Below, piece after piece: positions 1-48,173 of a stretch of DNA of 48,173 bases. Position 1 is the first letter of the stretch. The number at the start of each line of letters is the position of its first letter. Source of the stretch: Dehalococcoidia bacterium (GTDB lineage: Bacteria; Chloroflexota; Dehalococcoidia; Tepidiformales; Tepidiformaceae); contig PQAO01000027.1 of assembly GCA_003104995.1 (NCBI GenBank), forward strand, positions 164,799-212,971. The letters are read 5' to 3'. A model generated the notes under the pieces. The model was not told where the DNA came from, searched no databases, and worked only from the letters and a program-made list of their open reading frames with translations. A program made the translations under genes and the position numbers.

Positions 1-69
1 GCGACGCGTTGCACGGTGCCATGGTAGGCGGGCCGGGATTGCTGCAGCAATGGCGCACCCGGCGCCGGT

Positions 70-96
70 GGCCGTCCGATAGCGCCACGGACGGCC
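70..96 (-). terminator. weak hairpin downstream of fumC
   Basis: An 8-bp perfect stem (70-77 with 89-96) encloses an 11-nt loop about 30 bp after the fumC stop. No U-run follows on either strand, so it may only be an RNA-stabilising or factor-dependent end. I see nothing else supportable in bases 1-124. Confidence 0.25.
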
Positions 97-124
97 GTGC
101 GAGCGTAAGGCGGCCGAATAGGGG

Positions 125-1516
125 TCAGTCCCCGGTCATGCGGCGGGCATCAAGCAAGCGCTCCAGCTCCGTTGGCGGGAGGTCCAGCTCCTCAGAGGCC
201 ACCTGGCGCACCGTGCGGCCCGAGGCGAGCGCCTCGTTCACGATTGCGGCCACCCGGTCATACCCGACGACCTCAGCCAGTGGCGTGGCAATGCTGAGCC
301 CGCGTTCGACGCTTTCAGGGCCGCGTTCCGTTGCCTCCAGGCCGTCGACGCACTTCTCGGCGAAGACGGTGCTGGCGGCAGCCAGCAGGGCGATCGACTG
401 GAGCAGCGCGGCTCCAGCCACCGGGAACATGGTGTTCAGCTCGAAGAACCCCCACTGGCCGGCCATCGCGATGGTTGCGTCGTTGCCGACAACCCGGGCA
501 GCAACCTGGATGACGGCCTCGGGGATCACCGGGTTCACCTTGCCGGGCATGATCGAGCTGCCCGGCTGCAGGCTCGGCAGTCGGAGTTCGCCCAGCCCGG
601 CGCGGGGACCGCTCCCCATCAGCCGGATGTCGTTCGCGACCTTCACGAGCGAGACAGACACGGACCGTAACTGGCCGCTCGCTTCAACCATGGCGTCCAT
701 GGCCGATTGTGCCTGGAAATGGTTCGTCGTCTGGCTGAGTTGCACCTTCTCGCGTTCGGAAACGAAAGACAGCACCCGGCCGGCGAACTCGGGGTGCGTA
801 TTGACGCCGGTGCCGACTGCCGTGCCTCCGAGCGCAACCTCGCGCAACGCCTCCCCGGCGAGGGTGACGCGGCGGCGCGCGCGCTCTACCTGGCCCGCGT
901 AGCCACGGAACTCCTGGCCCAGGCGGATCGGCGTGGCGTCCATCAAGTGGGTGCGGCCGGTCTTGACGACATCGTCGAACTCGGAGGACTTCCGCTGCAG
1001 CGACGCTTCCAGGCGGTAGAGGCCGGGGAGCAACCGCTGCCGGATCTCGGTCACCGCCGCCAGGTGAATAGCCGTGGGGATGACGTCATTGGACGATTGG
1101 CCGCGGTTTACGTGGTCATTGGGGTGGACGGGGCGGTAGACGCCGAGTGGCCCGCCGCCAAGGAGTTCGTTGGCGCGGTTGGCGATGACCTCGTTCGCGT
1201 TCATGTTGGTCGAGGTGCCGGAGCCGGTCTGGAACACGTCGACGATGAACTCCTGGTCCCACTGGCCGTTGGCGACCTCCTCCGCGGCCGCCTGGATGGC
1301 ACTGGCCAGGTCGTCGCCAATGAGGCCGAGGTCGCGGTTCGCGCGGGCGGCGCCAGCTTTGAGCATGCCGAGGGCCCGGATGAGGGCGCGGGGCATGCGC
1401 TCGCCGGAAATGGGGAAGTTCGCGGCGGCCCGGGCGGTATCGATCCCGTAGTGGGCGGTGGCGGGAACGGCGAACTCCCCGAGAGCGTCGCGTTCGGTCC
1501 GAGAGTCTGTGGCCAT
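125..1516 (-). CDS. fumC: Class II fumarate hydratase
   Basis: This 463-residue protein catalyses reversible hydration of fumarate to L-malate in the TCA cycle, in the cytoplasm. It has the full class II fumarase/aspartase layout: the TGSGTSTNMNANEV segment near residue 97, TGRTH with the active-site His near 190, GTAVGTGVNTHPEFA near 231, and the superfamily signature GSSIMPGKVNP at 319-329 containing the catalytic Ser. Length matches the usual 460-470 residues. The GTGVNT segment favours fumarase over aspartate ammonia-lyase. It is transcribed away from the tRNA cluster and appears monocistronic within the window. Confidence 0.95.
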   Translation of the reverse strand: MATDSRTERDALGEFAVPATAHYGIDTARAAANFPISGERMPRALIRALGMLKAGAARANRDLGLIGDDLASAIQAAAEEVANGQWDQEFIVDVFQTGSGTSTNMNANEVIANRANELLGGGPLGVYRPVHPNDHVNRGQSSNDVIPTAIHLAAVTEIRQRLLPGLYRLEASLQRKSSEFDDVVKTGRTHLMDATPIRLGQEFRGYAGQVERARRRVTLAGEALREVALGGTAVGTGVNTHPEFAGRVLSFVSEREKVQLSQTTNHFQAQSAMDAMVEASGQLRSVSVSLVKVANDIRLMGSGPRAGLGELRLPSLQPGSSIMPGKVNPVIPEAVIQVAARVVGNDATIAMAGQWGFFELNTMFPVAGAALLQSIALLAAASTVFAEKCVDGLEATERGPESVERGLSIATPLAEVVGYDRVAAIVNEALASGRTVRQVASEELDLPPTELERLLDARRMTGD

Positions 1517-1544
1517 GGAGCCACTGTAGCAAAGGCGATGGCTG

Positions 1545-1574
1545 TTGAACTGAGAGGCGCGCGGGGCATAGACT
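1545..1574 (+). promoter_or_regulatory. putative sigma-70 promoter of the tRNA cluster
   Basis: A TTGAAC -35 element (1545-1550), an 18-nt spacer and a TAGACT -10 element (1569-1574) lie 10 nt upstream of the mature 5' end of tRNA-Val. Spacing and position fit; the -10 matches the consensus at four of six positions. Confidence 0.45.
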
Positions 1575-1584
1575 GAGAGTTCGC

Positions 1585-1661
1585 GGGCGGTTAGCTCAGA
1601 TGGTTAGAGCGCGTCGTTCACACCGACGAGGTCACTGGTTCGAGTCCAGTACCGCCCACCA
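1585..1661 (+). tRNA. tRNA-Val (anticodon CAC)
   Basis: Complete cloverleaf: acceptor GGGCGGT pairs with ACCGCCC, the anticodon stem CGTCG/CGACG carries loop TTCACAC (anticodon CAC, codon GTG), the T-loop is TTCGAGT, and CCA is encoded at 1659-1661. It is the first of three tRNAs on the same strand. Confidence 0.97.
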
Positions 1662-1720
1662 GCCACCGCGAATCGGCGCCGGTTGAACGCTCCCCTCCGC
1701 GGCCTGATAATGGCTTGAGT

Positions 1721-1807
1721 GCCGAAGTGGCGGAATGGCAGACGCGCTACGTTCAGGGCGTAGTGTCCTTCACGGGCGTGTGAGTTCAAATCTCACCTTC
1801 GGCACCA
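1721..1807 (+). tRNA. tRNA-Leu (anticodon CAG)
   Basis: A class II tRNA with a long variable arm. Acceptor GCCGAAG pairs with CTTCGGC, the anticodon stem CTACG/CGTAG carries loop TTCAGGG (anticodon CAG, codon CTG), and CCA is encoded at 1805-1807. It begins 59 nt after tRNA-Val, probably in one transcript. Confidence 0.97.
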
Positions 1808-1819
1808 TTTCGCTTTCAT

Positions 1820-1895
1820 GCGCCCGTAGCTCAGGGGATAGAGTGTTGGGTTGCGGACCCAAAGGTCGGAGGTTCGAATCCTCCCGGGCGTACCA
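1820..1895 (+). tRNA. tRNA-Arg (anticodon GCG)
   Basis: Acceptor GCGCCCG pairs with CGGGCGT (one G-U pair), the anticodon stem TTGGG/CCCAA carries loop TTGCGGA (anticodon GCG, codons CGC/CGU), and CCA is encoded at 1893-1895. A GCG anticodon differs from the common ACG (inosine) tRNA-Arg of many bacteria. It starts 12 nt after tRNA-Leu and is followed by a terminator. Confidence 0.96.
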
Positions 1896-1912
1896 CATCC
1901 GCTGAACAAAAT

Positions 1913-1936
1913 GCCCCGCCACCGGCGGGGCTTTTT
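1913..1936. terminator. bidirectional Rho-independent terminator
   Basis: A perfect 8-bp GC stem (1913-1920 with 1924-1931) with a 3-nt loop is followed by TTTTT on the plus strand, ending the tRNA cluster. On the minus strand it is followed by ATTTTGTT and lies immediately after the stop codon of the leftward cation exchanger gene, so it can serve both convergent transcripts. Confidence 0.9.
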
Positions 1937-1937
1937 G

Positions 1938-3203
1938 TTAGTGTTCCACCGAAGCCGGGACGGGCGGCGGATCGTCCGGCCGGACGGCCAGTTCCTTGCC
2001 CCGCATGACCGACCACGCGTCGCTGATCGTGTGGGGGATCTGCTTTCGGCTCGCAATCAGGAGCGCGATGCAGAGCAGCGTGTAGACCCCGGCATACACC
2101 AGGCGAGCCTGCTCGTTGGTGATGAACAACTGCGTGGCGAACAGCACGAAGAGCGCAATCGCTTCCTTGCGGCCCATGCGCAGGTTCATGAAGACGGCGA
2201 TCGCGAAGGCGGACTGGGCTGCCGTCAGGAAGATCTCCTCGCGCTGCCGGTCATCCAGCGGAAGTCCAATGGTGAAGCCGAACTCCCCGGCCGAGGCCAG
2301 GAAGGCGATGGGCAGAGTGCCAATCAGCAGGGTCCACTGATTCACTTTCGAGGAGATGAGCACGCCCATGCCCGCGGCGGCACGTCCGCGCCAGGCGAGG
2401 AGGCTTGCCACCAGCACTTCGGGCGATTCGGATGCCAGCGGAGCGAGCCACTGGATGAGGAGGAACTCCGAGACCCCAAACTCCTCGCCGATGTGCACAA
2501 GCGATTCGGCGAACGGTTCGGCCGAACAGAAGATCGTCACGGCGCTGAAGATCAGCACGGTGATGACCAGGGTGCGCCTCGGCGTGTTGGTGAGCGAGCC
2601 CATCGCCTGGGCCGGCCCGACCAGTTCGACGTGCTCCGATTCCACCTTGGACGTGAAGTAGAGGTACATGATGAACATCGACACCAGGACGATGGTGTCG
2701 ATGATGCTGACGTGGTGCCGCAGAGGGATGAAGATGACGTAGATCGTCGCGATCGTGAGGAAGGTGAGTTCGAGGCTGCGCTGACGATCGACGACCAGGT
2801 CCTTCAATTTCGTCCGGTAGAAGAAGAGGAAGAACACGATCGGCCAGCCCACGCCGATAAGCAGCCGGTTTCCGCCGGTCATGTTCGCGATCGCGAGTCC
2901 CCGCTCGGCTTCCGCTGGATCGGCGCCGGCGTTCCAGGCGAGGACGAAGTCGACGGCGTACTCGGGTAGCACGGCGATGATGGCGATGATGGCGAGCGCC
3001 AGGCCCTGCGAGATGTCGAGCTCCGCCGTCTCGGCTCCCCAGCTGAGGAGGAACGCCGCGGCGAGGATGGCGAGGCCGAAGATTATGGCCCCGGGAACGG
3101 GGTCAGGGTGGATCCCACCGAGGCGCAGGACGATGCCAGGCAGGCACACCAGTGCCATGATGCCGATGATCGTCCAGCTCTTGCCGAATGATGCCCCGTT
3201 CAC
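1938..3203 (-). CDS. CaCA-family sodium/calcium exchanger-like membrane protein
   Basis: A 421-residue polytopic membrane protein with about ten hydrophobic segments. It shows two pseudo-symmetric alpha-repeat regions of the Ca2+/cation antiporter superfamily. The first runs from an acidic LPEYAVD segment to GGNRLLIGVGWP (about residues 80-125). The second is LASESPEVLVAS followed by SSKVNQWTLLIG (about residues 255-300), with the acidic residues that normally coordinate cations. The likely role is cation efflux across the inner membrane in exchange for Na+ or H+; the substrate cannot be told from sequence. The ATG start lies 6 bp after the PHP-domain gene stop, so it is the last gene of the leftward operon and ends at the shared terminator. 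Confidence 0.8.
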   Translation of the reverse strand: MNGASFGKSWTIIGIMALVCLPGIVLRLGGIHPDPVPGAIIFGLAILAAAFLLSWGAETAELDISQGLALAIIAIIAVLPEYAVDFVLAWNAGADPAEAERGLAIANMTGGNRLLIGVGWPIVFFLFFYRTKLKDLVVDRQRSLELTFLTIATIYVIFIPLRHHVSIIDTIVLVSMFIMYLYFTSKVESEHVELVGPAQAMGSLTNTPRRTLVITVLIFSAVTIFCSAEPFAESLVHIGEEFGVSEFLLIQWLAPLASESPEVLVASLLAWRGRAAAGMGVLISSKVNQWTLLIGTLPIAFLASAGEFGFTIGLPLDDRQREEIFLTAAQSAFAIAVFMNLRMGRKEAIALFVLFATQLFITNEQARLVYAGVYTLLCIALLIASRKQIPHTISDAWSVMRGKELAVRPDDPPPVPASVEH

Positions 3204-3209
3204 TGCCGG

Positions 3210-3923
3210 CTATTCGTAGAAGGGAATCGGCTCAGCCGTTTCCCAGAAGTTGTTTAGCTTTCCTTCAGGCAGTCCTCGGCCGGGGAAGAAGCGGCCCTTG
3301 TGCATCTGTTCGAGCATGTGTTCCGGGCCGAGGATCTCCTCTTCGAAGACCGCGGCGAAGTAGCCGACACCCTGGGTGCTGTGGGCGTCTGACCCGCCGG
3401 TCCCGGGCTTACCCATGGTCTTCGCCACCTGCAGCGCAAAGTAGTTTTCGCGCGGCGTGTTGCAGCCGTTCAGCACCTCGATGCCATCGACGAGCTGGAA
3501 CACGGGCAGCTTCGCGGCCTGTTCTGGCGTGAGGTTGAACGGCTCTTTGCCCTCGCGCTTGAAGTGCACAGGGTCGAAGAAGTGGCGAAAGGGATGGGCG
3601 ACGATCAGGAAGGCGCCCTGTTCGTCCGCCACCTCCCGCAGTTTCTGGAGCCGGCGGATCCCGGGCGAGTAGCCTTTCAGGCCAACGGCCAGGATGTGCC
3701 CCATGTCGGTGGACACTTCCATTCCGTTGGAGATGAAGATGTGGGGGTGCTTCTTTCGGAATGGGCTGAGGTCCCACGACTCCCACATGCGGTCGTGTTC
3801 GGTGATGTTCACCCCCGTAAGCCCCACGCGCGTGGCTTCGGTGATGAGATCGTCTGGGTCAAGCATCGAGTCGGATGCGCCACGCGTGGTGTGCAGGTGC
3901 ATATCAATGATGGTGCCCGGCAC
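3210..3923 (-). CDS. PHP-domain metal-dependent phosphoesterase
   Basis: Encodes 237 residues with the PHP (polymerase and histidinol phosphatase) metal-binding motifs in order: DMHLHTT near the N-terminus, ITEHD about 35 residues later, AHPFRH in the middle and GSDAHS towards the C-terminus. These supply the His/Asp ligands of a multinuclear metal site in hydrolases acting on phosphoesters; the substrate is unknown. I chose the GTG at 3923 because GGAGG lies 6 nt upstream; an in-frame TTG at 3947 is possible but lacks this signal. It is 50 bp downstream of a small membrane protein gene and 6 bp upstream of the exchanger gene. Confidence 0.8.
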   Translation of the reverse strand: MPGTIIDMHLHTTRGASDSMLDPDDLITEATRVGLTGVNITEHDRMWESWDLSPFRKKHPHIFISNGMEVSTDMGHILAVGLKGYSPGIRRLQKLREVADEQGAFLIVAHPFRHFFDPVHFKREGKEPFNLTPEQAAKLPVFQLVDGIEVLNGCNTPRENYFALQVAKTMGKPGTGGSDAHSTQGVGYFAAVFEEEILGPEHMLEQMHKGRFFPGRGLPEGKLNNFWETAEPIPFYE

Positions 3924-3973
3924 GCGGCGCCTCCAGGTGTCTTGCAAAGATTTTCACGAGTTCCGAAAGTATA

Positions 3974-4387
3974 TCATCGCTCGGCGAGGAGAGGCATCAT
4001 CCAGCCGAAGAGGCCGGCGAACGCAAGTGACATGGTGAGCCACAGCCACCACAGCCGGCTCGACAAAACGGCCAGCACGGGCAAGGGCAGGAGTGCCAGG
4101 ATGGCCATGATGAGCGCGAACTGCCAGCTCGGCGCTCCAAGCGCTCCGGGCTTGTCTTCGAAACCACCGAGCACGTAGGCCGATGCGAGCACCAGGCCAG
4201 CCATGGTCCAGATGAGGGTCGTGCCGATGGAAATGGGCACGGCGAGGAGGAGTCCCGGGACCGCAGGGTCTATCCGCCTCTGGACGAGCTTTTGTGGGCC
4301 AGGCTGGAACGCCAGGTACGTCAGCGCGAACGTAGAAAGGATGGCCATCACATAGCCCGCAGCCCAGCCACCGATAACAGCGTTCAC
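3974..4387 (-). CDS. hypothetical four-helix membrane protein
   Basis: A 137-residue protein with about four strongly hydrophobic segments (roughly residues 5-27, 45-72, 85-107 and 111-133) and short charged loops. I do not recognise a family. The GTG start overlaps the ispE stop in a GTGA arrangement (4384-4387), so translation is probably coupled to ispE. The gene sits inside the rsmA-ispE-PHP run. No catalytic motif is visible; a structural or accessory membrane role is all that can be inferred. Confidence 0.7.
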   Translation of the reverse strand: MNAVIGGWAAGYVMAILSTFALTYLAFQPGPQKLVQRRIDPAVPGLLLAVPISIGTTLIWTMAGLVLASAYVLGGFEDKPGALGAPSWQFALIMAILALLPLPVLAVLSSRLWWLWLTMSLAFAGLFGWMMPLLAER

Positions 4388-5247
4388 TGAACCGTCGCCG
4401 TTCGCGTGGGGATCACCGTACAGCCCGCGCCTGCCGCGGCACGTGCAATCGCTTCCCCGGACCCGCTCGGCCCGATCCAGAAGAGCGTGGGCCCGGCGCC
4501 GGCGAGCCGAACCGGCTCGCCCGTCCGTGCTTCGAGGTCCTGCCAGAGCGAGGCGAGCGCGGGGAAGAGGTCGAAGCCGACGCGTTCGAATGCGTTAAAC
4601 ACATCCGCGGAACCAATCTGCTGTGGCGATTCGGCCGCGAACCTGGAGGCGATGCCACCGGGGTCGAACGCATGTTGGTCGAGCGCCGCGAACATGCGGG
4701 CGGTCTTTCGTTCCATGCTGAACGCAGGTACAAAGAGCACGACATCGTGCGGCGGCAGGGAGGAGAGCGGCTCAACCTGCTCTCCCCGGCCGGTCCCGCG
4801 TGCGGTGCCCCCAACGAGGAAGAAACCTTCGTCGCTGCCAATCTCCCCCCCGACCTGCCGCAAAATGGCATCGGTCGCTCCCGGCCACACACCGGCCAGG
4901 AGCCGGAGCACCGTCGCCGCATCCGAGGCGCCCCCGCCCAGGCCGCCCGCCGGGGGGATGTTCTTGGTGAGGCGGATCGAGATGCTTTCTGCGGATTGGC
5001 CGGTCCTGAGTGCAAGCAATGCAGCCGCGCGCCATGCGAGGTTCGTCGGGTCGGTAGGCGTGCCGGCGGCGAAAGGCCCGTCGGCCCGGACGCCCGCTGG
5101 GCCGCCAAACGTGACAGCCACCTCATCGGCGAGTTCGAGTTCCTGGAAGATGGTATCGATCTCGTGGAAGCCGTCCTCACGAGCGCCCAGCACTTCGAGT
5201 ACGAGATTGACCTTCGCAGGCGCTCGGCCGCGCAATGCGTCAGGCAC
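4384..5247 (-). CDS. ispE: 4-diphosphocytidyl-2-C-methyl-D-erythritol kinase
   Basis: Phosphorylates the 2-hydroxyl of CDP-methylerythritol with ATP in the non-mevalonate (MEP) route to isoprenoids. The 287-residue product starts with APAKVNLVLEVLG, the typical GHMP-kinase N-terminus, and carries the glycine-rich ATP loop PPAGGLGGGASDAA at about residues 98-111. LAGAGPTLFWIG near the C-terminus is the third GHMP motif. The GTG start at 5247 overlaps the end of rsmA by 8 bp and has GAGGTG about 8 nt upstream; an open frame continues further upstream, but only over rsmA. Length fits the family (280-300). Confidence 0.92.
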   Translation of the reverse strand: MPDALRGRAPAKVNLVLEVLGAREDGFHEIDTIFQELELADEVAVTFGGPAGVRADGPFAAGTPTDPTNLAWRAAALLALRTGQSAESISIRLTKNIPPAGGLGGGASDAATVLRLLAGVWPGATDAILRQVGGEIGSDEGFFLVGGTARGTGRGEQVEPLSSLPPHDVVLFVPAFSMERKTARMFAALDQHAFDPGGIASRFAAESPQQIGSADVFNAFERVGFDLFPALASLWQDLEARTGEPVRLAGAGPTLFWIGPSGSGEAIARAAAGAGCTVIPTRTATVQ

Positions 5248-6064
5248 CGGCGCGCACCTCGTCGCACGCTTCGAGGAGGCGAAGCCAATCCGCGATATCC
5301 AGCGTTTCGGCCCTGCGCATGGGGTCGATCTCCGCGATCCTGAGCGCCTCGCCCGCGCCGTCCGGGGGTAGCCACACTCCCCGCGCAAGGGAGTTGTGGA
5401 TCTGCTTCCGCGGATTGCGGAAGGTCTTCGAGACCAGTTCGAAGAAGTCCGCGTTGCGCTCGCGCGGGACAAGTGGCTCGGCGCGGAGGTCCAGGCGGAT
5501 CACGCTCGAGTGGACCGCCGGGGGTGGGTCGAACGCTTCCGGGGGAACGTCGAAGAGGCGCGTCGCTTCGGCGTAGACCTGGACTGAAATCGTCAGCAAC
5601 GACCAGTCGCCGGGAGGGGCAGTGATCTCCCGCGCGACCTCGCGCTGGATCATCACCACCATCTGGCGGGGTTTCGGGCTGCCTTCGAGAAAGTGACGGA
5701 TGATCGGGTTGGCGGCGAAGTAGGGGAGGTTGCCCGCAACCGCGTAGGGCGTGCCGGGAGGGACCACGGTGGAGATGTCGACGGTCCGGGCATCCGCTTC
5801 CAGGACACGAAGATCGGGCGCAGTCCGGAACCTCCGCCGGAGATGCTCGACCAGCCGCGGCTCGATCTCGACCGCCACCACGGGGAAGCCGCGTTCAAGT
5901 AGCGCCTCGGTGAGCTGGCCGGTCCCTGCCCCGAGCTCAAGGACGAAGCCACCCTCGGGGCAACCGACGGCGGCAGCGATATCGTGGAGCACGCCGGAGT
6001 CGCGCAAGAAGTGCTGGCCGAGGGCCTTGCGAGGTCTCGGGCCGGGTAGGCGGGTCGGGGGCAT
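5240..6064 (-). CDS. rsmA: 16S rRNA (adenine(1518)-N(6)/adenine(1519)-N(6))-dimethyltransferase
   Basis: KsgA/RsmA uses S-adenosylmethionine to dimethylate two adjacent adenines in the 3'-terminal hairpin of 16S rRNA, a late step in small-subunit maturation. The 274-residue protein has KALGQHFLRD near residue 12, SAM motif I VLELGAGTGQLTE near 42 and the catalytic NLPYFAANPI motif. The ATG at 6064 is the first start consistent with family length and lies 28 bp after the YabE-like gene. It overlaps ispE at its end, the same order as ksgA and ispE in many Gram-positive genomes. Confidence 0.94.
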   Translation of the reverse strand: MPPTRLPGPRPRKALGQHFLRDSGVLHDIAAAVGCPEGGFVLELGAGTGQLTEALLERGFPVVAVEIEPRLVEHLRRRFRTAPDLRVLEADARTVDISTVVPPGTPYAVAGNLPYFAANPIIRHFLEGSPKPRQMVVMIQREVAREITAPPGDWSLLTISVQVYAEATRLFDVPPEAFDPPPAVHSSVIRLDLRAEPLVPRERNADFFELVSKTFRNPRKQIHNSLARGVWLPPDGAGEALRIAEIDPMRRAETLDIADWLRLLEACDEVRAGA

Positions 6065-6092
6065 GATCTGATGGTAGTGGCGGGCCGGGAAC

Positions 6093-7595
6093 TCAGTCGA
6101 GAATGTAGATGTCGACGTAGCCGGTGTGCCAGGGATTGGAACCGGCATCCTCCGGGAACCCGAGGTCGACCTTCGAACCCTTGATTCCGCCGCCCGTGTC
6201 GGCTGCGATGCACATGCCGTAGCCGGGGACCACGAACCGGGTGCCGAGGGGGATGACCGACGGGTCGACGGCACAAATGCCGTGATCGACGATGACGCCG
6301 GTGGCGGTCTTGCCGTAGTTCGGGTCATCGCGGCTCCATGCGCCGTGGCTGGCGTTGTACCAGGTCGCCCACACGTTGACCTTCTCGCGGTACGAACCGG
6401 TGAATCCCGGCAGGGTGACTGTCGGTCTGCCAGTATTCACGGCGCGCGTCCCGGAGATGTGGCGCGACGGAACCGGCGCGAGGGTGACGACTGAGGTGAC
6501 GAAGGCGCGGGAGACCTCCTCGCCGTTGCGGTACGTGACGGAGAAGGTGCTGAGGCGCTCGCCAGAGCTGCCGTTCAAAATGCGGACCTCGCCGCGTGGC
6601 AACGCCGGGTCCTCTTCGAAAACGGTCGGCGCCGGGATCTGTTCGGCCATCTGCTCTTCGACGACCTCGGTGGTGCCGATAACGACGCTCATGCCGTTGA
6701 ACACCTCAGCCTCCCGTGCGGGCGAGACGATGTCGTCCGGGCCGGCACTGACGCCGAGGACCGCTAGGATGTCCCCGACCGTCTCGGCCTGGGTGTAGAG
6801 GGACGTTTCCTTGCCGTTGAGGGTGATGTGGACAGTCCGCGCCTTGGCCAGGTGCACGGTGAGACCGGCCGAAAGCGGCGTATCGAGTGGTGGCCGCACG
6901 AGGTCACCCTCGCGGACCGTCATGCCAAGGTCGGCCAGGAGAGCGCCCACAGTGGTTGCCGGCGAGACGATGTCTACCCTTGCGGTGTCGATGAAGACGA
7001 CGTAGGAACGCGCGCGGACCACAGAGAGCTCGACCACGCGGTTGGACGATGCCGCCGACACCGAGGGAACTGACTGCGACGCGTACCTGACGCCGGCAAG
7101 GGGCGCGCGATCGGTCGCCGGGACGCCGTCCATGAGCACCTGGTCGCCAGGGCGGAGCTCGACGCCCGCCTCGGCCAACGCGCCGCCGGCGGTGGTGGCG
7201 GTCGTGCTGAAGGCGATGGTTTGGCCGTCGAATACGGCGGTGACGGGCCGGGCTCGCTGAACGGCGATGGAAGCGTGGCGATCGTCGGAAGCCACGAGCA
7301 GGCGATCGCCGGGCCGGAGAGAGATGTTTGCCGCACCCAGCGCTTCTTGTTCGGTGTCGAAAGTCGCGCTCACCCGGAACGCCTGCCCGCTGCTGAGGAC
7401 GGTGACTTCCTTTTCGGGAAAAACCCGGAAGGCGACAACGGCGAGCAACACGACCACCGAGATGGCGGCCGCGTGGTGCCTTCCGCGGAACCTGCGCGCG
7501 TGCGCCAGGAGCTCCTGCCTCTGGTGCCAGCCATCGGCCAGCGGATGCCCGCGAACGGGACGTGTCCGAATCGCTTGAGCCAAACTCACCCTCAT
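6093..7595 (-). CDS. YabE-like cell-wall protein: DUF348 repeats, G5 domain, 3D domain
   Basis: A 500-residue protein with a cytoplasmic N-terminus and one membrane segment (about 43-58), so the rest is extracytoplasmic. About four DUF348-type repeats follow (roughly 63-104, 112-150, 192-235 and 247-290). A G5-like domain comes next (about 303-380), then a C-terminal 3D domain (about 415-500) with TATGVI, CAVDPSVIPLGTRF and CIAADTGGGIKG, carrying the three conserved aspartates. Related proteins (B. subtilis YabE, resuscitation-promoting factors) cleave peptidoglycan as lytic transglycosylases. It directly precedes rsmA and ispE, as yabE does in Bacillus, but rnmV between them is missing here. 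The ATG has no strong ribosome binding site. Confidence 0.85.
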   Translation of the reverse strand: MRVSLAQAIRTRPVRGHPLADGWHQRQELLAHARRFRGRHHAAAISVVVLLAVVAFRVFPEKEVTVLSSGQAFRVSATFDTEQEALGAANISLRPGDRLLVASDDRHASIAVQRARPVTAVFDGQTIAFSTTATTAGGALAEAGVELRPGDQVLMDGVPATDRAPLAGVRYASQSVPSVSAASSNRVVELSVVRARSYVVFIDTARVDIVSPATTVGALLADLGMTVREGDLVRPPLDTPLSAGLTVHLAKARTVHITLNGKETSLYTQAETVGDILAVLGVSAGPDDIVSPAREAEVFNGMSVVIGTTEVVEEQMAEQIPAPTVFEEDPALPRGEVRILNGSSGERLSTFSVTYRNGEEVSRAFVTSVVTLAPVPSRHISGTRAVNTGRPTVTLPGFTGSYREKVNVWATWYNASHGAWSRDDPNYGKTATGVIVDHGICAVDPSVIPLGTRFVVPGYGMCIAADTGGGIKGSKVDLGFPEDAGSNPWHTGYVDIYILD

Positions 7596-7655
7596 CGGTA
7601 AACCGGGCGCGGCCCGGAGGTCGCGCCCGCGAGTGGTAGATTACAGGCCGTGCAC

Positions 7656-7918
7656 CTGCTGTCGAACTGAGCACCGGGCTTGTCTTACGTCAGCCAGCTC
7701 GGACCCGGTTGACCTGCGGCACCCGAAGCATTCCCCTTATGGCTGCTTCCTTCCGGACCTGACCAGGTTCGAGGCGCCTCGCCGCGCAGGACCAGATCGT
7801 CAACGCCGCTTAACAAGGACAGTCCCCAGCGACCCAGCCCTCGAGCAGGAATTCAACCCCGCTATAGCGGATTGCGGGTTCAGGGCACCGCTAGCTCCCC
7901 GCCTAGCACGGCCAGCAG
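7656..7918 (-). ncRNA. ffs: large bacterial signal recognition particle RNA
   Basis: On the minus strand, 7741-7764 reads as the universal domain IV core (GGTCAGGTCCGGAAGGAAGC followed by AGCC), which binds Ffh. About 130-180 nt upstream is a recognisable Alu domain: GCCGTGCTAGGCGGGGAG, then GCGGTGCCCTG, then CCCGCAATCCGCTATAGCGG. This makes it the long (Bacillus-type) SRP RNA, about 263 nt. The ends were placed by a terminal 6-bp stem (CTGCTG at 7918-7913 with CAGCAG at 7661-7656). No protein gene lies in this 392-bp gap; the open frames in it are incidental. Confidence 0.95.
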
Positions 7919-7920
7919 TT

Positions 7921-7950
7921 AACGTACCGGCGGCGGAGTCCCGGGGTCAA
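7921..7950 (-). promoter_or_regulatory. putative promoter of the SRP RNA
   Basis: On the minus strand a TTGACC -35 (7950-7945), an 18-nt spacer and a TACGTT -10 (7926-7921) lie directly upstream of the SRP RNA 5' end. Transcription would begin within a few bases of the predicted RNA terminus, which supports both calls. Confidence 0.6.
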
Positions 7951-7987
7951 TAGCGCGGGCCATTGCTACTTAGCGGTTGGCTTAGGT

Positions 7988-8506
7988 TTAGGTGACGTGG
8001 ATGGCGACCAGCAGGGCGCCCGCATCCACCCGCTCCCCGGGTTTCACGGGGACCTGCTCGACGATGCCCGCCGCCGGTGACTTGAGCTCGTTGTTCATCT
8101 TCATCGACTCGATGACGAGGAGGACATCGCCGGCCTGCACGATGGCTCCCGGCTCACACCGGACCTCGACGATGCTGCCCGTCATCGGGGCGACGATCCG
8201 CTTCAGGCCGGATTCCTCGGGCCTGGCGGCCCGGGTGGCGGTCTGCGGGCGCCATCGCTCGACATCGAAGTCGAACGCATGGCGCCCAATCGTGGCCACC
8301 ACGCCACCACGCCGGCGCTCGAGGTAGAGTTCCACTGGCCGGTTATCGATCATCAGGAGGTAGAGCTGCGAATCGCCAATCCGCTGGAGCTCGGCCCGGC
8401 GCCACTCAGGCGTGTCTTCGCGCCGGACCCGGAGGCCGTGCTCATCGCGGTCCATCTCGTACGCGATCGGGTTGTCGCCGTCGCGGATCAGATACTTCTC
8501 GGCCAT
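7988..8506 (-). CDS. biotin carboxyl carrier subunit of an acyl-CoA carboxylase
   Basis: A 172-residue protein whose C-terminal ~70 residues form a biotinyl/lipoyl domain: IVAPMTGSIVEV, then ESMKMNNE with the biotinylated Lys at about 136, then SPAAGIVEQVPVKPGE. The N-terminal ~100 residues resemble the linker part of 3-methylcrotonyl/propionyl-CoA carboxylase alpha chains. It overlaps the biotin carboxylase gene by 19 bp and would carry the carboxylated biotin to a carboxyltransferase. None is encoded in the window, so the final substrate (acetyl-, propionyl- or methylcrotonyl-CoA) is undetermined. Confidence 0.9.
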   Translation of the reverse strand: MAEKYLIRDGDNPIAYEMDRDEHGLRVRREDTPEWRRAELQRIGDSQLYLLMIDNRPVELYLERRRGGVVATIGRHAFDFDVERWRPQTATRAARPEESGLKRIVAPMTGSIVEVRCEPGAIVQAGDVLLVIESMKMNNELKSPAAGIVEQVPVKPGERVDAGALLVAIHVT

Positions 8507-10041
8507 CGACCCATTCCCCTTCCGCCGGAAAGCCCCGCCATCTGTGTGCGCCAGTGCGAGGACGCCGGAGCTTTGCCGTTAACCGGCAGTGCGCCCCCAC
8601 CGTTCGCCGCCGCGTACTCCGAGTGGTCCGCCTCGCCGCCAGTCACCATGAGGAGCGCAGCGATCTCCGCGAACGAACGTTGTTCGGCGAGGTGCTCTTC
8701 AACCACGACCTCGTGGCGGTCGAGGAAATCCGTATCGAAGTGGCCGCTGATGAAGTCTGGCTGATCGAGGATCTGTTGGAGGTAGGGGATATTCGTCGCG
8801 ACGCCCACTACCTTGAACTCCGCCAGGGCGCGCCTCATGCGGGTCCGGGCGCCTTCCCGGTTTCTGCCCCACGCGGTCACCTTCGCCAGGAGCGAGTCGT
8901 AGTACGGGGTCACCTCGACGCCGTCGTAGAGGGCGCTTTCGACGCGGATGCCGGGGCCGGCCGGCTCGCGCGCCAACACCACCCGTCCCACCGAAGGGAG
9001 GAAGTTGTTGAAGGGGTCCTCGGCCACGATGCGACACTCGATGGCCCAGCCGCGGGTCAGAAGGTCCGCCTCGTCATAGGGCAACTCCTCGCCCGCGGCG
9101 ACGAGGATCTGGTCCTTCACAAGGTCGGTGCCGGTCACGATCTCCGTTACCGGGTGCTCGACCTGGAGGCGCGTGTTCATTTCGAGGAAATACCAGCTGC
9201 CGTCTTCGCTGAGCAGGAATTCAACCGTCCCGAGGTTATGGTAATTCGCAGCCCGCGCGATACGGACTGCCGCCCGCGTCAGGCTGCGCCGGAGCTGAGG
9301 CGACACCGCGATGCTGGGGCATTCCTCAATGAGTTTTTGGTGCCGTCGCTGGATCGAGCATTCGCGTTCGCCCACCGGCACGATGTTGCCGAACTGGTCA
9401 CCGATGACCTGGACTTCGATGTGGCGGACGTGCTGGAGGTTTTTCTCCACGTAGATCGCGGGATTGCCAAACGCGACCTGCGCCTCTTGCATGGCCCGCG
9501 CAGCCGCGTCGGCAAGCTCTTCACGGGATTGGACCAGCCGGATGCCTCGTCCACCGCCCCCGGCAGCTGCTTTAATCATCACCGGATAGCCGATCTTGTC
9601 GGCGAACGCTGTCGCCTCCTCGATCGACGCGACCTCGCCGCTGCCGGGCAGGACCGGGACGCCGGCATCCTCGGCGATCTTGCGGGCCGCGATCTTGTCG
9701 CCGAGAAGCCGGATAGACTCGGCGCTGGGCCCAATGAACGTAAGGCCGGCGGAGGTGCAGGCTTCGGCGAAATCCGCGTTTTCGGCCAGGAATCCGTACC
9801 CGGGGTGGACCGCCACCGCGCCGCAATCCTTCGCGACCTGGATGATGCGGTCCATGTTGAGGTAGCTCTGGCGAGCGTCAGCCGGGCCGATGAAGTAAGC
9901 CTCATCGGCGTAGCGAACGTGCTGCGACGTGCGGTCGACTTCGGAATAGACGGCAACCGAACGGATGTCGAGGTCCCGCAAGCCCCGAACAATTCGGAGT
10001 GCGATTTCGCCACGGTTGGCTACGAGGACTTTGGAAAACAT
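8488..10041 (-). CDS. accC: biotin carboxylase subunit of acetyl/propionyl-CoA carboxylase
   Basis: Catalyses ATP-dependent carboxylation of biotin on its carrier protein. The 517-residue product shows the pre-ATP-grasp N-terminus (KVLVANRGEIALRI), the ATP-grasp glycine loop KAAAGGGGRGIRLV near residues 158-170, the ECSIQRRHQKLIEE segment, and FLEMNTRLQVEHPVTE with catalytic Glu/Asn/Arg residues. It is about 70 residues longer than a bare AccC. The tail is low-complexity (ANGGGALPVNGKAP) and its last codons overlap the start of the carrier gene, suggesting coupled translation. It is divergent from mutS2 across a 123-bp gap in which I see no clear operator. accC is used for the function; a pccA-type name is equally defensible. 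Confidence 0.9.
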   Translation of the reverse strand: MFSKVLVANRGEIALRIVRGLRDLDIRSVAVYSEVDRTSQHVRYADEAYFIGPADARQSYLNMDRIIQVAKDCGAVAVHPGYGFLAENADFAEACTSAGLTFIGPSAESIRLLGDKIAARKIAEDAGVPVLPGSGEVASIEEATAFADKIGYPVMIKAAAGGGGRGIRLVQSREELADAAARAMQEAQVAFGNPAIYVEKNLQHVRHIEVQVIGDQFGNIVPVGERECSIQRRHQKLIEECPSIAVSPQLRRSLTRAAVRIARAANYHNLGTVEFLLSEDGSWYFLEMNTRLQVEHPVTEIVTGTDLVKDQILVAAGEELPYDEADLLTRGWAIECRIVAEDPFNNFLPSVGRVVLAREPAGPGIRVESALYDGVEVTPYYDSLLAKVTAWGRNREGARTRMRRALAEFKVVGVATNIPYLQQILDQPDFISGHFDTDFLDRHEVVVEEHLAEQRSFAEIAALLMVTGGEADHSEYAAANGGGALPVNGKAPASSHWRTQMAGLSGGRGMGRWPRSI

Positions 10042-10164
10042 GCTCGCTGCCTGTACTTCTCTAGGGAGAGTCGATGGCTGTTCAGCATACGGGCGAGCCC
10101 GGCGACGTGCGAACAGGGCGAAACCGCTGGTTCGGCCCTCCGAACGGCATTACGCTGGAGAACG

Positions 10165-12525
10165 ATGGACGAGCACACAATTCGTGTCCTGGAGTTCGAA
10201 AAAGTCCTCCAGTTGCTGGCCGCCGAGACCGCGTTCAGCGTCGGGCGTGAGCTCGCCCTCGCCGTCCGTCCCTCCACCGAGTACGCGGCCGCATTCGACC
10301 TGCAGTCCGAGACCGCCGAGATGCGGCTCCTTGACCATCTTGGCATCGACGTGCCCTTCGCCGGTGCGCGAGACATCAGGCCGCTGATCCACTCGGCCTC
10401 AATTGGCCAGGTGCTCGAGCCGGGCGACCTGGCTGAAGCCGCGCAAACGCTGAAAACGGCACGCCGGGCGCGGCTCGTTCTCGAGAAGGTTCGCGACCGC
10501 GTACCCCGCCTTGCCGCCATCGCCGACGCAATCGGCGACTTCCGCACGTTCAGCGACGAAGTGGACAAATCGATCTCGTCACGCGGGGAAGTGGCGGACG
10601 CCGCAAGCGAGCAACTCGCCGCCACGCGACGTGAACTGCGGATTGCCGAGTCGCGGCTCGAACAGCGCGCCCAGGCGGCACTCGCCGACGCCATCCGCCG
10701 AGGTGTGGCCCAGGAAGGGCTGCTCACCGAGCGCAACGGCCGCAAGGTCATCCCCGTGAAGGCCGATTATCGCGGCCAGGTTTCGGGCATCGTCCACGAC
10801 GTGTCCTCCAGCGGTGCCACGCTCTTCATCGAGCCAATGGGCGTCGTCGATGCGGGCAACCAGGTGCGGGAGCTGCAGCTGGCCGAAGACCGGGAGGTGA
10901 GGCGGGTGCTGCAACGCCTCACCTCGCTCCTCGGCGATACAGCGGAAGTGGCAACGGATTCCTTGATGGCGCTCGCCCACCTGGACTTGCTCAGTGCCAA
11001 GGTCCGCCTGGCCCGGAAGATGCACGCAGAGCTCCCGCCCCCTGGCGAAGTCTCGTCGTGGTTTCACCCATCGGGGCCCACCATCCTGGTGCGCGGGCGC
11101 CATCCGCTCCTGAAGGGCGAGGTCGTGCCCACGGACATCGAGGTGGGAGGGGATTACGCGGGGGTGGTTATCACCGGCCCGAACACCGGTGGCAAGACCG
11201 TGGCGCTCAAGACTGTCGGCCTGCTGACGCTCATGGCACAGGCCGGGATGGGCGTCCCGTGCGACGAAGGGAGCCACATCCGCTGCTTTCCGAACATCTT
11301 CGCCGATATCGGCGATGAGCAATCCATCGAACAATCACTCTCGACGTTCTCGTCCCACATGCGGAACATCATCGGGATCCTGGATCAGGCCGGCCGCGAC
11401 ACGCTGGTGCTGCTGGACGAGCTCGGGGCGGGGACCGACCCTGCCGAAGGCGCAGCGATCGCCCGGGCGGTCCTCGAGACGCTGCTCGACCGCGGCTGCA
11501 CGCTCATTGCGACCACGCATCACGGCGAATTGAAAGTCTTCGCCCACAATGACCCGAGGTTGCGCAACGCCTCGGTGGAGTTCGACATCGAGACGCTCAG
11601 CCCGACGTACCACCTCACTGTCGGCCTCCCTGGTCAGTCGAACGCCATCGCCATCGCGCGGCGTCTCGGGCTTTCCGAAGAGGTGTTGGAGCGCGCGAGC
11701 GAACAGCTGGCCCCCGAGCACTTCGAATTGGAGACGCTGCTCGGCGAGATCCGTTCGGAGCGGGCGGCTGCAACCGAGGCGCGCCGCGGCGAGGAGCTCG
11801 CGCGCAGAGAAGCTGAAGAACTGCGAGTCGCCCTGGCTGAACGGCGGGACCGCATCGAGCAAGAGCGCGCGGCCATCCTGGATGATGCCCATCGCGAGGC
11901 CGAGGACACACTCGCCCGCCTGCGGCGCGAAGTCGAAGCAGCGAAGCGCCGGACGGCGACCAGGGAGTTCGATCCGGCCGCTGCCGGGGAGACCCTGCGG
12001 GCAATGGACAAGGACATCGAGCAGCTTGCAGCGCGCGCAAAGCCAAGGCGGCCGGAGACCCTGGCGCCGCTCACGCCGCGGCGTGAGGTCGAACCGGGTG
12101 ACCTTGTCCACGTGCGCGATATCCCGCAGCTCGGCGAGGCGCTCAGCGCGGTCGGGGAGGATGGCCGTGTTGAGGTGCAGTTCGGCTCGCTGCGGATGAA
12201 GGTGTACGTGGACCGGATCGACCGGATCGAGACGCCCACGCCAACCGGGGAGCGCATCAAGGTTCCGATGGGTCCGCCGGTGTCCGTCGAACTGGACCTC
12301 CGCGGGCAACGCGCCGAGGCTGCGCTGGAGCAGTTCGAGAGCTACCTGGACAACGCCTTCCGCGCCGGGCTCCCATTCGTTCGCATCATCCACGGCAAGG
12401 GCACCGGCGCTCTCCGGGCAGCAATACGCGAGGCGCTGGCGCACCATCCCCTGGTTCGACAGTACGAGTCGGCTGCAGCGAACGAGGGCGGCGAGGGCGT
12501 GACCATCGCGCTCCTGGCGGGCTGA
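10165..12525 (+). CDS. mutS2: endonuclease MutS2
   Basis: A 786-residue MutS-family ATPase with a C-terminal Smr nuclease domain. It lacks the MutS1 mismatch-recognition domain; family members act in recombination control or in rescue of collided ribosomes. Visible features are the core helical/lever region (1-320), Walker A GPNTGGKTVALK near residue 338, the STFSSHMRNI switch, Walker B LVLLDELGAGTDPAEG near 414, and a charged coiled coil (about 510-620). The Smr domain follows (about 708-786) with VELDLRGQRAEEA-like LDLRG and IIHGKGTG motifs. I chose the ATG at 10165 because GGAG lies 5 nt upstream. The same frame stays open far upstream, but only antisense to accC. Confidence 0.93.
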   Translation: MDEHTIRVLEFEKVLQLLAAETAFSVGRELALAVRPSTEYAAAFDLQSETAEMRLLDHLGIDVPFAGARDIRPLIHSASIGQVLEPGDLAEAAQTLKTARRARLVLEKVRDRVPRLAAIADAIGDFRTFSDEVDKSISSRGEVADAASEQLAATRRELRIAESRLEQRAQAALADAIRRGVAQEGLLTERNGRKVIPVKADYRGQVSGIVHDVSSSGATLFIEPMGVVDAGNQVRELQLAEDREVRRVLQRLTSLLGDTAEVATDSLMALAHLDLLSAKVRLARKMHAELPPPGEVSSWFHPSGPTILVRGRHPLLKGEVVPTDIEVGGDYAGVVITGPNTGGKTVALKTVGLLTLMAQAGMGVPCDEGSHIRCFPNIFADIGDEQSIEQSLSTFSSHMRNIIGILDQAGRDTLVLLDELGAGTDPAEGAAIARAVLETLLDRGCTLIATTHHGELKVFAHNDPRLRNASVEFDIETLSPTYHLTVGLPGQSNAIAIARRLGLSEEVLERASEQLAPEHFELETLLGEIRSERAAATEARRGEELARREAEELRVALAERRDRIEQERAAILDDAHREAEDTLARLRREVEAAKRRTATREFDPAAAGETLRAMDKDIEQLAARAKPRRPETLAPLTPRREVEPGDLVHVRDIPQLGEALSAVGEDGRVEVQFGSLRMKVYVDRIDRIETPTPTGERIKVPMGPPVSVELDLRGQRAEAALEQFESYLDNAFRAGLPFVRIIHGKGTGALRAAIREALAHHPLVRQYESAAANEGGEGVTIALLAG

Positions 12526-12526
12526 G

Positions 12527-14218
12527 GTGGCCAGGAACCCTGCCGGGCAGGGCGCGTTTGACATGGGAGAGCCCGGTATCGCTCCCGACGCACCACTTGC
12601 CGCTCGCATGCGGCCCCGCACCCTCGACGAGTTCGCCGGGCAGGATGAGGCCGTCGGGCCGGGTTCCATGCTCCGCGGGTCGGTCGAGCGGGGGCGGTTG
12701 CCCTCGTTCATCCTCTGGGGTCCTCCCGGCTGCGGAAAGACGACGCTCGCGCGCATCCTGGCGCGAAGCGTCGCCGCCGAGTTCGTCGCGCTTTCGGCGG
12801 TCTCGTCCGGCGTTGCCGACCTGCGCAAGGTGATGGCAGACGCCCAGGCCCGAAGGATCGCCGGGAAACGCACGGTGCTCTTCGTGGACGAGATCCACCG
12901 GTTCAACAAGGCCCAGCAGGACGTCATCTTGCCTTATGTCGAGGACGGGACAGTCACACTTATCGGCGCGACAACCGAGAACCCGTCCTTCGAGGTGATC
13001 GCGCCGTTGTTGAGCCGGGCCCGCGTTGTGCGGCTCAAGCAGCTCGGACCGGAGGCACTCGCGGGCATCGTCAAAGAAGCGCTCCGGGACGAGGCGCGAG
13101 GGCTGGGTGCGATGGGGCTCAGCCTCGATGAGACGGCCCGCGAGACGCTGCTCGAAGGCGCGAACGGCGACGCCCGCGCAGCCCTGACGGCACTGGAGAT
13201 CGCGGCAGACGTCGCCTACGCGGACGGACGGCGGGCAATCACGGTTGGCGACATCAAGCAGGCGCTCCAGGACCGCCGACCGTACTACGATCGTCAGTCG
13301 GACTACCACTACGACACGATTTCGGCGTTTATCAAATCGCTGCGGGGCAGCGACCCGGACGGGGCGCTCTACTGGCTCGCCCGCATGATCGAGTCGGGCG
13401 AGGATCCGCTGTTCATCGTCCGGCGGATGGTGATCCTGGCATCGGAGGACGTCGGGCTGGCGGATCCGCAGGCGTTGCAGATGGCGGTGGCATGCCAGCA
13501 GGCGGTGCACTTCATCGGGATGCCCGAGGGGTTCTACGCGATGGCCGAATGCTGCCTGTATCTTGCGCTCGCGCCCAAGAGCAACAGCACCGGTGCCGCC
13601 TACAGTCATGCAGTCGAGGATGCCCGGCGGACGGGCCATCTGCCGGTCCCGATGCACCTCCGAAACGCTGTGACGGGCCTCATGAAGGAGTTCGGCTACG
13701 GGACTGGCTATCGCTACGCCCACGACGAGCCCGGACACGTCGCCCGCGGGATGCCTTACTTGCCGGAAGAACTGGGGCGGCCACAGTATTACGTACCGGG
13801 CGAATTCGGGTACGAGGCTGACGCAGCCAGCCGGCTGCGCAGGCTCCGAGCCGACGACGCCAACCATCCTCCTGATTCGGACTGGCACATGAAAATCGAG
13901 TTCCTGTATTCCAAAGCCACGGGTCGCGCCGCGGCAGCCGAGGAAGCCCTGCGCCTCGCTCTGGAGGCCACCGACCCCGCGATCGAGGTCATCTACACAG
14001 AAGTCGACGGCTCGGAAGACGCGCGTGACAAGAAGTTCCTGGGGTCGCCGTCAATCCGCGTGAACGGGGTCGACGTGGAGTATGGCGACCGCGAACCAGA
14101 CGAATACCAGGCCGGGACCCGGTACTACAACACGCCCGAAGGCTGGAAGCCGTACCCGCACGCCCGGCTCATCGCGAACACCATCCTCGAACTCCAGGCC
14201 CGCGAAGCGAAGAAGTAA
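12527..14218 (+). CDS. rarA: RarA/MgsA-type replication-associated AAA+ ATPase with thioredoxin-like C-terminal extension
   Basis: The first ~445 residues are a clamp-loader-related AAA+ protein acting at stalled replication forks: PLAARMRPRTLDEF, Walker A GPPGCGKT at 65-72, Walker B VLFVDEIHRFNK near 117, sensor 1 GATTENPSFE, and the RarA C-terminal tetramerisation part ending PEELGRPQYYVPGEFGYE. RarA normally ends here (about 440-450 residues). This one continues with residues 455-563, which look like a small thioredoxin-fold domain (KIEFLYSK at the first strand, FLGSPSIRVNGVDVEYG near the cis-Pro). The CxxC expected after the first strand is absent. GTG at 12527 follows mutS2 by 1 bp; an ATG at 12563 is an alternative start. 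Confidence 0.88.
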   Translation: MARNPAGQGAFDMGEPGIAPDAPLAARMRPRTLDEFAGQDEAVGPGSMLRGSVERGRLPSFILWGPPGCGKTTLARILARSVAAEFVALSAVSSGVADLRKVMADAQARRIAGKRTVLFVDEIHRFNKAQQDVILPYVEDGTVTLIGATTENPSFEVIAPLLSRARVVRLKQLGPEALAGIVKEALRDEARGLGAMGLSLDETARETLLEGANGDARAALTALEIAADVAYADGRRAITVGDIKQALQDRRPYYDRQSDYHYDTISAFIKSLRGSDPDGALYWLARMIESGEDPLFIVRRMVILASEDVGLADPQALQMAVACQQAVHFIGMPEGFYAMAECCLYLALAPKSNSTGAAYSHAVEDARRTGHLPVPMHLRNAVTGLMKEFGYGTGYRYAHDEPGHVARGMPYLPEELGRPQYYVPGEFGYEADAASRLRRLRADDANHPPDSDWHMKIEFLYSKATGRAAAAEEALRLALEATDPAIEVIYTEVDGSEDARDKKFLGSPSIRVNGVDVEYGDREPDEYQAGTRYYNTPEGWKPYPHARLIANTILELQAREAKK

Positions 14219-14221
14219 GCT

Positions 14222-14845
14222 TCAGCCTCGATCGGCGAAGGTCTCGAGGCCCCTGAGGTGGCAGGTGTCGTTGTGGCGTGCAAGGACAAGGCGGCCGGCG
14301 CGGTCGCGGACGACCTCGGTGATGCTGCAATTCCCGACGTGGAACGCCCCGGGACGCTGGATATCGAGGCCGACCACGATGTGGCAGAGGGAGCTGATGA
14401 CCCCACCGTGCGCGACTGCCACGGTGGTGCCTTCCATGGCACTGAACTCACCAAGGGCTGCCTGCAGGCGATCGTGAAACGTGTCTCGGCCCTCTTCGCC
14501 TGGGAACGTAGGCCGCCGTCCGGTGCTGTACGCCGTGAAGACCTCGGGAAAGCGTTGCCGGAGTTCCGCACCACTCAACCCGCTCGCCTCGCCGATGTCG
14601 TACTCCATGAGTGCCGGCATGTGGACGACGCCGTGGCCAAGCGGCCCGGCGATCGTTTCCGCGGTATCCGCGGCTCGCCGCAGAGGGCTCGTTACAACGC
14701 GATCGACTTCCAGGGTAGCAACGTACCCGGCGGTCGCGCGCGCCTGGAGCACGCCGGTTGGGCTCAGGCCGAAGTCCACCCGGCCCTGGATGACGCCGCT
14801 GGCGTTGCCTTCGGATTCCCCGTGGCGGATGAGGATGAGGCGCAT
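14222..14845 (-). CDS. histidine phosphatase superfamily protein
   Basis: A 207-residue cytoplasmic protein starting MRLILIRHGESEGN, the RHG motif whose His is phosphorylated during catalysis. The second catalytic His is in VAVAHGGVISSL near the C-terminus, and TSPLRRAADTAE is the usual segment following. It could be a phosphoglycerate-mutase-like, alpha-ribazole or broad-specificity phosphatase; sequence alone does not decide. The ATG at 14845 is 2 bp after the stop of the upstream gene, so it is the last gene of the leftward operon, ending 3 bp from the convergent rarA stop with no visible terminator between. Confidence 0.85.
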   Translation of the reverse strand: MRLILIRHGESEGNASGVIQGRVDFGLSPTGVLQARATAGYVATLEVDRVVTSPLRRAADTAETIAGPLGHGVVHMPALMEYDIGEASGLSGAELRQRFPEVFTAYSTGRRPTFPGEEGRDTFHDRLQAALGEFSAMEGTTVAVAHGGVISSLCHIVVGLDIQRPGAFHVGNCSITEVVRDRAGRLVLARHNDTCHLRGLETFADRG

Positions 14846-14847
14846 GG

Positions 14848-15342
14848 TTAGATCAACCGCGGCGCGGTATCGAACCCAGAGGGCGACCACGTTCGCCAGT
14901 TCTCGGCCAGCCGGGCCTGGACATCCAGATCCTTCGAGAGGACCCATGCAGGGAAGTCCCGTGCACCACGAAGCTCTTGCCGGTCGGCTTCTGCCAGCAC
15001 TTCGGCCCGTACGTTCGCGGCGGTATCCATGAATCCCTCGAACCGCCCTTCGTGCTTCACCCAGCGCAGGAAGACGAACCACACGTTTGGGCTCGTGCTG
15101 ATCTTCTCACCACTCGGAGTGGGCCAGAACTTCACGCGCGATTGTGAGGATTTCACCTGGAGATCCGCCAGGTGGTCTCCGGACGCCGTGCTGACTAGGA
15201 CATCGATCCCTGCCGTGTTTCGAACAGTTGGCATGGCGATCAAGCCGCGAAGCGAGAGCTCAAAGCAAACGTAATACACGCCTGCGTTGCCTATAGTCGC
15301 CGGCTGAATCTTCGGCGGCTGCTTGTGAGCAAACGGCGGCAT
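14848..15342 (-). CDS. hypothetical protein, possible PD-(D/E)XK-like fold
   Basis: A 164-residue protein. The pattern GNAGVYYVCFELSLRG, then NTAGIDVLVST, about a dozen residues, then LADLQVKSSQ resembles the E...D...QxK core of small PD-(D/E)XK-like proteins found in many bacteria as uncharacterised proteins. I assign only the fold resemblance, not a nuclease activity. The ATG at 15342 has GGAG upstream and starts 3 bp after the VWA gene stop, and the phosphatase gene follows after 2 bp, so all three are probably co-transcribed. Confidence 0.65.
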   Translation of the reverse strand: MPPFAHKQPPKIQPATIGNAGVYYVCFELSLRGLIAMPTVRNTAGIDVLVSTASGDHLADLQVKSSQSRVKFWPTPSGEKISTSPNVWFVFLRWVKHEGRFEGFMDTAANVRAEVLAEADRQELRGARDFPAWVLSKDLDVQARLAENWRTWSPSGFDTAPRLI

Positions 15343-15345
15343 CCC

Positions 15346-18300
15346 TTACTCCGTCAGGCGGCGGTAGAGCGTCGGCAGGCGGCTTGGCAGCGCCTCGATA
15401 TCCGCGACCACCTCGTAGCCCATGTCTTCACACATGGTCTTCAGGTAGTCGTGGCCGGCCCGGTCAACGGTGAGCGCGAACGGCGTGATGCCGTCGCGCT
15501 TGGCCTCGTTGAGCGCCTGCTTGGTGTCGTGGATGGCGTACTCCTTCTCGGTCCTGTCGCGCCCATAGCCGTGGTCCTGGGGGCGGCCGTCGCTCAACAG
15601 GAAGAGGATCTTCACTTTGGCGTCGGTCAGGTTGAGTTTGTGCGTGGCATGGCGGATCGCCGGGCCCATGCGAGTCGATCGGATCGGCGTGATCTTGTCG
15701 AGCCGGTTCTTGATCTTCTGGTTCAGCGTCTCGTCAAAGTCCTTGATGACGAAGAATTCGACGTTATCCCGGCCGTAGCCGCTGAAGCCGTATATGCCGT
15801 ACTGGTCACCAATCGTCTCCAGGGCGGTCATCAGGAGCACGGTCGACTCTTTTTCGAGGTCGATGATGCGCTTGGGCGGGGCGGTGAGTTCCTGGCGACG
15901 CTTGGAAACCCACCAGCTGAGGTACTTCCGCGGGTCGTCGTCGTAGTCGTCTTCGTCGTAGCGCTTTTCGCGTTTATTGATCTCTTCGTCGGTGCTGGCC
16001 GACATGTCGATGAGGAACGCAACGGCGACGTCGCGCTCGATCTTGTTGCGCCGCCAGTAAATCTTCTCGTTCGGGTTGGCGCCGATGCGCTTCTCGACCA
16101 TCCACTCGATGGCGGCGTCGAGGTCGAAGTCTTCTCCGTCCGGCAGACGCTTGATCTTGCGGAACATCTCGGGCTTCATCAGTTCGAACTGCTTGCGCGT
16201 CTGGGTCACGAGGCCGGCGTGCTCGCGGAGGGTGTTCTCGTAGAAGTCCTCCTCGCCCTCTTCGAGCTTGGACTCTTTCACGGCGCACCAGCGCGGTTTG
16301 TAGTCCTGGGCCCGGAAATCCCACTCGTCGTAGTAGTAGATGGTGACGATCGGGATGAGAGGCTCTTCGCCCTCGCCAGAACCCGTCGAGTTGTCGCTGG
16401 TGGGCTCGCCGGAATCGCCTTTTTCGGATGGGGGCGTGCCGGCTTCCTTCATGAGGTTAGACATGAACTGGCCGGTGGAGGCGTCCAGATCGCCTTCGGA
16501 CATGGCGTCCAGGTCGATCTCAACACTCTTGGCCAGGAGTTCAGCGAGCTGCTCGGGCGTGAGCGGAACGGGGGATTGTTCACCGGCGTCTCCGCCCTGG
16601 GCGTTTTCCTTGAGCTTCATCAGGAGGTCGACCAGTTCGGGCTTGAAATCGCCGCGGAAGTCGATCTCCTGGGGGCTCTCGTAATCCTCATCGCCTTCGC
16701 CGGCTTCGACCCCACCCATGCTCATCTGGCCGCCCTGGCCGCCCTGTTCGCCGCCGCCTTCCATGGGCATCGCCTGGCCGGCCTCCATCGGCGCGACCGA
16801 ACCCCACTGGTCGTCCTCGAGTTGTTCGAAGATGTTGGGGATGCTCATGGCGACTTCGTAGAGGGCGAGGGTCGCCTCCGCGGCATCCTCGACGATGGCC
16901 TGTTCGGCGTGGAGGGCGTTCAGCAGGCCGAGCGCGCGGCTCATCGGCTCCTCGCGCTGGCGCGGCCACATGATGGCGTCGGCGCCATCCAGGCTGGCCC
17001 GGACGAGGTTCTCGACGAAGGCGTTGCGAAGGGGCATCCGGCGCACGTCGGGCCGCTTCGCCAGCTCCTCCTGCTGCAGGTGGAGCATCGGGCGGCGGAT
17101 GCCGCCGTAGTCGCGCTTCACGCGCGAATCGACGCGCGAGTCCTCGGCGATGGTGAACAGGTCGCTGGCGAGTTGGCGCTCGGGGAACAGGTCGAAGAAC
17201 GCCTCCATGTCGGTTGCCGGGTGCCGCTCCGGGTCAACCAGGGCCGTCCGCCGGAGTGGGAACACTGTGCCGGTTCGGGAAAATTCGAAGTCGAAGCTGC
17301 CAAACTCGATGTGCGCGGCCTGGTGGGTTGCAAAGACCTTGATCGCCGTAAAGTTCTCGTCTTTTTCGTGGAAGCGTTCCATCAGTTCCGGCAGGAAGAT
17401 CGTGCTGCCGTCGGTGCTCGCCCGGTGTTCGTTCACCCAGCCGATGCCCTTCTCGGCGAGGGACTCCGTCGTCTGGATGCTCACGTTCGTGCCGGTGAGC
17501 GCCTTGCAGTAGAGGCGCAGGATCTCGCCGACCTTCGACAATTCGATCCGGGCGGAGAGGTTTTCGAGGATGTCCTCGCCGCGGGTGGACTGGAGCTGGA
17601 AGTAGGCTTCGCCCCCTTCGTGGCTGGCCTGGAGGATTCTCATCCCCGCGTTGTGCCAGGGCTCGAGTTCATCGATGCGAATGCGCTGAAGGACGGTCGG
17701 CACCACCGCGATGAAGTCCATCGCGGCGTAGGCGGAATAGGGTGCGAGCTGCTCGGCGAGATCGATGACCTTGTAGTGGTCGTCGGCTTCGAGCTCGTCC
17801 AGGGCTGCGGTGGCTTCTTCGAAGTACTGGAACGCGCTGCGGTTGTGGCCACGAGCCACCTGTGCCGCCAGCAGGAGGAAGCGCTCGCGCAAGGGCGCGT
17901 GCACCTTGTGGAGCAGCGGGGCGCCCCGCTCGAAGTAGAGCCTGGAATCGGCCCAGCTGGACTGGGCGAGTTCCACGGCGAAAGCGATGAACGGGAGGCG
18001 ATCGTCCTCATCGAGCTTCTTCAGGACACCTGGCGCTGTGGCCAGGCAGGCAGAGGCCAGTTCGTAGCTGTGGCGGGAAAGCTCATCGACGAAGAGCACC
18101 AGGCGAGCCGTCTGACCGATCCGGAGGACATCGAAGACAGTCGGACCAAGGTCGAAGAACTGCGCTGCGAGCGATGAACTCTTCCAGTTGCCCTTGTAGA
18201 GCCTGCGGCCAAGGTCGGCCCACTGGCGGACGTGCGACGGACCAACCACTGCCATGGTTTCGGGAGCGGAACGGAGGAACGAGACGGCGAGGGGCGCGGA

Positions 18301-18585
18301 CTCGCCGGCCATCTGGAGGGCTTCACGGCCCAGGGTTTCGACGGCGTCCCAGGTGGCGCCTTCGGGGAGGTTGGCGCCGGCCTTGAAGTACTCGACCGCG
18401 GCTTCCCAGGAGCGAAGGCTCAGCGCGGTGAGCTCAACGCCCGTCTCAGCCCAGGACTGCAGCTGGTTCGGGGTAAGCCGGGGAGCGAGCGCGCGCAGGG
18501 CGGCCTCGTAGTGCTGTTCCAGCGGGGCGGGAAAGCCGGACAGGCGTTCGTGGTGGCGGGCCAGGAGTTCACCGACAATCGACAT
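15346..18585 (-). CDS. large NorD/CbbO-type VWA-domain protein
   Basis: A 1079-residue protein. The N-terminal ~400 residues are alpha-helical repeat-like with no recognised catalytic motif. The middle is rich in Gly, Glu and Met (about 590-740). The C-terminal ~230 residues are a von Willebrand A domain with the MIDAS motif DMSAS near residue 858 and LLSDGRPQDHGYG about 110 residues later. VWA partners of this kind work with CbbQ/NorQ/MoxR AAA+ ATPases to insert metal or remodel target enzymes (Rubisco, nitric oxide reductase). A matching NorQ-type ATPase gene lies just upstream, separated by a metallophosphoesterase gene. Neither Rubisco nor nitric-oxide-reductase genes occur in the window, so the client is unknown. 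Length exceeds typical NorD/CbbO (600-800). Confidence 0.85.
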   Translation of the reverse strand: MSIVGELLARHHERLSGFPAPLEQHYEAALRALAPRLTPNQLQSWAETGVELTALSLRSWEAAVEYFKAGANLPEGATWDAVETLGREALQMAGESAPLAVSFLRSAPETMAVVGPSHVRQWADLGRRLYKGNWKSSSLAAQFFDLGPTVFDVLRIGQTARLVLFVDELSRHSYELASACLATAPGVLKKLDEDDRLPFIAFAVELAQSSWADSRLYFERGAPLLHKVHAPLRERFLLLAAQVARGHNRSAFQYFEEATAALDELEADDHYKVIDLAEQLAPYSAYAAMDFIAVVPTVLQRIRIDELEPWHNAGMRILQASHEGGEAYFQLQSTRGEDILENLSARIELSKVGEILRLYCKALTGTNVSIQTTESLAEKGIGWVNEHRASTDGSTIFLPELMERFHEKDENFTAIKVFATHQAAHIEFGSFDFEFSRTGTVFPLRRTALVDPERHPATDMEAFFDLFPERQLASDLFTIAEDSRVDSRVKRDYGGIRRPMLHLQQEELAKRPDVRRMPLRNAFVENLVRASLDGADAIMWPRQREEPMSRALGLLNALHAEQAIVEDAAEATLALYEVAMSIPNIFEQLEDDQWGSVAPMEAGQAMPMEGGGEQGGQGGQMSMGGVEAGEGDEDYESPQEIDFRGDFKPELVDLLMKLKENAQGGDAGEQSPVPLTPEQLAELLAKSVEIDLDAMSEGDLDASTGQFMSNLMKEAGTPPSEKGDSGEPTSDNSTGSGEGEEPLIPIVTIYYYDEWDFRAQDYKPRWCAVKESKLEEGEEDFYENTLREHAGLVTQTRKQFELMKPEMFRKIKRLPDGEDFDLDAAIEWMVEKRIGANPNEKIYWRRNKIERDVAVAFLIDMSASTDEEINKREKRYDEDDYDDDPRKYLSWWVSKRRQELTAPPKRIIDLEKESTVLLMTALETIGDQYGIYGFSGYGRDNVEFFVIKDFDETLNQKIKNRLDKITPIRSTRMGPAIRHATHKLNLTDAKVKILFLLSDGRPQDHGYGRDRTEKEYAIHDTKQALNEAKRDGITPFALTVDRAGHDYLKTMCEDMGYEVVADIEALPSRLPTLYRRLTE

Positions 18586-18678
18586 AGGTTGCGGCTCGTT
18601 TCATCCTCATCGTCGCCTCGGCGCTCGAGGCGCTCCATGAGCGTGCACATATCGGGCCGGGCGGGTTGGCGCGGCTCG

Positions 18679-19290
18679 TCATTGCTCTCCGGAGTGCCTC
18701 ACGAAGTTGCGGGTTGGATCCTTGTAATCGTAGAAGATCACCTCGTCCGTTGTCGTGTCCCAGACCGCGCACGAGAGCTGAAAGTCGTTCCGGTGGTCGC
18801 GAGGGTCGCCCGCGGAACCGGGGTTGATGACGAGCACGCGGCCAAAGCGTTGTGCCATTTTGTAGTGGGTATGACCCACGATGAGCGTGGCGCAATCCAG
18901 GTCGGCGGCGCGGCCCCACACCGATTCCTGTGGGTAGTGGTAGTCCTTCCACGGCTCCCACGGGGACCCGTGAGTCATCACGACTTTCCTCCCGTCGACG
19001 ACCTCCTCGATCCGGTATGGCTGCTGGCGAAGCCAACCGACCAACTCGGCGTCGACTTTCGGAGACGACAAGGCGCGGATGCCATCGCTGCCGAGGATGG
19101 TCTCCTCGTGATTACCGAGGACGACTCGGGCGCCAAGCTCGCGGAGCCGGGCGACCACTTCGTTCGACCAGCGGAATTGAAAGACGCTGTCACCGGCGCA
19201 CCAGAGCTGGTCGATCTCGCCCATCCGTACCAGGGCCTCTTCGAGACCCTGGATGTTGCAGTGGATGTCGGAGACGATGCCAAGACGCAC
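18679..19290 (-). CDS. calcineurin-like metallophosphoesterase (YfcE/MJ0936 type)
   Basis: Encodes 203 residues with all phosphodiesterase metal motifs: GIVSDIHCN at the N-terminus, AGDSVF, VLGNHEETI, VMTHGSPWEP and VGHTHYKMA. These proteins hydrolyse phosphodiesters with Mn2+ or similar metals; substrate unknown. GTG at 19290 starts 2 bp after the NorQ stop. The open frame extends upstream only across the NorQ gene, so the longer version is not real. It lies between the AAA+ and VWA genes; this interposed position suggests shared expression but does not prove shared function. Confidence 0.88.
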   Translation of the reverse strand: MRLGIVSDIHCNIQGLEEALVRMGEIDQLWCAGDSVFQFRWSNEVVARLRELGARVVLGNHEETILGSDGIRALSSPKVDAELVGWLRQQPYRIEEVVDGRKVVMTHGSPWEPWKDYHYPQESVWGRAADLDCATLIVGHTHYKMAQRFGRVLVINPGSAGDPRDHRNDFQLSCAVWDTTTDEVIFYDYKDPTRNFVRHSGEQ

Positions 19291-19292
19291 AG

Positions 19293-20180
19293 TTATTCGA
19301 AGATCGAGGTGACGACCTCTTCGATGCTGCGCTGCACCTCCTGGTCGTCGGTGAGCGCCCAGGTGACGGCGACCTGGCAGGCGCGGCGAGCCGGCACACC
19401 ATTGGCGATGAGCTTGCCTGCGTAAATAAGCAGACGGGTGCTCACGCCTTCGCCAAGTCCGTGTTCCTTCAAGTTGCGCACCTTCTCGCCGAGACGGGCG
19501 AGGTCGAGTGCGACTTCGCGGCTGCAGCCGGCTTCGTGCTGGATGATCTCGCACTCAAGGTCGCGGGGTGGGTAGTCGAACTCGATGGCGATGAACCTCT
19601 GGCGTGTCGAATGCTTCAAGTCTTTCAGCGCGCTCTGGTAACCCGGGTTGTACGAAATGACCAGGAGGAACCCGTCGGCCGCTTCGATCACCTGGCCGAG
19701 CTTCTCGATCGGCAGCAGGCGGCGATAGTCGGTGAGCGGGTGGATGAGGACGGTCGTGTCCTTGCGAGCCTCAACGACCTCGTCGAGATAGCACATGGCG
19801 CCGACCTTCACGGCGCGGGTCAGCGGGCCATCGACCCAGTGCGTGCCATCGGTATCGAGCAGGTAGCGGCCCACCAGGTCGCTTGCGGTCAGGTCCTCGT
19901 GGCAGGCGACCGTGATGAGCGGCATCCGGTGCTCCGCTTCTTTGCCGGTGCGGCTGGAGACCTTCATCATCGGGCGGCCGAGCTTGTAGGCCATGTACTC
20001 GACGAAGCGGGTCTTGCCCGCGCCGGTCGGGCCCTTCAGTAAGACCGGGATGCGCTGGGCGTAGGCGGTTTCGAAGAGCTGGACTTCGTCGCCGATCGGG
20101 AGGTAGTAGGGCTCATCGTGCACCGCGTATTCCTCGACGGCGTAGATGGTTGAATTGCCCATGTCAGTCTGTGTGGTCAA
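19293..20180 (-). CDS. NorQ/CbbQ-type AAA+ ATPase
   Basis: A 295-residue MoxR-group AAA+ ATPase: Walker [12 protein letters not shown] at 48-57, Walker B CYLDEV near 130, sensor region ISYNPGYQS, and the C-terminal CbbQ/NorQ helical part ([12 protein letters not shown]). Such ATPases form hexameric rings that act with a VWA-domain protein, here the 1079-residue protein encoded two genes downstream. I prefer the TTG at 20180 because AGGA and an upstream GGAGGT precede it; the ATG at 20162 lacks a ribosome binding site. It begins 8 bp after coaE, with the GGAGGT overlapping the coaE stop. Confidence 0.88.
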
Positions 20181-20188
20181 AGTTCCTG

Positions 20189-20806
20189 TTACCTCCCGGC
20201 TGCGCTCTGCAGCCGCCCCTGAAATTGGCTCCAGGCCTCCTGGATGCGAGCGTCGAGCTCCCCCAGGGTCCCGTTATTCTCGATGATGACGTCGGCGCGG
20301 GCCGTGCGTTCGGCGTTGGTGAGTTGCGAGTTGATGCGGGCGCGGGCCGCCTCTGGTTCGAGGCCGTTGCGCGAACCGAGTCGTTCGACCGCGAGGTCCG
20401 GCTCGACGACCACAACCCAGATCTCGTCGGCCAGGTCGTCCCAGCCAGCCTCAAAGAGTACGGCTGCTTCGAGCACGGCCACCGCATTGCCGCCGGTCTC
20501 GTACTCCGAAAGCGCCTCGGTCGCGAGTCTGCGGATACCCGGCCAGACAATATCCGTGAGGCGCTTCAGCTCATCAGGCCGGCCGAATACCTTGCCGCCC
20601 AGCACCTTGCGGTCGATCGTCCCATCGGGGGCGACCAGTTCGGCACCGAACGCCCGGACGACTGCCTCGAAGGTGTCGGTCCCGGGATCGTAGGTCCGAT
20701 GCCCGAGGATGTCGGCATCGATGACCGGGACCCCGTGATCAAGGAAAAACCGGGTCACGGTGGATTTTCCGCTGGCGATGCCACCCGTCAGCCCTATGAC
20801 ATGCAC
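20189..20806 (-). CDS. coaE: dephospho-CoA kinase
   Basis: Phosphorylates the 3'-hydroxyl of dephospho-CoA, the last step of coenzyme A synthesis. The product of about 205 residues has P-loop [12 protein letters not shown] at 5-16, DADILGH with the catalytic Asp, and the [14 protein letters not shown] and [18 protein letters not shown] segments of the family. I chose GTG at 20806 because GGAG lies 6 nt upstream and the motif then sits at the expected N-terminal position; the frame is open 25 codons further. It heads the leftward operon that continues through the NorQ and VWA genes. Confidence 0.9.
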
Positions 20807-20881
20807 ACGAGACTCCGGAACATTCGTTTGTGGAACGTTAAGTGTATCCCTGCGCGGCGAGGGGCGGCAAACGAACGGCAT

Positions 20882-21313
20882 TCAGCGTGCATCAGCGCCT
20901 ACGATGCGCACGCGCGAACGCGGCGACGTCCTTTCGCAGGTTGGACAGTGATAGATCACGTTCACTCCGTGGCCGCACTGGTTGTCCACCAGGGCGAGAT
21001 CGCTCTCCGCGAATTGCTCGCCCCAGTTCGCCAGGGCGCCAACGACCACGCCAAGGCGATGGCCCTTTGCCGTCAGGACGTACTCGGAGCGCGGAGGACG
21101 CTCGTTGTAGGCGCGCCGCACGACCACTCCGGCGGCCTCGAGGGCCTTGAGGCGGCCCGAGAGGATCGCCGGCGGAATCCCTTCGACAGAGGCACGCAAC
21201 TCCGAGAAGCGGAGGCGGCCCCGCAACAGGTCGCGCACAACGAGCAAGGTCCAGCGGTCACCCACGAGATCAAGAGTAGCGGCTACCGGACAACGGACAC
21301 TGCGCTGGATCAT
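20882..21313 (-). CDS. HxlR-family winged-helix transcriptional regulator
   Basis: A 143-residue regulator with the HxlR signature: RCPVAATLDLVGDRWTLL at the N-terminus, RFSELRASVEGIPPAILSGRL as recognition helix region, and a wing RRAYNERPPRSEYVLTAKG. After the winged helix it adds a short tail CGHGVNVIYHCPTC whose Cys/His spacing suggests a zinc knuckle. I chose ATG at 21313 because GAGG lies 8 nt upstream; an open frame reaches 21370. It is divergent from cofGH, and a palindrome overlaps its own promoter, so autorepression and possibly control of cofGH are likely. The effector is unknown. Confidence 0.87.
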   Translation of the reverse strand: MIQRSVRCPVAATLDLVGDRWTLLVVRDLLRGRLRFSELRASVEGIPPAILSGRLKALEAAGVVVRRAYNERPPRSEYVLTAKGHRLGVVVGALANWGEQFAESDLALVDNQCGHGVNVIYHCPTCERTSPRSRVRIVGADAR

Positions 21314-21338
21314 CTGTACGTCCTCGATTCGTTGCGAT

Positions 21339-21367
21339 ATGCTACCCACGCGGGGAGTACAGTTCAA
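21339..21367 (-). promoter_or_regulatory. putative promoter of the HxlR gene
   Basis: On the minus strand a TTGAAC -35 (21367-21362), a 17-nt spacer and a TAGCAT -10 (21344-21339) precede the HxlR ATG by about 26 bp. The -35 lies inside the palindromic operator candidate. Confidence 0.5.
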
Positions 21368-21378
21368 CATCTGAACTG
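21360..21378. promoter_or_regulatory. palindromic operator candidate between HxlR gene and cofGH
   Basis: CAGTTCA-acatc-TGAACTG: two perfect 7-bp inverted arms around a 5-bp centre, lying between the divergent start codons at 21313 and 21420. Dimeric HxlR regulators bind such dyads next to their own gene. Overlap with the -35 of the HxlR promoter suggests repression. Confidence 0.55.
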
Positions 21379-21419
21379 ACTACGCACGGCGAATCTGCTC
21401 CGCGCCGTAGGAGGCAGGT

Positions 21420-23873
21420 ATGCTCGTCAGCACCCGCCACACACTCGACCTCGTTCTCAATGACAGGCTGCCCGACGAAGCTGCCGCGCTCGCGCTCTCT
21501 GACGAGGCAGACCTTCCGGCGCTGCTCGATGCCGCCGCTCTGCTCCGTGACCGCGGCCACCGAAACGTCATTTCATATTCGAAGAAGGTGTTTGTCCCGC
21601 TGACGCACCTGTGCAGGGACGTGTGCCATTACTGCACGTTCGCCAGACCCCCGGTGCCCGGTCAGCGCGCATACATGACTCCCGAAGAAGTGCTCGAAGT
21701 CGCCCTGGCGGGCGCCGTGGCCGGCTGCAAGGAGGCCCTCTTCACGCTGGGCGACAAGCCGGAGCTCCGCTACAAGGCCGCCCGGCGCGAGCTCGACGAG
21801 ATGGGATATGCCACCACGATCAGCTACCTCACCGCGATGGCGGAGCTCGTCCATCGCGAGACCGGGTTGCTACCCCACGCCAACCCCGGCGTGATGACTC
21901 GCGAAGAGATCGCGGCGCTGCGAGAGGCCACGATCTCCCAGGGCATCATGCTGGAAAGCGTATCCGGCCGGCTCAGCCAGAAGGGCCAGGTGCACTACGG
22001 TTCGCCGGATAAGCACCCGGCGCCGCGCCTCCAGACCATCCGCGACGCCGGCGAGTTGCAGGTGCCGTTCACCTCTGGCGTCCTGATCGGCATCGGGGAA
22101 ACCCGCCGCGAGCGAATCGAGTCGTTTCTCGCGCTCCGCGCACTCCACGAAGAGTTCGGGCACATCCAGGAGATCATCGTCCAGAACTTCCGGGCCAAGC
22201 CCGGCACGAAGATGGCGAACGCCCCAGAACCCGACCTCGACGACCTGCTCTGGACCATCGCCGTTGCCCGCATCGTGTTCGGGCCCGAAATGAACATCCA
22301 GGCGCCGCCCAACCTCAGTTATGACGAGTATCCGCGGCTCGTTGCCGCGGGACTGAACGACTGGGGCGGCGTCTCGCCGGTGACGCCAGACCACGTGAAC
22401 CCGGAGGCGCCATGGCCCCACCTCGAGGCATTGCGCGAGCGGACCGCGGAGTGCGGCAAGGTGCTGACCGAGCGGTTGGCGGTGTACCCGGCATACGCGC
22501 TGGACAACGCTCGCTGGCAGGCGCCCGCAATGGCGACCGCGGTCATCCGGGCAATTGACGGCGATGGGTTCGCACGGGTCGATGACTGGTCGCCGGGCGA
22601 TGCCGAAACGCCGCCACCGGCGGTCGACGTCCCACGAAAGCTTGGCGCCGACCGGGCGGTCGATACGTCGACGCCGGAAGTCCGGGAGATACTTGCCCGG
22701 GCGGACACCGGGGAAGAACTGCTGCCGGCCGACCTGGTACGTCTGTTCCAGGCGCGGGGCGACGACTACCACCTGGTCTGCGAGGCGGCCGACCGGCTAC
22801 GCAAGCGCGTGAACGGCGACACTGTCTCGTACGTTGTGAACCGGAACATCAACTACACCAACATCTGCTACTTCCGCTGCCAGTTCTGCGCGTTCGCGAA
22901 GGGGAAGATGAGCGAGAGCCTGCGCGGCACCCCGTATGACCTCGGGATGGATGAAATCGTACGCCGGTCGGAGGAGGCCTGGGAGCGCGGGGCAACGGAA
23001 GTCTGCATGCAGGGAGGCATCCATCCGGAGTACACCGGCGAGACCTACCTGAACATCCTTCGCGCGGTGAAAACGGCGCTGCCCGACATGCATATCCACG
23101 CCTTCTCACCACTGGAAGTGAGCCAGGGAGCTGAGACGCTGGGTATCTCCGTGCCGGAGTTCCTGCGGCGCCTGAAGGATGCCGGCCTGGGCACGCTCCC
23201 TGGTACGGCGGCAGAGGTGCTCGACGATGACGTCCGCGTGACGCTCTGCCCCGACAAGCTGACCACCCAGGAATGGCTGGACGTAGTGGAGGCGGCGCAC
23301 CGCACAGGATTCCGGACTACTTCGACGATCATGTATGGCCACATCGATGGGCCGCTGAACTGGGCGCGCCACCTGGTCGCCCTGCGCGACCTCCAGAAGC
23401 GCACCGGCGGCATCACGGAGTTCGTGCCCCTGCCGTTCGTACACATGGAGGCACCCATCTACCTCAAAGGGAAGGCACGGCGCGGGCCGGCCTTCCGCGA
23501 GGCCGTGCTGATGCATGCGGTCGCGCGGCTGGCGCTCCACCCGTACATCACCAACATCCAGGTGTCCTGGGTGAAGATGGGCGTTGAAGGGGTAAAGGCG
23601 TGCCTGGCCGCCGGCGTGAACGACATGGGTGGGACACTCATGAACGAGAGCATCTCGCGCGCCGCCGGCGCGGCCTTCGGCCAGGAACTGCCGCCCGAAG
23701 AGATGGAGCGCACGATCCGCTTCATGGGACGGACGCCAAGGCAACGCGCGACGACCTACGGTCCGGCGCCGGAAGAGCGACTGATTGCGTCCTTCAACGC
23801 CGCCCCACTCAGTCCGCTCGTGCTCACCCCGGCAAAGAAATACGAACGCAAACGCCAGGAGATTTCCGCGTAA
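21420..23873 (+). CDS. fbiC: FO synthase, fused CofG-CofH (FbiC-type)
   Basis: An 817-residue bifunctional radical SAM enzyme that makes the deazaflavin FO (7,8-didemethyl-8-hydroxy-5-deazariboflavin), precursor of coenzyme F420, from tyrosine and 5-amino-6-ribitylamino-uracil. The N-terminal half is CofG-like with cluster motif HLCRDVCHYCTF (Cys 65, 69, 72). The C-terminal half is CofH-like with NICYFRCQFCAF (Cys near 483, 487, 490). AGGAGG precedes the ATG. The two halves are separate proteins in archaea and cyanobacteria and fused in actinobacteria, so the fused form is informative. The organism therefore probably uses F420-dependent redox enzymes. Confidence 0.95.
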   Translation: MLVSTRHTLDLVLNDRLPDEAAALALSDEADLPALLDAAALLRDRGHRNVISYSKKVFVPLTHLCRDVCHYCTFARPPVPGQRAYMTPEEVLEVALAGAVAGCKEALFTLGDKPELRYKAARRELDEMGYATTISYLTAMAELVHRETGLLPHANPGVMTREEIAALREATISQGIMLESVSGRLSQKGQVHYGSPDKHPAPRLQTIRDAGELQVPFTSGVLIGIGETRRERIESFLALRALHEEFGHIQEIIVQNFRAKPGTKMANAPEPDLDDLLWTIAVARIVFGPEMNIQAPPNLSYDEYPRLVAAGLNDWGGVSPVTPDHVNPEAPWPHLEALRERTAECGKVLTERLAVYPAYALDNARWQAPAMATAVIRAIDGDGFARVDDWSPGDAETPPPAVDVPRKLGADRAVDTSTPEVREILARADTGEELLPADLVRLFQARGDDYHLVCEAADRLRKRVNGDTVSYVVNRNINYTNICYFRCQFCAFAKGKMSESLRGTPYDLGMDEIVRRSEEAWERGATEVCMQGGIHPEYTGETYLNILRAVKTALPDMHIHAFSPLEVSQGAETLGISVPEFLRRLKDAGLGTLPGTAAEVLDDDVRVTLCPDKLTTQEWLDVVEAAHRTGFRTTSTIMYGHIDGPLNWARHLVALRDLQKRTGGITEFVPLPFVHMEAPIYLKGKARRGPAFREAVLMHAVARLALHPYITNIQVSWVKMGVEGVKACLAAGVNDMGGTLMNESISRAAGAAFGQELPPEEMERTIRFMGRTPRQRATTYGPAPEERLIASFNAAPLSPLVLTPAKKYERKRQEISA

Positions 23874-23942
23874 CACACTGACGTACCGTCACCACGGGGT
23901 GTAAGCTTCCGCGATTCCCATGGAGCGGAGGCCGACAGGACC

Positions 23943-25172
23943 GTGAACGGAAACGGTACGTCGCCGCACCCACGGCTTATCAACCTGGTCCTCGCGCAGG
24001 GCATCTCTGCGAGCGGGGACGCCTTTCTGCTGACCGCCGCCTCGATCGCGATCTATCGCGAGACTGACTCCACAACGGCGGTCAGCCTCCTGCTCGGCCT
24101 GGCCGCGCTGCCGACGGTACTCCTCGGGCCCATCGCCGGCACCTTTGCCGACTGGTATTCGCGGCGCCGGATCATGGTAGGCGTTGATATCGCCAGTGCG
24201 GCGGCCTGCCTCGCCGTCCTGGCGACCGTCGCACTGCTACCGCTTTCCGTGGCGATCTTCGTGGCAGTGGGCGTCGTGTACACGCTCTCGACGTTCTACC
24301 GGCCGGCCGCGCAGGCGCTCCTGCCCACGCTCTCCGGGCCGCAGCAATTGGGCCGCGCGAACAGTGGGCTCCGTCTCGCTACCAGCCTGGCCAACATACT
24401 CGGGCCGGCTGCGGCCGGGCTGCTGGTCGACCGGGGCGGTTTCGAGCTGGTGCTGGCCATCGATGCCGCGACTTTCCTCGTTTCCGCCCTGCTGGTGCTG
24501 GCGATCACGAACGTGCCCAACCTCGCTCCGGATGGAGCCCGCCATTCGGCGTTCGCCGATGCGCTGGATGGGCTGAACTACGCACGGCGCAACCGGAACA
24601 TCCGCGTAGTCATCGCTGCCATTGGAGTCACCCTGCTGGTCGGGACGATCGTGAACGCGGGGACGCTACCACTGGTGTCGCGGGCGCTCGGCCTGCCGGA
24701 ATCGCGCTACGGAGTGCTGCTCGCGATCGAAGGGGCTGGGGCGATGGGCCTCGCGATCGTTCTCCTGTACCTGGGCCCCCGCATCCGGCTACTCAGCACG
24801 GGTGCAGGGGCGCTCATCGCGGTCGGCGGGTCGACGATGGCGCTGGGGACCGCACCGAATTTCGCGGCCGCCGCCGCGGCGATCGCCGTGCAGGGCATGA
24901 GCGTTGTCGCCCTGCAGGTGGCATTCGCCAGCTATCTCCAACAGCAGACCGTCGATGCCTTCCGTGGGCGCGTGATGGCCGTAACATCGATGGTCGCATC
25001 CCTGGCGAGCATTTCCGGGTTCGCGGTAGCAGGCCCCCTGGTGGATTCCATCGGGGTCAGGCAGGCATTTACCCTGGCGGGCGCGCTGATCTGCGTAGCA
25101 TCGATCCCCGTCCTGTCGCTGGTCTGGTCGGCCGCACGCGCCGCGCAGGCTGAGCGTACGGGCGAGGCCTGA
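23943..25172 (+). CDS. major facilitator superfamily transporter
   Basis: A 409-residue protein with about twelve hydrophobic segments. The loop between segments 2 and 3, ADWYSRRRIMVG, matches the MFS motif A region, and a related RFRGRVMAV-like loop (AFRGRVMAVTS) lies in the second half. Overall it resembles the MFS_3/enterobactin-exporter-like group, so an efflux role is likely but the substrate is unknown. The GTG start at 23943 follows a GGAGG/AGGA region, 69 bp after fbiC. It could be co-transcribed with fbiC; no terminator is visible between them. Confidence 0.82.
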   Translation: MNGNGTSPHPRLINLVLAQGISASGDAFLLTAASIAIYRETDSTTAVSLLLGLAALPTVLLGPIAGTFADWYSRRRIMVGVDIASAAACLAVLATVALLPLSVAIFVAVGVVYTLSTFYRPAAQALLPTLSGPQQLGRANSGLRLATSLANILGPAAAGLLVDRGGFELVLAIDAATFLVSALLVLAITNVPNLAPDGARHSAFADALDGLNYARRNRNIRVVIAAIGVTLLVGTIVNAGTLPLVSRALGLPESRYGVLLAIEGAGAMGLAIVLLYLGPRIRLLSTGAGALIAVGGSTMALGTAPNFAAAAAAIAVQGMSVVALQVAFASYLQQQTVDAFRGRVMAVTSMVASLASISGFAVAGPLVDSIGVRQAFTLAGALICVASIPVLSLVWSAARAAQAERTGEA

Positions 25173-25223
25173 CAGCAATCCGGCGCTCAGGTAGATTCAC
25201 CCGTACCTACCACAGGAGTGTCC

Positions 25224-26423
25224 ATGGACGCACTTGAAGGACTCACCGTCCTCGATTTCACGAGCCACCTGGCCGGCCCGTACTGCACCAGGCTGCTTGC
25301 CGACATGGGAGCCCGCGTCATCAAAGTCGAACGGCCGGATGGCGACCCTGCCCGCACAGTGCAACCGTTCCTCGGCGATCAGCCGGGTCCAGACCGGGGG
25401 GCGACCTGGCACTACCTGAACACGAACAAGGAATCGGTGGTAGTCGACCTGACGAAGCCGGACGCCGGTGGCGTGGTGCGCCGGCTTATGGCCCGCGCCC
25501 AGCTCGCCGTTACGTCCAGCGCACCCCTTGTCGAACGGGAACTCGGGATCGACTACGCGAGGCTTTCGTCTTACGCAGACATCCCGGTGGTTTCCATTAC
25601 CAACTTCGGCCACGACGGACCCTACCGCGACTACCGGCTCTCGGACACGGTGCTCTATGCGATGGGCGCCGAGATGTACAGCCACGGACTTGCCGACCGT
25701 GAACCGCTCAAGCTCGGTGGCACCGCGGCGATCCTCCAGGGAGGCGCGATGGCGGCAGTCGCAGCCATGGGCGCTATCACCGCCTACGAGGTCCACGGCG
25801 TAGGGCAACTTATCGACGTGCCCCTGTTCACGGTCCAGATCAGCAACATCGACCGCCGGAGTTCAAGCATCCTTGCCTACCGCTTCAGCGGGCGCGTGCA
25901 GCAGCGGCCCCAGGGCGCCGGGGGACTCGCGGGCGGGGTGTACCCGGTAGCCGACGGCTTCGTCGAAGTGACTGCCACCGCGGGCAACTACTGGCGGCGC
26001 TTCGTCGACATGATTGACGACGACGCTCTGCGCGACCCCAGGTGGGAGAACCCGATGATGGCAATGGATCCAGCGGCGAAGGAGGAAGCCGACGGTATCG
26101 TCTACCCGTGGATGCTCTCGCGTACGAGGGCTGAGGTGTGGGACGAGGCCCGGAAGGTCCGGGCGATGGTCGCACCCATCTATGACGGCACGGACCTGTT
26201 CGGTGACGAGAACTTCCGTGCGCGGGGGCTCTGGGCCGAGATCGAGCACCCCGAGATCGGCAAGCAGCCGATGCTGGGCAGACCGTACATCTTTGAGAAG
26301 ACTCCGTGGCGCATCCGCTCGGCGGCGCCGTCGCTCGGGCAGCACACCGATGCGGTGCTTGGCGAGGCCGGCTTTTCGACCGCGGAGATCGGCCGGCTGC
26401 GCGCCGAGGGAGTGGTGGCGTGA
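25224..26423 (+). CDS. family III CoA-transferase, subunit lacking the catalytic Asp
   Basis: A 399-residue CaiB/BaiF-type protein (EGLTVLDFTSHLAGPYCTRLLADMGA at the N-terminus in two runs, then VIKVERPDGD and NKESVVVDL). In active family members an Asp follows a Gly in an xGDxxxG segment near residue 170. Here the aligned stretch reads KLGGTAAILQGG with no Asp. ATG at 25224 is preceded by AGGAG at 5 nt; a GTG at 25218 overlaps that site and is rejected. The stop overlaps the next CoA-transferase start (GTGA), so the two products are probably made in equal amounts and may form a heteromer in which this is the non-catalytic subunit. Confidence 0.85.
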   Translation: MDALEGLTVLDFTSHLAGPYCTRLLADMGARVIKVERPDGDPARTVQPFLGDQPGPDRGATWHYLNTNKESVVVDLTKPDAGGVVRRLMARAQLAVTSSAPLVERELGIDYARLSSYADIPVVSITNFGHDGPYRDYRLSDTVLYAMGAEMYSHGLADREPLKLGGTAAILQGGAMAAVAAMGAITAYEVHGVGQLIDVPLFTVQISNIDRRSSSILAYRFSGRVQQRPQGAGGLAGGVYPVADGFVEVTATAGNYWRRFVDMIDDDALRDPRWENPMMAMDPAAKEEADGIVYPWMLSRTRAEVWDEARKVRAMVAPIYDGTDLFGDENFRARGLWAEIEHPEIGKQPMLGRPYIFEKTPWRIRSAAPSLGQHTDAVLGEAGFSTAEIGRLRAEGVVA

Positions 26424-27736
26424 ACGAGTATTTGCCGCTCAAAGGGGTCCGCATCTGCGACTTCACGGCCGTCTGGGCCGGCCAGACAGCAACCATGTAC
26501 CTGGCCGACATGGGCGCGGAGTGCATCAAGGTAGAGAACCCGTTCATCTGGAATCCCATGACGCGGGCCGCTTCGCCCCGAATCAACGCGATGGTGGCGG
26601 CCATCCTGCCACCGTGGATCGCCGGGCATCCGCCCGAACCCGGCCCGCGCCCCTGGAACAACAGCCCCGCCTTCATCCAGGTCCTGCGCAACAAGAAGTC
26701 GTTCACGGTCGACAGCCGCCGTCCCGAGGGCCTGGAGATCGTGAAGCAGATCATCCGGAGCAGCGACATCATCGCCGAGAACCTGGCGCTCGGGACGCTC
26801 GAAAAGCTGGGACTCAGCGACGAGGCAATCCGCGCCGAGCGGCCCGATATCATCATCCTGCACATGCCAGCCTTCGGCCGGACTGGCAGCTACGTCGAGG
26901 GGCGCGGCTATGGCGCTCACATCGACAGCGTCGCTGGCTCAACCATCCTCCGCGGGTATCGCGACAGTTCGCCCTCTGACAACGCCGGCATCTTCGCCGG
27001 GGACTACTGGGGCGGCATGCACGGCGCGTTTGCCCTGATGGCGGCGTTGCGGCACCGGCGGCGGACGGGCGAGGGGCAGGTCATCGAGATGGCACAGGTC
27101 GAATCGTCCGCGCATATGTTCCCCCAGGCCGCCCTCGACGCCGCCTGGAACGGACGCGCTCACCATTCGGTTGGCAACCGGAGCATCGAAGGGTTCGTGC
27201 CGAACGGTGTTTTCCCCACGGCCGGGACAGACCGCTGGATCGCAATCAGCTGCCGTTCGGACCAGGAGTGGCGCGCGCTGGTGGAGTTCCTGGGTAACCC
27301 GGCGTGGGCAGCATCCGCGGCCATGGCTACCGTCGCAGGCAGGGCCGAGAACGAGGACGCCCTCGAGGAACACCTCGCGCAGTGGACCGCGACTCGCGAG
27401 CGTGACGAGCTCTTCCACGCGCTGCAGGCCGCCGGCGTGACTGCGGGGCCCGTGCTCCACGCTGGCGAGGCGGCGGAGGACCCGCACCTGGCAGCAACCG
27501 GGGCCTGGAAGCGGCTCCCCGCAACGGAGGACTACCCTGAGGTCGACTGGCTTCGGCCGGCCTATCGCTTTACGAAGTCGGACATCGACCTGCGCACACC
27601 CCCCTGCCTCTTCGGCGAGCACAACGATTACGTGTACCGGGAGCTGCTCGGTTTTGACGAGGATGCGGTCGAGCGGCTGCGCGCGGAAGGACACATCGCC
27701 AGCACGTTCGCCCCGGAAGCGCTGGAGAACGGGTGA
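26420..27736 (+). CDS. family III CoA-transferase, catalytic subunit
   Basis: A 438-residue CaiB/BaiF family protein. It has LKGVRICDFTAVWAGQ and LADMGAECIKVE at the N-terminus, the KSFTVDSR segment, and IFAGDYWGGMHGAF containing the conserved Asp (about residue 195) that carries the acyl anhydride/CoA thioester in this family. GTG at 26420 overlaps the previous stop by four bases, and its own stop overlaps the next start the same way. The likely role is transfer of CoA between carboxylic acids in a degradation pathway; donor and acceptor are unknown. Confidence 0.87.
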   Translation: MNEYLPLKGVRICDFTAVWAGQTATMYLADMGAECIKVENPFIWNPMTRAASPRINAMVAAILPPWIAGHPPEPGPRPWNNSPAFIQVLRNKKSFTVDSRRPEGLEIVKQIIRSSDIIAENLALGTLEKLGLSDEAIRAERPDIIILHMPAFGRTGSYVEGRGYGAHIDSVAGSTILRGYRDSSPSDNAGIFAGDYWGGMHGAFALMAALRHRRRTGEGQVIEMAQVESSAHMFPQAALDAAWNGRAHHSVGNRSIEGFVPNGVFPTAGTDRWIAISCRSDQEWRALVEFLGNPAWAASAAMATVAGRAENEDALEEHLAQWTATRERDELFHALQAAGVTAGPVLHAGEAAEDPHLAATGAWKRLPATEDYPEVDWLRPAYRFTKSDIDLRTPPCLFGEHNDYVYRELLGFDEDAVERLRAEGHIASTFAPEALENG

Positions 27737-28689
27737 TCACCGGGGCAGAACGGAAGCTCGTCCGCACGGCCGGCGCGGAACTCGAAGTCTGGGAGGCCGG
27801 TACGGGTCCGGCTGTCGTCCTGCTGCACGGCTTCCCTGAGCTGGCGTACTCGTGGCGCCACCAGGTGCCCGCCCTTGTGGACGCTGGCTTCCACGTCATC
27901 GCGCCGAACCAGCGTGGTTATGGCCGGAGCTCGCGCCCGCAGGGGATCGAGGCGTATGACATCGATGCACTGGCTTCGGATGTGGTTGGCCTGATGGATG
28001 CGCTTGAGGTCCACCAGGGTGTGGTCATCGGCCACGATTGGGGCGCCCCGGTGGCATGGCACACCGCCCTCCGCCACCCGGGCCGGGTCCGGGCGGTCGG
28101 ATCGCTCAGCGTCCCGCACAGCCGCCGCGCTCCAGGTCCGCCCCTCGCGCTCATGCGAGCGGCTGCGGGGCCGGAGTACATCCACTACATCGACTACTTC
28201 CAGCAGGAGGGCCTTGCCGAGGCGGAGTTCGAAGCCGGCGTTCGCGCTTCGCTGCTCGGGTTCATGTGGTCCATCAGCGGCGACGCACCACCCGGCGAGC
28301 GCTTCAAGCCGATTCCGTGTGGTGCACGGTTCATCGACTCGGTCACGGTGCCGCGGGCCCTGCCCGCCTGGCTTTCGGACGACGACCTCTCGGTGTATGC
28401 GGATGCTTTTTCGGCTTCAGGCTTCCGCGGTGGGCTCAACTGGTACCGGAACGTAGACCGCAACTGGGACGTCACGTCTGACCTTGCCGGTGCCGTCGTG
28501 GCCCAGCCGGCCCTGTTTGTGACCGGCTCACGCGACCCGGCTCGCAATCCCGGCGCCATCGAACGTCTCGCCGAGTGCGTGCCAGACCTGCGCGAATTCG
28601 AAGTGTTGCCGGGGTGCGGACACTGGACCCAGCAGGAGCGGCCAGGGGAGGTAACCAGCTTGATCCTGCGGTTCCTTCGGGGACTCTAA
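27733..28689 (+). CDS. alpha/beta hydrolase, epoxide-hydrolase-like
   Basis: A 318-residue hydrolase of the epoxide hydrolase/haloalkane dehalogenase group: oxyanion motif LLHGFPE at 31-36, nucleophile elbow GHDWGAPVAW with Asp102 rather than Ser, an acid in VTGSRDPARN, and the catalytic His in GCGHWTQQERP. An Asp nucleophile indicates ester-intermediate hydrolysis of epoxides or C-halogen bonds. GTG at 27733 overlaps the CoA-transferase stop by four bases, so it is the third gene of a tightly coupled operon and probably acts in the same catabolic route. Confidence 0.87.
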   Translation: MITGAERKLVRTAGAELEVWEAGTGPAVVLLHGFPELAYSWRHQVPALVDAGFHVIAPNQRGYGRSSRPQGIEAYDIDALASDVVGLMDALEVHQGVVIGHDWGAPVAWHTALRHPGRVRAVGSLSVPHSRRAPGPPLALMRAAAGPEYIHYIDYFQQEGLAEAEFEAGVRASLLGFMWSISGDAPPGERFKPIPCGARFIDSVTVPRALPAWLSDDDLSVYADAFSASGFRGGLNWYRNVDRNWDVTSDLAGAVVAQPALFVTGSRDPARNPGAIERLAECVPDLREFEVLPGCGHWTQQERPGEVTSLILRFLRGL

Positions 28690-28730
28690 AAGCCCTTCTC
28701 CGCCATTCAGATTCTCGTACTATGTGGCGC

Positions 28731-30110
28731 ATGGATCCGCTCATTCAGTACGCGATGACCAGCGACGGCGTGAACATCGCCTACGCCACCATCGGTACTG
28801 GGCCTCCGCTCCTGGTCCTTCCGATCCTGCCGCTCAGCCACCTGCAGGTGGAATGGCAGATGCCCGGAATGCGGGAGTTCCTGGAGGCCCTGGCCAGCCA
28901 CCATACGGTAATCCGCTACGACGCTCGTGGACTCGGACTCTCCGACCGGGATCCGGGAGACCGCTCACTCGACGCGCACACCCTGGACATCGACGCAGTG
29001 GTCGGAAAGCTTCGGCTGGAGCGGCTCGCCATCTTTGGGGCGAGTTACTCGGGCCCCCTCGGGATTCGCTACGCGGCGCGGCACCCCGGCAAGGTGACTC
29101 GCCTGGTCCTGTGGTGCACCCACGCGTACCACGGCGAGGTGGTCGAGCGGCTCCCGGAGATGGCAAACCAGCAGCGGGTCGCCGTGAACCAGCTGGCTGG
29201 CGTCGACCGCGATCTCTTCATTCGAACGTATCTCCATCGCGCCGTGGGCTGGACCGAGGGCGAGCTCGCCAACCAGTTTGTGGAAGTCGCGAACAAGAGC
29301 ATCGACCCCGAATCGTTCTTCGAGAACCTCGCCGGCCACGCCGCCTTCGATGCGCGCGAGGACCTGCCCAACGTCCACGTCCCAACGCTCATCCTGCACC
29401 GCCCGGCCTTCGTCGGTTCGCACCTTGAGGTGGCGAAAGGGCTGGCTTCGCGCATGCCTGACGCGCGGCTGGTGGTGGTCGAGGGGGAGTCGGTAGTGCC
29501 GTTCATCGGAAACACGGCCCGGGTGCTCGGCGCCATTGAGAGCTTCCTCGACGAGGACATCGGCGGCGCGGCCCGGGCTGCTGGTGCGGAAAGTGGCCAC
29601 GGAGAGGGCGCGCTCCGGATCATTCTGTTCACCGATGTGGAAGCCCACTCGACGATGATCCAGGCGCTTGGCGACGACCGTGGCCGGGACGTGCTGCGCG
29701 AGCACGAACGGGTGACGCGAGCGGCGCTGCGGGAGTTCGGCGGAAACGAAATGAAGTCGATGGGCGACGGGTTCATGGCCTCGTTCACCTCTGCGCAACA
29801 GGCGCTACGATGCGCGATCTCGCTTCAACAGACATTCCACGCCGCCCTACCGGTGCACGGCCAGCTCGTCCGAATCCGCGTTGGGCTGAACGCCGGCGAG
29901 CCGATCGCCGAAGGCGATGCCCTGTTCGGCGAATCGGTGAACGTGGCCGAGCGGATTGCCGGCCTGGCGCATGGCGGCGAAATCCTCGCCTCGCAGGTAG
30001 TGCGGGAGCTGGTAGCAGGAAAGGGCTTCAAGTTCGTGGAACGCCCCGCGCTGGATGAGGGTTCGGGCGAGGCGGCGGCGCGGCTCTACGAGGTGCGCTG
30101 GCAGGAGTAG
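28731..30110 (+). CDS. alpha/beta hydrolase fused to class III nucleotide cyclase
   Basis: A 459-residue two-domain protein. Residues 1-280 are an alpha/beta hydrolase (VIRYDARGLGLSD, nucleophile elbow FGASYSGP with Ser near 105). Residues about 293-459 are a class III adenylate/guanylate cyclase catalytic domain with both metal Asp positions (ILFTDVEAHS and MKSMGDGFMASF), the substrate-specifying Lys before MGDG, and the VNVAERI segment with Asn and Arg of the transition-state site. The cyclase therefore looks active. Domain order and length resemble mycobacterial Rv1900c. The ATG at 28731 or one at 28722 could start it; no clear ribosome binding site is present. It follows the hydrolase gene by 41 bp. 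Confidence 0.88.
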   Translation: MDPLIQYAMTSDGVNIAYATIGTGPPLLVLPILPLSHLQVEWQMPGMREFLEALASHHTVIRYDARGLGLSDRDPGDRSLDAHTLDIDAVVGKLRLERLAIFGASYSGPLGIRYAARHPGKVTRLVLWCTHAYHGEVVERLPEMANQQRVAVNQLAGVDRDLFIRTYLHRAVGWTEGELANQFVEVANKSIDPESFFENLAGHAAFDAREDLPNVHVPTLILHRPAFVGSHLEVAKGLASRMPDARLVVVEGESVVPFIGNTARVLGAIESFLDEDIGGAARAAGAESGHGEGALRIILFTDVEAHSTMIQALGDDRGRDVLREHERVTRAALREFGGNEMKSMGDGFMASFTSAQQALRCAISLQQTFHAALPVHGQLVRIRVGLNAGEPIAEGDALFGESVNVAERIAGLAHGGEILASQVVRELVAGKGFKFVERPALDEGSGEAAARLYEVRWQE

Positions 30111-30171
30111 CCCGGGTTGCGGAAAGAGCCAGGACGCTTGCCGGCAACCGGTCGGATGTGGCTCCACAGGA

Positions 30172-30219
30172 CTGGTACCCCCGGCAGGAATCGAACCTGC
30201 GCACATGGTTTAGGAAGCC
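30172..30219. repeat. distal attachment-site repeat (partial tRNA-Arg)
   Basis: Copy of the 3' end, T-arm and anticodon-loop region of tRNA-Arg(CCU), lacking the 5' half, so not a functional tRNA. It differs from the copy at the intact tRNA at 30184, 30200 and 30217. The first two differences swap a T-stem base pair (G-C for C-G), so pairing is kept. The other 60 bp between the cyclase gene and this repeat show nothing. Confidence 0.9.
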
Positions 30220-30271
30220 TTGGGGCGTCAACGGCGTAGCAACAGGAGTGGCAAGGGGAAGGGTTTAGGCG

Positions 30272-30287
30272 GAATTATCGTGCGCAG
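30272..30287. promoter_or_regulatory. candidate integrase arm-type site, distal arm
   Basis: GAATTATCGTGCGCAG, sharing the TTATCRTGCGC core with two repeats beside the integrase gene (38785-38801 and 38836-38853). Its presence just inside the opposite attachment repeat suggests an integrase or accessory-factor site on the second att arm. Confidence 0.4.
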
Positions 30288-30310
30288 AGAGGGGCGTGAT
30301 CACCGTGCGG

Positions 30311-30763
30311 TCACCCGATGATCCCAAGTTCGACCATTTCCCGGTTGATGGCGAATTCCAGTTCGCCGATTGATTTGGTCAACGCATCCACCTCTTCGGC
30401 CGTGCCTGGGGCAAGACTCCACAATTGAGACCCGAGCGCCCGGTGAGCGTCAATCGCAACCTTGAGTTTGGGATACTCACCTGCCAGCAATGCAGCGCGG
30501 AAAAGTGATCCGCCGTGAATGTCTGAGAAGGTTGCTCCGGTCGGATCTCCTGATATTCCTTGGCGCCGGAGAGCGAGAAGAATGTTGGTAAACCACAGTT
30601 GCCGCTCAACAGCCAGCCTCAACTCCGCGTGGCGCCGGGCCGTTTTTGCTGCCAGCGCCGCCATCCGAGCCTCGGTTCGTTTGCGATGCATTTCCCACTC
30701 GGCGCCAGCTTGGGCAAGCAGGAACCCAACAGCCAATGATGCCCCACTGATCAACCAATCCAC
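30311..30763 (-). CDS. hypothetical membrane-anchored protein, possible element cargo
   Basis: A 150-residue protein with one N-terminal hydrophobic segment (about residues 3-18) followed by a basic then mostly alpha-helical, probably coiled-coil region (MHRKRTEARMAALAAKTARRH at the start). I recognise no family. It lies between a terminator-like hairpin (30835-30862) and the distal attachment repeat. That is the position where satellites and prophages often carry independent accessory genes, so an accessory role (for example superinfection exclusion) is possible but unsupported by a motif. Confidence 0.55.
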   Translation of the reverse strand: MDWLISGASLAVGFLLAQAGAEWEMHRKRTEARMAALAAKTARRHAELRLAVERQLWFTNILLALRRQGISGDPTGATFSDIHGGSLFRAALLAGEYPKLKVAIDAHRALGSQLWSLAPGTAEEVDALTKSIGELEFAINREMVELGIIG

Positions 30764-30834
30764 GGCTGCGAATCCTAGCAGAAAACCCTCGACTCGCTCC
30801 GGGGGCCGTGTGCGTGCGGCACCCGTGACAACGA

Positions 30835-30862
30835 GAAAGGCCCCCGTTTCCGGGAGCCCTTC
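30835..30862 (-). terminator. terminator-like hairpin at end of the element's main transcript
   Basis: On the minus strand a 12-bp stem (with G-U pairs) closed by a GAAA tetraloop is followed by CUCGUUGUC, only moderately U-rich. It begins about 25 bp after the stop codon at 30887, at the end of the long leftward gene series. Confidence 0.55.
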
Positions 30863-30886
30863 GGTGGCGCTCGGTCAGCGCGTGAA

Positions 30887-31066
30887 TCAGGCCGGTGCGG
30901 GTTCCGGCGTGTGTGCCATGTACACCTTCGCGTAGAGGGCCGCCTGTCGCTCATCTTCCCGCTCCGGGTCTTCCTGGGGGCCCGTCAGGGTGAGGCCGCG
31001 TAGCAGTCGCTCAGCGGCCGGATCGTCTGTGACGATCACTTGCCAGCCCTTGCTGGCGCCGAACAT
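30887..31066 (-). CDS. small hypothetical protein of the element
   Basis: About 59 residues, beginning MFGASKGWQVIVTDDPAAE and ending in an Ala/Pro-rich tail. No family recognised. The ATG at 31066 has AAGGG 10 nt upstream; an in-frame TTG at 31075 lies too close to that site. It is followed by the terminator-like hairpin and is 75 bp downstream of the membrane-anchored protein gene. Coding status rests on position, ribosome binding site and lack of a better use for the interval. Confidence 0.45.
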   Translation of the reverse strand: MFGASKGWQVIVTDDPAAERLLRGLTLTGPQEDPEREDERQAALYAKVYMAHTPEPAPA

Positions 31067-31141
31067 GAGCGCCAAACCCTTCGGCGATCGCGTTGGCGAG
31101 GCTGGTGTCGGGGTGAATCAGGGGCGATGGTGGCCATTCGT

Positions 31142-31744
31142 CTAATACCCCTCATCGTCCGAGACGACGCGGAGCACGGCGGAGAGCGCGGTCCCGAACG
31201 GCCGTGGGCCGGCGCCGAGATGGACAACCATGCAGATCCAGTCCACCTGGCCGGGTTCGAGTTCCCGGTCGCCCGCTTGCGCGCCTGGGGCCGGGTCGCC
31301 GAACCCGGGCACACTGCCGATGGCCACTTCTCCGCTGCCCGTGCCGCTCCATCCGGTCGCCACGGGGTCGCAGGTGGTTGCGGATGGCGAGCGGTAGAAC
31401 GTGGCGGTGAGAAGAGAAGCAAGCGCCGGGTCGCCCGTGTACTCGGGGACGCGGAGCGAATAGCGGATGTTCCCGGAGGTCTTCAACGAGGTAATGCTCA
31501 TGACGCAGGTGATGTCGGTGGCGCCCACGTCGCCGGCGCATGAGGACCACGTCGGGTCGGCCCCGCCGGTGGCGCCGTTGTAGAGCGCGACGGCGGCCTC
31601 GGCGTTCTCGGCGTCGACCGTGAACGTACCCGTTGACGAGTTGTAGGTGAACTGGGTCGCGGCATAGACGAGCGCGCCGATGCCGAGGGCGAGGATGACG
31701 GCGAGCCCGATGGTCCAACGGGTCGGGCGGATGGTGAGTGTCAC
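31142..31744 (-). CDS. hypothetical exported or membrane-anchored protein of the element
   Basis: A 200-residue protein with a basic N-terminus and one hydrophobic segment (about 12-29, ending VYAAT), then a Thr/Ser/Gly-rich extracytoplasmic part with four Cys (CAGD, TCVM, TTCD, ICMV) that could form two disulfides, apparently beta-rich. GTG at 31744 has GAGG 8 nt upstream. It superficially recalls small SipW-type surface proteins of Gram-positives; I would not name it. A surface protein is unexpected in a minimal satellite, making it a candidate cargo or virion/adsorption-related gene. Confidence 0.6.
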   Translation of the reverse strand: MTLTIRPTRWTIGLAVILALGIGALVYAATQFTYNSSTGTFTVDAENAEAAVALYNGATGGADPTWSSCAGDVGATDITCVMSITSLKTSGNIRYSLRVPEYTGDPALASLLTATFYRSPSATTCDPVATGWSGTGSGEVAIGSVPGFGDPAPGAQAGDRELEPGQVDWICMVVHLGAGPRPFGTALSAVLRVVSDDEGY

Positions 31745-31803
31745 GATGATTTCCTCTCAGGTTGTGGGGCCGCGTGAATCGTCCAGCGGCCATGGCGACG
31801 CCG

Positions 31804-32034
31804 CTACCAGCCCATGGGCGCCTCCCGCAACAGCGGCCGCACGGTCAGCCCGGGCAGGTTCTCCACGACGAGGAACAGCTCGTTCAACTCCCCCTGGTCG
31901 ATGGCGTCGGTCGCGATGAACCAGCTGTCGCCACAACGGAAGACGACGGGCAGTTGGCCGGTGAGGCGCGTGATGGCGAGCGCCAGGCGGTTGGCGTGGC
32001 ACTCCGAGGGCGTGACGATTTGGGGAACGGGCAA
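31804..32034 (-). CDS. small hypothetical protein of the element
   Basis: About 76 residues with RLTGQLPVVFRCGDSWFIA and a C-terminal part ending REAPMGW. No family recognised. I chose TTG at 32034 because GGAGG lies 8 nt upstream; the frame is open to 32121, but that region forms the inverted-repeat structure described separately. Its translation start sits just downstream of that potential RNA structure. Confidence 0.5.
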   Translation of the reverse strand: MPVPQIVTPSECHANRLALAITRLTGQLPVVFRCGDSWFIATDAIDQGELNELFLVVENLPGLTVRPLLREAPMGW

Positions 32035-32062
32035 GGGCAGAACCTCCGGGAAATGCGAAGGC

Positions 32063-32158
32063 CCCGACGCTGGGTTAGCGGTCGAGGCCAATTCGGAGGT
32101 TCCGCACGGGAGCGGGTACAATCCGGCAAGGTCCTTCGCTGCTTATCCCAGCGTCGGG
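32063..32158 (-). other. 12-bp inverted repeat enclosing a potentially structured 72-nt leader
   Basis: CCCGACGCTGGG (32063-32074) and its exact complement CCCAGCGTCGGG (32147-32158) flank 72 nt. On the minus-strand transcript the closed region contains further small hairpins (for example CCGC-UCCCGU-GCGG) and ends about 29 nt before the TTG start of the 76-residue protein. It lies in a 148-bp gap between two element genes. It could be a cis-regulatory RNA, a packaging/cos-like site or a small RNA; sequence alone does not decide. Confidence 0.5.
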
Positions 32159-32182
32159 CTTAGCGGGCCGTCGGTACTGATA

Positions 32183-32452
32183 CTACCGGCGGTCCGCGCC
32201 TTCGGAGCGAACCATACCATCGCTGTCAAGGTCGATTACGGGTGTAGGCGGGTGCTCAATTTCGGGGGCCGGCACCTTGAAGTCCCCGAGGCCTGCGGCG
32301 ATCAATTCCGGGTCGTCACCGAAGGCGAACACCTCCGGCGGCAGACCCAGGACGGCCACGGCGGCCCCGGTGACGCGCCCGTGCACCCAGCGGAGCAGAA
32401 CGGCGCGTCCATCGGGGAGGATGCGGGTTGTGTACGTCGCGTAGCTATCCAT
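32183..32452 (-). CDS. small hypothetical protein of the element
   Basis: An 89-residue protein, MDSYATYTTRILPDGRAVLL at its start, with an acidic, proline-rich C-terminal half. No family recognised. The ATG at 32452 has AGGGA about 6 nt upstream. It follows the capsid gene after 113 bp containing two hairpins and precedes the structured leader at 32063-32158. Position next to the capsid gene would fit a head-decoration or head-completion role, but nothing in the sequence shows it. Confidence 0.55.
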   Translation of the reverse strand: MDSYATYTTRILPDGRAVLLRWVHGRVTGAAVAVLGLPPEVFAFGDDPELIAAGLGDFKVPAPEIEHPPTPVIDLDSDGMVRSEGADRR

Positions 32453-32480
32453 CGGGGTCCCTGCGTTCGTTTGTCGGTCG

Positions 32481-32557
32481 CCGGGAGGGCAATCGGAAAC
32501 CTCTCCCGGCAGCCTCGGGTGCCGTCGCGTTTGGGAGGCCTTCCCCGCGACGGCACC
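32481..32557 (-). other. two tandem hairpins after the capsid gene
   Basis: A perfect 12-bp stem (32518-32529 with 32546-32557, 16-nt loop) and a 7-bp stem (32481-32487 with 32503-32509) lie between the capsid stop and the next ribosome binding site. No U-run follows either, so they are more likely mRNA-stabilising or processing structures than intrinsic terminators, for instance raising capsid expression. Confidence 0.45.
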
Positions 32558-32565
32558 TTCTCGAT

Positions 32566-33858
32566 TTACGCCCTTGCGGCTAACGTGACGAACGCCGAGA
32601 GCGTGTCACCGTTCTTCGGAGTGTCAGCGGAAGCGTCGATCGGCATCCCGTCGAGTCGCGAGACGATGCGGAAGAAGGTCTCGTCGGTGTCGAACAGGGC
32701 GTGTTCGCTCTTCGCGAAGTCCGCATCCTGGCGAAGCCCGATCACGTACTGGTTGAAGTCGGCCAGGAGAATGTCGCCGAGGTCGCCCACCGGCTGCAGC
32801 TTCTCCGTGAAGATCACGGGCCGCTGCAGGATTTCGAACTGCCCCGCGTTCTTGGTCAGGACAGGGATATGGCTGCCGGCAGTGCCGATCGGGATGCTCA
32901 GGGTAAGGAGCTGCGGCATCGCGGTCTGGGAGACTACCCACGTCGCGTTGGCGTAGTTTCGGTGTCGCGCCGCCATCTTGGCGAGGTTCTCGAAAATGAC
33001 CGTGTCCGCCGCTTGGCCGGATTCCTTGTCGACCGTAATGAGGCTCGCCGAGTTGAACACGCCGAGCGGCTTGCCGGCGCCGTCGCCGTTCAGGAACGCA
33101 TCGTCAAGGCCCCAGGACATCGAAACCGACATGCCTTCACGGAGCTGATCTTCGAACCCGACGCCATCGGCGACCATCTCGTTGGAGGCCGGGCAGTAGA
33201 TTGCGCATTTTTTGGCGTTCAGACCGATCGCGGCGAGCGAGGGCTTCTGCTTCGCGCCGGTAGCGGTCTCGGCCATCCAGCGGATCGAGAAGCCGAACGG
33301 GGCGCCGCCGCTGCGGTCGTACTTGTCCCAGATCGGGGCCTCAATTTTGTCGCTCCGCATCGGCACGATGCGCGCACGGGGCCGCACGATCTCGGACTCG
33401 AGGCTCAGGTCGAGCAGCTCCGCGTAGAACTGCGTGGGCACCATGAAACCACCTTCGCTCGGCACCCCAATGTTGCCACCGTCCGCCGCGAAGAGTCGCG
33501 GGTCGGCCAGGCGATTCGACGCGGCCTGTACAAACTCACCCAGCGACTCCCAGCCGCGCGCGTCGTGGGCGGCTGCGGGGAACATCTGGGCGAAGCGCGG
33601 GCCGGTGAAGACTCCGCGCCCACCGGAGGCTTCCGGGTTGCCTTCGTCCCACGCCCGGCCGGCGGCATCGCGCTCGGCGTCGAGCTGGTGCAGGCGGGCG
33701 TCGATCGCATTCTTGCGGAAGGTGATCGCGTCGAGGCTGCGCAACTCCTGGGCGGTCAGGTCGCGCTGTTTCTCGGCATCGGCGGCGGCGAAGATGGCGT
33801 CGGCCTGGCGTTCGAGCCGCTGCCTTTCGGAATGGAGTTTTCGGCGTTCGGGGATCAT
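32566..33858 (-). CDS. HK97-family major capsid protein
   Basis: A 430-residue phage head protein. The N-terminal ~75 residues are highly charged and helical (RRKLHSERQRLERQADAIF), like the delta/scaffolding domain of HK97 capsid proteins. The body has the family pattern PSEGGFMVPTQF, the E-loop/spine region, LDDAFLNGDGAGKPLGVFN, then LADFNQYVIGLRQD and the C-terminal A-domain. I chose ATG at 33858 (GGAG 10 nt upstream). No prohead protease gene is nearby, although HK97-type delta domains are normally removed by one; a helper phage could supply it. The gene is intact. Confidence 0.9.
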   Translation of the reverse strand: MIPERRKLHSERQRLERQADAIFAAADAEKQRDLTAQELRSLDAITFRKNAIDARLHQLDAERDAAGRAWDEGNPEASGGRGVFTGPRFAQMFPAAAHDARGWESLGEFVQAASNRLADPRLFAADGGNIGVPSEGGFMVPTQFYAELLDLSLESEIVRPRARIVPMRSDKIEAPIWDKYDRSGGAPFGFSIRWMAETATGAKQKPSLAAIGLNAKKCAIYCPASNEMVADGVGFEDQLREGMSVSMSWGLDDAFLNGDGAGKPLGVFNSASLITVDKESGQAADTVIFENLAKMAARHRNYANATWVVSQTAMPQLLTLSIPIGTAGSHIPVLTKNAGQFEILQRPVIFTEKLQPVGDLGDILLADFNQYVIGLRQDADFAKSEHALFDTDETFFRIVSRLDGMPIDASADTPKNGDTLSAFVTLAARA

Positions 33859-33886
33859 GGGGGCTTTGCTCCGCTGGTGATAACCC

Positions 33887-34225
33887 TCACGCTGCGCCAG
33901 GCGGATTCGGCACGGAAGGTGCCACATTTCGTGCCAAGCGCCGCCGACGGCGATGACGCTCCCGGGCGCGCTTCAGATCGCGCGCATTGGCCACGTCAAG
34001 GTCCGCCGCGTAGAACGCGGCCCATAGTTCGAGGGGCATGGATTCGGCAGTAAGCAGGTCGTCCTCGTCCACACCAGCAAGGGGCCCGCCCGCGTCGCGC
34101 GCTCGCGCTTCCGCCCTCATCCATGCCTCTCTCAGTGGTCGCCACGGGCGCCCCTCGGCGCGCCAAGCGAGAAAGAAGTCCGCGAGCTCATCTTCCAGAG
34201 CGGCGAGCTCGCCTTCGGCCATCAT
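33887..34225 (-). CDS. small hypothetical protein between terminase small subunit and capsid
   Basis: A 112-residue protein: an acidic, helical N-terminal half (MMAEGELAALEDELADFFLA) followed by a basic tail RARERHRRRRRLAR. Its ATG overlaps the preceding stop as ATGA at 34222-34225, indicating coupled translation, and it ends 28 bp before the capsid start. Family not recognised. Acidic-then-basic small proteins at this position in phage head operons may be head-morphogenesis or scaffold helpers; that is inference only. Confidence 0.65.
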   Translation of the reverse strand: MMAEGELAALEDELADFFLAWRAEGRPWRPLREAWMRAEARARDAGGPLAGVDEDDLLTAESMPLELWAAFYAADLDVANARDLKRARERHRRRRRLARNVAPSVPNPPGAA

Positions 34226-34536
34226 GAGGTTTCCCCGGGTGGGCCTCCGCGCGCCGAGCGGCGGCGCAGCGACTCGGCCCACAACTCCGCGAGCTGCAGC
34301 AGCGCATCCGGCGCCTTGAGGTCGACGGCCAGCAACGCCAGCTCGCCCGCCTGGCCATAGACCGCCTGCAGGTCGCCGGGCGCGGCCTTGGCCTCGGCAC
34401 GGATGGCCGCCTGCAGCTCCACTTCGGCCCGTTCGGGCACATCCAGGCGCCAGGCGCGCGCCGCGTCGATGCGGGCGAGCAGAGAATCGCGGGCGGCCGT
34501 GTCCGGTTCGTGGTGGCTGTTCTTTCGAGCTCTCAT
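34222..34536 (-). CDS. small alpha-helical hypothetical protein of the head module
   Basis: A 104-residue protein, basic at its start (MRARKNSHHEPDT), then rich in Ala/Leu/Glu with predicted helices. No family recognised. ATG at 34536 overlaps the terminase small-subunit stop (ATGA) and has GGAGG 9 nt upstream, so it can be translated by coupling or on its own. Its stop overlaps the next start. It belongs to the same tightly packed series as the small terminase subunit and capsid genes. Confidence 0.65.
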   Translation of the reverse strand: MRARKNSHHEPDTAARDSLLARIDAARAWRLDVPERAEVELQAAIRAEAKAAPGDLQAVYGQAGELALLAVDLKAPDALLQLAELWAESLRRRSARGGPPGETS

Positions 34537-34892
34537 GCGCTTTTTCCTCCAATCGCGTACACCCCACGCGCCGCGCCGCGCCGTTGCGGTCGCTTACCCG
34601 GGTCCGCCAGGTCCTCGGGCAGCCGGAGCGAAGCGAGCAAGCGCGAGAAGGCGACACGTTGTTGCCGCACTTCGACCAGCAACGGCGACGGGCGGCCGTC
34701 CGGCAGCACCATCCCGTGAACGGCGAGTTCCGCCGCCAGATCGTCGAGCAGATCGGCGGCGCGACACGCTTCGTGCAACAGGAAGCGCTCGTGCAGGTCA
34801 AGGTCGAGCGGCCCCAGGACCGCCCGCCAGAGTGCCCGGCCGCGGCCGTTTCGCTTCAGCCCGGACGGCGCCGGCGGAATCTTCTCAGTCAT
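34533..34892 (-). CDS. P27-like phage terminase small subunit
   Basis: A 119-residue protein with the P27-type pattern: PAPSGLKRNGRGRALWRAVL at the N-terminus, then LDLDLHERFLLHEACRAADLLDDL in two stretches, GMVLPDGRPSPLLVEVRQQR, and FSRLLASLRLPED. Small terminase subunits recognise the packaging site and recruit the large subunit, which is not encoded here. PICI satellites often carry their own small subunit to redirect a helper's packaging machinery, consistent with this element. ATG at 34892 is preceded by GGAGG at 8 nt; the stop overlaps the next ATG. Confidence 0.75.
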   Translation of the reverse strand: MTEKIPPAPSGLKRNGRGRALWRAVLGPLDLDLHERFLLHEACRAADLLDDLAAELAVHGMVLPDGRPSPLLVEVRQQRVAFSRLLASLRLPEDLADPGKRPQRRGAARGVYAIGGKSA

Positions 34893-34995
34893 CAGGGACA
34901 CCTCCGTTCGTTTCAGGGGTCACGTACCGCGAGAACTGGGCGCCCTCTAGGCGGATGTCACGACGTTTCCAAGAATCCAAAGGGAGGGGAGTCAT
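34885..34995 (-). CDS. 36-residue small protein coupled to the terminase small subunit
   Basis: A short frame beginning MTPLPLDSWKRRDIRLEG and ending VPDD. Its ATG overlaps the preceding stop (ATGA at 34992-34995) with a strong GGGAGGG 5 nt upstream, and its last codons overlap the start of the small terminase subunit gene by 8 bp. It fills exactly the only gap in a chain of overlapping genes, which is the main evidence that it is translated. Function unknown; it may also simply couple translation. Confidence 0.6.
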   Translation of the reverse strand: MTPLPLDSWKRRDIRLEGAQFSRYVTPETNGGVPDD

Positions 34996-35276
34996 GCGGG
35001 CCCTCCCTTTCGCTCCATTTGCAGGGGCTTGCCGGCGCCCCAGGTCAACAGCGCGACATCAACGCCCGTCGCAAGGTTGCGATACAGAACCACGACGCCC
35101 GCGGGGTCCTGAGTGGTGATGGTCACGATCTCGGCCTTCTTCGACTCCAGGCCGTGCCAGATGGCGCGCTGCTTCTCCGTGCTCAGGCGTTGGATGGCGT
35201 GGTTGATGATGCTGGCCACATGCTCGCAGTGCGCGGGCATGAAGGCATCTTCCCAGCTGGGTTCGGGCGTGGTCAT
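34992..35276 (-). CDS. hypothetical protein of the element
   Basis: A 94-residue protein, MTTPEPSWEDAFMPAHCEHV at its start, with a helical central part (IINHAIQRLSTEKQRAIWHG) and a C-terminal segment VVLYRNLATGVDVALLTWG. No family recognised. ATG at 35276 has GGAGG 5 nt upstream and overlaps the previous stop as ATGA; the stop overlaps the 36-residue gene start. The GGGAGGG near its end is also the ribosome binding site of that next gene and one arm of a 10-bp inverted repeat (34979-34988 with 35001-35010). Confidence 0.65.
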   Translation of the reverse strand: MTTPEPSWEDAFMPAHCEHVASIINHAIQRLSTEKQRAIWHGLESKKAEIVTITTQDPAGVVVLYRNLATGVDVALLTWGAGKPLQMERKGGPA

Positions 35277-35749
35277 TGGTTCCTCCGTTGGCCCCGGCGA
35301 ACGCCGGCGGCGGTCCCGCAGGACATCGGCCCGCACAACATCGGCCCGACCAACACTCGCCCGCCCAAAACCTGAATGTCCTCGGCGTTGGCTGCCCCGA
35401 CGGCCAGGAGGAATACCTGGCCGGGCCCGGGCGTCTTCCCACCGCTGGCACCACCGGCGGCCACCCGGGAACGGGCTTCGCGCCATGCAGCCACCATTAC
35501 CGGGTGTCGCTCGTCGAGCTCGTCGGCAGGCATGCGCTTGGTATCGATGGCAAGCCCGAAGATCAGGTCCAGGTCGGCCCTGGTGGCGTCCGGGACCTCG
35601 AGGAAACTCCCACCGCATGTGTGCTGCCCGAGGGCGTCGATAACTTCCGAGACGATGGCGAACTGGCGATCGTCCAGCGCCTCGAACGCGACGATCAGGC
35701 TATGTTTGGTGTTCCGGGACACGGGGTCGGGTTCTTGATGGTTAGACAC
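35273..35749 (-). CDS. hypothetical protein of the element
   Basis: A 158-residue protein. The first ~90 residues (KHSLIVAFEALDDRQFAIVS and on) look globular and acidic-helical; the last ~50 are Gly/Ala rich. No family recognised. I chose GTG at 35749 because GGAGG lies 7 nt upstream; the frame is open further upstream over the zinc-ribbon gene only. It overlaps that gene by 8 bp and overlaps the next start as ATGA. Confidence 0.6.
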   Translation of the reverse strand: MSNHQEPDPVSRNTKHSLIVAFEALDDRQFAIVSEVIDALGQHTCGGSFLEVPDATRADLDLIFGLAIDTKRMPADELDERHPVMVAAWREARSRVAAGGASGGKTPGPGQVFLLAVGAANAEDIQVLGGRVLVGPMLCGPMSCGTAAGVRRGQRRNQ

Positions 35750-36038
35750 GTGCTTTCCTCCGTTGGCGCACCTGGCGCCGCACTTGTTCGGCCCGGAGTT
35801 CGGCTTCGAGCTTCGGACTGAGGGGCGTGGCGACGGAACCGCAGTGCAGGCAGTGCAGGCCGTCGTCCTCGATGAAGATGCTCCCGCCGCGGCACCGTGG
35901 GCAGATGAGGCGGTGCCGGGCCAGATGCCGGGATTTGGTGAGTGCGACAACCTGATCGCACTTCGCACAGCGGGCGAACATCGCGCCTTCGCAGCGGTCC
36001 TCAGGGAAGGGCCAGTAGCCGGATCCGGGGCAGATCAT
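35742..36038 (-). CDS. zinc-ribbon protein of the element
   Basis: A 98-residue protein with Cys pairs CAKC (about residue 24), CPRC (about 47) and CLHC (about 63), enough for one or two zinc knuckles, followed by a basic C-terminus RQVRQRRKARV. Such proteins bind nucleic acid or act as adaptors. Its ATG shares a base with the stop of the replication gene (TAATG), so it is translationally coupled to it and may assist replication or transcription of the element. The specific role is unknown. Confidence 0.65.
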   Translation of the reverse strand: MICPGSGYWPFPEDRCEGAMFARCAKCDQVVALTKSRHLARHRLICPRCRGGSIFIEDDGLHCLHCGSVATPLSPKLEAELRAEQVRRQVRQRRKARV

Positions 36039-36796
36039 TAGTCCGACCCCCCGAGAGCGACGGCGCGAGAGGGCGAAGGAGAAGTCACTTGGTCTTTGAA
36101 GTCGCGGCCGAATGCGTCAAGGATTTCGTGAGGCCAGGCCCTGAGGAAAAACGGCTCCCCCATGAGAGCTTTCCGCTTCTCACGGATGGCCGCGATCGAG
36201 TAGTTCTTCGCGAGGATCTCAGCCGGCTGTTCGTTGTCAGGCCTCGTCCTGAGTCCTGGCGGGAGCCAGGAAAGAATTTCCTCGAAGGCAGGAAACCAGT
36301 CGGCGCACAAGATCTCCGGCGAATAGCCGGAGAGATCATGATCATGATCTCTCTCTTCTTCGATAGAAGAAGACTCTCCTATCTCTCCTGTTGTGCCGCA
36401 GATTTGCGGCTTCCCACGCCGCATATTTGCGGCGTCTGGGCCGCAGTTTTGCGGCTTCCTCGCATCCGAGGAGACCGCAGATTTGCGGCTTCCTCCGGGC
36501 GGAACAGGCCGCAGATTTGCGGCTTCCTCCGTGGGTTCGAGGAGCTGGTAACGGTTGAATGAGCCCGCCTTGCTAATGACGACGAGCCCGGATTTGGCGA
36601 GCTCCCTCAGCCCCCGATCGACGCTATCGATGCTGGAGCGGGAGAGCGCCGCCAGCTCGGCCCGGGATGGGTGATAGGGCGTCCTGCGGGCGACGTGCCG
36701 TTGGAGGATGCCGTACAGCCGGACGGCGTTTCCGCTTACGTCGGCGTATAGCACGGCCTCGGGGATCTGCGCGAAGCGGCGGCCGTCATCTTTCAT
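36038..36796 (-). CDS. winged-helix replication initiator-like protein with internal origin
   Basis: A 252-residue protein. Residues about 5-85 form a winged helix (NAVRLYGILQRHVAR, PSRAELAALSRSSIDSVDRG, LAKSGLVVISKAG), typical of phage O-like/Rep-like initiators. Residues about 90-160 are a low-complexity linker, repetitive because the DNA beneath consists of five palindromic iterons and two palindromes. Residues 165-252 form a second small domain (FEEILSWLPPGL, SIAAIREKRKALMGEPFF). The arrangement matches lambda O protein, whose gene contains the lambda origin in the linker-coding part. ATG at 36796 overlaps the stop of a 17-residue leader frame. Confidence 0.75.
   Translation of the reverse strand: MKDDGRRFAQIPEAVLYADVSGNAVRLYGILQRHVARRTPYHPSRAELAALSRSSIDSVDRGLRELAKSGLVVISKAGSFNRYQLLEPTEEAANLRPVPPGGSRKSAVSSDARKPQNCGPDAANMRRGKPQICGTTGEIGESSSIEEERDHDHDLSGYSPEILCADWFPAFEEILSWLPPGLRTRPDNEQPAEILAKNYSIAAIREKRKALMGEPFFLRAWPHEILDAFGRDFKDQVTSPSPSRAVALGGSD
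36314..36527. repeat. putative replication origin: five palindromic iterons plus two palindromes
   Basis: Five 20-bp copies of GCCGCAGATTTGCGGCTTCC begin at 36395, 36418, 36440, 36474 and 36508; copies 1 and 5 are identical and the others have 1-3 changes. Each contains CCGCA-n4-TGCGG, so each is itself a dyad. Start spacings of 23, 22, 34 and 34 bp approximate whole helical turns. Next to them lie a perfect 8-4-8 inverted repeat (36354-36373), a perfect 24-bp palindrome (36330-36353) and a 7-bp-stem hairpin (36314-36332), in an AT-richer stretch. The layout is that of lambdoid origins. Confidence 0.75.
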
Positions 36797-36846
36797 GGCG
36801 CGCCCGCCGGGCCTATTTGGGGTGGTGCTACGATCTGGATGAACAC
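36793..36846 (-). CDS. 17-residue leader peptide before the replication gene
   Basis: A GTG-started frame encoding MFIQIVAPPQIGPAGAP, with GGAGG 10 nt upstream and a stop overlapping the replication-gene ATG (ATGA at 36793-36796). The replication ATG has no ribosome binding site of its own within 15 nt, so re-initiation from this leader is the probable route of its translation. It may set initiator level; no peptide function is implied. Confidence 0.5.
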   Translation of the reverse strand: MFIQIVAPPQIGPAGAP

Positions 36847-36886
36847 TCGGTTTTTTCCTCCACGTGTGTTCGTAGAATCTGGGTTT

Positions 36887-36924
36887 GCACGAAACCGCCC
36901 CATCCTTCGAGGGCGGTTTCGTGC
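36887..36924. other. perfect 14-bp-stem hairpin in the element
   Basis: GCACGAAACCGCCC (36887-36900) pairs completely with 36911-36924 around a 10-nt loop. On the plus strand GTTTTC follows; on the minus strand AAACCC follows. It lies between the stop of a small gene (36929) and the leader of the replication gene. It could be a weak terminator separating integrase and replication transcription units, or a protein-binding site. Confidence 0.5.
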
Positions 36925-36928
36925 GTTT

Positions 36929-37195
36929 TCAGGCGTTGGGTGTGGGCATGGTCCGGCGGCGGCGCGCCTGGACGCTGGCGAGGGCAAGGCGGGCCATATG
37001 CGCCCGCTTCAGGGCATCGGCGCGCCGGGCACGCTCCGCCGGGTCAAGGACACCATCGGGATCGGCTTCGCGCTCGAATCGAGCCAGGAAGCCGGCGCGT
37101 GCGTGCGCCGTCAGCTCGTCAGGAGAGTGACGCGCAGCCTTTGAGAGACCGCCGATGCGGCCAGCGAGGACCTTCGTGGGATTCTTTGTAGACAA
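36929..37195 (-). CDS. small hypothetical phage-type protein
   Basis: About 88 residues: VLAGRIGGLSKAARHSPDEL near the start, then FLARFEREADPDGVLDPAERARRADALKRA and a basic C-terminus. The GGLSKAAR..ARAGFLARFE pattern recurs in small phage proteins of high-GC bacteria, but I know no function. The start is uncertain: TTG at 37195 gives MSTKNPTKV, and a GTG at 37237 is also open; neither has a good ribosome binding site. Confidence 0.5.
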   Translation of the reverse strand: MSTKNPTKVLAGRIGGLSKAARHSPDELTAHARAGFLARFEREADPDGVLDPAERARRADALKRAHMARLALASVQARRRRTMPTPNA

Positions 37196-37333
37196 GAACG
37201 CCGGGCATACCTTTCCCCGCGAATCGCCTTGTCCCACTCAGAGAAAGCAACCCGGATGGGGCGTGTGCCCGGCCGTTTGGGGCCGTGTGAAGCCACCGCC
37301 GCTAATTTCGTCTTAGATTCGCGTGTAGGGTAG

Positions 37334-37780
37334 CTACAGCGTTTCCAGCATGTCACGCTCCGCTGCGGTCAGCAACTCTTGCACCAGAAGGCAGCGTGGG
37401 CACTCAACGCGCGGGGGTGCCTTCATACCTCGTTCCACATCGATCGGGGCGGGACTCCGCCACGGCGCGGCCATCTGGTTGCCGTGTTTCAACAGGTGAC
37501 GGGCGCTCCGCACGGTCTCCGGGGGTCCAACTGGCTGTCCCTTCCGCGCCCGCCGCTTACCTTCCGCAGTCGCGTGGTAAGTGGCGTCTTCGCCGAGCGC
37601 GAACCCTCGCGCCAGGTAGATGGCACCAATCAGATGATCGTCCGGCCCGCCGAACCAAAAGGTACCCACGGCCTGCGAGCAGAGGCGGCCGGTTGGGTAC
37701 TGGCGAGAGCAGAGAATCTTCGCGCTCATCGGGTAGCCACTCGGGTACAGCATCCATCGCCGCTCGGGTTCGAGCCTCAC
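37334..37780 (-). CDS. hypothetical cysteine-containing protein coupled to the integrase
   Basis: A 148-residue protein with single N-terminal Cys residues (KILCSRQYPTGRLCSQ) and a C-terminal CPRC pair, so zinc binding is possible. GTG at 37780 overlaps the integrase stop (GTGA at 37777-37780), indicating co-translation; an internal ATG at 37729 lacks a ribosome binding site. Its position directly after the integrase would suit an excision or regulatory helper, but it does not resemble known excisionases. Confidence 0.55.
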   Translation of the reverse strand: MRLEPERRWMLYPSGYPMSAKILCSRQYPTGRLCSQAVGTFWFGGPDDHLIGAIYLARGFALGEDATYHATAEGKRRARKGQPVGPPETVRSARHLLKHGNQMAAPWRSPAPIDVERGMKAPPRVECPRCLLVQELLTAAERDMLETL

Positions 37781-38721
37781 AGCCGCATCCTCGGCGAAAA
37801 CTCATCGTGCGCTTCCGCGGCCCGCTCAGCGGCCACCGAGGCCCCGTAGCGGTCGACCATACTCCGCGACTTCCAGCCCGTGACCTTCATGAGATTCCCT
37901 TCGTTGCCGCCAGCCCGCAAGTACTGATGCGCGAAGGTGTGCCGGAGTTGGTGCGGGTGGATGTGCTCGACTCCGGCCTGGTCCGCGCGCCGGGCCACCA
38001 TCCGGTAGATGCCGCTCCCCGTCATGGCGCCGGACCGTCCGATCCAGAGCTGTGGCGCGTCGTGGTGGGCGTGAGCGGCCCGTTTTCGCAAGTACCGCAT
38101 GAGGTCCGTCCGGGTGGGTTTCGTGAACCGCAGAACACGCTCACGGCGTCCCTTGCCCATTACGCGGACCTCCCGTTCCTCGATGTCGAGGTCCGCGAGC
38201 CGCAAGCCCGCCATCTCCGCGATGCGCAGGCCCACATCGATGAACAGCGAAAGGATGGCCTTGTCGCGGCGGTCCTCAAACTCTGTCCCGGCGACCGTCC
38301 TGAACAGGCGCCGGAGCGAGTCATCATCCACGACGGGCACCAGCTTCTCGGGCACCTGTGGCGGCGTCATCTTCGCCATGGGCGACTCCGCGATCTCGTC
38401 TTCCTTCACGAGCCACGCGAAGAAGCGCGAGACGCTCCGATATCGCTGGAGCGCCGTCTGTGCGGTCAGCCCTTGCCCGCCTTCGTCTCCCGGCCGCTGC
38501 ATGTGGCGCATCCACTCGCCGAGGTGCTCCCGGGTGACGATGGTGGGGTCGGTGGGCATCCCCCTCGATGCCAGGAACGCGCCGAGCTGTGTCACGGCCA
38601 CGCCGTAGGTGGTCCTGGTCATGGGAGCCCGGTTTACTTCCTCAAGCCAATCCTGAAAGCCGATCTCGTACTCGTGCCAGATGGGCGGAGCGGCCGCCCG
38701 GGTCGTAAGATCGGTGGGCAT
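37777..38721 (-). CDS. int: tyrosine recombinase/integrase of the element
   Basis: A 314-residue site-specific recombinase. The N-terminal SAM-like core-binding domain (about 20-115) is followed by the catalytic domain with all conserved residues visible: Arg166 in GLRIAEMAGLR, Lys190 in MGKGRRE, His257 and Arg260 in HPHQLRHTFA, Trp283 in TGWKS and nucleophile Tyr292 in VDRYG. ATG at 38721 has GGAGG 7 nt upstream. It lies 152 bp from the tRNA-Arg gene used as its target, the standard position for element integrases. Confidence 0.92.
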   Translation of the reverse strand: MPTDLTTRAAAPPIWHEYEIGFQDWLEEVNRAPMTRTTYGVAVTQLGAFLASRGMPTDPTIVTREHLGEWMRHMQRPGDEGGQGLTAQTALQRYRSVSRFFAWLVKEDEIAESPMAKMTPPQVPEKLVPVVDDDSLRRLFRTVAGTEFEDRRDKAILSLFIDVGLRIAEMAGLRLADLDIEEREVRVMGKGRRERVLRFTKPTRTDLMRYLRKRAAHAHHDAPQLWIGRSGAMTGSGIYRMVARRADQAGVEHIHPHQLRHTFAHQYLRAGGNEGNLMKVTGWKSRSMVDRYGASVAAERAAEAHDEFSPRMRL

Positions 38722-38784
38722 CGGGTTACCTCCGGTGTCATGCGGCAGGGTGTTTCGCGCACCGCTGCCGCCTTTGTTACCGGG

Positions 38785-38853
38785 GAAGTTATCATGCGCT
38801 GTAGCGGCGAAGCAAGAGGCGACTTTTGGGAGAGCGAAGTTATCGTGCCGCTG
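38785..38853. repeat. direct repeats between integrase and tRNA, candidate arm-type sites
   Basis: GAAGTTATCATGCGCTG (38785-38801) and GAAGTTATCGTGCCGCTG (38836-38853), 51 bp apart, lie in the attachment-site region. A third, diverged copy is at 30272-30287 beyond the other attachment repeat. The arrangement fits arm-binding sites of a tyrosine integrase. Confidence 0.45.
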
Positions 38854-38872
38854 CAGATTCAAACTGGCTAGG

Positions 38873-38920
38873 CTGGTACCCCCGCCAGGAATCGAACCTG
38901 GGCACATGGTTTAGGAAACC
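38873..38920. repeat. proximal attachment-site repeat at tRNA-Arg
   Basis: The copy of the 48-bp repeat that forms the 3' CCA end, T-arm and anticodon loop of the intact tRNA-Arg(CCU). This part of the tRNA would have been supplied by the element on integration; its T-stem pair differs from the displaced copy at 30172-30219. Strand exchange probably occurs in the shared anticodon-loop segment. Confidence 0.88.
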
Positions 38921-38948
38921 ACTGCTCTATCCGCTGAGCTACGGGGGC
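38874..38948 (-). tRNA. tRNA-Arg (anticodon CCU)
   Basis: Complete cloverleaf on the minus strand: acceptor GCCCCCG pairs with CGGGGGT (first pair G-U), the D-stem is GCTC/GAGC, the anticodon stem GTGGT/ACCAT carries loop TTCCTAA (anticodon CCU, codon AGG), the T-stem is CCAGG/CCTGG, and CCA is encoded at 38876-38874. The integrated element lies directly 3' of it; the gene stays functional because the element restores the 3' half. Confidence 0.96.
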
Positions 38949-39014
38949 ACGGGTAGACGGCCTGGCGAGATGGACGGTCCGGAAGTGCCCGGGACGCAAC
39001 TCGCATGGGCCGCA

Positions 39015-39023
39015 ATTGTACCA
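39015..39023 (-). promoter_or_regulatory. putative extended -10 promoter of tRNA-Arg(CCU)
   Basis: On the minus strand TGGTACAAT (extended -10) lies about 67 bp upstream of the tRNA 5' end; no convincing -35 is seen. The rest of the 342-bp gap 38949-39290 shows no gene or other structure that I can support. Confidence 0.35.
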
Positions 39024-39290
39024 GAAGGTCGCCGTGGCTCGACGTTCTGGTGCCGGCCGGGCCCCGCGATGCGTTATGTCTGCATGAGAGTTGGGAACGC
39101 GGTGGGCCGCAATCGGCAGCTTTTCTGAGCGGCGAAGAGTCCCAGCGGCGGAGAGCCTGGGACGCCGGTCGAAGCCTGTGTGCGGAGCGCTGAAAATCGG
39201 AGGGACATGGAGATCCGGCGAGCGGCGGTACGTCCCGGAGATTCCCCGGAATACTCGAGCGTCAGCAGCGTTGACGGAAATTGTGCCGGT

Positions 39291-40199
39291 CTATCGCGAG
39301 CCACGGAGCCGGGGATCCAGCACATCTCGTAGAGCGTCGCCCAGCATGTTGAGCGCGTAGACGGTGATAGCGATCGCGCAACCAGGAAAGAACGCTATGA
39401 ACGGGAACTGCTGCATATCCAGCTGGGCATCCTGCAGCATGCGCCCCCAGGAAGGGTACGGTGGAGGCACACCGAGTCCGAGAAATGACAGTGAAGATTC
39501 GGCAGTGATCACGAAACCGATCGTCACGGCGCCCATAATGATGATGAACGGTACAACGTTCGGCAAAATGTGCCGGAACATGATGCGGGCATCCGACGCG
39601 CCGCATGATCTGGCGGCCTCCACGAACATCCTGCCACGGACATCGATCACCACGCTTCTCGTGAGCCGCGCGAGGCTCGCGCTGAAGACCGCCCCCAGTG
39701 CCAGCACGAGGGTCAAAATACCGGGGGGAAAGATGGAGACCACAAAAATGAGGAAAATGAGCGCTGGAAAAGCCTGCCAGATATCGAGGAACCTCTGGAG
39801 TACAATGTCAATGTATCCCCCGTAATAACCGCTAATAATTCCCAATAGAGTAGCGGTGATCGAGCTCAAGATCACGACGCCAAAGCTGATCAAGATCGAC
39901 GTCCGCGCCCCGTAGACGATCCGGCTAAATATATCTCTCCCCTGGGCATCGGTACCGAACCAGTGGTCTGGAGACGGCCCCATCTTCGCGTTCAGCACGT
40001 TGAATGCGTCATAGTGATGGGTGGCTATCTGCGCCGGCATGAGAGCCACAAGGAACAGGACTACCAGCACGACTGCACTGGCTGCAGCCAGCGGTTGTGA
40101 CCGGCTAAACTGGAGCAGTGCGCGAGTAGGGAAAGCAATGATTAGGCGTTGCCACAGGGGGCCTTTAGCAGAATCACGCGGCGCAAAGATATCCGACAT
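39291..40199 (-). CDS. oligopeptide/dipeptide-type ABC transporter permease (DppC/OppC-like)
   Basis: A 302-residue inner-membrane permease. One membrane segment near residues 35-55 is followed by a short loop HWFGTDAQGRDIFSRIVYGAR, the hallmark of OppC/DppC proteins, then five further segments. The EAA loop VEAARSCGASDARIMFRHILPN contacts the ATPase. It partners the DppB-like permease and lipoprotein encoded upstream. No ATPase genes follow; the next feature is a gap and then tRNA-Arg. The ligand (peptide, nickel, opine, other) is undetermined. Base composition is lower in GC than the left part of the window. Confidence 0.9.
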   Translation of the reverse strand: MSDIFAPRDSAKGPLWQRLIIAFPTRALLQFSRSQPLAAASAVVLVVLFLVALMPAQIATHHYDAFNVLNAKMGPSPDHWFGTDAQGRDIFSRIVYGARTSILISFGVVILSSITATLLGIISGYYGGYIDIVLQRFLDIWQAFPALIFLIFVVSIFPPGILTLVLALGAVFSASLARLTRSVVIDVRGRMFVEAARSCGASDARIMFRHILPNVVPFIIIMGAVTIGFVITAESSLSFLGLGVPPPYPSWGRMLQDAQLDMQQFPFIAFFPGCAIAITVYALNMLGDALRDVLDPRLRGSR

Positions 40200-40217
40200 A
40201 TACTGCCTTTTCCTGCG

Positions 40218-41171
40218 CTAGTTGTACTTAACGCGTGGGTCGATCAGCGCATAGGACATATCGACGCCTAGATTGACGAGGACCACTGTGAACCCGAACA
40301 CCAAGACCATCCCTTGAATCAGGGGATAATCCCGCTGATTAACCGAGAGAAGCAGCTCGGAACCCATACCTGGGAGAGAAAAAATCTGCTCGATGATCAC
40401 CGATCCTCCGATGACGACTGGAATCTGCAGCCCAATGACCGTCACGATGGGAATTAGTGCATTACGTAAAACGTGGCCGACTACGATTCGACGTTCACCG
40501 AGCCCCTTGGATCGGGCCGTGCGGACATAGTCGTTACGCAGCGCCTCAAGCATCGTGGCGCGGACGAACCGAGTAAGAGTTCCCGCCAACCCGGCGCCAA
40601 GAACGAGTGCTGGAACCCACATTGTTCGCAGATTGGAGGCAGGGTCTTCCCAGAGCTCGGCATATCGTAACGGTGGGACCCAGCCAAACCATGCGAATCC
40701 ATAGGTGATCACGAGAAGCGCGAGCCAAAAGCTGGGCACCGCTATGAAGACGATGCCCAAACTCCTCGCGACATAGTCAGGGATTGTGCCTGCGCGGATG
40801 GCCGACGTGATCCCGAGCGGCAGCGCGACCATAAGCGATACGATGATCGCCAGTACGCCAAGCTCGATCGTCACAGGGAGCTTCTGCTGGAGGATCTCGG
40901 TGACAGAGCGCTGCTTCTGTGCCGACTCGCCGAGGTCACCGCGCAGTATGTCTCCGACCCACAGCAGGTACTGCTCGGGCAGTGCCTTATCGAGGTGATA
41001 CTTCTCTTCGATCTGGGCACGAATCTCGGGCGTCGCAGCCGCGCCCTGGCTCCCCGCGATCGCATCGACGAGATCCCCTGGCAGGAACCGGACCGCAAGG
41101 AACACCACCATCGTGAGCCCAATGAGCGTCGGTATCACCAGGACCAGGCGCCGGACTAGGTAGGCTTGCAT
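40218..41171 (-). CDS. oligopeptide/dipeptide-type ABC transporter permease (DppB/OppB-like)
   Basis: A 317-residue permease starting MQAYLVRRLVLVIPTLIGLT, the typical DppB N-terminus, with FLPGDLVDAIAG shortly after. Six membrane segments and the EAA loop LRNDYVRTARSKGLGERRIVVGHVLRNALIP are visible, the latter as two adjacent stretches. It lies 58 bp after the lipoprotein gene and 18 bp before the second permease gene, so the three form one operon transcribed leftward. Confidence 0.92.
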   Translation of the reverse strand: MQAYLVRRLVLVIPTLIGLTMVVFLAVRFLPGDLVDAIAGSQGAAATPEIRAQIEEKYHLDKALPEQYLLWVGDILRGDLGESAQKQRSVTEILQQKLPVTIELGVLAIIVSLMVALPLGITSAIRAGTIPDYVARSLGIVFIAVPSFWLALLVITYGFAWFGWVPPLRYAELWEDPASNLRTMWVPALVLGAGLAGTLTRFVRATMLEALRNDYVRTARSKGLGERRIVVGHVLRNALIPIVTVIGLQIPVVIGGSVIIEQIFSLPGMGSELLLSVNQRDYPLIQGMVLVFGFTVVLVNLGVDMSYALIDPRVKYN

Positions 41172-41229
41172 GTCCTCTCCATGGTGAACAGTTAAGGAGG
41201 CGGCGCTTTAGGTTGCCGGCTACACAGCC

Positions 41230-43014
41230 TCAACCCTCGTACCACCAGTGGCTGTTCCAGAATCCCTGACCGCTTCGCGGCGTCATATACTTGTCTACAT
41301 CGTGGAAACCGGCTTGCCAGATACTGTAGCTGGGGCCCGAAGGGTACTGTACGGGGACGTAGTAGAGCTGTTCGAAGCCGTGGTTCTGGAGTTCATGGAT
41401 TTGCTTCAAACGGTCCTCTCCATCAAGCGTCGCCAGCATTTTAGCGATGCCCTTGTTCAGCACGTCATCGTCGACGCGTGCCCAGTTCTGGAAAGGGCCA
41501 TCGATGTACAAAGCGACCAACCACTGTTCTGCCATCCCAAAGCTGTTGAGGTTCTCGCACAGGCCGGTCCATTCCGCTTTTCCGAATACCTGGCTGCTGT
41601 AAACCTGCGCATCAACCGGATCTAGCTTGATGTTCCATCCTGCCTGATTCAGCATGGCAACGGCCAGCTCATAAATGGGAGCCGCGGCTGGCGATAGGGT
41701 CTTTGTGTACGTAAGTTGGGTCTCGATCTTGCCATGCCCGGCTGCCTCGATCAGTTGCATCGCAGCTTTCGGGTCGTACTTGACGTTGTCCCTTACCTGC
41801 GCGCTCGCCTTGTCGCCGGTAGGGTCGATCCAGTACTTTCCGAGCGCATGGGGAATCACATTTTGATACCAGATCTCCTGTGGCGGGAGACCGGCAGCTT
41901 CCACATCTCGAGGAGCCACGACGGCATTCCACAGGGAGTCGCGGTCCAGCGCACGGGTGAGCGCCTGGCGGATGCGCGGATCCTTCCACAGGGGGTTTCC
42001 ATCGCTTCCCGAAAAGCCAATAAAGTAGTTGGCAGTCGATTCCGGGACCTGGATAATCTGGGCATCCTTCACCGCCGACCTGATGCTCGAGATCTCCTTG
42101 ATGGCCGTGCCTCCCGGTGTGCGAGAGAGGTTGCCCCCCTTGAACTGGTTGAGTGCGGTGGCGGTATCCTGAATTACGGAGTAACGAAGCTCGTCCAAGT
42201 ACGGGCGGTCAGGTCCGAAGTGCCACTCCGGGTTCCGCTTGAGGGTCCAACCCACCCCAGGCTTCATTTCTGCCATGATCCATGCGCCGGAACCCACCAC
42301 TTCTTTCGTGGGATCGATCTCCGGCGGTTGCAGCATAAACGTATAGTTGTCTGCGAGAGCTGGTAGGAAGAGCGCGTTTGGGGCTTTTAGCTTCCACACC
42401 AGCGTGTAGTCGTCCGGTGCCGTGAGCGAGTCGACCATATGGAACTGGGCAGCCTGCAGGGCAACCCCGAAGCCCTCGACTTTGCCGTTGATCTTGTTCC
42501 AGTTGTACAGAACATCCGACGCTATCAGGGGTCGGCTCACGGGCGGCTGCCACTTCACGTTGCGACGCAGCTTCATCGTATACGTCAGTCCGTCGTCCGT
42601 TACTTCGTAGCCCTCGGCGACGTCGGGGACGATTTCGAGCGATGGATAGTCGGGGCCCAACGGGAGGCCCTTCGTCTGGAACAGCTTGCTATAGACGTTG
42701 TCAGCGAAATCGGCACCGGCCGCAGTCACGTTCTGGTGAGGGTCAATGATCGCAGGGAAGCTGGCCACAGATAGGTTAGCGACACCTCCCCGCCGCGGCA
42801 CGGCGCCGGTCGTTGCCTGGCTCGTTGCCTGGCTCGTTGCCTGGCTCGTGGGGCTTACGGTACCCGCTGGTCCGGGTTCGTCGTCATCATCATCCCCACA
42901 TCCAACGGCGAGGATTGCGGCTGTGCCTACGGTTGCGAGTCCCGCTCCAGACAAGAACGCACGGCGCCGAAGCGTTGCGGCTCTGGCTCGCCTGGTCCAG
43001 TAGTTATCATTCAT
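41230..43014 (-). CDS. ABC transporter substrate-binding lipoprotein (SBP family 5)
   Basis: A 594-residue family 5 solute-binding protein. The N-terminus has LRRRAFLSGAGLATVGTA then ILAVGC, a twin-arginine-like signal ending in a lipobox with Cys39, so it is probably exported folded and lipid-anchored outside the membrane. A Ser/Gln/Thr/Ala linker follows, then the domain with DGLTYTMKLRRNVKWQPP and RIRQALTRALDRDSLW. ATG at 43014 is preceded by GGGA at 7 nt; the frame is open 11 codons further. It is the first gene of the transporter operon and its ligand is unknown. Confidence 0.9.
   Translation of the reverse strand: MNDNYWTRRARAATLRRRAFLSGAGLATVGTAAILAVGCGDDDDDEPGPAGTVSPTSQATSQATSQATTGAVPRRGGVANLSVASFPAIIDPHQNVTAAGADFADNVYSKLFQTKGLPLGPDYPSLEIVPDVAEGYEVTDDGLTYTMKLRRNVKWQPPVSRPLIASDVLYNWNKINGKVEGFGVALQAAQFHMVDSLTAPDDYTLVWKLKAPNALFLPALADNYTFMLQPPEIDPTKEVVGSGAWIMAEMKPGVGWTLKRNPEWHFGPDRPYLDELRYSVIQDTATALNQFKGGNLSRTPGGTAIKEISSIRSAVKDAQIIQVPESTANYFIGFSGSDGNPLWKDPRIRQALTRALDRDSLWNAVVAPRDVEAAGLPPQEIWYQNVIPHALGKYWIDPTGDKASAQVRDNVKYDPKAAMQLIEAAGHGKIETQLTYTKTLSPAAAPIYELAVAMLNQAGWNIKLDPVDAQVYSSQVFGKAEWTGLCENLNSFGMAEQWLVALYIDGPFQNWARVDDDVLNKGIAKMLATLDGEDRLKQIHELQNHGFEQLYYVPVQYPSGPSYSIWQAGFHDVDKYMTPRSGQGFWNSHWWYEG
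42811..42846. repeat. three tandem 12-bp repeats in the lipoprotein linker
   Basis: CGTTGCCTGGCT occurs three times without gaps, encoding a TSQA repeat in the linker just after the lipid anchor. Copy number could vary by slippage without changing frame. Confidence 0.85.
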
Positions 43015-43147
43015 GTCAAGTTCCCTTTCGCAGTGGCCATTGACCATAGAAGCGACTGCTGAGGAGGGACCTTACTTCGCGTGCACCGGTGAGTCAACGA
43101 GACCTGATGGCTCGATGTCCTGCCGACGAATTTATTCTACTCTTCAA

Positions 43148-43183
43148 CATTAATCCTACTGGAGCAAGCCGTCTCGATTAATG
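43148..43183. promoter_or_regulatory. inverted repeat upstream of the transporter operon
   Basis: CATTAATC (43148-43155) and its exact complement GATTAATG (43176-43183) are separated by 20 bp, in an AT-rich stretch about 135 bp upstream of the lipoprotein start. A TAGAAT -10-like hexamer on the minus strand lies just downstream of it. This may be an operator. I see nothing else in the 429-bp gap 43015-43443. Confidence 0.35.
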
Positions 43184-43443
43184 CTTCTCACGTTAGACAC
43201 TCCCGTTCCGCCTCCCCGCGCAGTGCGTAATGCAAAGCGAATTAGCCGAACTGGGTGCCGCTCGTCAGCCTTGAAAGCGTGTGTTCGGTGGCCATTGAGT
43301 CAGCATCGGAGATGGCGGAGTCAATCCCCCCCCTCCTCCATTTGAACCAAGAGAAGTCCGCTTCCACCAGTCACACCATCGTCAGTAATGACGCGCGGAA
43401 CATCTCTACTTCTTAACGTCTCTACTTCCTGGACACAGGGGCC

Positions 43444-44004
43444 CTAATCACCACCTGGCTGCGGCTGCTGGCCGTCGCTGGCGGTCATTCGACGGATCTT
43501 CGATTCCCGTGGTTCGCCGATGACATCGGCGGGACTCGACCATGACTCGCCAATCCCCGCAAGGTACCGCTCAAGGTACTCCTGCAACAATCCCCGTTCC
43601 TCGACGGAGAGTCCGGACGCGGCCATGTCTACAACGCGTTTCGTCTGGACTTGCGCCTTGGTTGCGAGCTGCTCTCCGGCGTCCGTGATAGACACCGTTA
43701 CCAGGCGGCCGTCCACCGTAGAACGGCAGCGGGCGACAAGGCCCCGCCTTTCAAGAGTGTTCACCAGGCTGGTAATCGATGGAACTGCCACCTCCATGAG
43801 CTTGGCCAGTTCGCGAGGCTGGCTCGGCCCTTCCGTGCGAAGAAGGATGAGCAACGAATACCCTGAATTCGAAAGTCCGAGAGGACGCAGCGCCTCGGAC
43901 TCTACACGCCGGATCCCAGCCTTCCCGGCGCGAACCACGGTGATGGCCAGCAGGCGCGTGGCAGCAGACTCGTCATCGACCTCTGGGATTGGGGCTATTG
44001 ACAC
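43444..44004 (-). CDS. MarR-family transcriptional regulator
   Basis: A 186-residue winged-helix regulator: LGLSNSGYSLLILLRTEGPS, then QPRELAKLMEVAVPSITSLV as the helix-turn-helix, and TLERRGLVARCRSTVDGRLV with the Asp/Arg wing of MarR proteins. A ~35-residue charged tail follows the C-terminal dimerisation helix. GTG at 44004 has AGGTGG 4-5 nt upstream. It lies between the leftward transporter operon and the rightward molybdoenzyme operon and could control either; an inverted repeat at the molybdoenzyme promoter is the best candidate target. The inducer is unknown. Confidence 0.88.
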   Translation of the reverse strand: MSIAPIPEVDDESAATRLLAITVVRAGKAGIRRVESEALRPLGLSNSGYSLLILLRTEGPSQPRELAKLMEVAVPSITSLVNTLERRGLVARCRSTVDGRLVTVSITDAGEQLATKAQVQTKRVVDMAASGLSVEERGLLQEYLERYLAGIGESWSSPADVIGEPRESKIRRMTASDGQQPQPGGD

Positions 44005-44288
44005 GGCACCACCTTAGAACTGACTCCTCGACACGGGCAAGCTGCTGTGCTGGTTCGCGACGGTAGTGGCACTCCCCTGGGTGGTGTGATGTTGAAGCGC
44101 TGCGCGAGAACTGGGCGGGTGAGCCGGCCGAGGGCACTGCAGCGGCGCTGGAGCTATGTGGGGAACGCACGGCGCGCAGTTTCAGCGCCCTTGGCTCTCA
44201 GTCGGCTTCGGATTGCAGGACCACGGCGGCACCATCGGTCGGGGACCACGAAGCCCTTTCGGCGTGGCTGGATTAACACCCGAAATCC

Positions 44289-44340
44289 AACTCTATCATT
44301 AGGCTCCTCTTGACTTCGCTAAGACTCTAACGATAGAGTT
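44289..44340 (+). promoter_or_regulatory. operator/promoter candidate of the molybdoenzyme operon
   Basis: Arms AACTCTATCATTAG (44289-44302) and CTAACGATAGAGTT (44327-44340) are inverted with 13 of 14 matches, 24 bp apart. Between and over them lies a TTGACT -35-like element (44310-44315) with a possible -10 overlapping the right arm. A dimeric repressor such as the adjacent MarR protein could block this promoter. The remaining part of the 554-bp gap 44005-44558 would be a leader of about 210 nt; I see nothing else in it. Confidence 0.5.
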
Positions 44341-44558
44341 CGTGCCGGTGCGGGCCACCGGTCCATAAGATAGGGGGTCACCCGGCACATTTCGAATTTC
44401 GAACGGGAAGGCCAGCTGCTTCGGTCCGGTCAGTACGCACCTGTGCATGAGGCACATTTTAGGTGGCGAGACCGCCCGGGCGATTCGTCCCTCCCGCTCA
44501 GTATTTCGGCCGGCCATGCCCCCCCGCACGTGAACCAAGCCTGGAAAGAGGAAATCCT

Positions 44559-47354
44559 GTGACAGCATCCTACACACGAAGTCAGAAGCCAGTGACGGCA
44601 AAGAACAGCTACGACGACCGTTGGGACTGGGACGAAGTCCGGTGGGTGTCACACTGCATCGACTGCTACCCAGGGAACTGCACCCTCCGGGCGTACCTGA
44701 AAGACGGCAAAGTCGTTCGTGAAGAGCAAGCCGGCGTCTACCAGACCGTCCAGGACGGTGTGCCCGACATGAACCCGATGGGGTGTCAAAAGGGTGTCGG
44801 CTGGACGAAGATGCTCGACGGTGAAGAGCGCGTGACTCATCCGCTGAAACGCGTCGGCGAGCGAGGTTCGGGGAAATGGGAGCGGATCAGTTGGGACCAG
44901 GCTGCCACCGAGGTTGCGGATGCCATCCTCGACGCCATTGAAGAAATTGGCCCCGAGTCCGTAATCGCACCGTCCGGCTGCAACACCGGCGGCGAGTTCG
45001 CAGGTAACTCGATAGGTGGGCGAGGAAAGTTCATGGGGTCGATAGGCGGCCTCATCACCGACGTAAACGCGGAGATGAACGACTTCGCACCTGGTTACTA
45101 CCTCACCTACGGGACGTTCGACCCGGTCAGTAGCATCGATGACTGGTTCCACTCGGAAGTCTTCATCATTTGGTTCGGCAACCCTAACTACACGCGCATT
45201 CCTCACATTCACTATGTGAATGAGGCCCGCTATAACGGTTGCGAAGTAGTAACGATTGCACCCGACGTATCGCCCTCTGCCATGCACGCCGACTACCACG
45301 TTCCAGTCAAAGTCGGCTCTGACGCTTCGCTGGCCCTGGCGATGGCGAAAGTGGTGATCGATGAGGGGCTCATGAACGAGCAGTTCGTGATCGAGCAGAC
45401 GGACCTGCCACTACTCGTGAACCCAACGACCAACCGCTTCCTGCGCGAGTCCGACCTTCGAGAGGGCGGAAGCGACGAACAATTCTACGCCTGGGACACA
45501 AAGACCGGCGGCGCCGTCCTCGCACCGAGAGGAACCCTTCGCTGGGGAGAGGCTCTTCCCGCGCTGGAGGGTAAGTTCACGGTTCCTGGAAAGGACGGCC
45601 CCATCGCCGTGACCACGGTCTTCTCGATGGTCCGGGCTCGGCTCGACGAGTACACACCGGAGCGGGCCGAGGAGATCACTGGTGTGCATGCGGAGACCAT
45701 CCGGCTGCTGGCACGCAAGATCGCCAAGAAGAAGACGAACATCCTTGGTGCCCTGGGTGGTGCGGGCAAGCACTACCACGGCGATCTCATCGAGAGGGCC
45801 CAGTTGTTGCTCCTGGCATTGACCGGAAACTGGGGACGCCAGGGCACAGGCGTGCGAGCCTGGCTAGCCGGAATGGTTGACGGCATGGCGACGGTGAACT
45901 TTAAGCAGAAGCGTGGGCCCGCGGAAACGGCTGCTTTCCTGGACATGCGCGAGGCCGCGCTGGCTGGTGCCCTCGCAAACGATCCGTCTATGACTCCGGC
46001 GCTTCTGGCAATTGAGCAGACCAAGCAGGCCTGCTCCGGCGGGGGCGTTGGCATGGTTCCCCCGGTCTTCTACTGGTACAACCATGCTGGTTATCACGAG
46101 GCGTGGAACCGCCAGGACTGGCACGACCCGGCGATGAGCCGGCCCTTCGATGACTACTTCCAGGAAGCAGTTCAGAAGGGGTGGTGGCGCGGCGTCGCCT
46201 ACCCGACACCTGAGCAGACCCCGCGTGTGCTCATCGAGTGTGGGGGGAACGTCATTCGCCGGACACGTGGTGGAGGCAATATGTTGCTCCAGCATCTCTG
46301 GCCGAAGCTCAACATGATTGTGACGCTGGACCCGCGGATGAGCGCCACCGCACTGGTGTCCGACATCGTCCTTCCGATCGCTCATCAGTACGAGAAGATT
46401 TCACACGGTATACCTACGACACACCTCATGAACCTCACATTTGGAGACAAGGTCGTAGAGCCACCTGGTGAAGCTGTCGGAGAGTGGGAAGCATTTCGGC
46501 GATTGACAGAGAAGTTGGAAGAGCGAGCCAAAGCTCGCGGTATCCACCAATATCGAGATGCAAGAGGAGGGCAGCACGATCTCACAGTTGCGTACGCTGC
46601 CTACACCAAGAATGGTGAATTTGTCGACGAAGAGGTGATCGCGGACGAGATCCTGCGCGACTGCGCCATGATCGGGACGCTGCCACCCCACGCAAGCCTC
46701 GAAGAACTCCGGAAGGAAGGCTATTTCCGGTGGCAGAGCCTGGGCCTCGGTGCCCGTGCCGTCGCGCAGGCCACGGATCCCAAACCGAACGAGACGTTCG
46801 TCCCCTTCAGGAACCATGTGGAGAAGGGTGAACCCTACCCCACGCTGACCAGGCGGGCACAGTTCCTCATTGAGCACGAGTGGTTCATCGAGGCGGACGA
46901 GCACCTTCCCCGTCACAAGGATGCGCCCGCTTTCGGTGGAAACTATCCCTTCACCATCACCAGCGGGCACAATCGGTGGAGTCTGCACTCGTTGAACATC
47001 GCGAACCGCCTGATGCTCGACACACATCGCGGCACTCCCCACCTCGTCATGAACGATCAGGATGCGGCCCGTCTCGGGATCACGGACAACGAGACGGTGC
47101 GCGTATTTAACGACCAGGGGGAGTTCTGGGTGCCGATCCTCACATCGGGGGGAGCGCAACCAGGACAGCTGGCCATGTACAACGGGTTCGAGCCGTACCA
47201 GTTCCCGAACTGGTCCAGTCCGAATGATGTTGAACCGGGGATGGTCAAGTGGCTTCACCTGGCCGGCGGGTATGGCCACCTCAAGTACTGGCCGATGGAA
47301 TGGCAGCCCTGCACCGTGATACGCGGGACGCGGGTGGCGATTGAAAAGGCCTGA
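44559..47354 (+). CDS. type II DMSO-reductase-family molybdoenzyme, catalytic alpha subunit
   Basis: A 931-residue molybdo-bis(pyranopterin guanine dinucleotide) oxidoreductase. The N-terminal [4Fe-4S] site is SHCIDCYPGNC followed by MGCQKG, a His-x3-Cys-x4-Cys...Cys form as in type II enzymes (nitrate, selenate, ethylbenzene, dimethylsulfide). The segment NAEMNDFAPGYY probably holds the Asp molybdenum ligand. IIWFGNPNYTRIPH, LGGAGKHYHGD and the C-terminal dinucleotide-binding part (TSGHNRWSLHSLN) complete it. GTG at 44559 has GAGG 7 nt upstream. Unlike periplasmic relatives it shows no twin-arginine signal, even in the upstream open frame. Gamma and beta subunit genes follow. Substrate unknown; hydroxylation/dehydrogenation or oxyanion reduction are both possible. 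Confidence 0.85.
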   Translation: MTASYTRSQKPVTAKNSYDDRWDWDEVRWVSHCIDCYPGNCTLRAYLKDGKVVREEQAGVYQTVQDGVPDMNPMGCQKGVGWTKMLDGEERVTHPLKRVGERGSGKWERISWDQAATEVADAILDAIEEIGPESVIAPSGCNTGGEFAGNSIGGRGKFMGSIGGLITDVNAEMNDFAPGYYLTYGTFDPVSSIDDWFHSEVFIIWFGNPNYTRIPHIHYVNEARYNGCEVVTIAPDVSPSAMHADYHVPVKVGSDASLALAMAKVVIDEGLMNEQFVIEQTDLPLLVNPTTNRFLRESDLREGGSDEQFYAWDTKTGGAVLAPRGTLRWGEALPALEGKFTVPGKDGPIAVTTVFSMVRARLDEYTPERAEEITGVHAETIRLLARKIAKKKTNILGALGGAGKHYHGDLIERAQLLLLALTGNWGRQGTGVRAWLAGMVDGMATVNFKQKRGPAETAAFLDMREAALAGALANDPSMTPALLAIEQTKQACSGGGVGMVPPVFYWYNHAGYHEAWNRQDWHDPAMSRPFDDYFQEAVQKGWWRGVAYPTPEQTPRVLIECGGNVIRRTRGGGNMLLQHLWPKLNMIVTLDPRMSATALVSDIVLPIAHQYEKISHGIPTTHLMNLTFGDKVVEPPGEAVGEWEAFRRLTEKLEERAKARGIHQYRDARGGQHDLTVAYAAYTKNGEFVDEEVIADEILRDCAMIGTLPPHASLEELRKEGYFRWQSLGLGARAVAQATDPKPNETFVPFRNHVEKGEPYPTLTRRAQFLIEHEWFIEADEHLPRHKDAPAFGGNYPFTITSGHNRWSLHSLNIANRLMLDTHRGTPHLVMNDQDAARLGITDNETVRVFNDQGEFWVPILTSGGAQPGQLAMYNGFEPYQFPNWSSPNDVEPGMVKWLHLAGGYGHLKYWPMEWQPCTVIRGTRVAIEKA

Positions 47355-47417
47355 CACAGGTTGCGTCTTGGGCCAGCGACGGATCGGGCATTCGCCCTTT
47401 GAAGGAGAGGTAGCACA

Positions 47418-48005
47418 ATGAAAGTCGCCAAACTTGCTGGAAAGCTGGCCGACCCGGCATCGGCCGAATGGGGGGCGGTGGCCCCGGTAGAGATCCCGCT
47501 CGCGCCGGTGGCACTGGAAGTGCAGCCGACCGAGTACATTCGGGAGGCGTGGAAGGACCGGGACTATGGGCAGACGGCCCAGGCCGCGGTAAAGGCTGCC
47601 AGCGATGGTGACCGGCTCTACATCCGGGTCGAGTGGGCCGACGACCCGAAGCCGAACCGGGAGTTCCAGGACGCAGTCAGCGCCATCTTCCCGACGAACG
47701 GGAGCGGTGTACTGGCGACGCTGGGCGACGATGAGAAGCCGCTCGCGCTCTGGTTCTGGGAGAACGGGCGTCCGGGGCCACTGAACCTGGTTTCGCATGG
47801 GCCTGGCGTCTTCCGGAAGGAAGATGCGGGGGGTCTTGGCGCTGCCGGTGTCCTGGCGGACGGGCGCTGGAGCGTGGTGCTGAGCGGTCCGGCGGGGATT
47901 AGCGCGAGGGGAAAGGTTGCTCTCGCCGTGTGGAACGGTTCGAACGACGAACGGGCCGGCCTGGCCGCAGTGAGCCGTGAGTGGCTCCCCCTGGAATCGG
48001 AGTAA
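47418..48005 (+). CDS. EbdC-like (ethylbenzene dehydrogenase gamma) subunit
   Basis: A 195-residue protein with the layout of the ethylbenzene-dehydrogenase heme-b domain: WGAVAPVEIPLAPV near the start, DGDRLYIRVEWADDP, DAVSAIFP, ALWFWENGRPGP, DGRWSVVLSGP and ALAVWNGSNDERAGL. Canonical members are periplasmic and bind heme b through a Met and a Lys. Here the segment before the LWFW strand (VLATLGDDEKP) has no Met, the AGLAAVSREW segment has Ala where Lys is expected, and no signal peptide is visible. Its position between alpha and beta genes supports assignment. GGAGAGG precedes the ATG. Confidence 0.75.
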   Translation: MKVAKLAGKLADPASAEWGAVAPVEIPLAPVALEVQPTEYIREAWKDRDYGQTAQAAVKAASDGDRLYIRVEWADDPKPNREFQDAVSAIFPTNGSGVLATLGDDEKPLALWFWENGRPGPLNLVSHGPGVFRKEDAGGLGAAGVLADGRWSVVLSGPAGISARGKVALAVWNGSNDERAGLAAVSREWLPLESE

Positions 48006-48015
48006 GGAGAGACAG

Positions 48016-48173
48016 ATGGCCGCGACAACTGAAACAACGGTCCGCCAGCTCGCCTGGGTGTATGACCTGAACAAGTGCATTGGCTGCCAGACGTGCTCGG
48101 TCGCCTGCAAGGTCTTGTGGACGCGAGACGAAGGCGAGAAGCACCAGTGGTGGATGTCCGTCAACACGCAGCC
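48016..48173 (+). CDS. iron-sulfur beta subunit of the molybdoenzyme (partial)
   Basis: The 5' end only; the gene runs out of the window. The first ~52 residues include QLAWVYDLNKCIGCQTCSVACK, split here as VYDLNKC and IGCQTCSVAC, the first ferredoxin-type cluster motif of NarH/EbdB-like electron-transfer subunits. The following WTRDEGEKHQWWMSVNTQP resembles the N-terminal part of those proteins. AGGAGA lies 6-7 nt before the ATG, 10 bp after the gamma stop. It would pass electrons between the alpha-subunit cluster and a further acceptor. Confidence 0.85.
   Translation, partial: MAATTETTVRQLAWVYDLNKCIGCQTCSVACKVLWTRDEGEKHQWWMSVNTQ

What the first reader, a model, noticed from the sequence alone, without database searches (positions are those of the whole stretch)
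30172..38920. Compact 8.7-kb PICI-like phage satellite in a presumed Chloroflexota genome
The element has a complete integration module (tRNA target, flanking repeats, integrase), a self-contained replication gene with internal origin, a small terminase subunit and an HK97-type capsid. I find no large terminase, portal, protease, tail or lysis genes. Carrying its own small terminase subunit and replicon but depending on a helper for the rest is the defining pattern of phage-inducible chromosomal islands. The chained ATGA/GTGA overlaps and undamaged genes argue against decay from a full prophage. Encoding a capsid makes it closer to capsid-forming satellites, yet it lacks their portal and protease. 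I know of no described satellite of this gene content in this phylum.
Basis: partly seen in the sequence, partly recalled or inferred. Interest (0 to 1): 0.88.

Follow-up and report, generated by a model that had tools for sequence, protein, structure and literature searches.

The report
Nine-kilobase phage satellite with own capsid
A self-contained 8.7-kb DNA element sits in a tRNA gene of a Chloroflexota-type genome and codes for its own integrase, a predicted replication starter, a predicted DNA-selecting packaging protein and its own phage shell protein but no detectable packaging motor, portal or tail; it is therefore likely a phage parasite that would borrow those parts from a helper virus, and its shell protein belongs to a lineage shared with similar-sized elements in genome bins assigned to about ten bacterial phyla.

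Summary
An 8,701-bp insert (30172-38872) with 48-nt direct repeats sits at the 3' end of tRNA-Arg(CCT); in a same-genus genome the left flank runs straight into an intact tRNA. It encodes a tyrosine integrase, an initiator-like protein with five iterons, TerS and an HK97-fold capsid protein. No large terminase, portal, protease, tail or lysis gene was recognised, nor a helper TerL or portal in the host draft genome with three families tried.

The main new result comes from relatives. The capsid protein falls in a group (support 100/99) of 38 satellite-like rows plus 6 unlabelled, apart from all 43 phage-side rows. These elements lie in bins of about ten phyla; 17 of 18 repeat-bounded ones are 8.6-9.9 kb; 18 of 29 have a TerS nearby; five of 31 carry a short tail tape-measure protein. 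This argues against a decayed prophage.

The kind is not new: mycobacterial candidate PICIs/phiRv, cf-PICIs and SaPIbov5 (Ccm) are precedents. This is a distinct, apparently undescribed cross-phylum variant. Whether the protein builds a whole small shell (preferred) or redirects the helper's is untested; helper dependence, induction and transfer are inferred.

The parts
30172..38872 (.). whole integrated element, 8,701 bp
   Evidence: direct repeats; element-free junctions in congeners G004 and G003
30172..30219 (-). distal att copy (3' tRNA fragment)
   Evidence: 48-nt repeat, 94% identical to the tRNA copy; 47 of 48 nt identical to the tRNA-Arg of congener G003, the window's tRNA copy 46 of 48
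38874..38948 (-). tRNA-Arg(CCT), integration target, left intact
   Evidence: ARAGORN, Rfam RF00005
37777..38721 (-). tyrosine integrase, 314 aa
   Evidence: PF00589 2.9e-27, phrog_1 1.9e-37
37334..37780 (-). unknown, 148 aa; overlaps the integrase stop by 4 nt
   Evidence: sequence; no PHROG, NCBIfam or PADLOC match
36929..37237 (-). doubtful small ORF
   Evidence: listed ORF; only weak PHROG matches, E 0.04 and 0.12
36038..36796 (-). predicted replication initiator, 252 aa, HTH N-terminus
   Evidence: phrog_270 7.5e-07; HTH_36 0.004, below cut-off; no NCBIfam match
36396..36523 (.). five iterons CCGCANNTTTGCGGC inside rep; predicted origin
   Evidence: five exact copies
35742..36038 (-). 98-aa protein with weak zinc-ribbon similarity
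   Evidence: Zn_ribbon_8 E 0.005, below Pfam cut-off
35273..35749 (-). unknown, 158 aa
   Evidence: no match in PHROGs, Pfam, NCBIfam or PADLOC
34992..35276 (-). unknown, 94 aa; 4-nt overlap with the preceding gene; weak match to an ORF right after terS in L122
34533..34892 (-). small terminase subunit, 119 aa
   Evidence: phrog_1496 1.6e-14 (on the 122-aa form); 31% to the TerS of satellite L088; cluster of 18 loci plus window; no Pfam or NCBIfam match
34222..34536 (-). unknown, 104 aa, between terS and capsid gene
   Evidence: no family above cut-off
33887..34225 (-). unknown, 112 aa, between terS and capsid gene
   Evidence: no family above cut-off
32566..33858 (-). HK97-fold major capsid protein with predicted N-terminal delta domain, 430 aa
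   Evidence: PF05065 2.6e-37, TIGR01554 1.7e-46, model pLDDT 80, Foldseek to HK97-fold capsids
32183..32452 (-). unknown, 89 aa
   Evidence: no PHROG match; no NCBIfam match above cut-off
31804..32121 (-). unknown, 105 aa
   Evidence: third-position GC 0.89; no PHROG match
31142..31744 (-). 200-aa protein with an N-terminal hydrophobic segment, possibly secreted; possible cargo
   Evidence: sequence; no family above cut-off
30887..31075 (-). doubtful small ORF
   Evidence: no PHROG or PADLOC match
30311..30763 (-). 150-aa protein with an N-terminal hydrophobic segment; possible cargo
   Evidence: sequence; no match

Best explanation
This is an integrated 8.7-kb element that encodes its own integrase, a predicted replication initiator with iterons, a predicted small terminase subunit and a capsid protein, and it likely works as a phage satellite that would make a small shell of its own, mark its own DNA for packaging, and take the packaging motor, portal, protease, tail and lysis functions from a helper phage. 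Shown by calls: the insert and its ends; the gene content; the absence of detectable TerL, portal, protease and tail genes; the capsid group and the common size of relatives. Inferred: on helper infection or induction the integrase excises the element at the tRNA; Rep acts at the iterons to amplify it; TerS directs the helper TerL to satellite DNA; the satellite capsid protein co-assembles with the helper portal, and its delta domain is removed by the helper or a host protease; the small head, holding one 9-kb genome (or two in a T=4 head), joins helper tails. In some relatives a short tape-measure protein would also set tail length.
For: Insert and element-free junctions. Gene families. Capsid tree: 38 satellite/CF rows (window included) plus 6 of 7 unlabelled on one side at 100/99, all 43 phage-side rows on the other; same split in two other row sets. 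Sizes: 17 of 18 repeat-bounded elements, window included, are 8.6-9.9 kb, outlier 6.6 kb. A TerS ORF near the capsid gene in 18 of 29 satellite loci examined, in 17 of them starting 0.6-1.9 kb upstream, 1.0 kb in the window; 6 of the 18 were checked against PHROGs and all matched TerS families. Two of the three closest TerS clusters (82%, 79%) report the same longest-contig lengths (16,743 and 4,702) as the capsid relatives of 66% and 74% (fragment), as if on the same contigs. Tape-measure proteins in 5 of 31 satellite loci. Circular or terminally redundant contigs: L027, 8,499 bp, and TerS relative L191, 8,887 bp. A published size model puts about 9 kb in a sub-T=4 head (PMC7762592, section 5 part 1).
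Against: No helper, induction, particle or transfer was observed. The host draft genome (90.95% complete) has no PF03354, PF03237 or PF04860 match; that search is not exhaustive, since PF04860 also missed the genome of L117, whose locus was labelled phage. About 9 kb is also the published mean for PICIs (9.5 kb), so size alone does not prove an own small shell. Ccm, the closest characterised analogue by gene content, does not form shells alone. The N-terminal stretch before the core is no shorter than in phage relatives (median 149 against 152 residues on uncorrected starts), so no trace of a size switch was seen there. Some TerS relatives differ: L189 carries its own head maturation protease, and L190 and L191 carry more distant capsid lineages.
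Confidence: 0.68

Rival explanations
1. Satellite whose capsid protein is a size-redirecting subunit: like SaPIbov5 Ccm it would occupy only part of a helper-made shell, and the helper capsid protein would do the rest.
For: Ccm is an HK97-fold capsid homologue with a delta domain in a satellite without an identified protease; it sits in pentamers and shifts the helper to T=4 (PMC8569155, passages). The window has the same gene economy: no protease or portal recognised.
Against: Ccm-type use ties the protein to a helper capsid protein of similar kind; here the lineage is coherent across bins of about ten phyla, and seven relatives carry a gene at or just after the capsid gene, one of them (L100) in a cluster of 31 loci that includes phages; that it is a decoration protein is my guess from its place. 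Indirect.
Confidence: 0.2
2. Remnant of a full prophage that lost most genes.
For: Capsid and TerS are phage-type proteins.
Against: Integrase, TerS and capsid cover nearly the whole family profiles; clean ends and element-free junctions in congeners; capsid inside a satellite group and not among phages; narrow common size in unrelated hosts. Repeated decay would not give the same size and order.
Confidence: 0.05
3. Small self-sufficient virus or domesticated compartment or transfer element that needs no helper phage.
For: Own shell and predicted replication genes; best structural and profile matches are gene-transfer-agent capsids (6tb9, 6tba).
Against: No motor, portal, tail or lysis gene recognised; I know of no independent use of TerS without TerL (recalled); mobile-element ends.
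Confidence: 0.04

Closest known systems
Candidate PICIs of Mycobacterium, including phiRv1/phiRv2 (PMC10654092, passages and section 9)
   Same: Islands defined there as integration machinery plus major capsid gene; tyrosine integrases use tRNA genes; some also carry replication and terminase genes; mobilisation not yet shown there either
   Different: Capsid profile A2 finds 28 of 118 genomes of the genus of L110, all weak (best 1e-20) except the seed genome's own capsid (3.7e-106), which lies on the phage side of the tree; so a different capsid lineage as far as sampled. That phiRv1/2 carry a protease next to the capsid gene is recalled, from no call.
Capsid-forming PICIs (cf-PICI)
   Same: Satellite encodes its own capsid; structure 9gyi (EcCI2) is among the Foldseek matches
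   Different: cf-PICIs also encode protease, portal, connectors and both terminase subunits (PMC10690885, passages) and average 14 kb (PMC10803314, passages); here TerL, portal and protease were not found and the size is 8.7 kb
SaPIbov5 and Ccm (PMC8569155, passages)
   Same: Satellite-encoded HK97-fold capsid homologue without an identified satellite protease
   Different: Ccm forms pentamers only in a hybrid T=4 shell of a cos-type SaPI; here an own TerS is present and the shell role is untested
Classical PICIs / SaPIs with own TerS
   Same: Integrase, own replication, in some SaPIs own TerS redirecting packaging; mean 9.5 kb
   Different: A complete capsid gene is not part of the pattern; no AlpA/Stl-type regulator recognised here
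MulchRoom and MiniFlayer (Streptomyces satellites; PMC10690885, passages)
   Same: Satellite-encoded capsid
   Different: Encode TerL, portal and scaffold and lack genes with homology to known primases
Tycheposons, VEIMEs, PICMIs, Charybdis elements
   Same: Small mobile elements tied or possibly tied to phage particles
   Different: PICMI has no capsid-remodelling or identifiable packaging genes (PMC10803314, passages); Charybdis elements are about 4.6 kb without hallmark proteins (PMC12324425, abstract); the primary tycheposon and VEIME papers were not held, so their gene content was not compared

Membership tests
PICI (classical) | Integrase and att sites at a specific site | tested here: met
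PICI (classical) | Own replication module with origin | tested here: inconclusive
   weak Rep family match, strong iterons
PICI (classical) | Own TerS or other packaging redirector | tested here: met
PICI (classical) | AlpA/Stl-type regulation | tested here: inconclusive
   none recognised (PHROGs on 16 of 16 ORFs; Pfam and NCBIfam on 10 of 16 each), but unknown small ORFs remain and a phrog_16198 repressor match falls on Rep (8e-06)
PICI (classical) | No complete structural capsid gene (recalled as part of the classical pattern) | tested here: not met
   full-length MCP present
PICI (classical) | Induced and packaged by a helper phage | not testable with these tools
   needs culture or reads
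cf-PICI | Own major capsid protein | tested here: met
cf-PICI | Own portal, protease, connectors, TerL | tested here: not met
   no family match; unknown ORFs too short for TerL or portal, a divergent small protease not excluded
Integrase-plus-capsid candidate PICI (Mycobacterium sense) | Integrase and major capsid gene in one island | tested here: met
Integrase-plus-capsid candidate PICI (Mycobacterium sense) | Capsid of the same lineage as phiRv-like elements | tested here: inconclusive
Full prophage | Portal, TerL, tail and lysis genes | tested here: not met
Cross-phylum 9-kb capsid group described here | MCP inside the satellite group | tested here: met
   100/99;
Cross-phylum 9-kb capsid group described here | att-bounded length about 8.6-9.9 kb, no TerL or portal | tested here: met

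The most novel reading that the evidence does not exclude
The element belongs to a single-origin, cross-phylum lineage of about 9-kb satellites that carry the 'ruler' parts of a virion, namely the shell protein, the DNA-choosing TerS and in several members a short tail tape-measure, and borrow every generic machine (motor, portal, protease, tail tube, lysis) from whatever phage infects. They would build the puzzlingly rare sub-T=4 tailed-phage heads.
Probability: 0.42. Interest if true: 0.85.

Novelty: new variant of a known kind. Interest (0 to 1): 0.64.

Why it matters
It points to a satellite strategy between TerS-only PICIs and fully capsid-forming PICIs, in genome bins of about ten phyla. 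A narrow 9-kb size with an own shell protein makes a testable prediction of very small tailed-phage heads, whose rarity a published modelling paper calls puzzling (PMC7762592, abstract and section 5 part 1). Tape-measure genes in some relatives would mean that satellites also set tail length; the paper searches (listings) showed no such case, and in the one listed satellite paper opened for it the tape-measure gene belongs to the helper (PMC4936722, passages).

Tried and rejected
Single-protein scans with the window capsid found no relative in viral contigs or genome contigs; an alignment was needed. Search of 148 kin genomes gave 6 with a match, own included, the others distant (25-32%). A 400-genome phylum sample gave 14 genomes with a match, own included; the two strongest others (G232, G511) have capsids closest to phage rows, the rest are weak. 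Plasmid hit H31 proved to be a full phage region. PADLOC matched none of 10 small ORFs. A decayed prophage and an incomplete assembly of a longer phage were rejected on the junctions and the tree.

Rows left out of counts: L001 and L002 (the window itself) and L003-L007, L132, L133 from the first tree; 42 near-duplicate or similar rows (36 phage, 5 unlabelled, 1 satellite); five long-branch rows, including the archaeal MAG L127. Thirteen loci were left unlabelled; 11 fell on the satellite side. The satellite label was set by me before the tree: integrase, TerS, DnaB/primase or tape-measure near the capsid gene and none of portal, TerL, protease, connector; several rest on the integrase alone, and short contigs can lose phage genes off their ends. 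Repeat spacings of unlabelled loci were not counted: L020 9,665, L021 7,548, L023 and L101 7,510, L104 6,198, L095 13,115. L092, L093 and L102 have short repeats (19-21 nt); without them 14 of 15 lengths are 8.5-9.9 kb. Sixty ORFs of relatives were chosen for PHROG scans; the others were not scanned.


Full report
Observation. The window's 8.7-kb island is real. ARAGORN places tRNA-Arg(CCT) at 38874-38948 on the minus strand. A 48-nt direct repeat, 94% identical, lies at 30172-30219 and 38873-38920, spacing 8,701 bp. In the same-genus genome G004 the left flank runs straight into an intact tRNA-Arg(CCT): one 1,574-nt HSP at 80% identity crosses the junction of the joined window flanks and ends 82 nt past it, with the tRNA. 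Beyond the tRNA G004 does not match the window. In G003 the tRNA and right flank match over 201 nt at 88%, and left of the tRNA nothing matches. So each junction is seen without the element, in two different congeners, and no single genome shows both flanks. The distal repeat is 47 of 48 nt identical to the G003 tRNA, the tRNA copy 46 of 48. The host looks like Chloroflexota/Dehalococcoidia: the named best homologues of a flanking permease are Dehalococcoidia and Chloroflexi.

Gene content. All 16 ORFs considered run on the minus strand, from the integrase on: tyrosine integrase (PF00589 2.9e-27), a predicted replication initiator (phrog_270 7.5e-07; weaker evidence), a 98-aa protein with weak zinc-ribbon similarity, two unknowns, TerS (phrog_1496 1.6e-14), two unknowns, the HK97-type capsid protein (PF05065 2.6e-37; TIGR01554 1.7e-46), and small unknown genes. 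Five exact iterons CCGCANNTTTGCGG lie inside rep and no exact copy lies elsewhere in the window. No TerL, portal, protease, tail or lysis family matched any of the 16 ORFs in PHROGs at E<=1; Pfam and NCBIfam, each on 10 of the 16, agree. The largest ORF without a family assignment has 200 aa, which speaks against a TerL or portal but does not exclude a small protease. PADLOC matched none of 10 small ORFs.

Host and helper. The host draft genome (90.95% complete, 39 contigs) has no match to PF03354, PF03237 or PF04860. Other families were not tried, and PF04860 is known to miss portals here: it found none in the genome of L117, whose locus was labelled phage.

Relatives by capsid. The protein database gave 303 proteins (window included); the best others are 66%, 58% and a 74% fragment, then 46% and less among the 120 listed. 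An alignment of 44 rows (A1) found 79 viral-contig loci (the best 80 of 409 kept) and 47 genome loci. ORF clustering and profiles built from these loci split them into loci with portal, TerL, protease or connector genes (labelled phage), loci with integrase, DnaB/primase, TerS or tape-measure genes and none of those (labelled satellite, 31), eight loci with TerL-capsid-portal order (called CF here), and 13 unlabelled in the tree.

Size. A bracketing exact repeat was found in 17 of the 31 satellite-labelled loci; with the window, 17 of 18 lengths lie between 8.6 and 9.9 kb and one is 6.6 kb. In 12 of the 17 the repeat overlaps a tRNA called by ARAGORN. Of the 72 phage-labelled loci two (L057, L118) had a repeat of 18 nt, none longer, though the stretches held were at most about 21 kb and could not bracket a long prophage. 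One CF element, L014, is bounded at 10,050 bp. L027 (8,499 bp), L020 (9,665 bp, unlabelled) and L191 (8,887 bp) look circular or terminally redundant. A size near 9 kb is also the mean of PICIs (9.5 kb), so it is not specific.

Tree. In the careful tree (88 rows, 362 columns; bootstrap not fully settled) 38 satellite and CF rows, window included, plus 6 unlabelled stand on one side of a branch at 100/99; the 43 phage-side rows (36 phage loci, 6 outgroup records, 1 distant kin capsid) and one unlabelled row stand on the other. The same split came from 125 rows without outgroups (72 phage and 2 unlabelled against 32 satellite, 8 CF and 11 unlabelled) and from 93 rows with ten outgroup rows (31 satellite, 8 CF and 7 unlabelled at 98). 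Outgroups came from phage and plasmid records and two kin loci. The window pairs with L122, a Rhodospirillales bin, and its highest identity is 50%, to L087. By record titles and NCBI ranks the satellite members fall in Acidobacteriota, Thermodesulfobacteriota, Actinomycetota, Myxococcota (titled Deltaproteobacteria), Pseudomonadota, Chloroflexota, Planctomycetota, Krumholzibacteriota, Ignavibacteriota and Bacillota; an archaeal bin (L127) has too long a branch to trust. All 20 satellite-labelled genome loci are metagenome-assembled, so single host assignments may be wrong. Rows were gathered by similarity to the window capsid, so other capsid lineages are under-sampled.

Shared and variable parts. 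A TerS ORF of one loose cluster (phmmer E<=0.01, single linkage) lies near the capsid gene in 18 of 29 satellite loci examined and in the window; in 17 of the 18 it starts 0.6-1.9 kb upstream, in L124 it is downstream. Six of the 18 were scanned and matched TerS families, two with E near 5e-05 only. A gene at or shortly after the capsid gene is shared by 7 loci. Tape-measure proteins of 520-674 aa occur in L008, L009, L010, L027 and L103 (best phrog match 7e-110), with a weak sixth in L100. PHROG scans of 50 selected ORFs from these loci listed no TerL, portal or protease. Of 26 genomes around these loci (three of them of phage-labelled loci), 19 have no PF04860 match; 7 of 9 have no PF03237 match (one of the nine of a phage-side locus).

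Relatives by TerS. TerS searching (42 loci) tells the other side. Four of the closest contigs (L189, L190, L191, L193; TerS 48-61%; contigs of 8.3-10.4 kb) also carry a capsid gene; the ORFs scanned are serine integrases in L189, L191 and L193 and primases in L189 and L193, but the capsids of L190 and L191 are of more distant lineages, that of L193 is a weak match, and L189 has its own head maturation protease. None of the 13 best-ranked loci shows a TerL by the profiles used, while 19 of the 42, all further down, have one directly downstream of TerS as in phages. So satellites of this size draw on more than one capsid lineage, and the protease is sometimes kept.

Mechanism. Preferred: the satellite builds its own small shell and directs DNA into it, using helper motor, portal, protease and tails. 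For: a full-length capsid protein with a predicted delta domain, own TerS, a narrow genome size, a separate capsid lineage. A published scaling model gives 8.94 kb for T about 2.49, 11.8 kb for T=3 and 18 kb for T=4 with wide intervals (PMC7762592, section 5 part 1), so 9 kb fits one genome in a very small head or two in a T=4 head. The best structural and profile match is a gene-transfer-agent capsid (6tb9/6tba); that this capsid is unusually small is recalled. A comparison of N-terminal lengths gave nothing (149 against 152 residues). Main rival: Ccm of SaPIbov5, a capsid homologue that enters only pentamers and cannot form shells alone (PMC8569155, passages). The data here do not separate these two.

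Known systems. Mycobacterium candidate PICIs (PMC10654092, passages and section 9) are the nearest described kind. cf-PICIs and the Streptomyces satellites carry more packaging genes (PMC10690885, passages). Mean sizes of PICI and cf-PICI are from PMC10803314 (passages). A review (PMC11389934, passages) names three capsid clades in cf-PICIs. PMC10872708 and PMC11481560 (passages) and PMC12324425 (abstract) gave no matching element. The primary cf-PICI, tycheposon, VEIME and SatelliteFinder papers were not held, so a prior description there cannot be excluded. Nine paper searches (listings and starts of abstracts, apart from the papers named here) showed no cross-phylum 9-kb TerS-plus-capsid family.

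Noticed in passing
L020, L023, L094, L095, L099, L101, L104, L132: Several contigs of one Acetivibrio mesophilus draft genome, and matching viral contigs, each hold a copy or piece of a capsid gene of the satellite group, some with long direct repeats at 6.2-9.7 kb spacing: possibly a multi-copy element in one genome.
   Followed up: no
L012-L016, L019, L022, L026: Loci with the order TerL-capsid-portal form a nested subgroup (100) of the satellite capsid group; L014 is bounded at 10,050 bp. They look like a minimal capsid-forming variant.
   Followed up: partly
L103:11041-13065, L008:4425-6056, L010:2842-4755, L027:3029-4591, L009:2661-4409: Short tail tape-measure proteins inside satellite-labelled loci; no other tail gene was recognised among the ORFs scanned there.
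   Followed up: partly
L191:1-9014: Circular-looking contig of 8,887 bp with serine integrase, TerS like the window's and a different capsid lineage.
   Followed up: partly
L127:4774-6192: Distant capsid of this group in a Methanosuratincola (archaeal) bin; long branch, may be a binning error.
   Followed up: no
window 7648-7911 (-): Bacterial large SRP RNA gene (RF01854, 204 bits).
   Followed up: no
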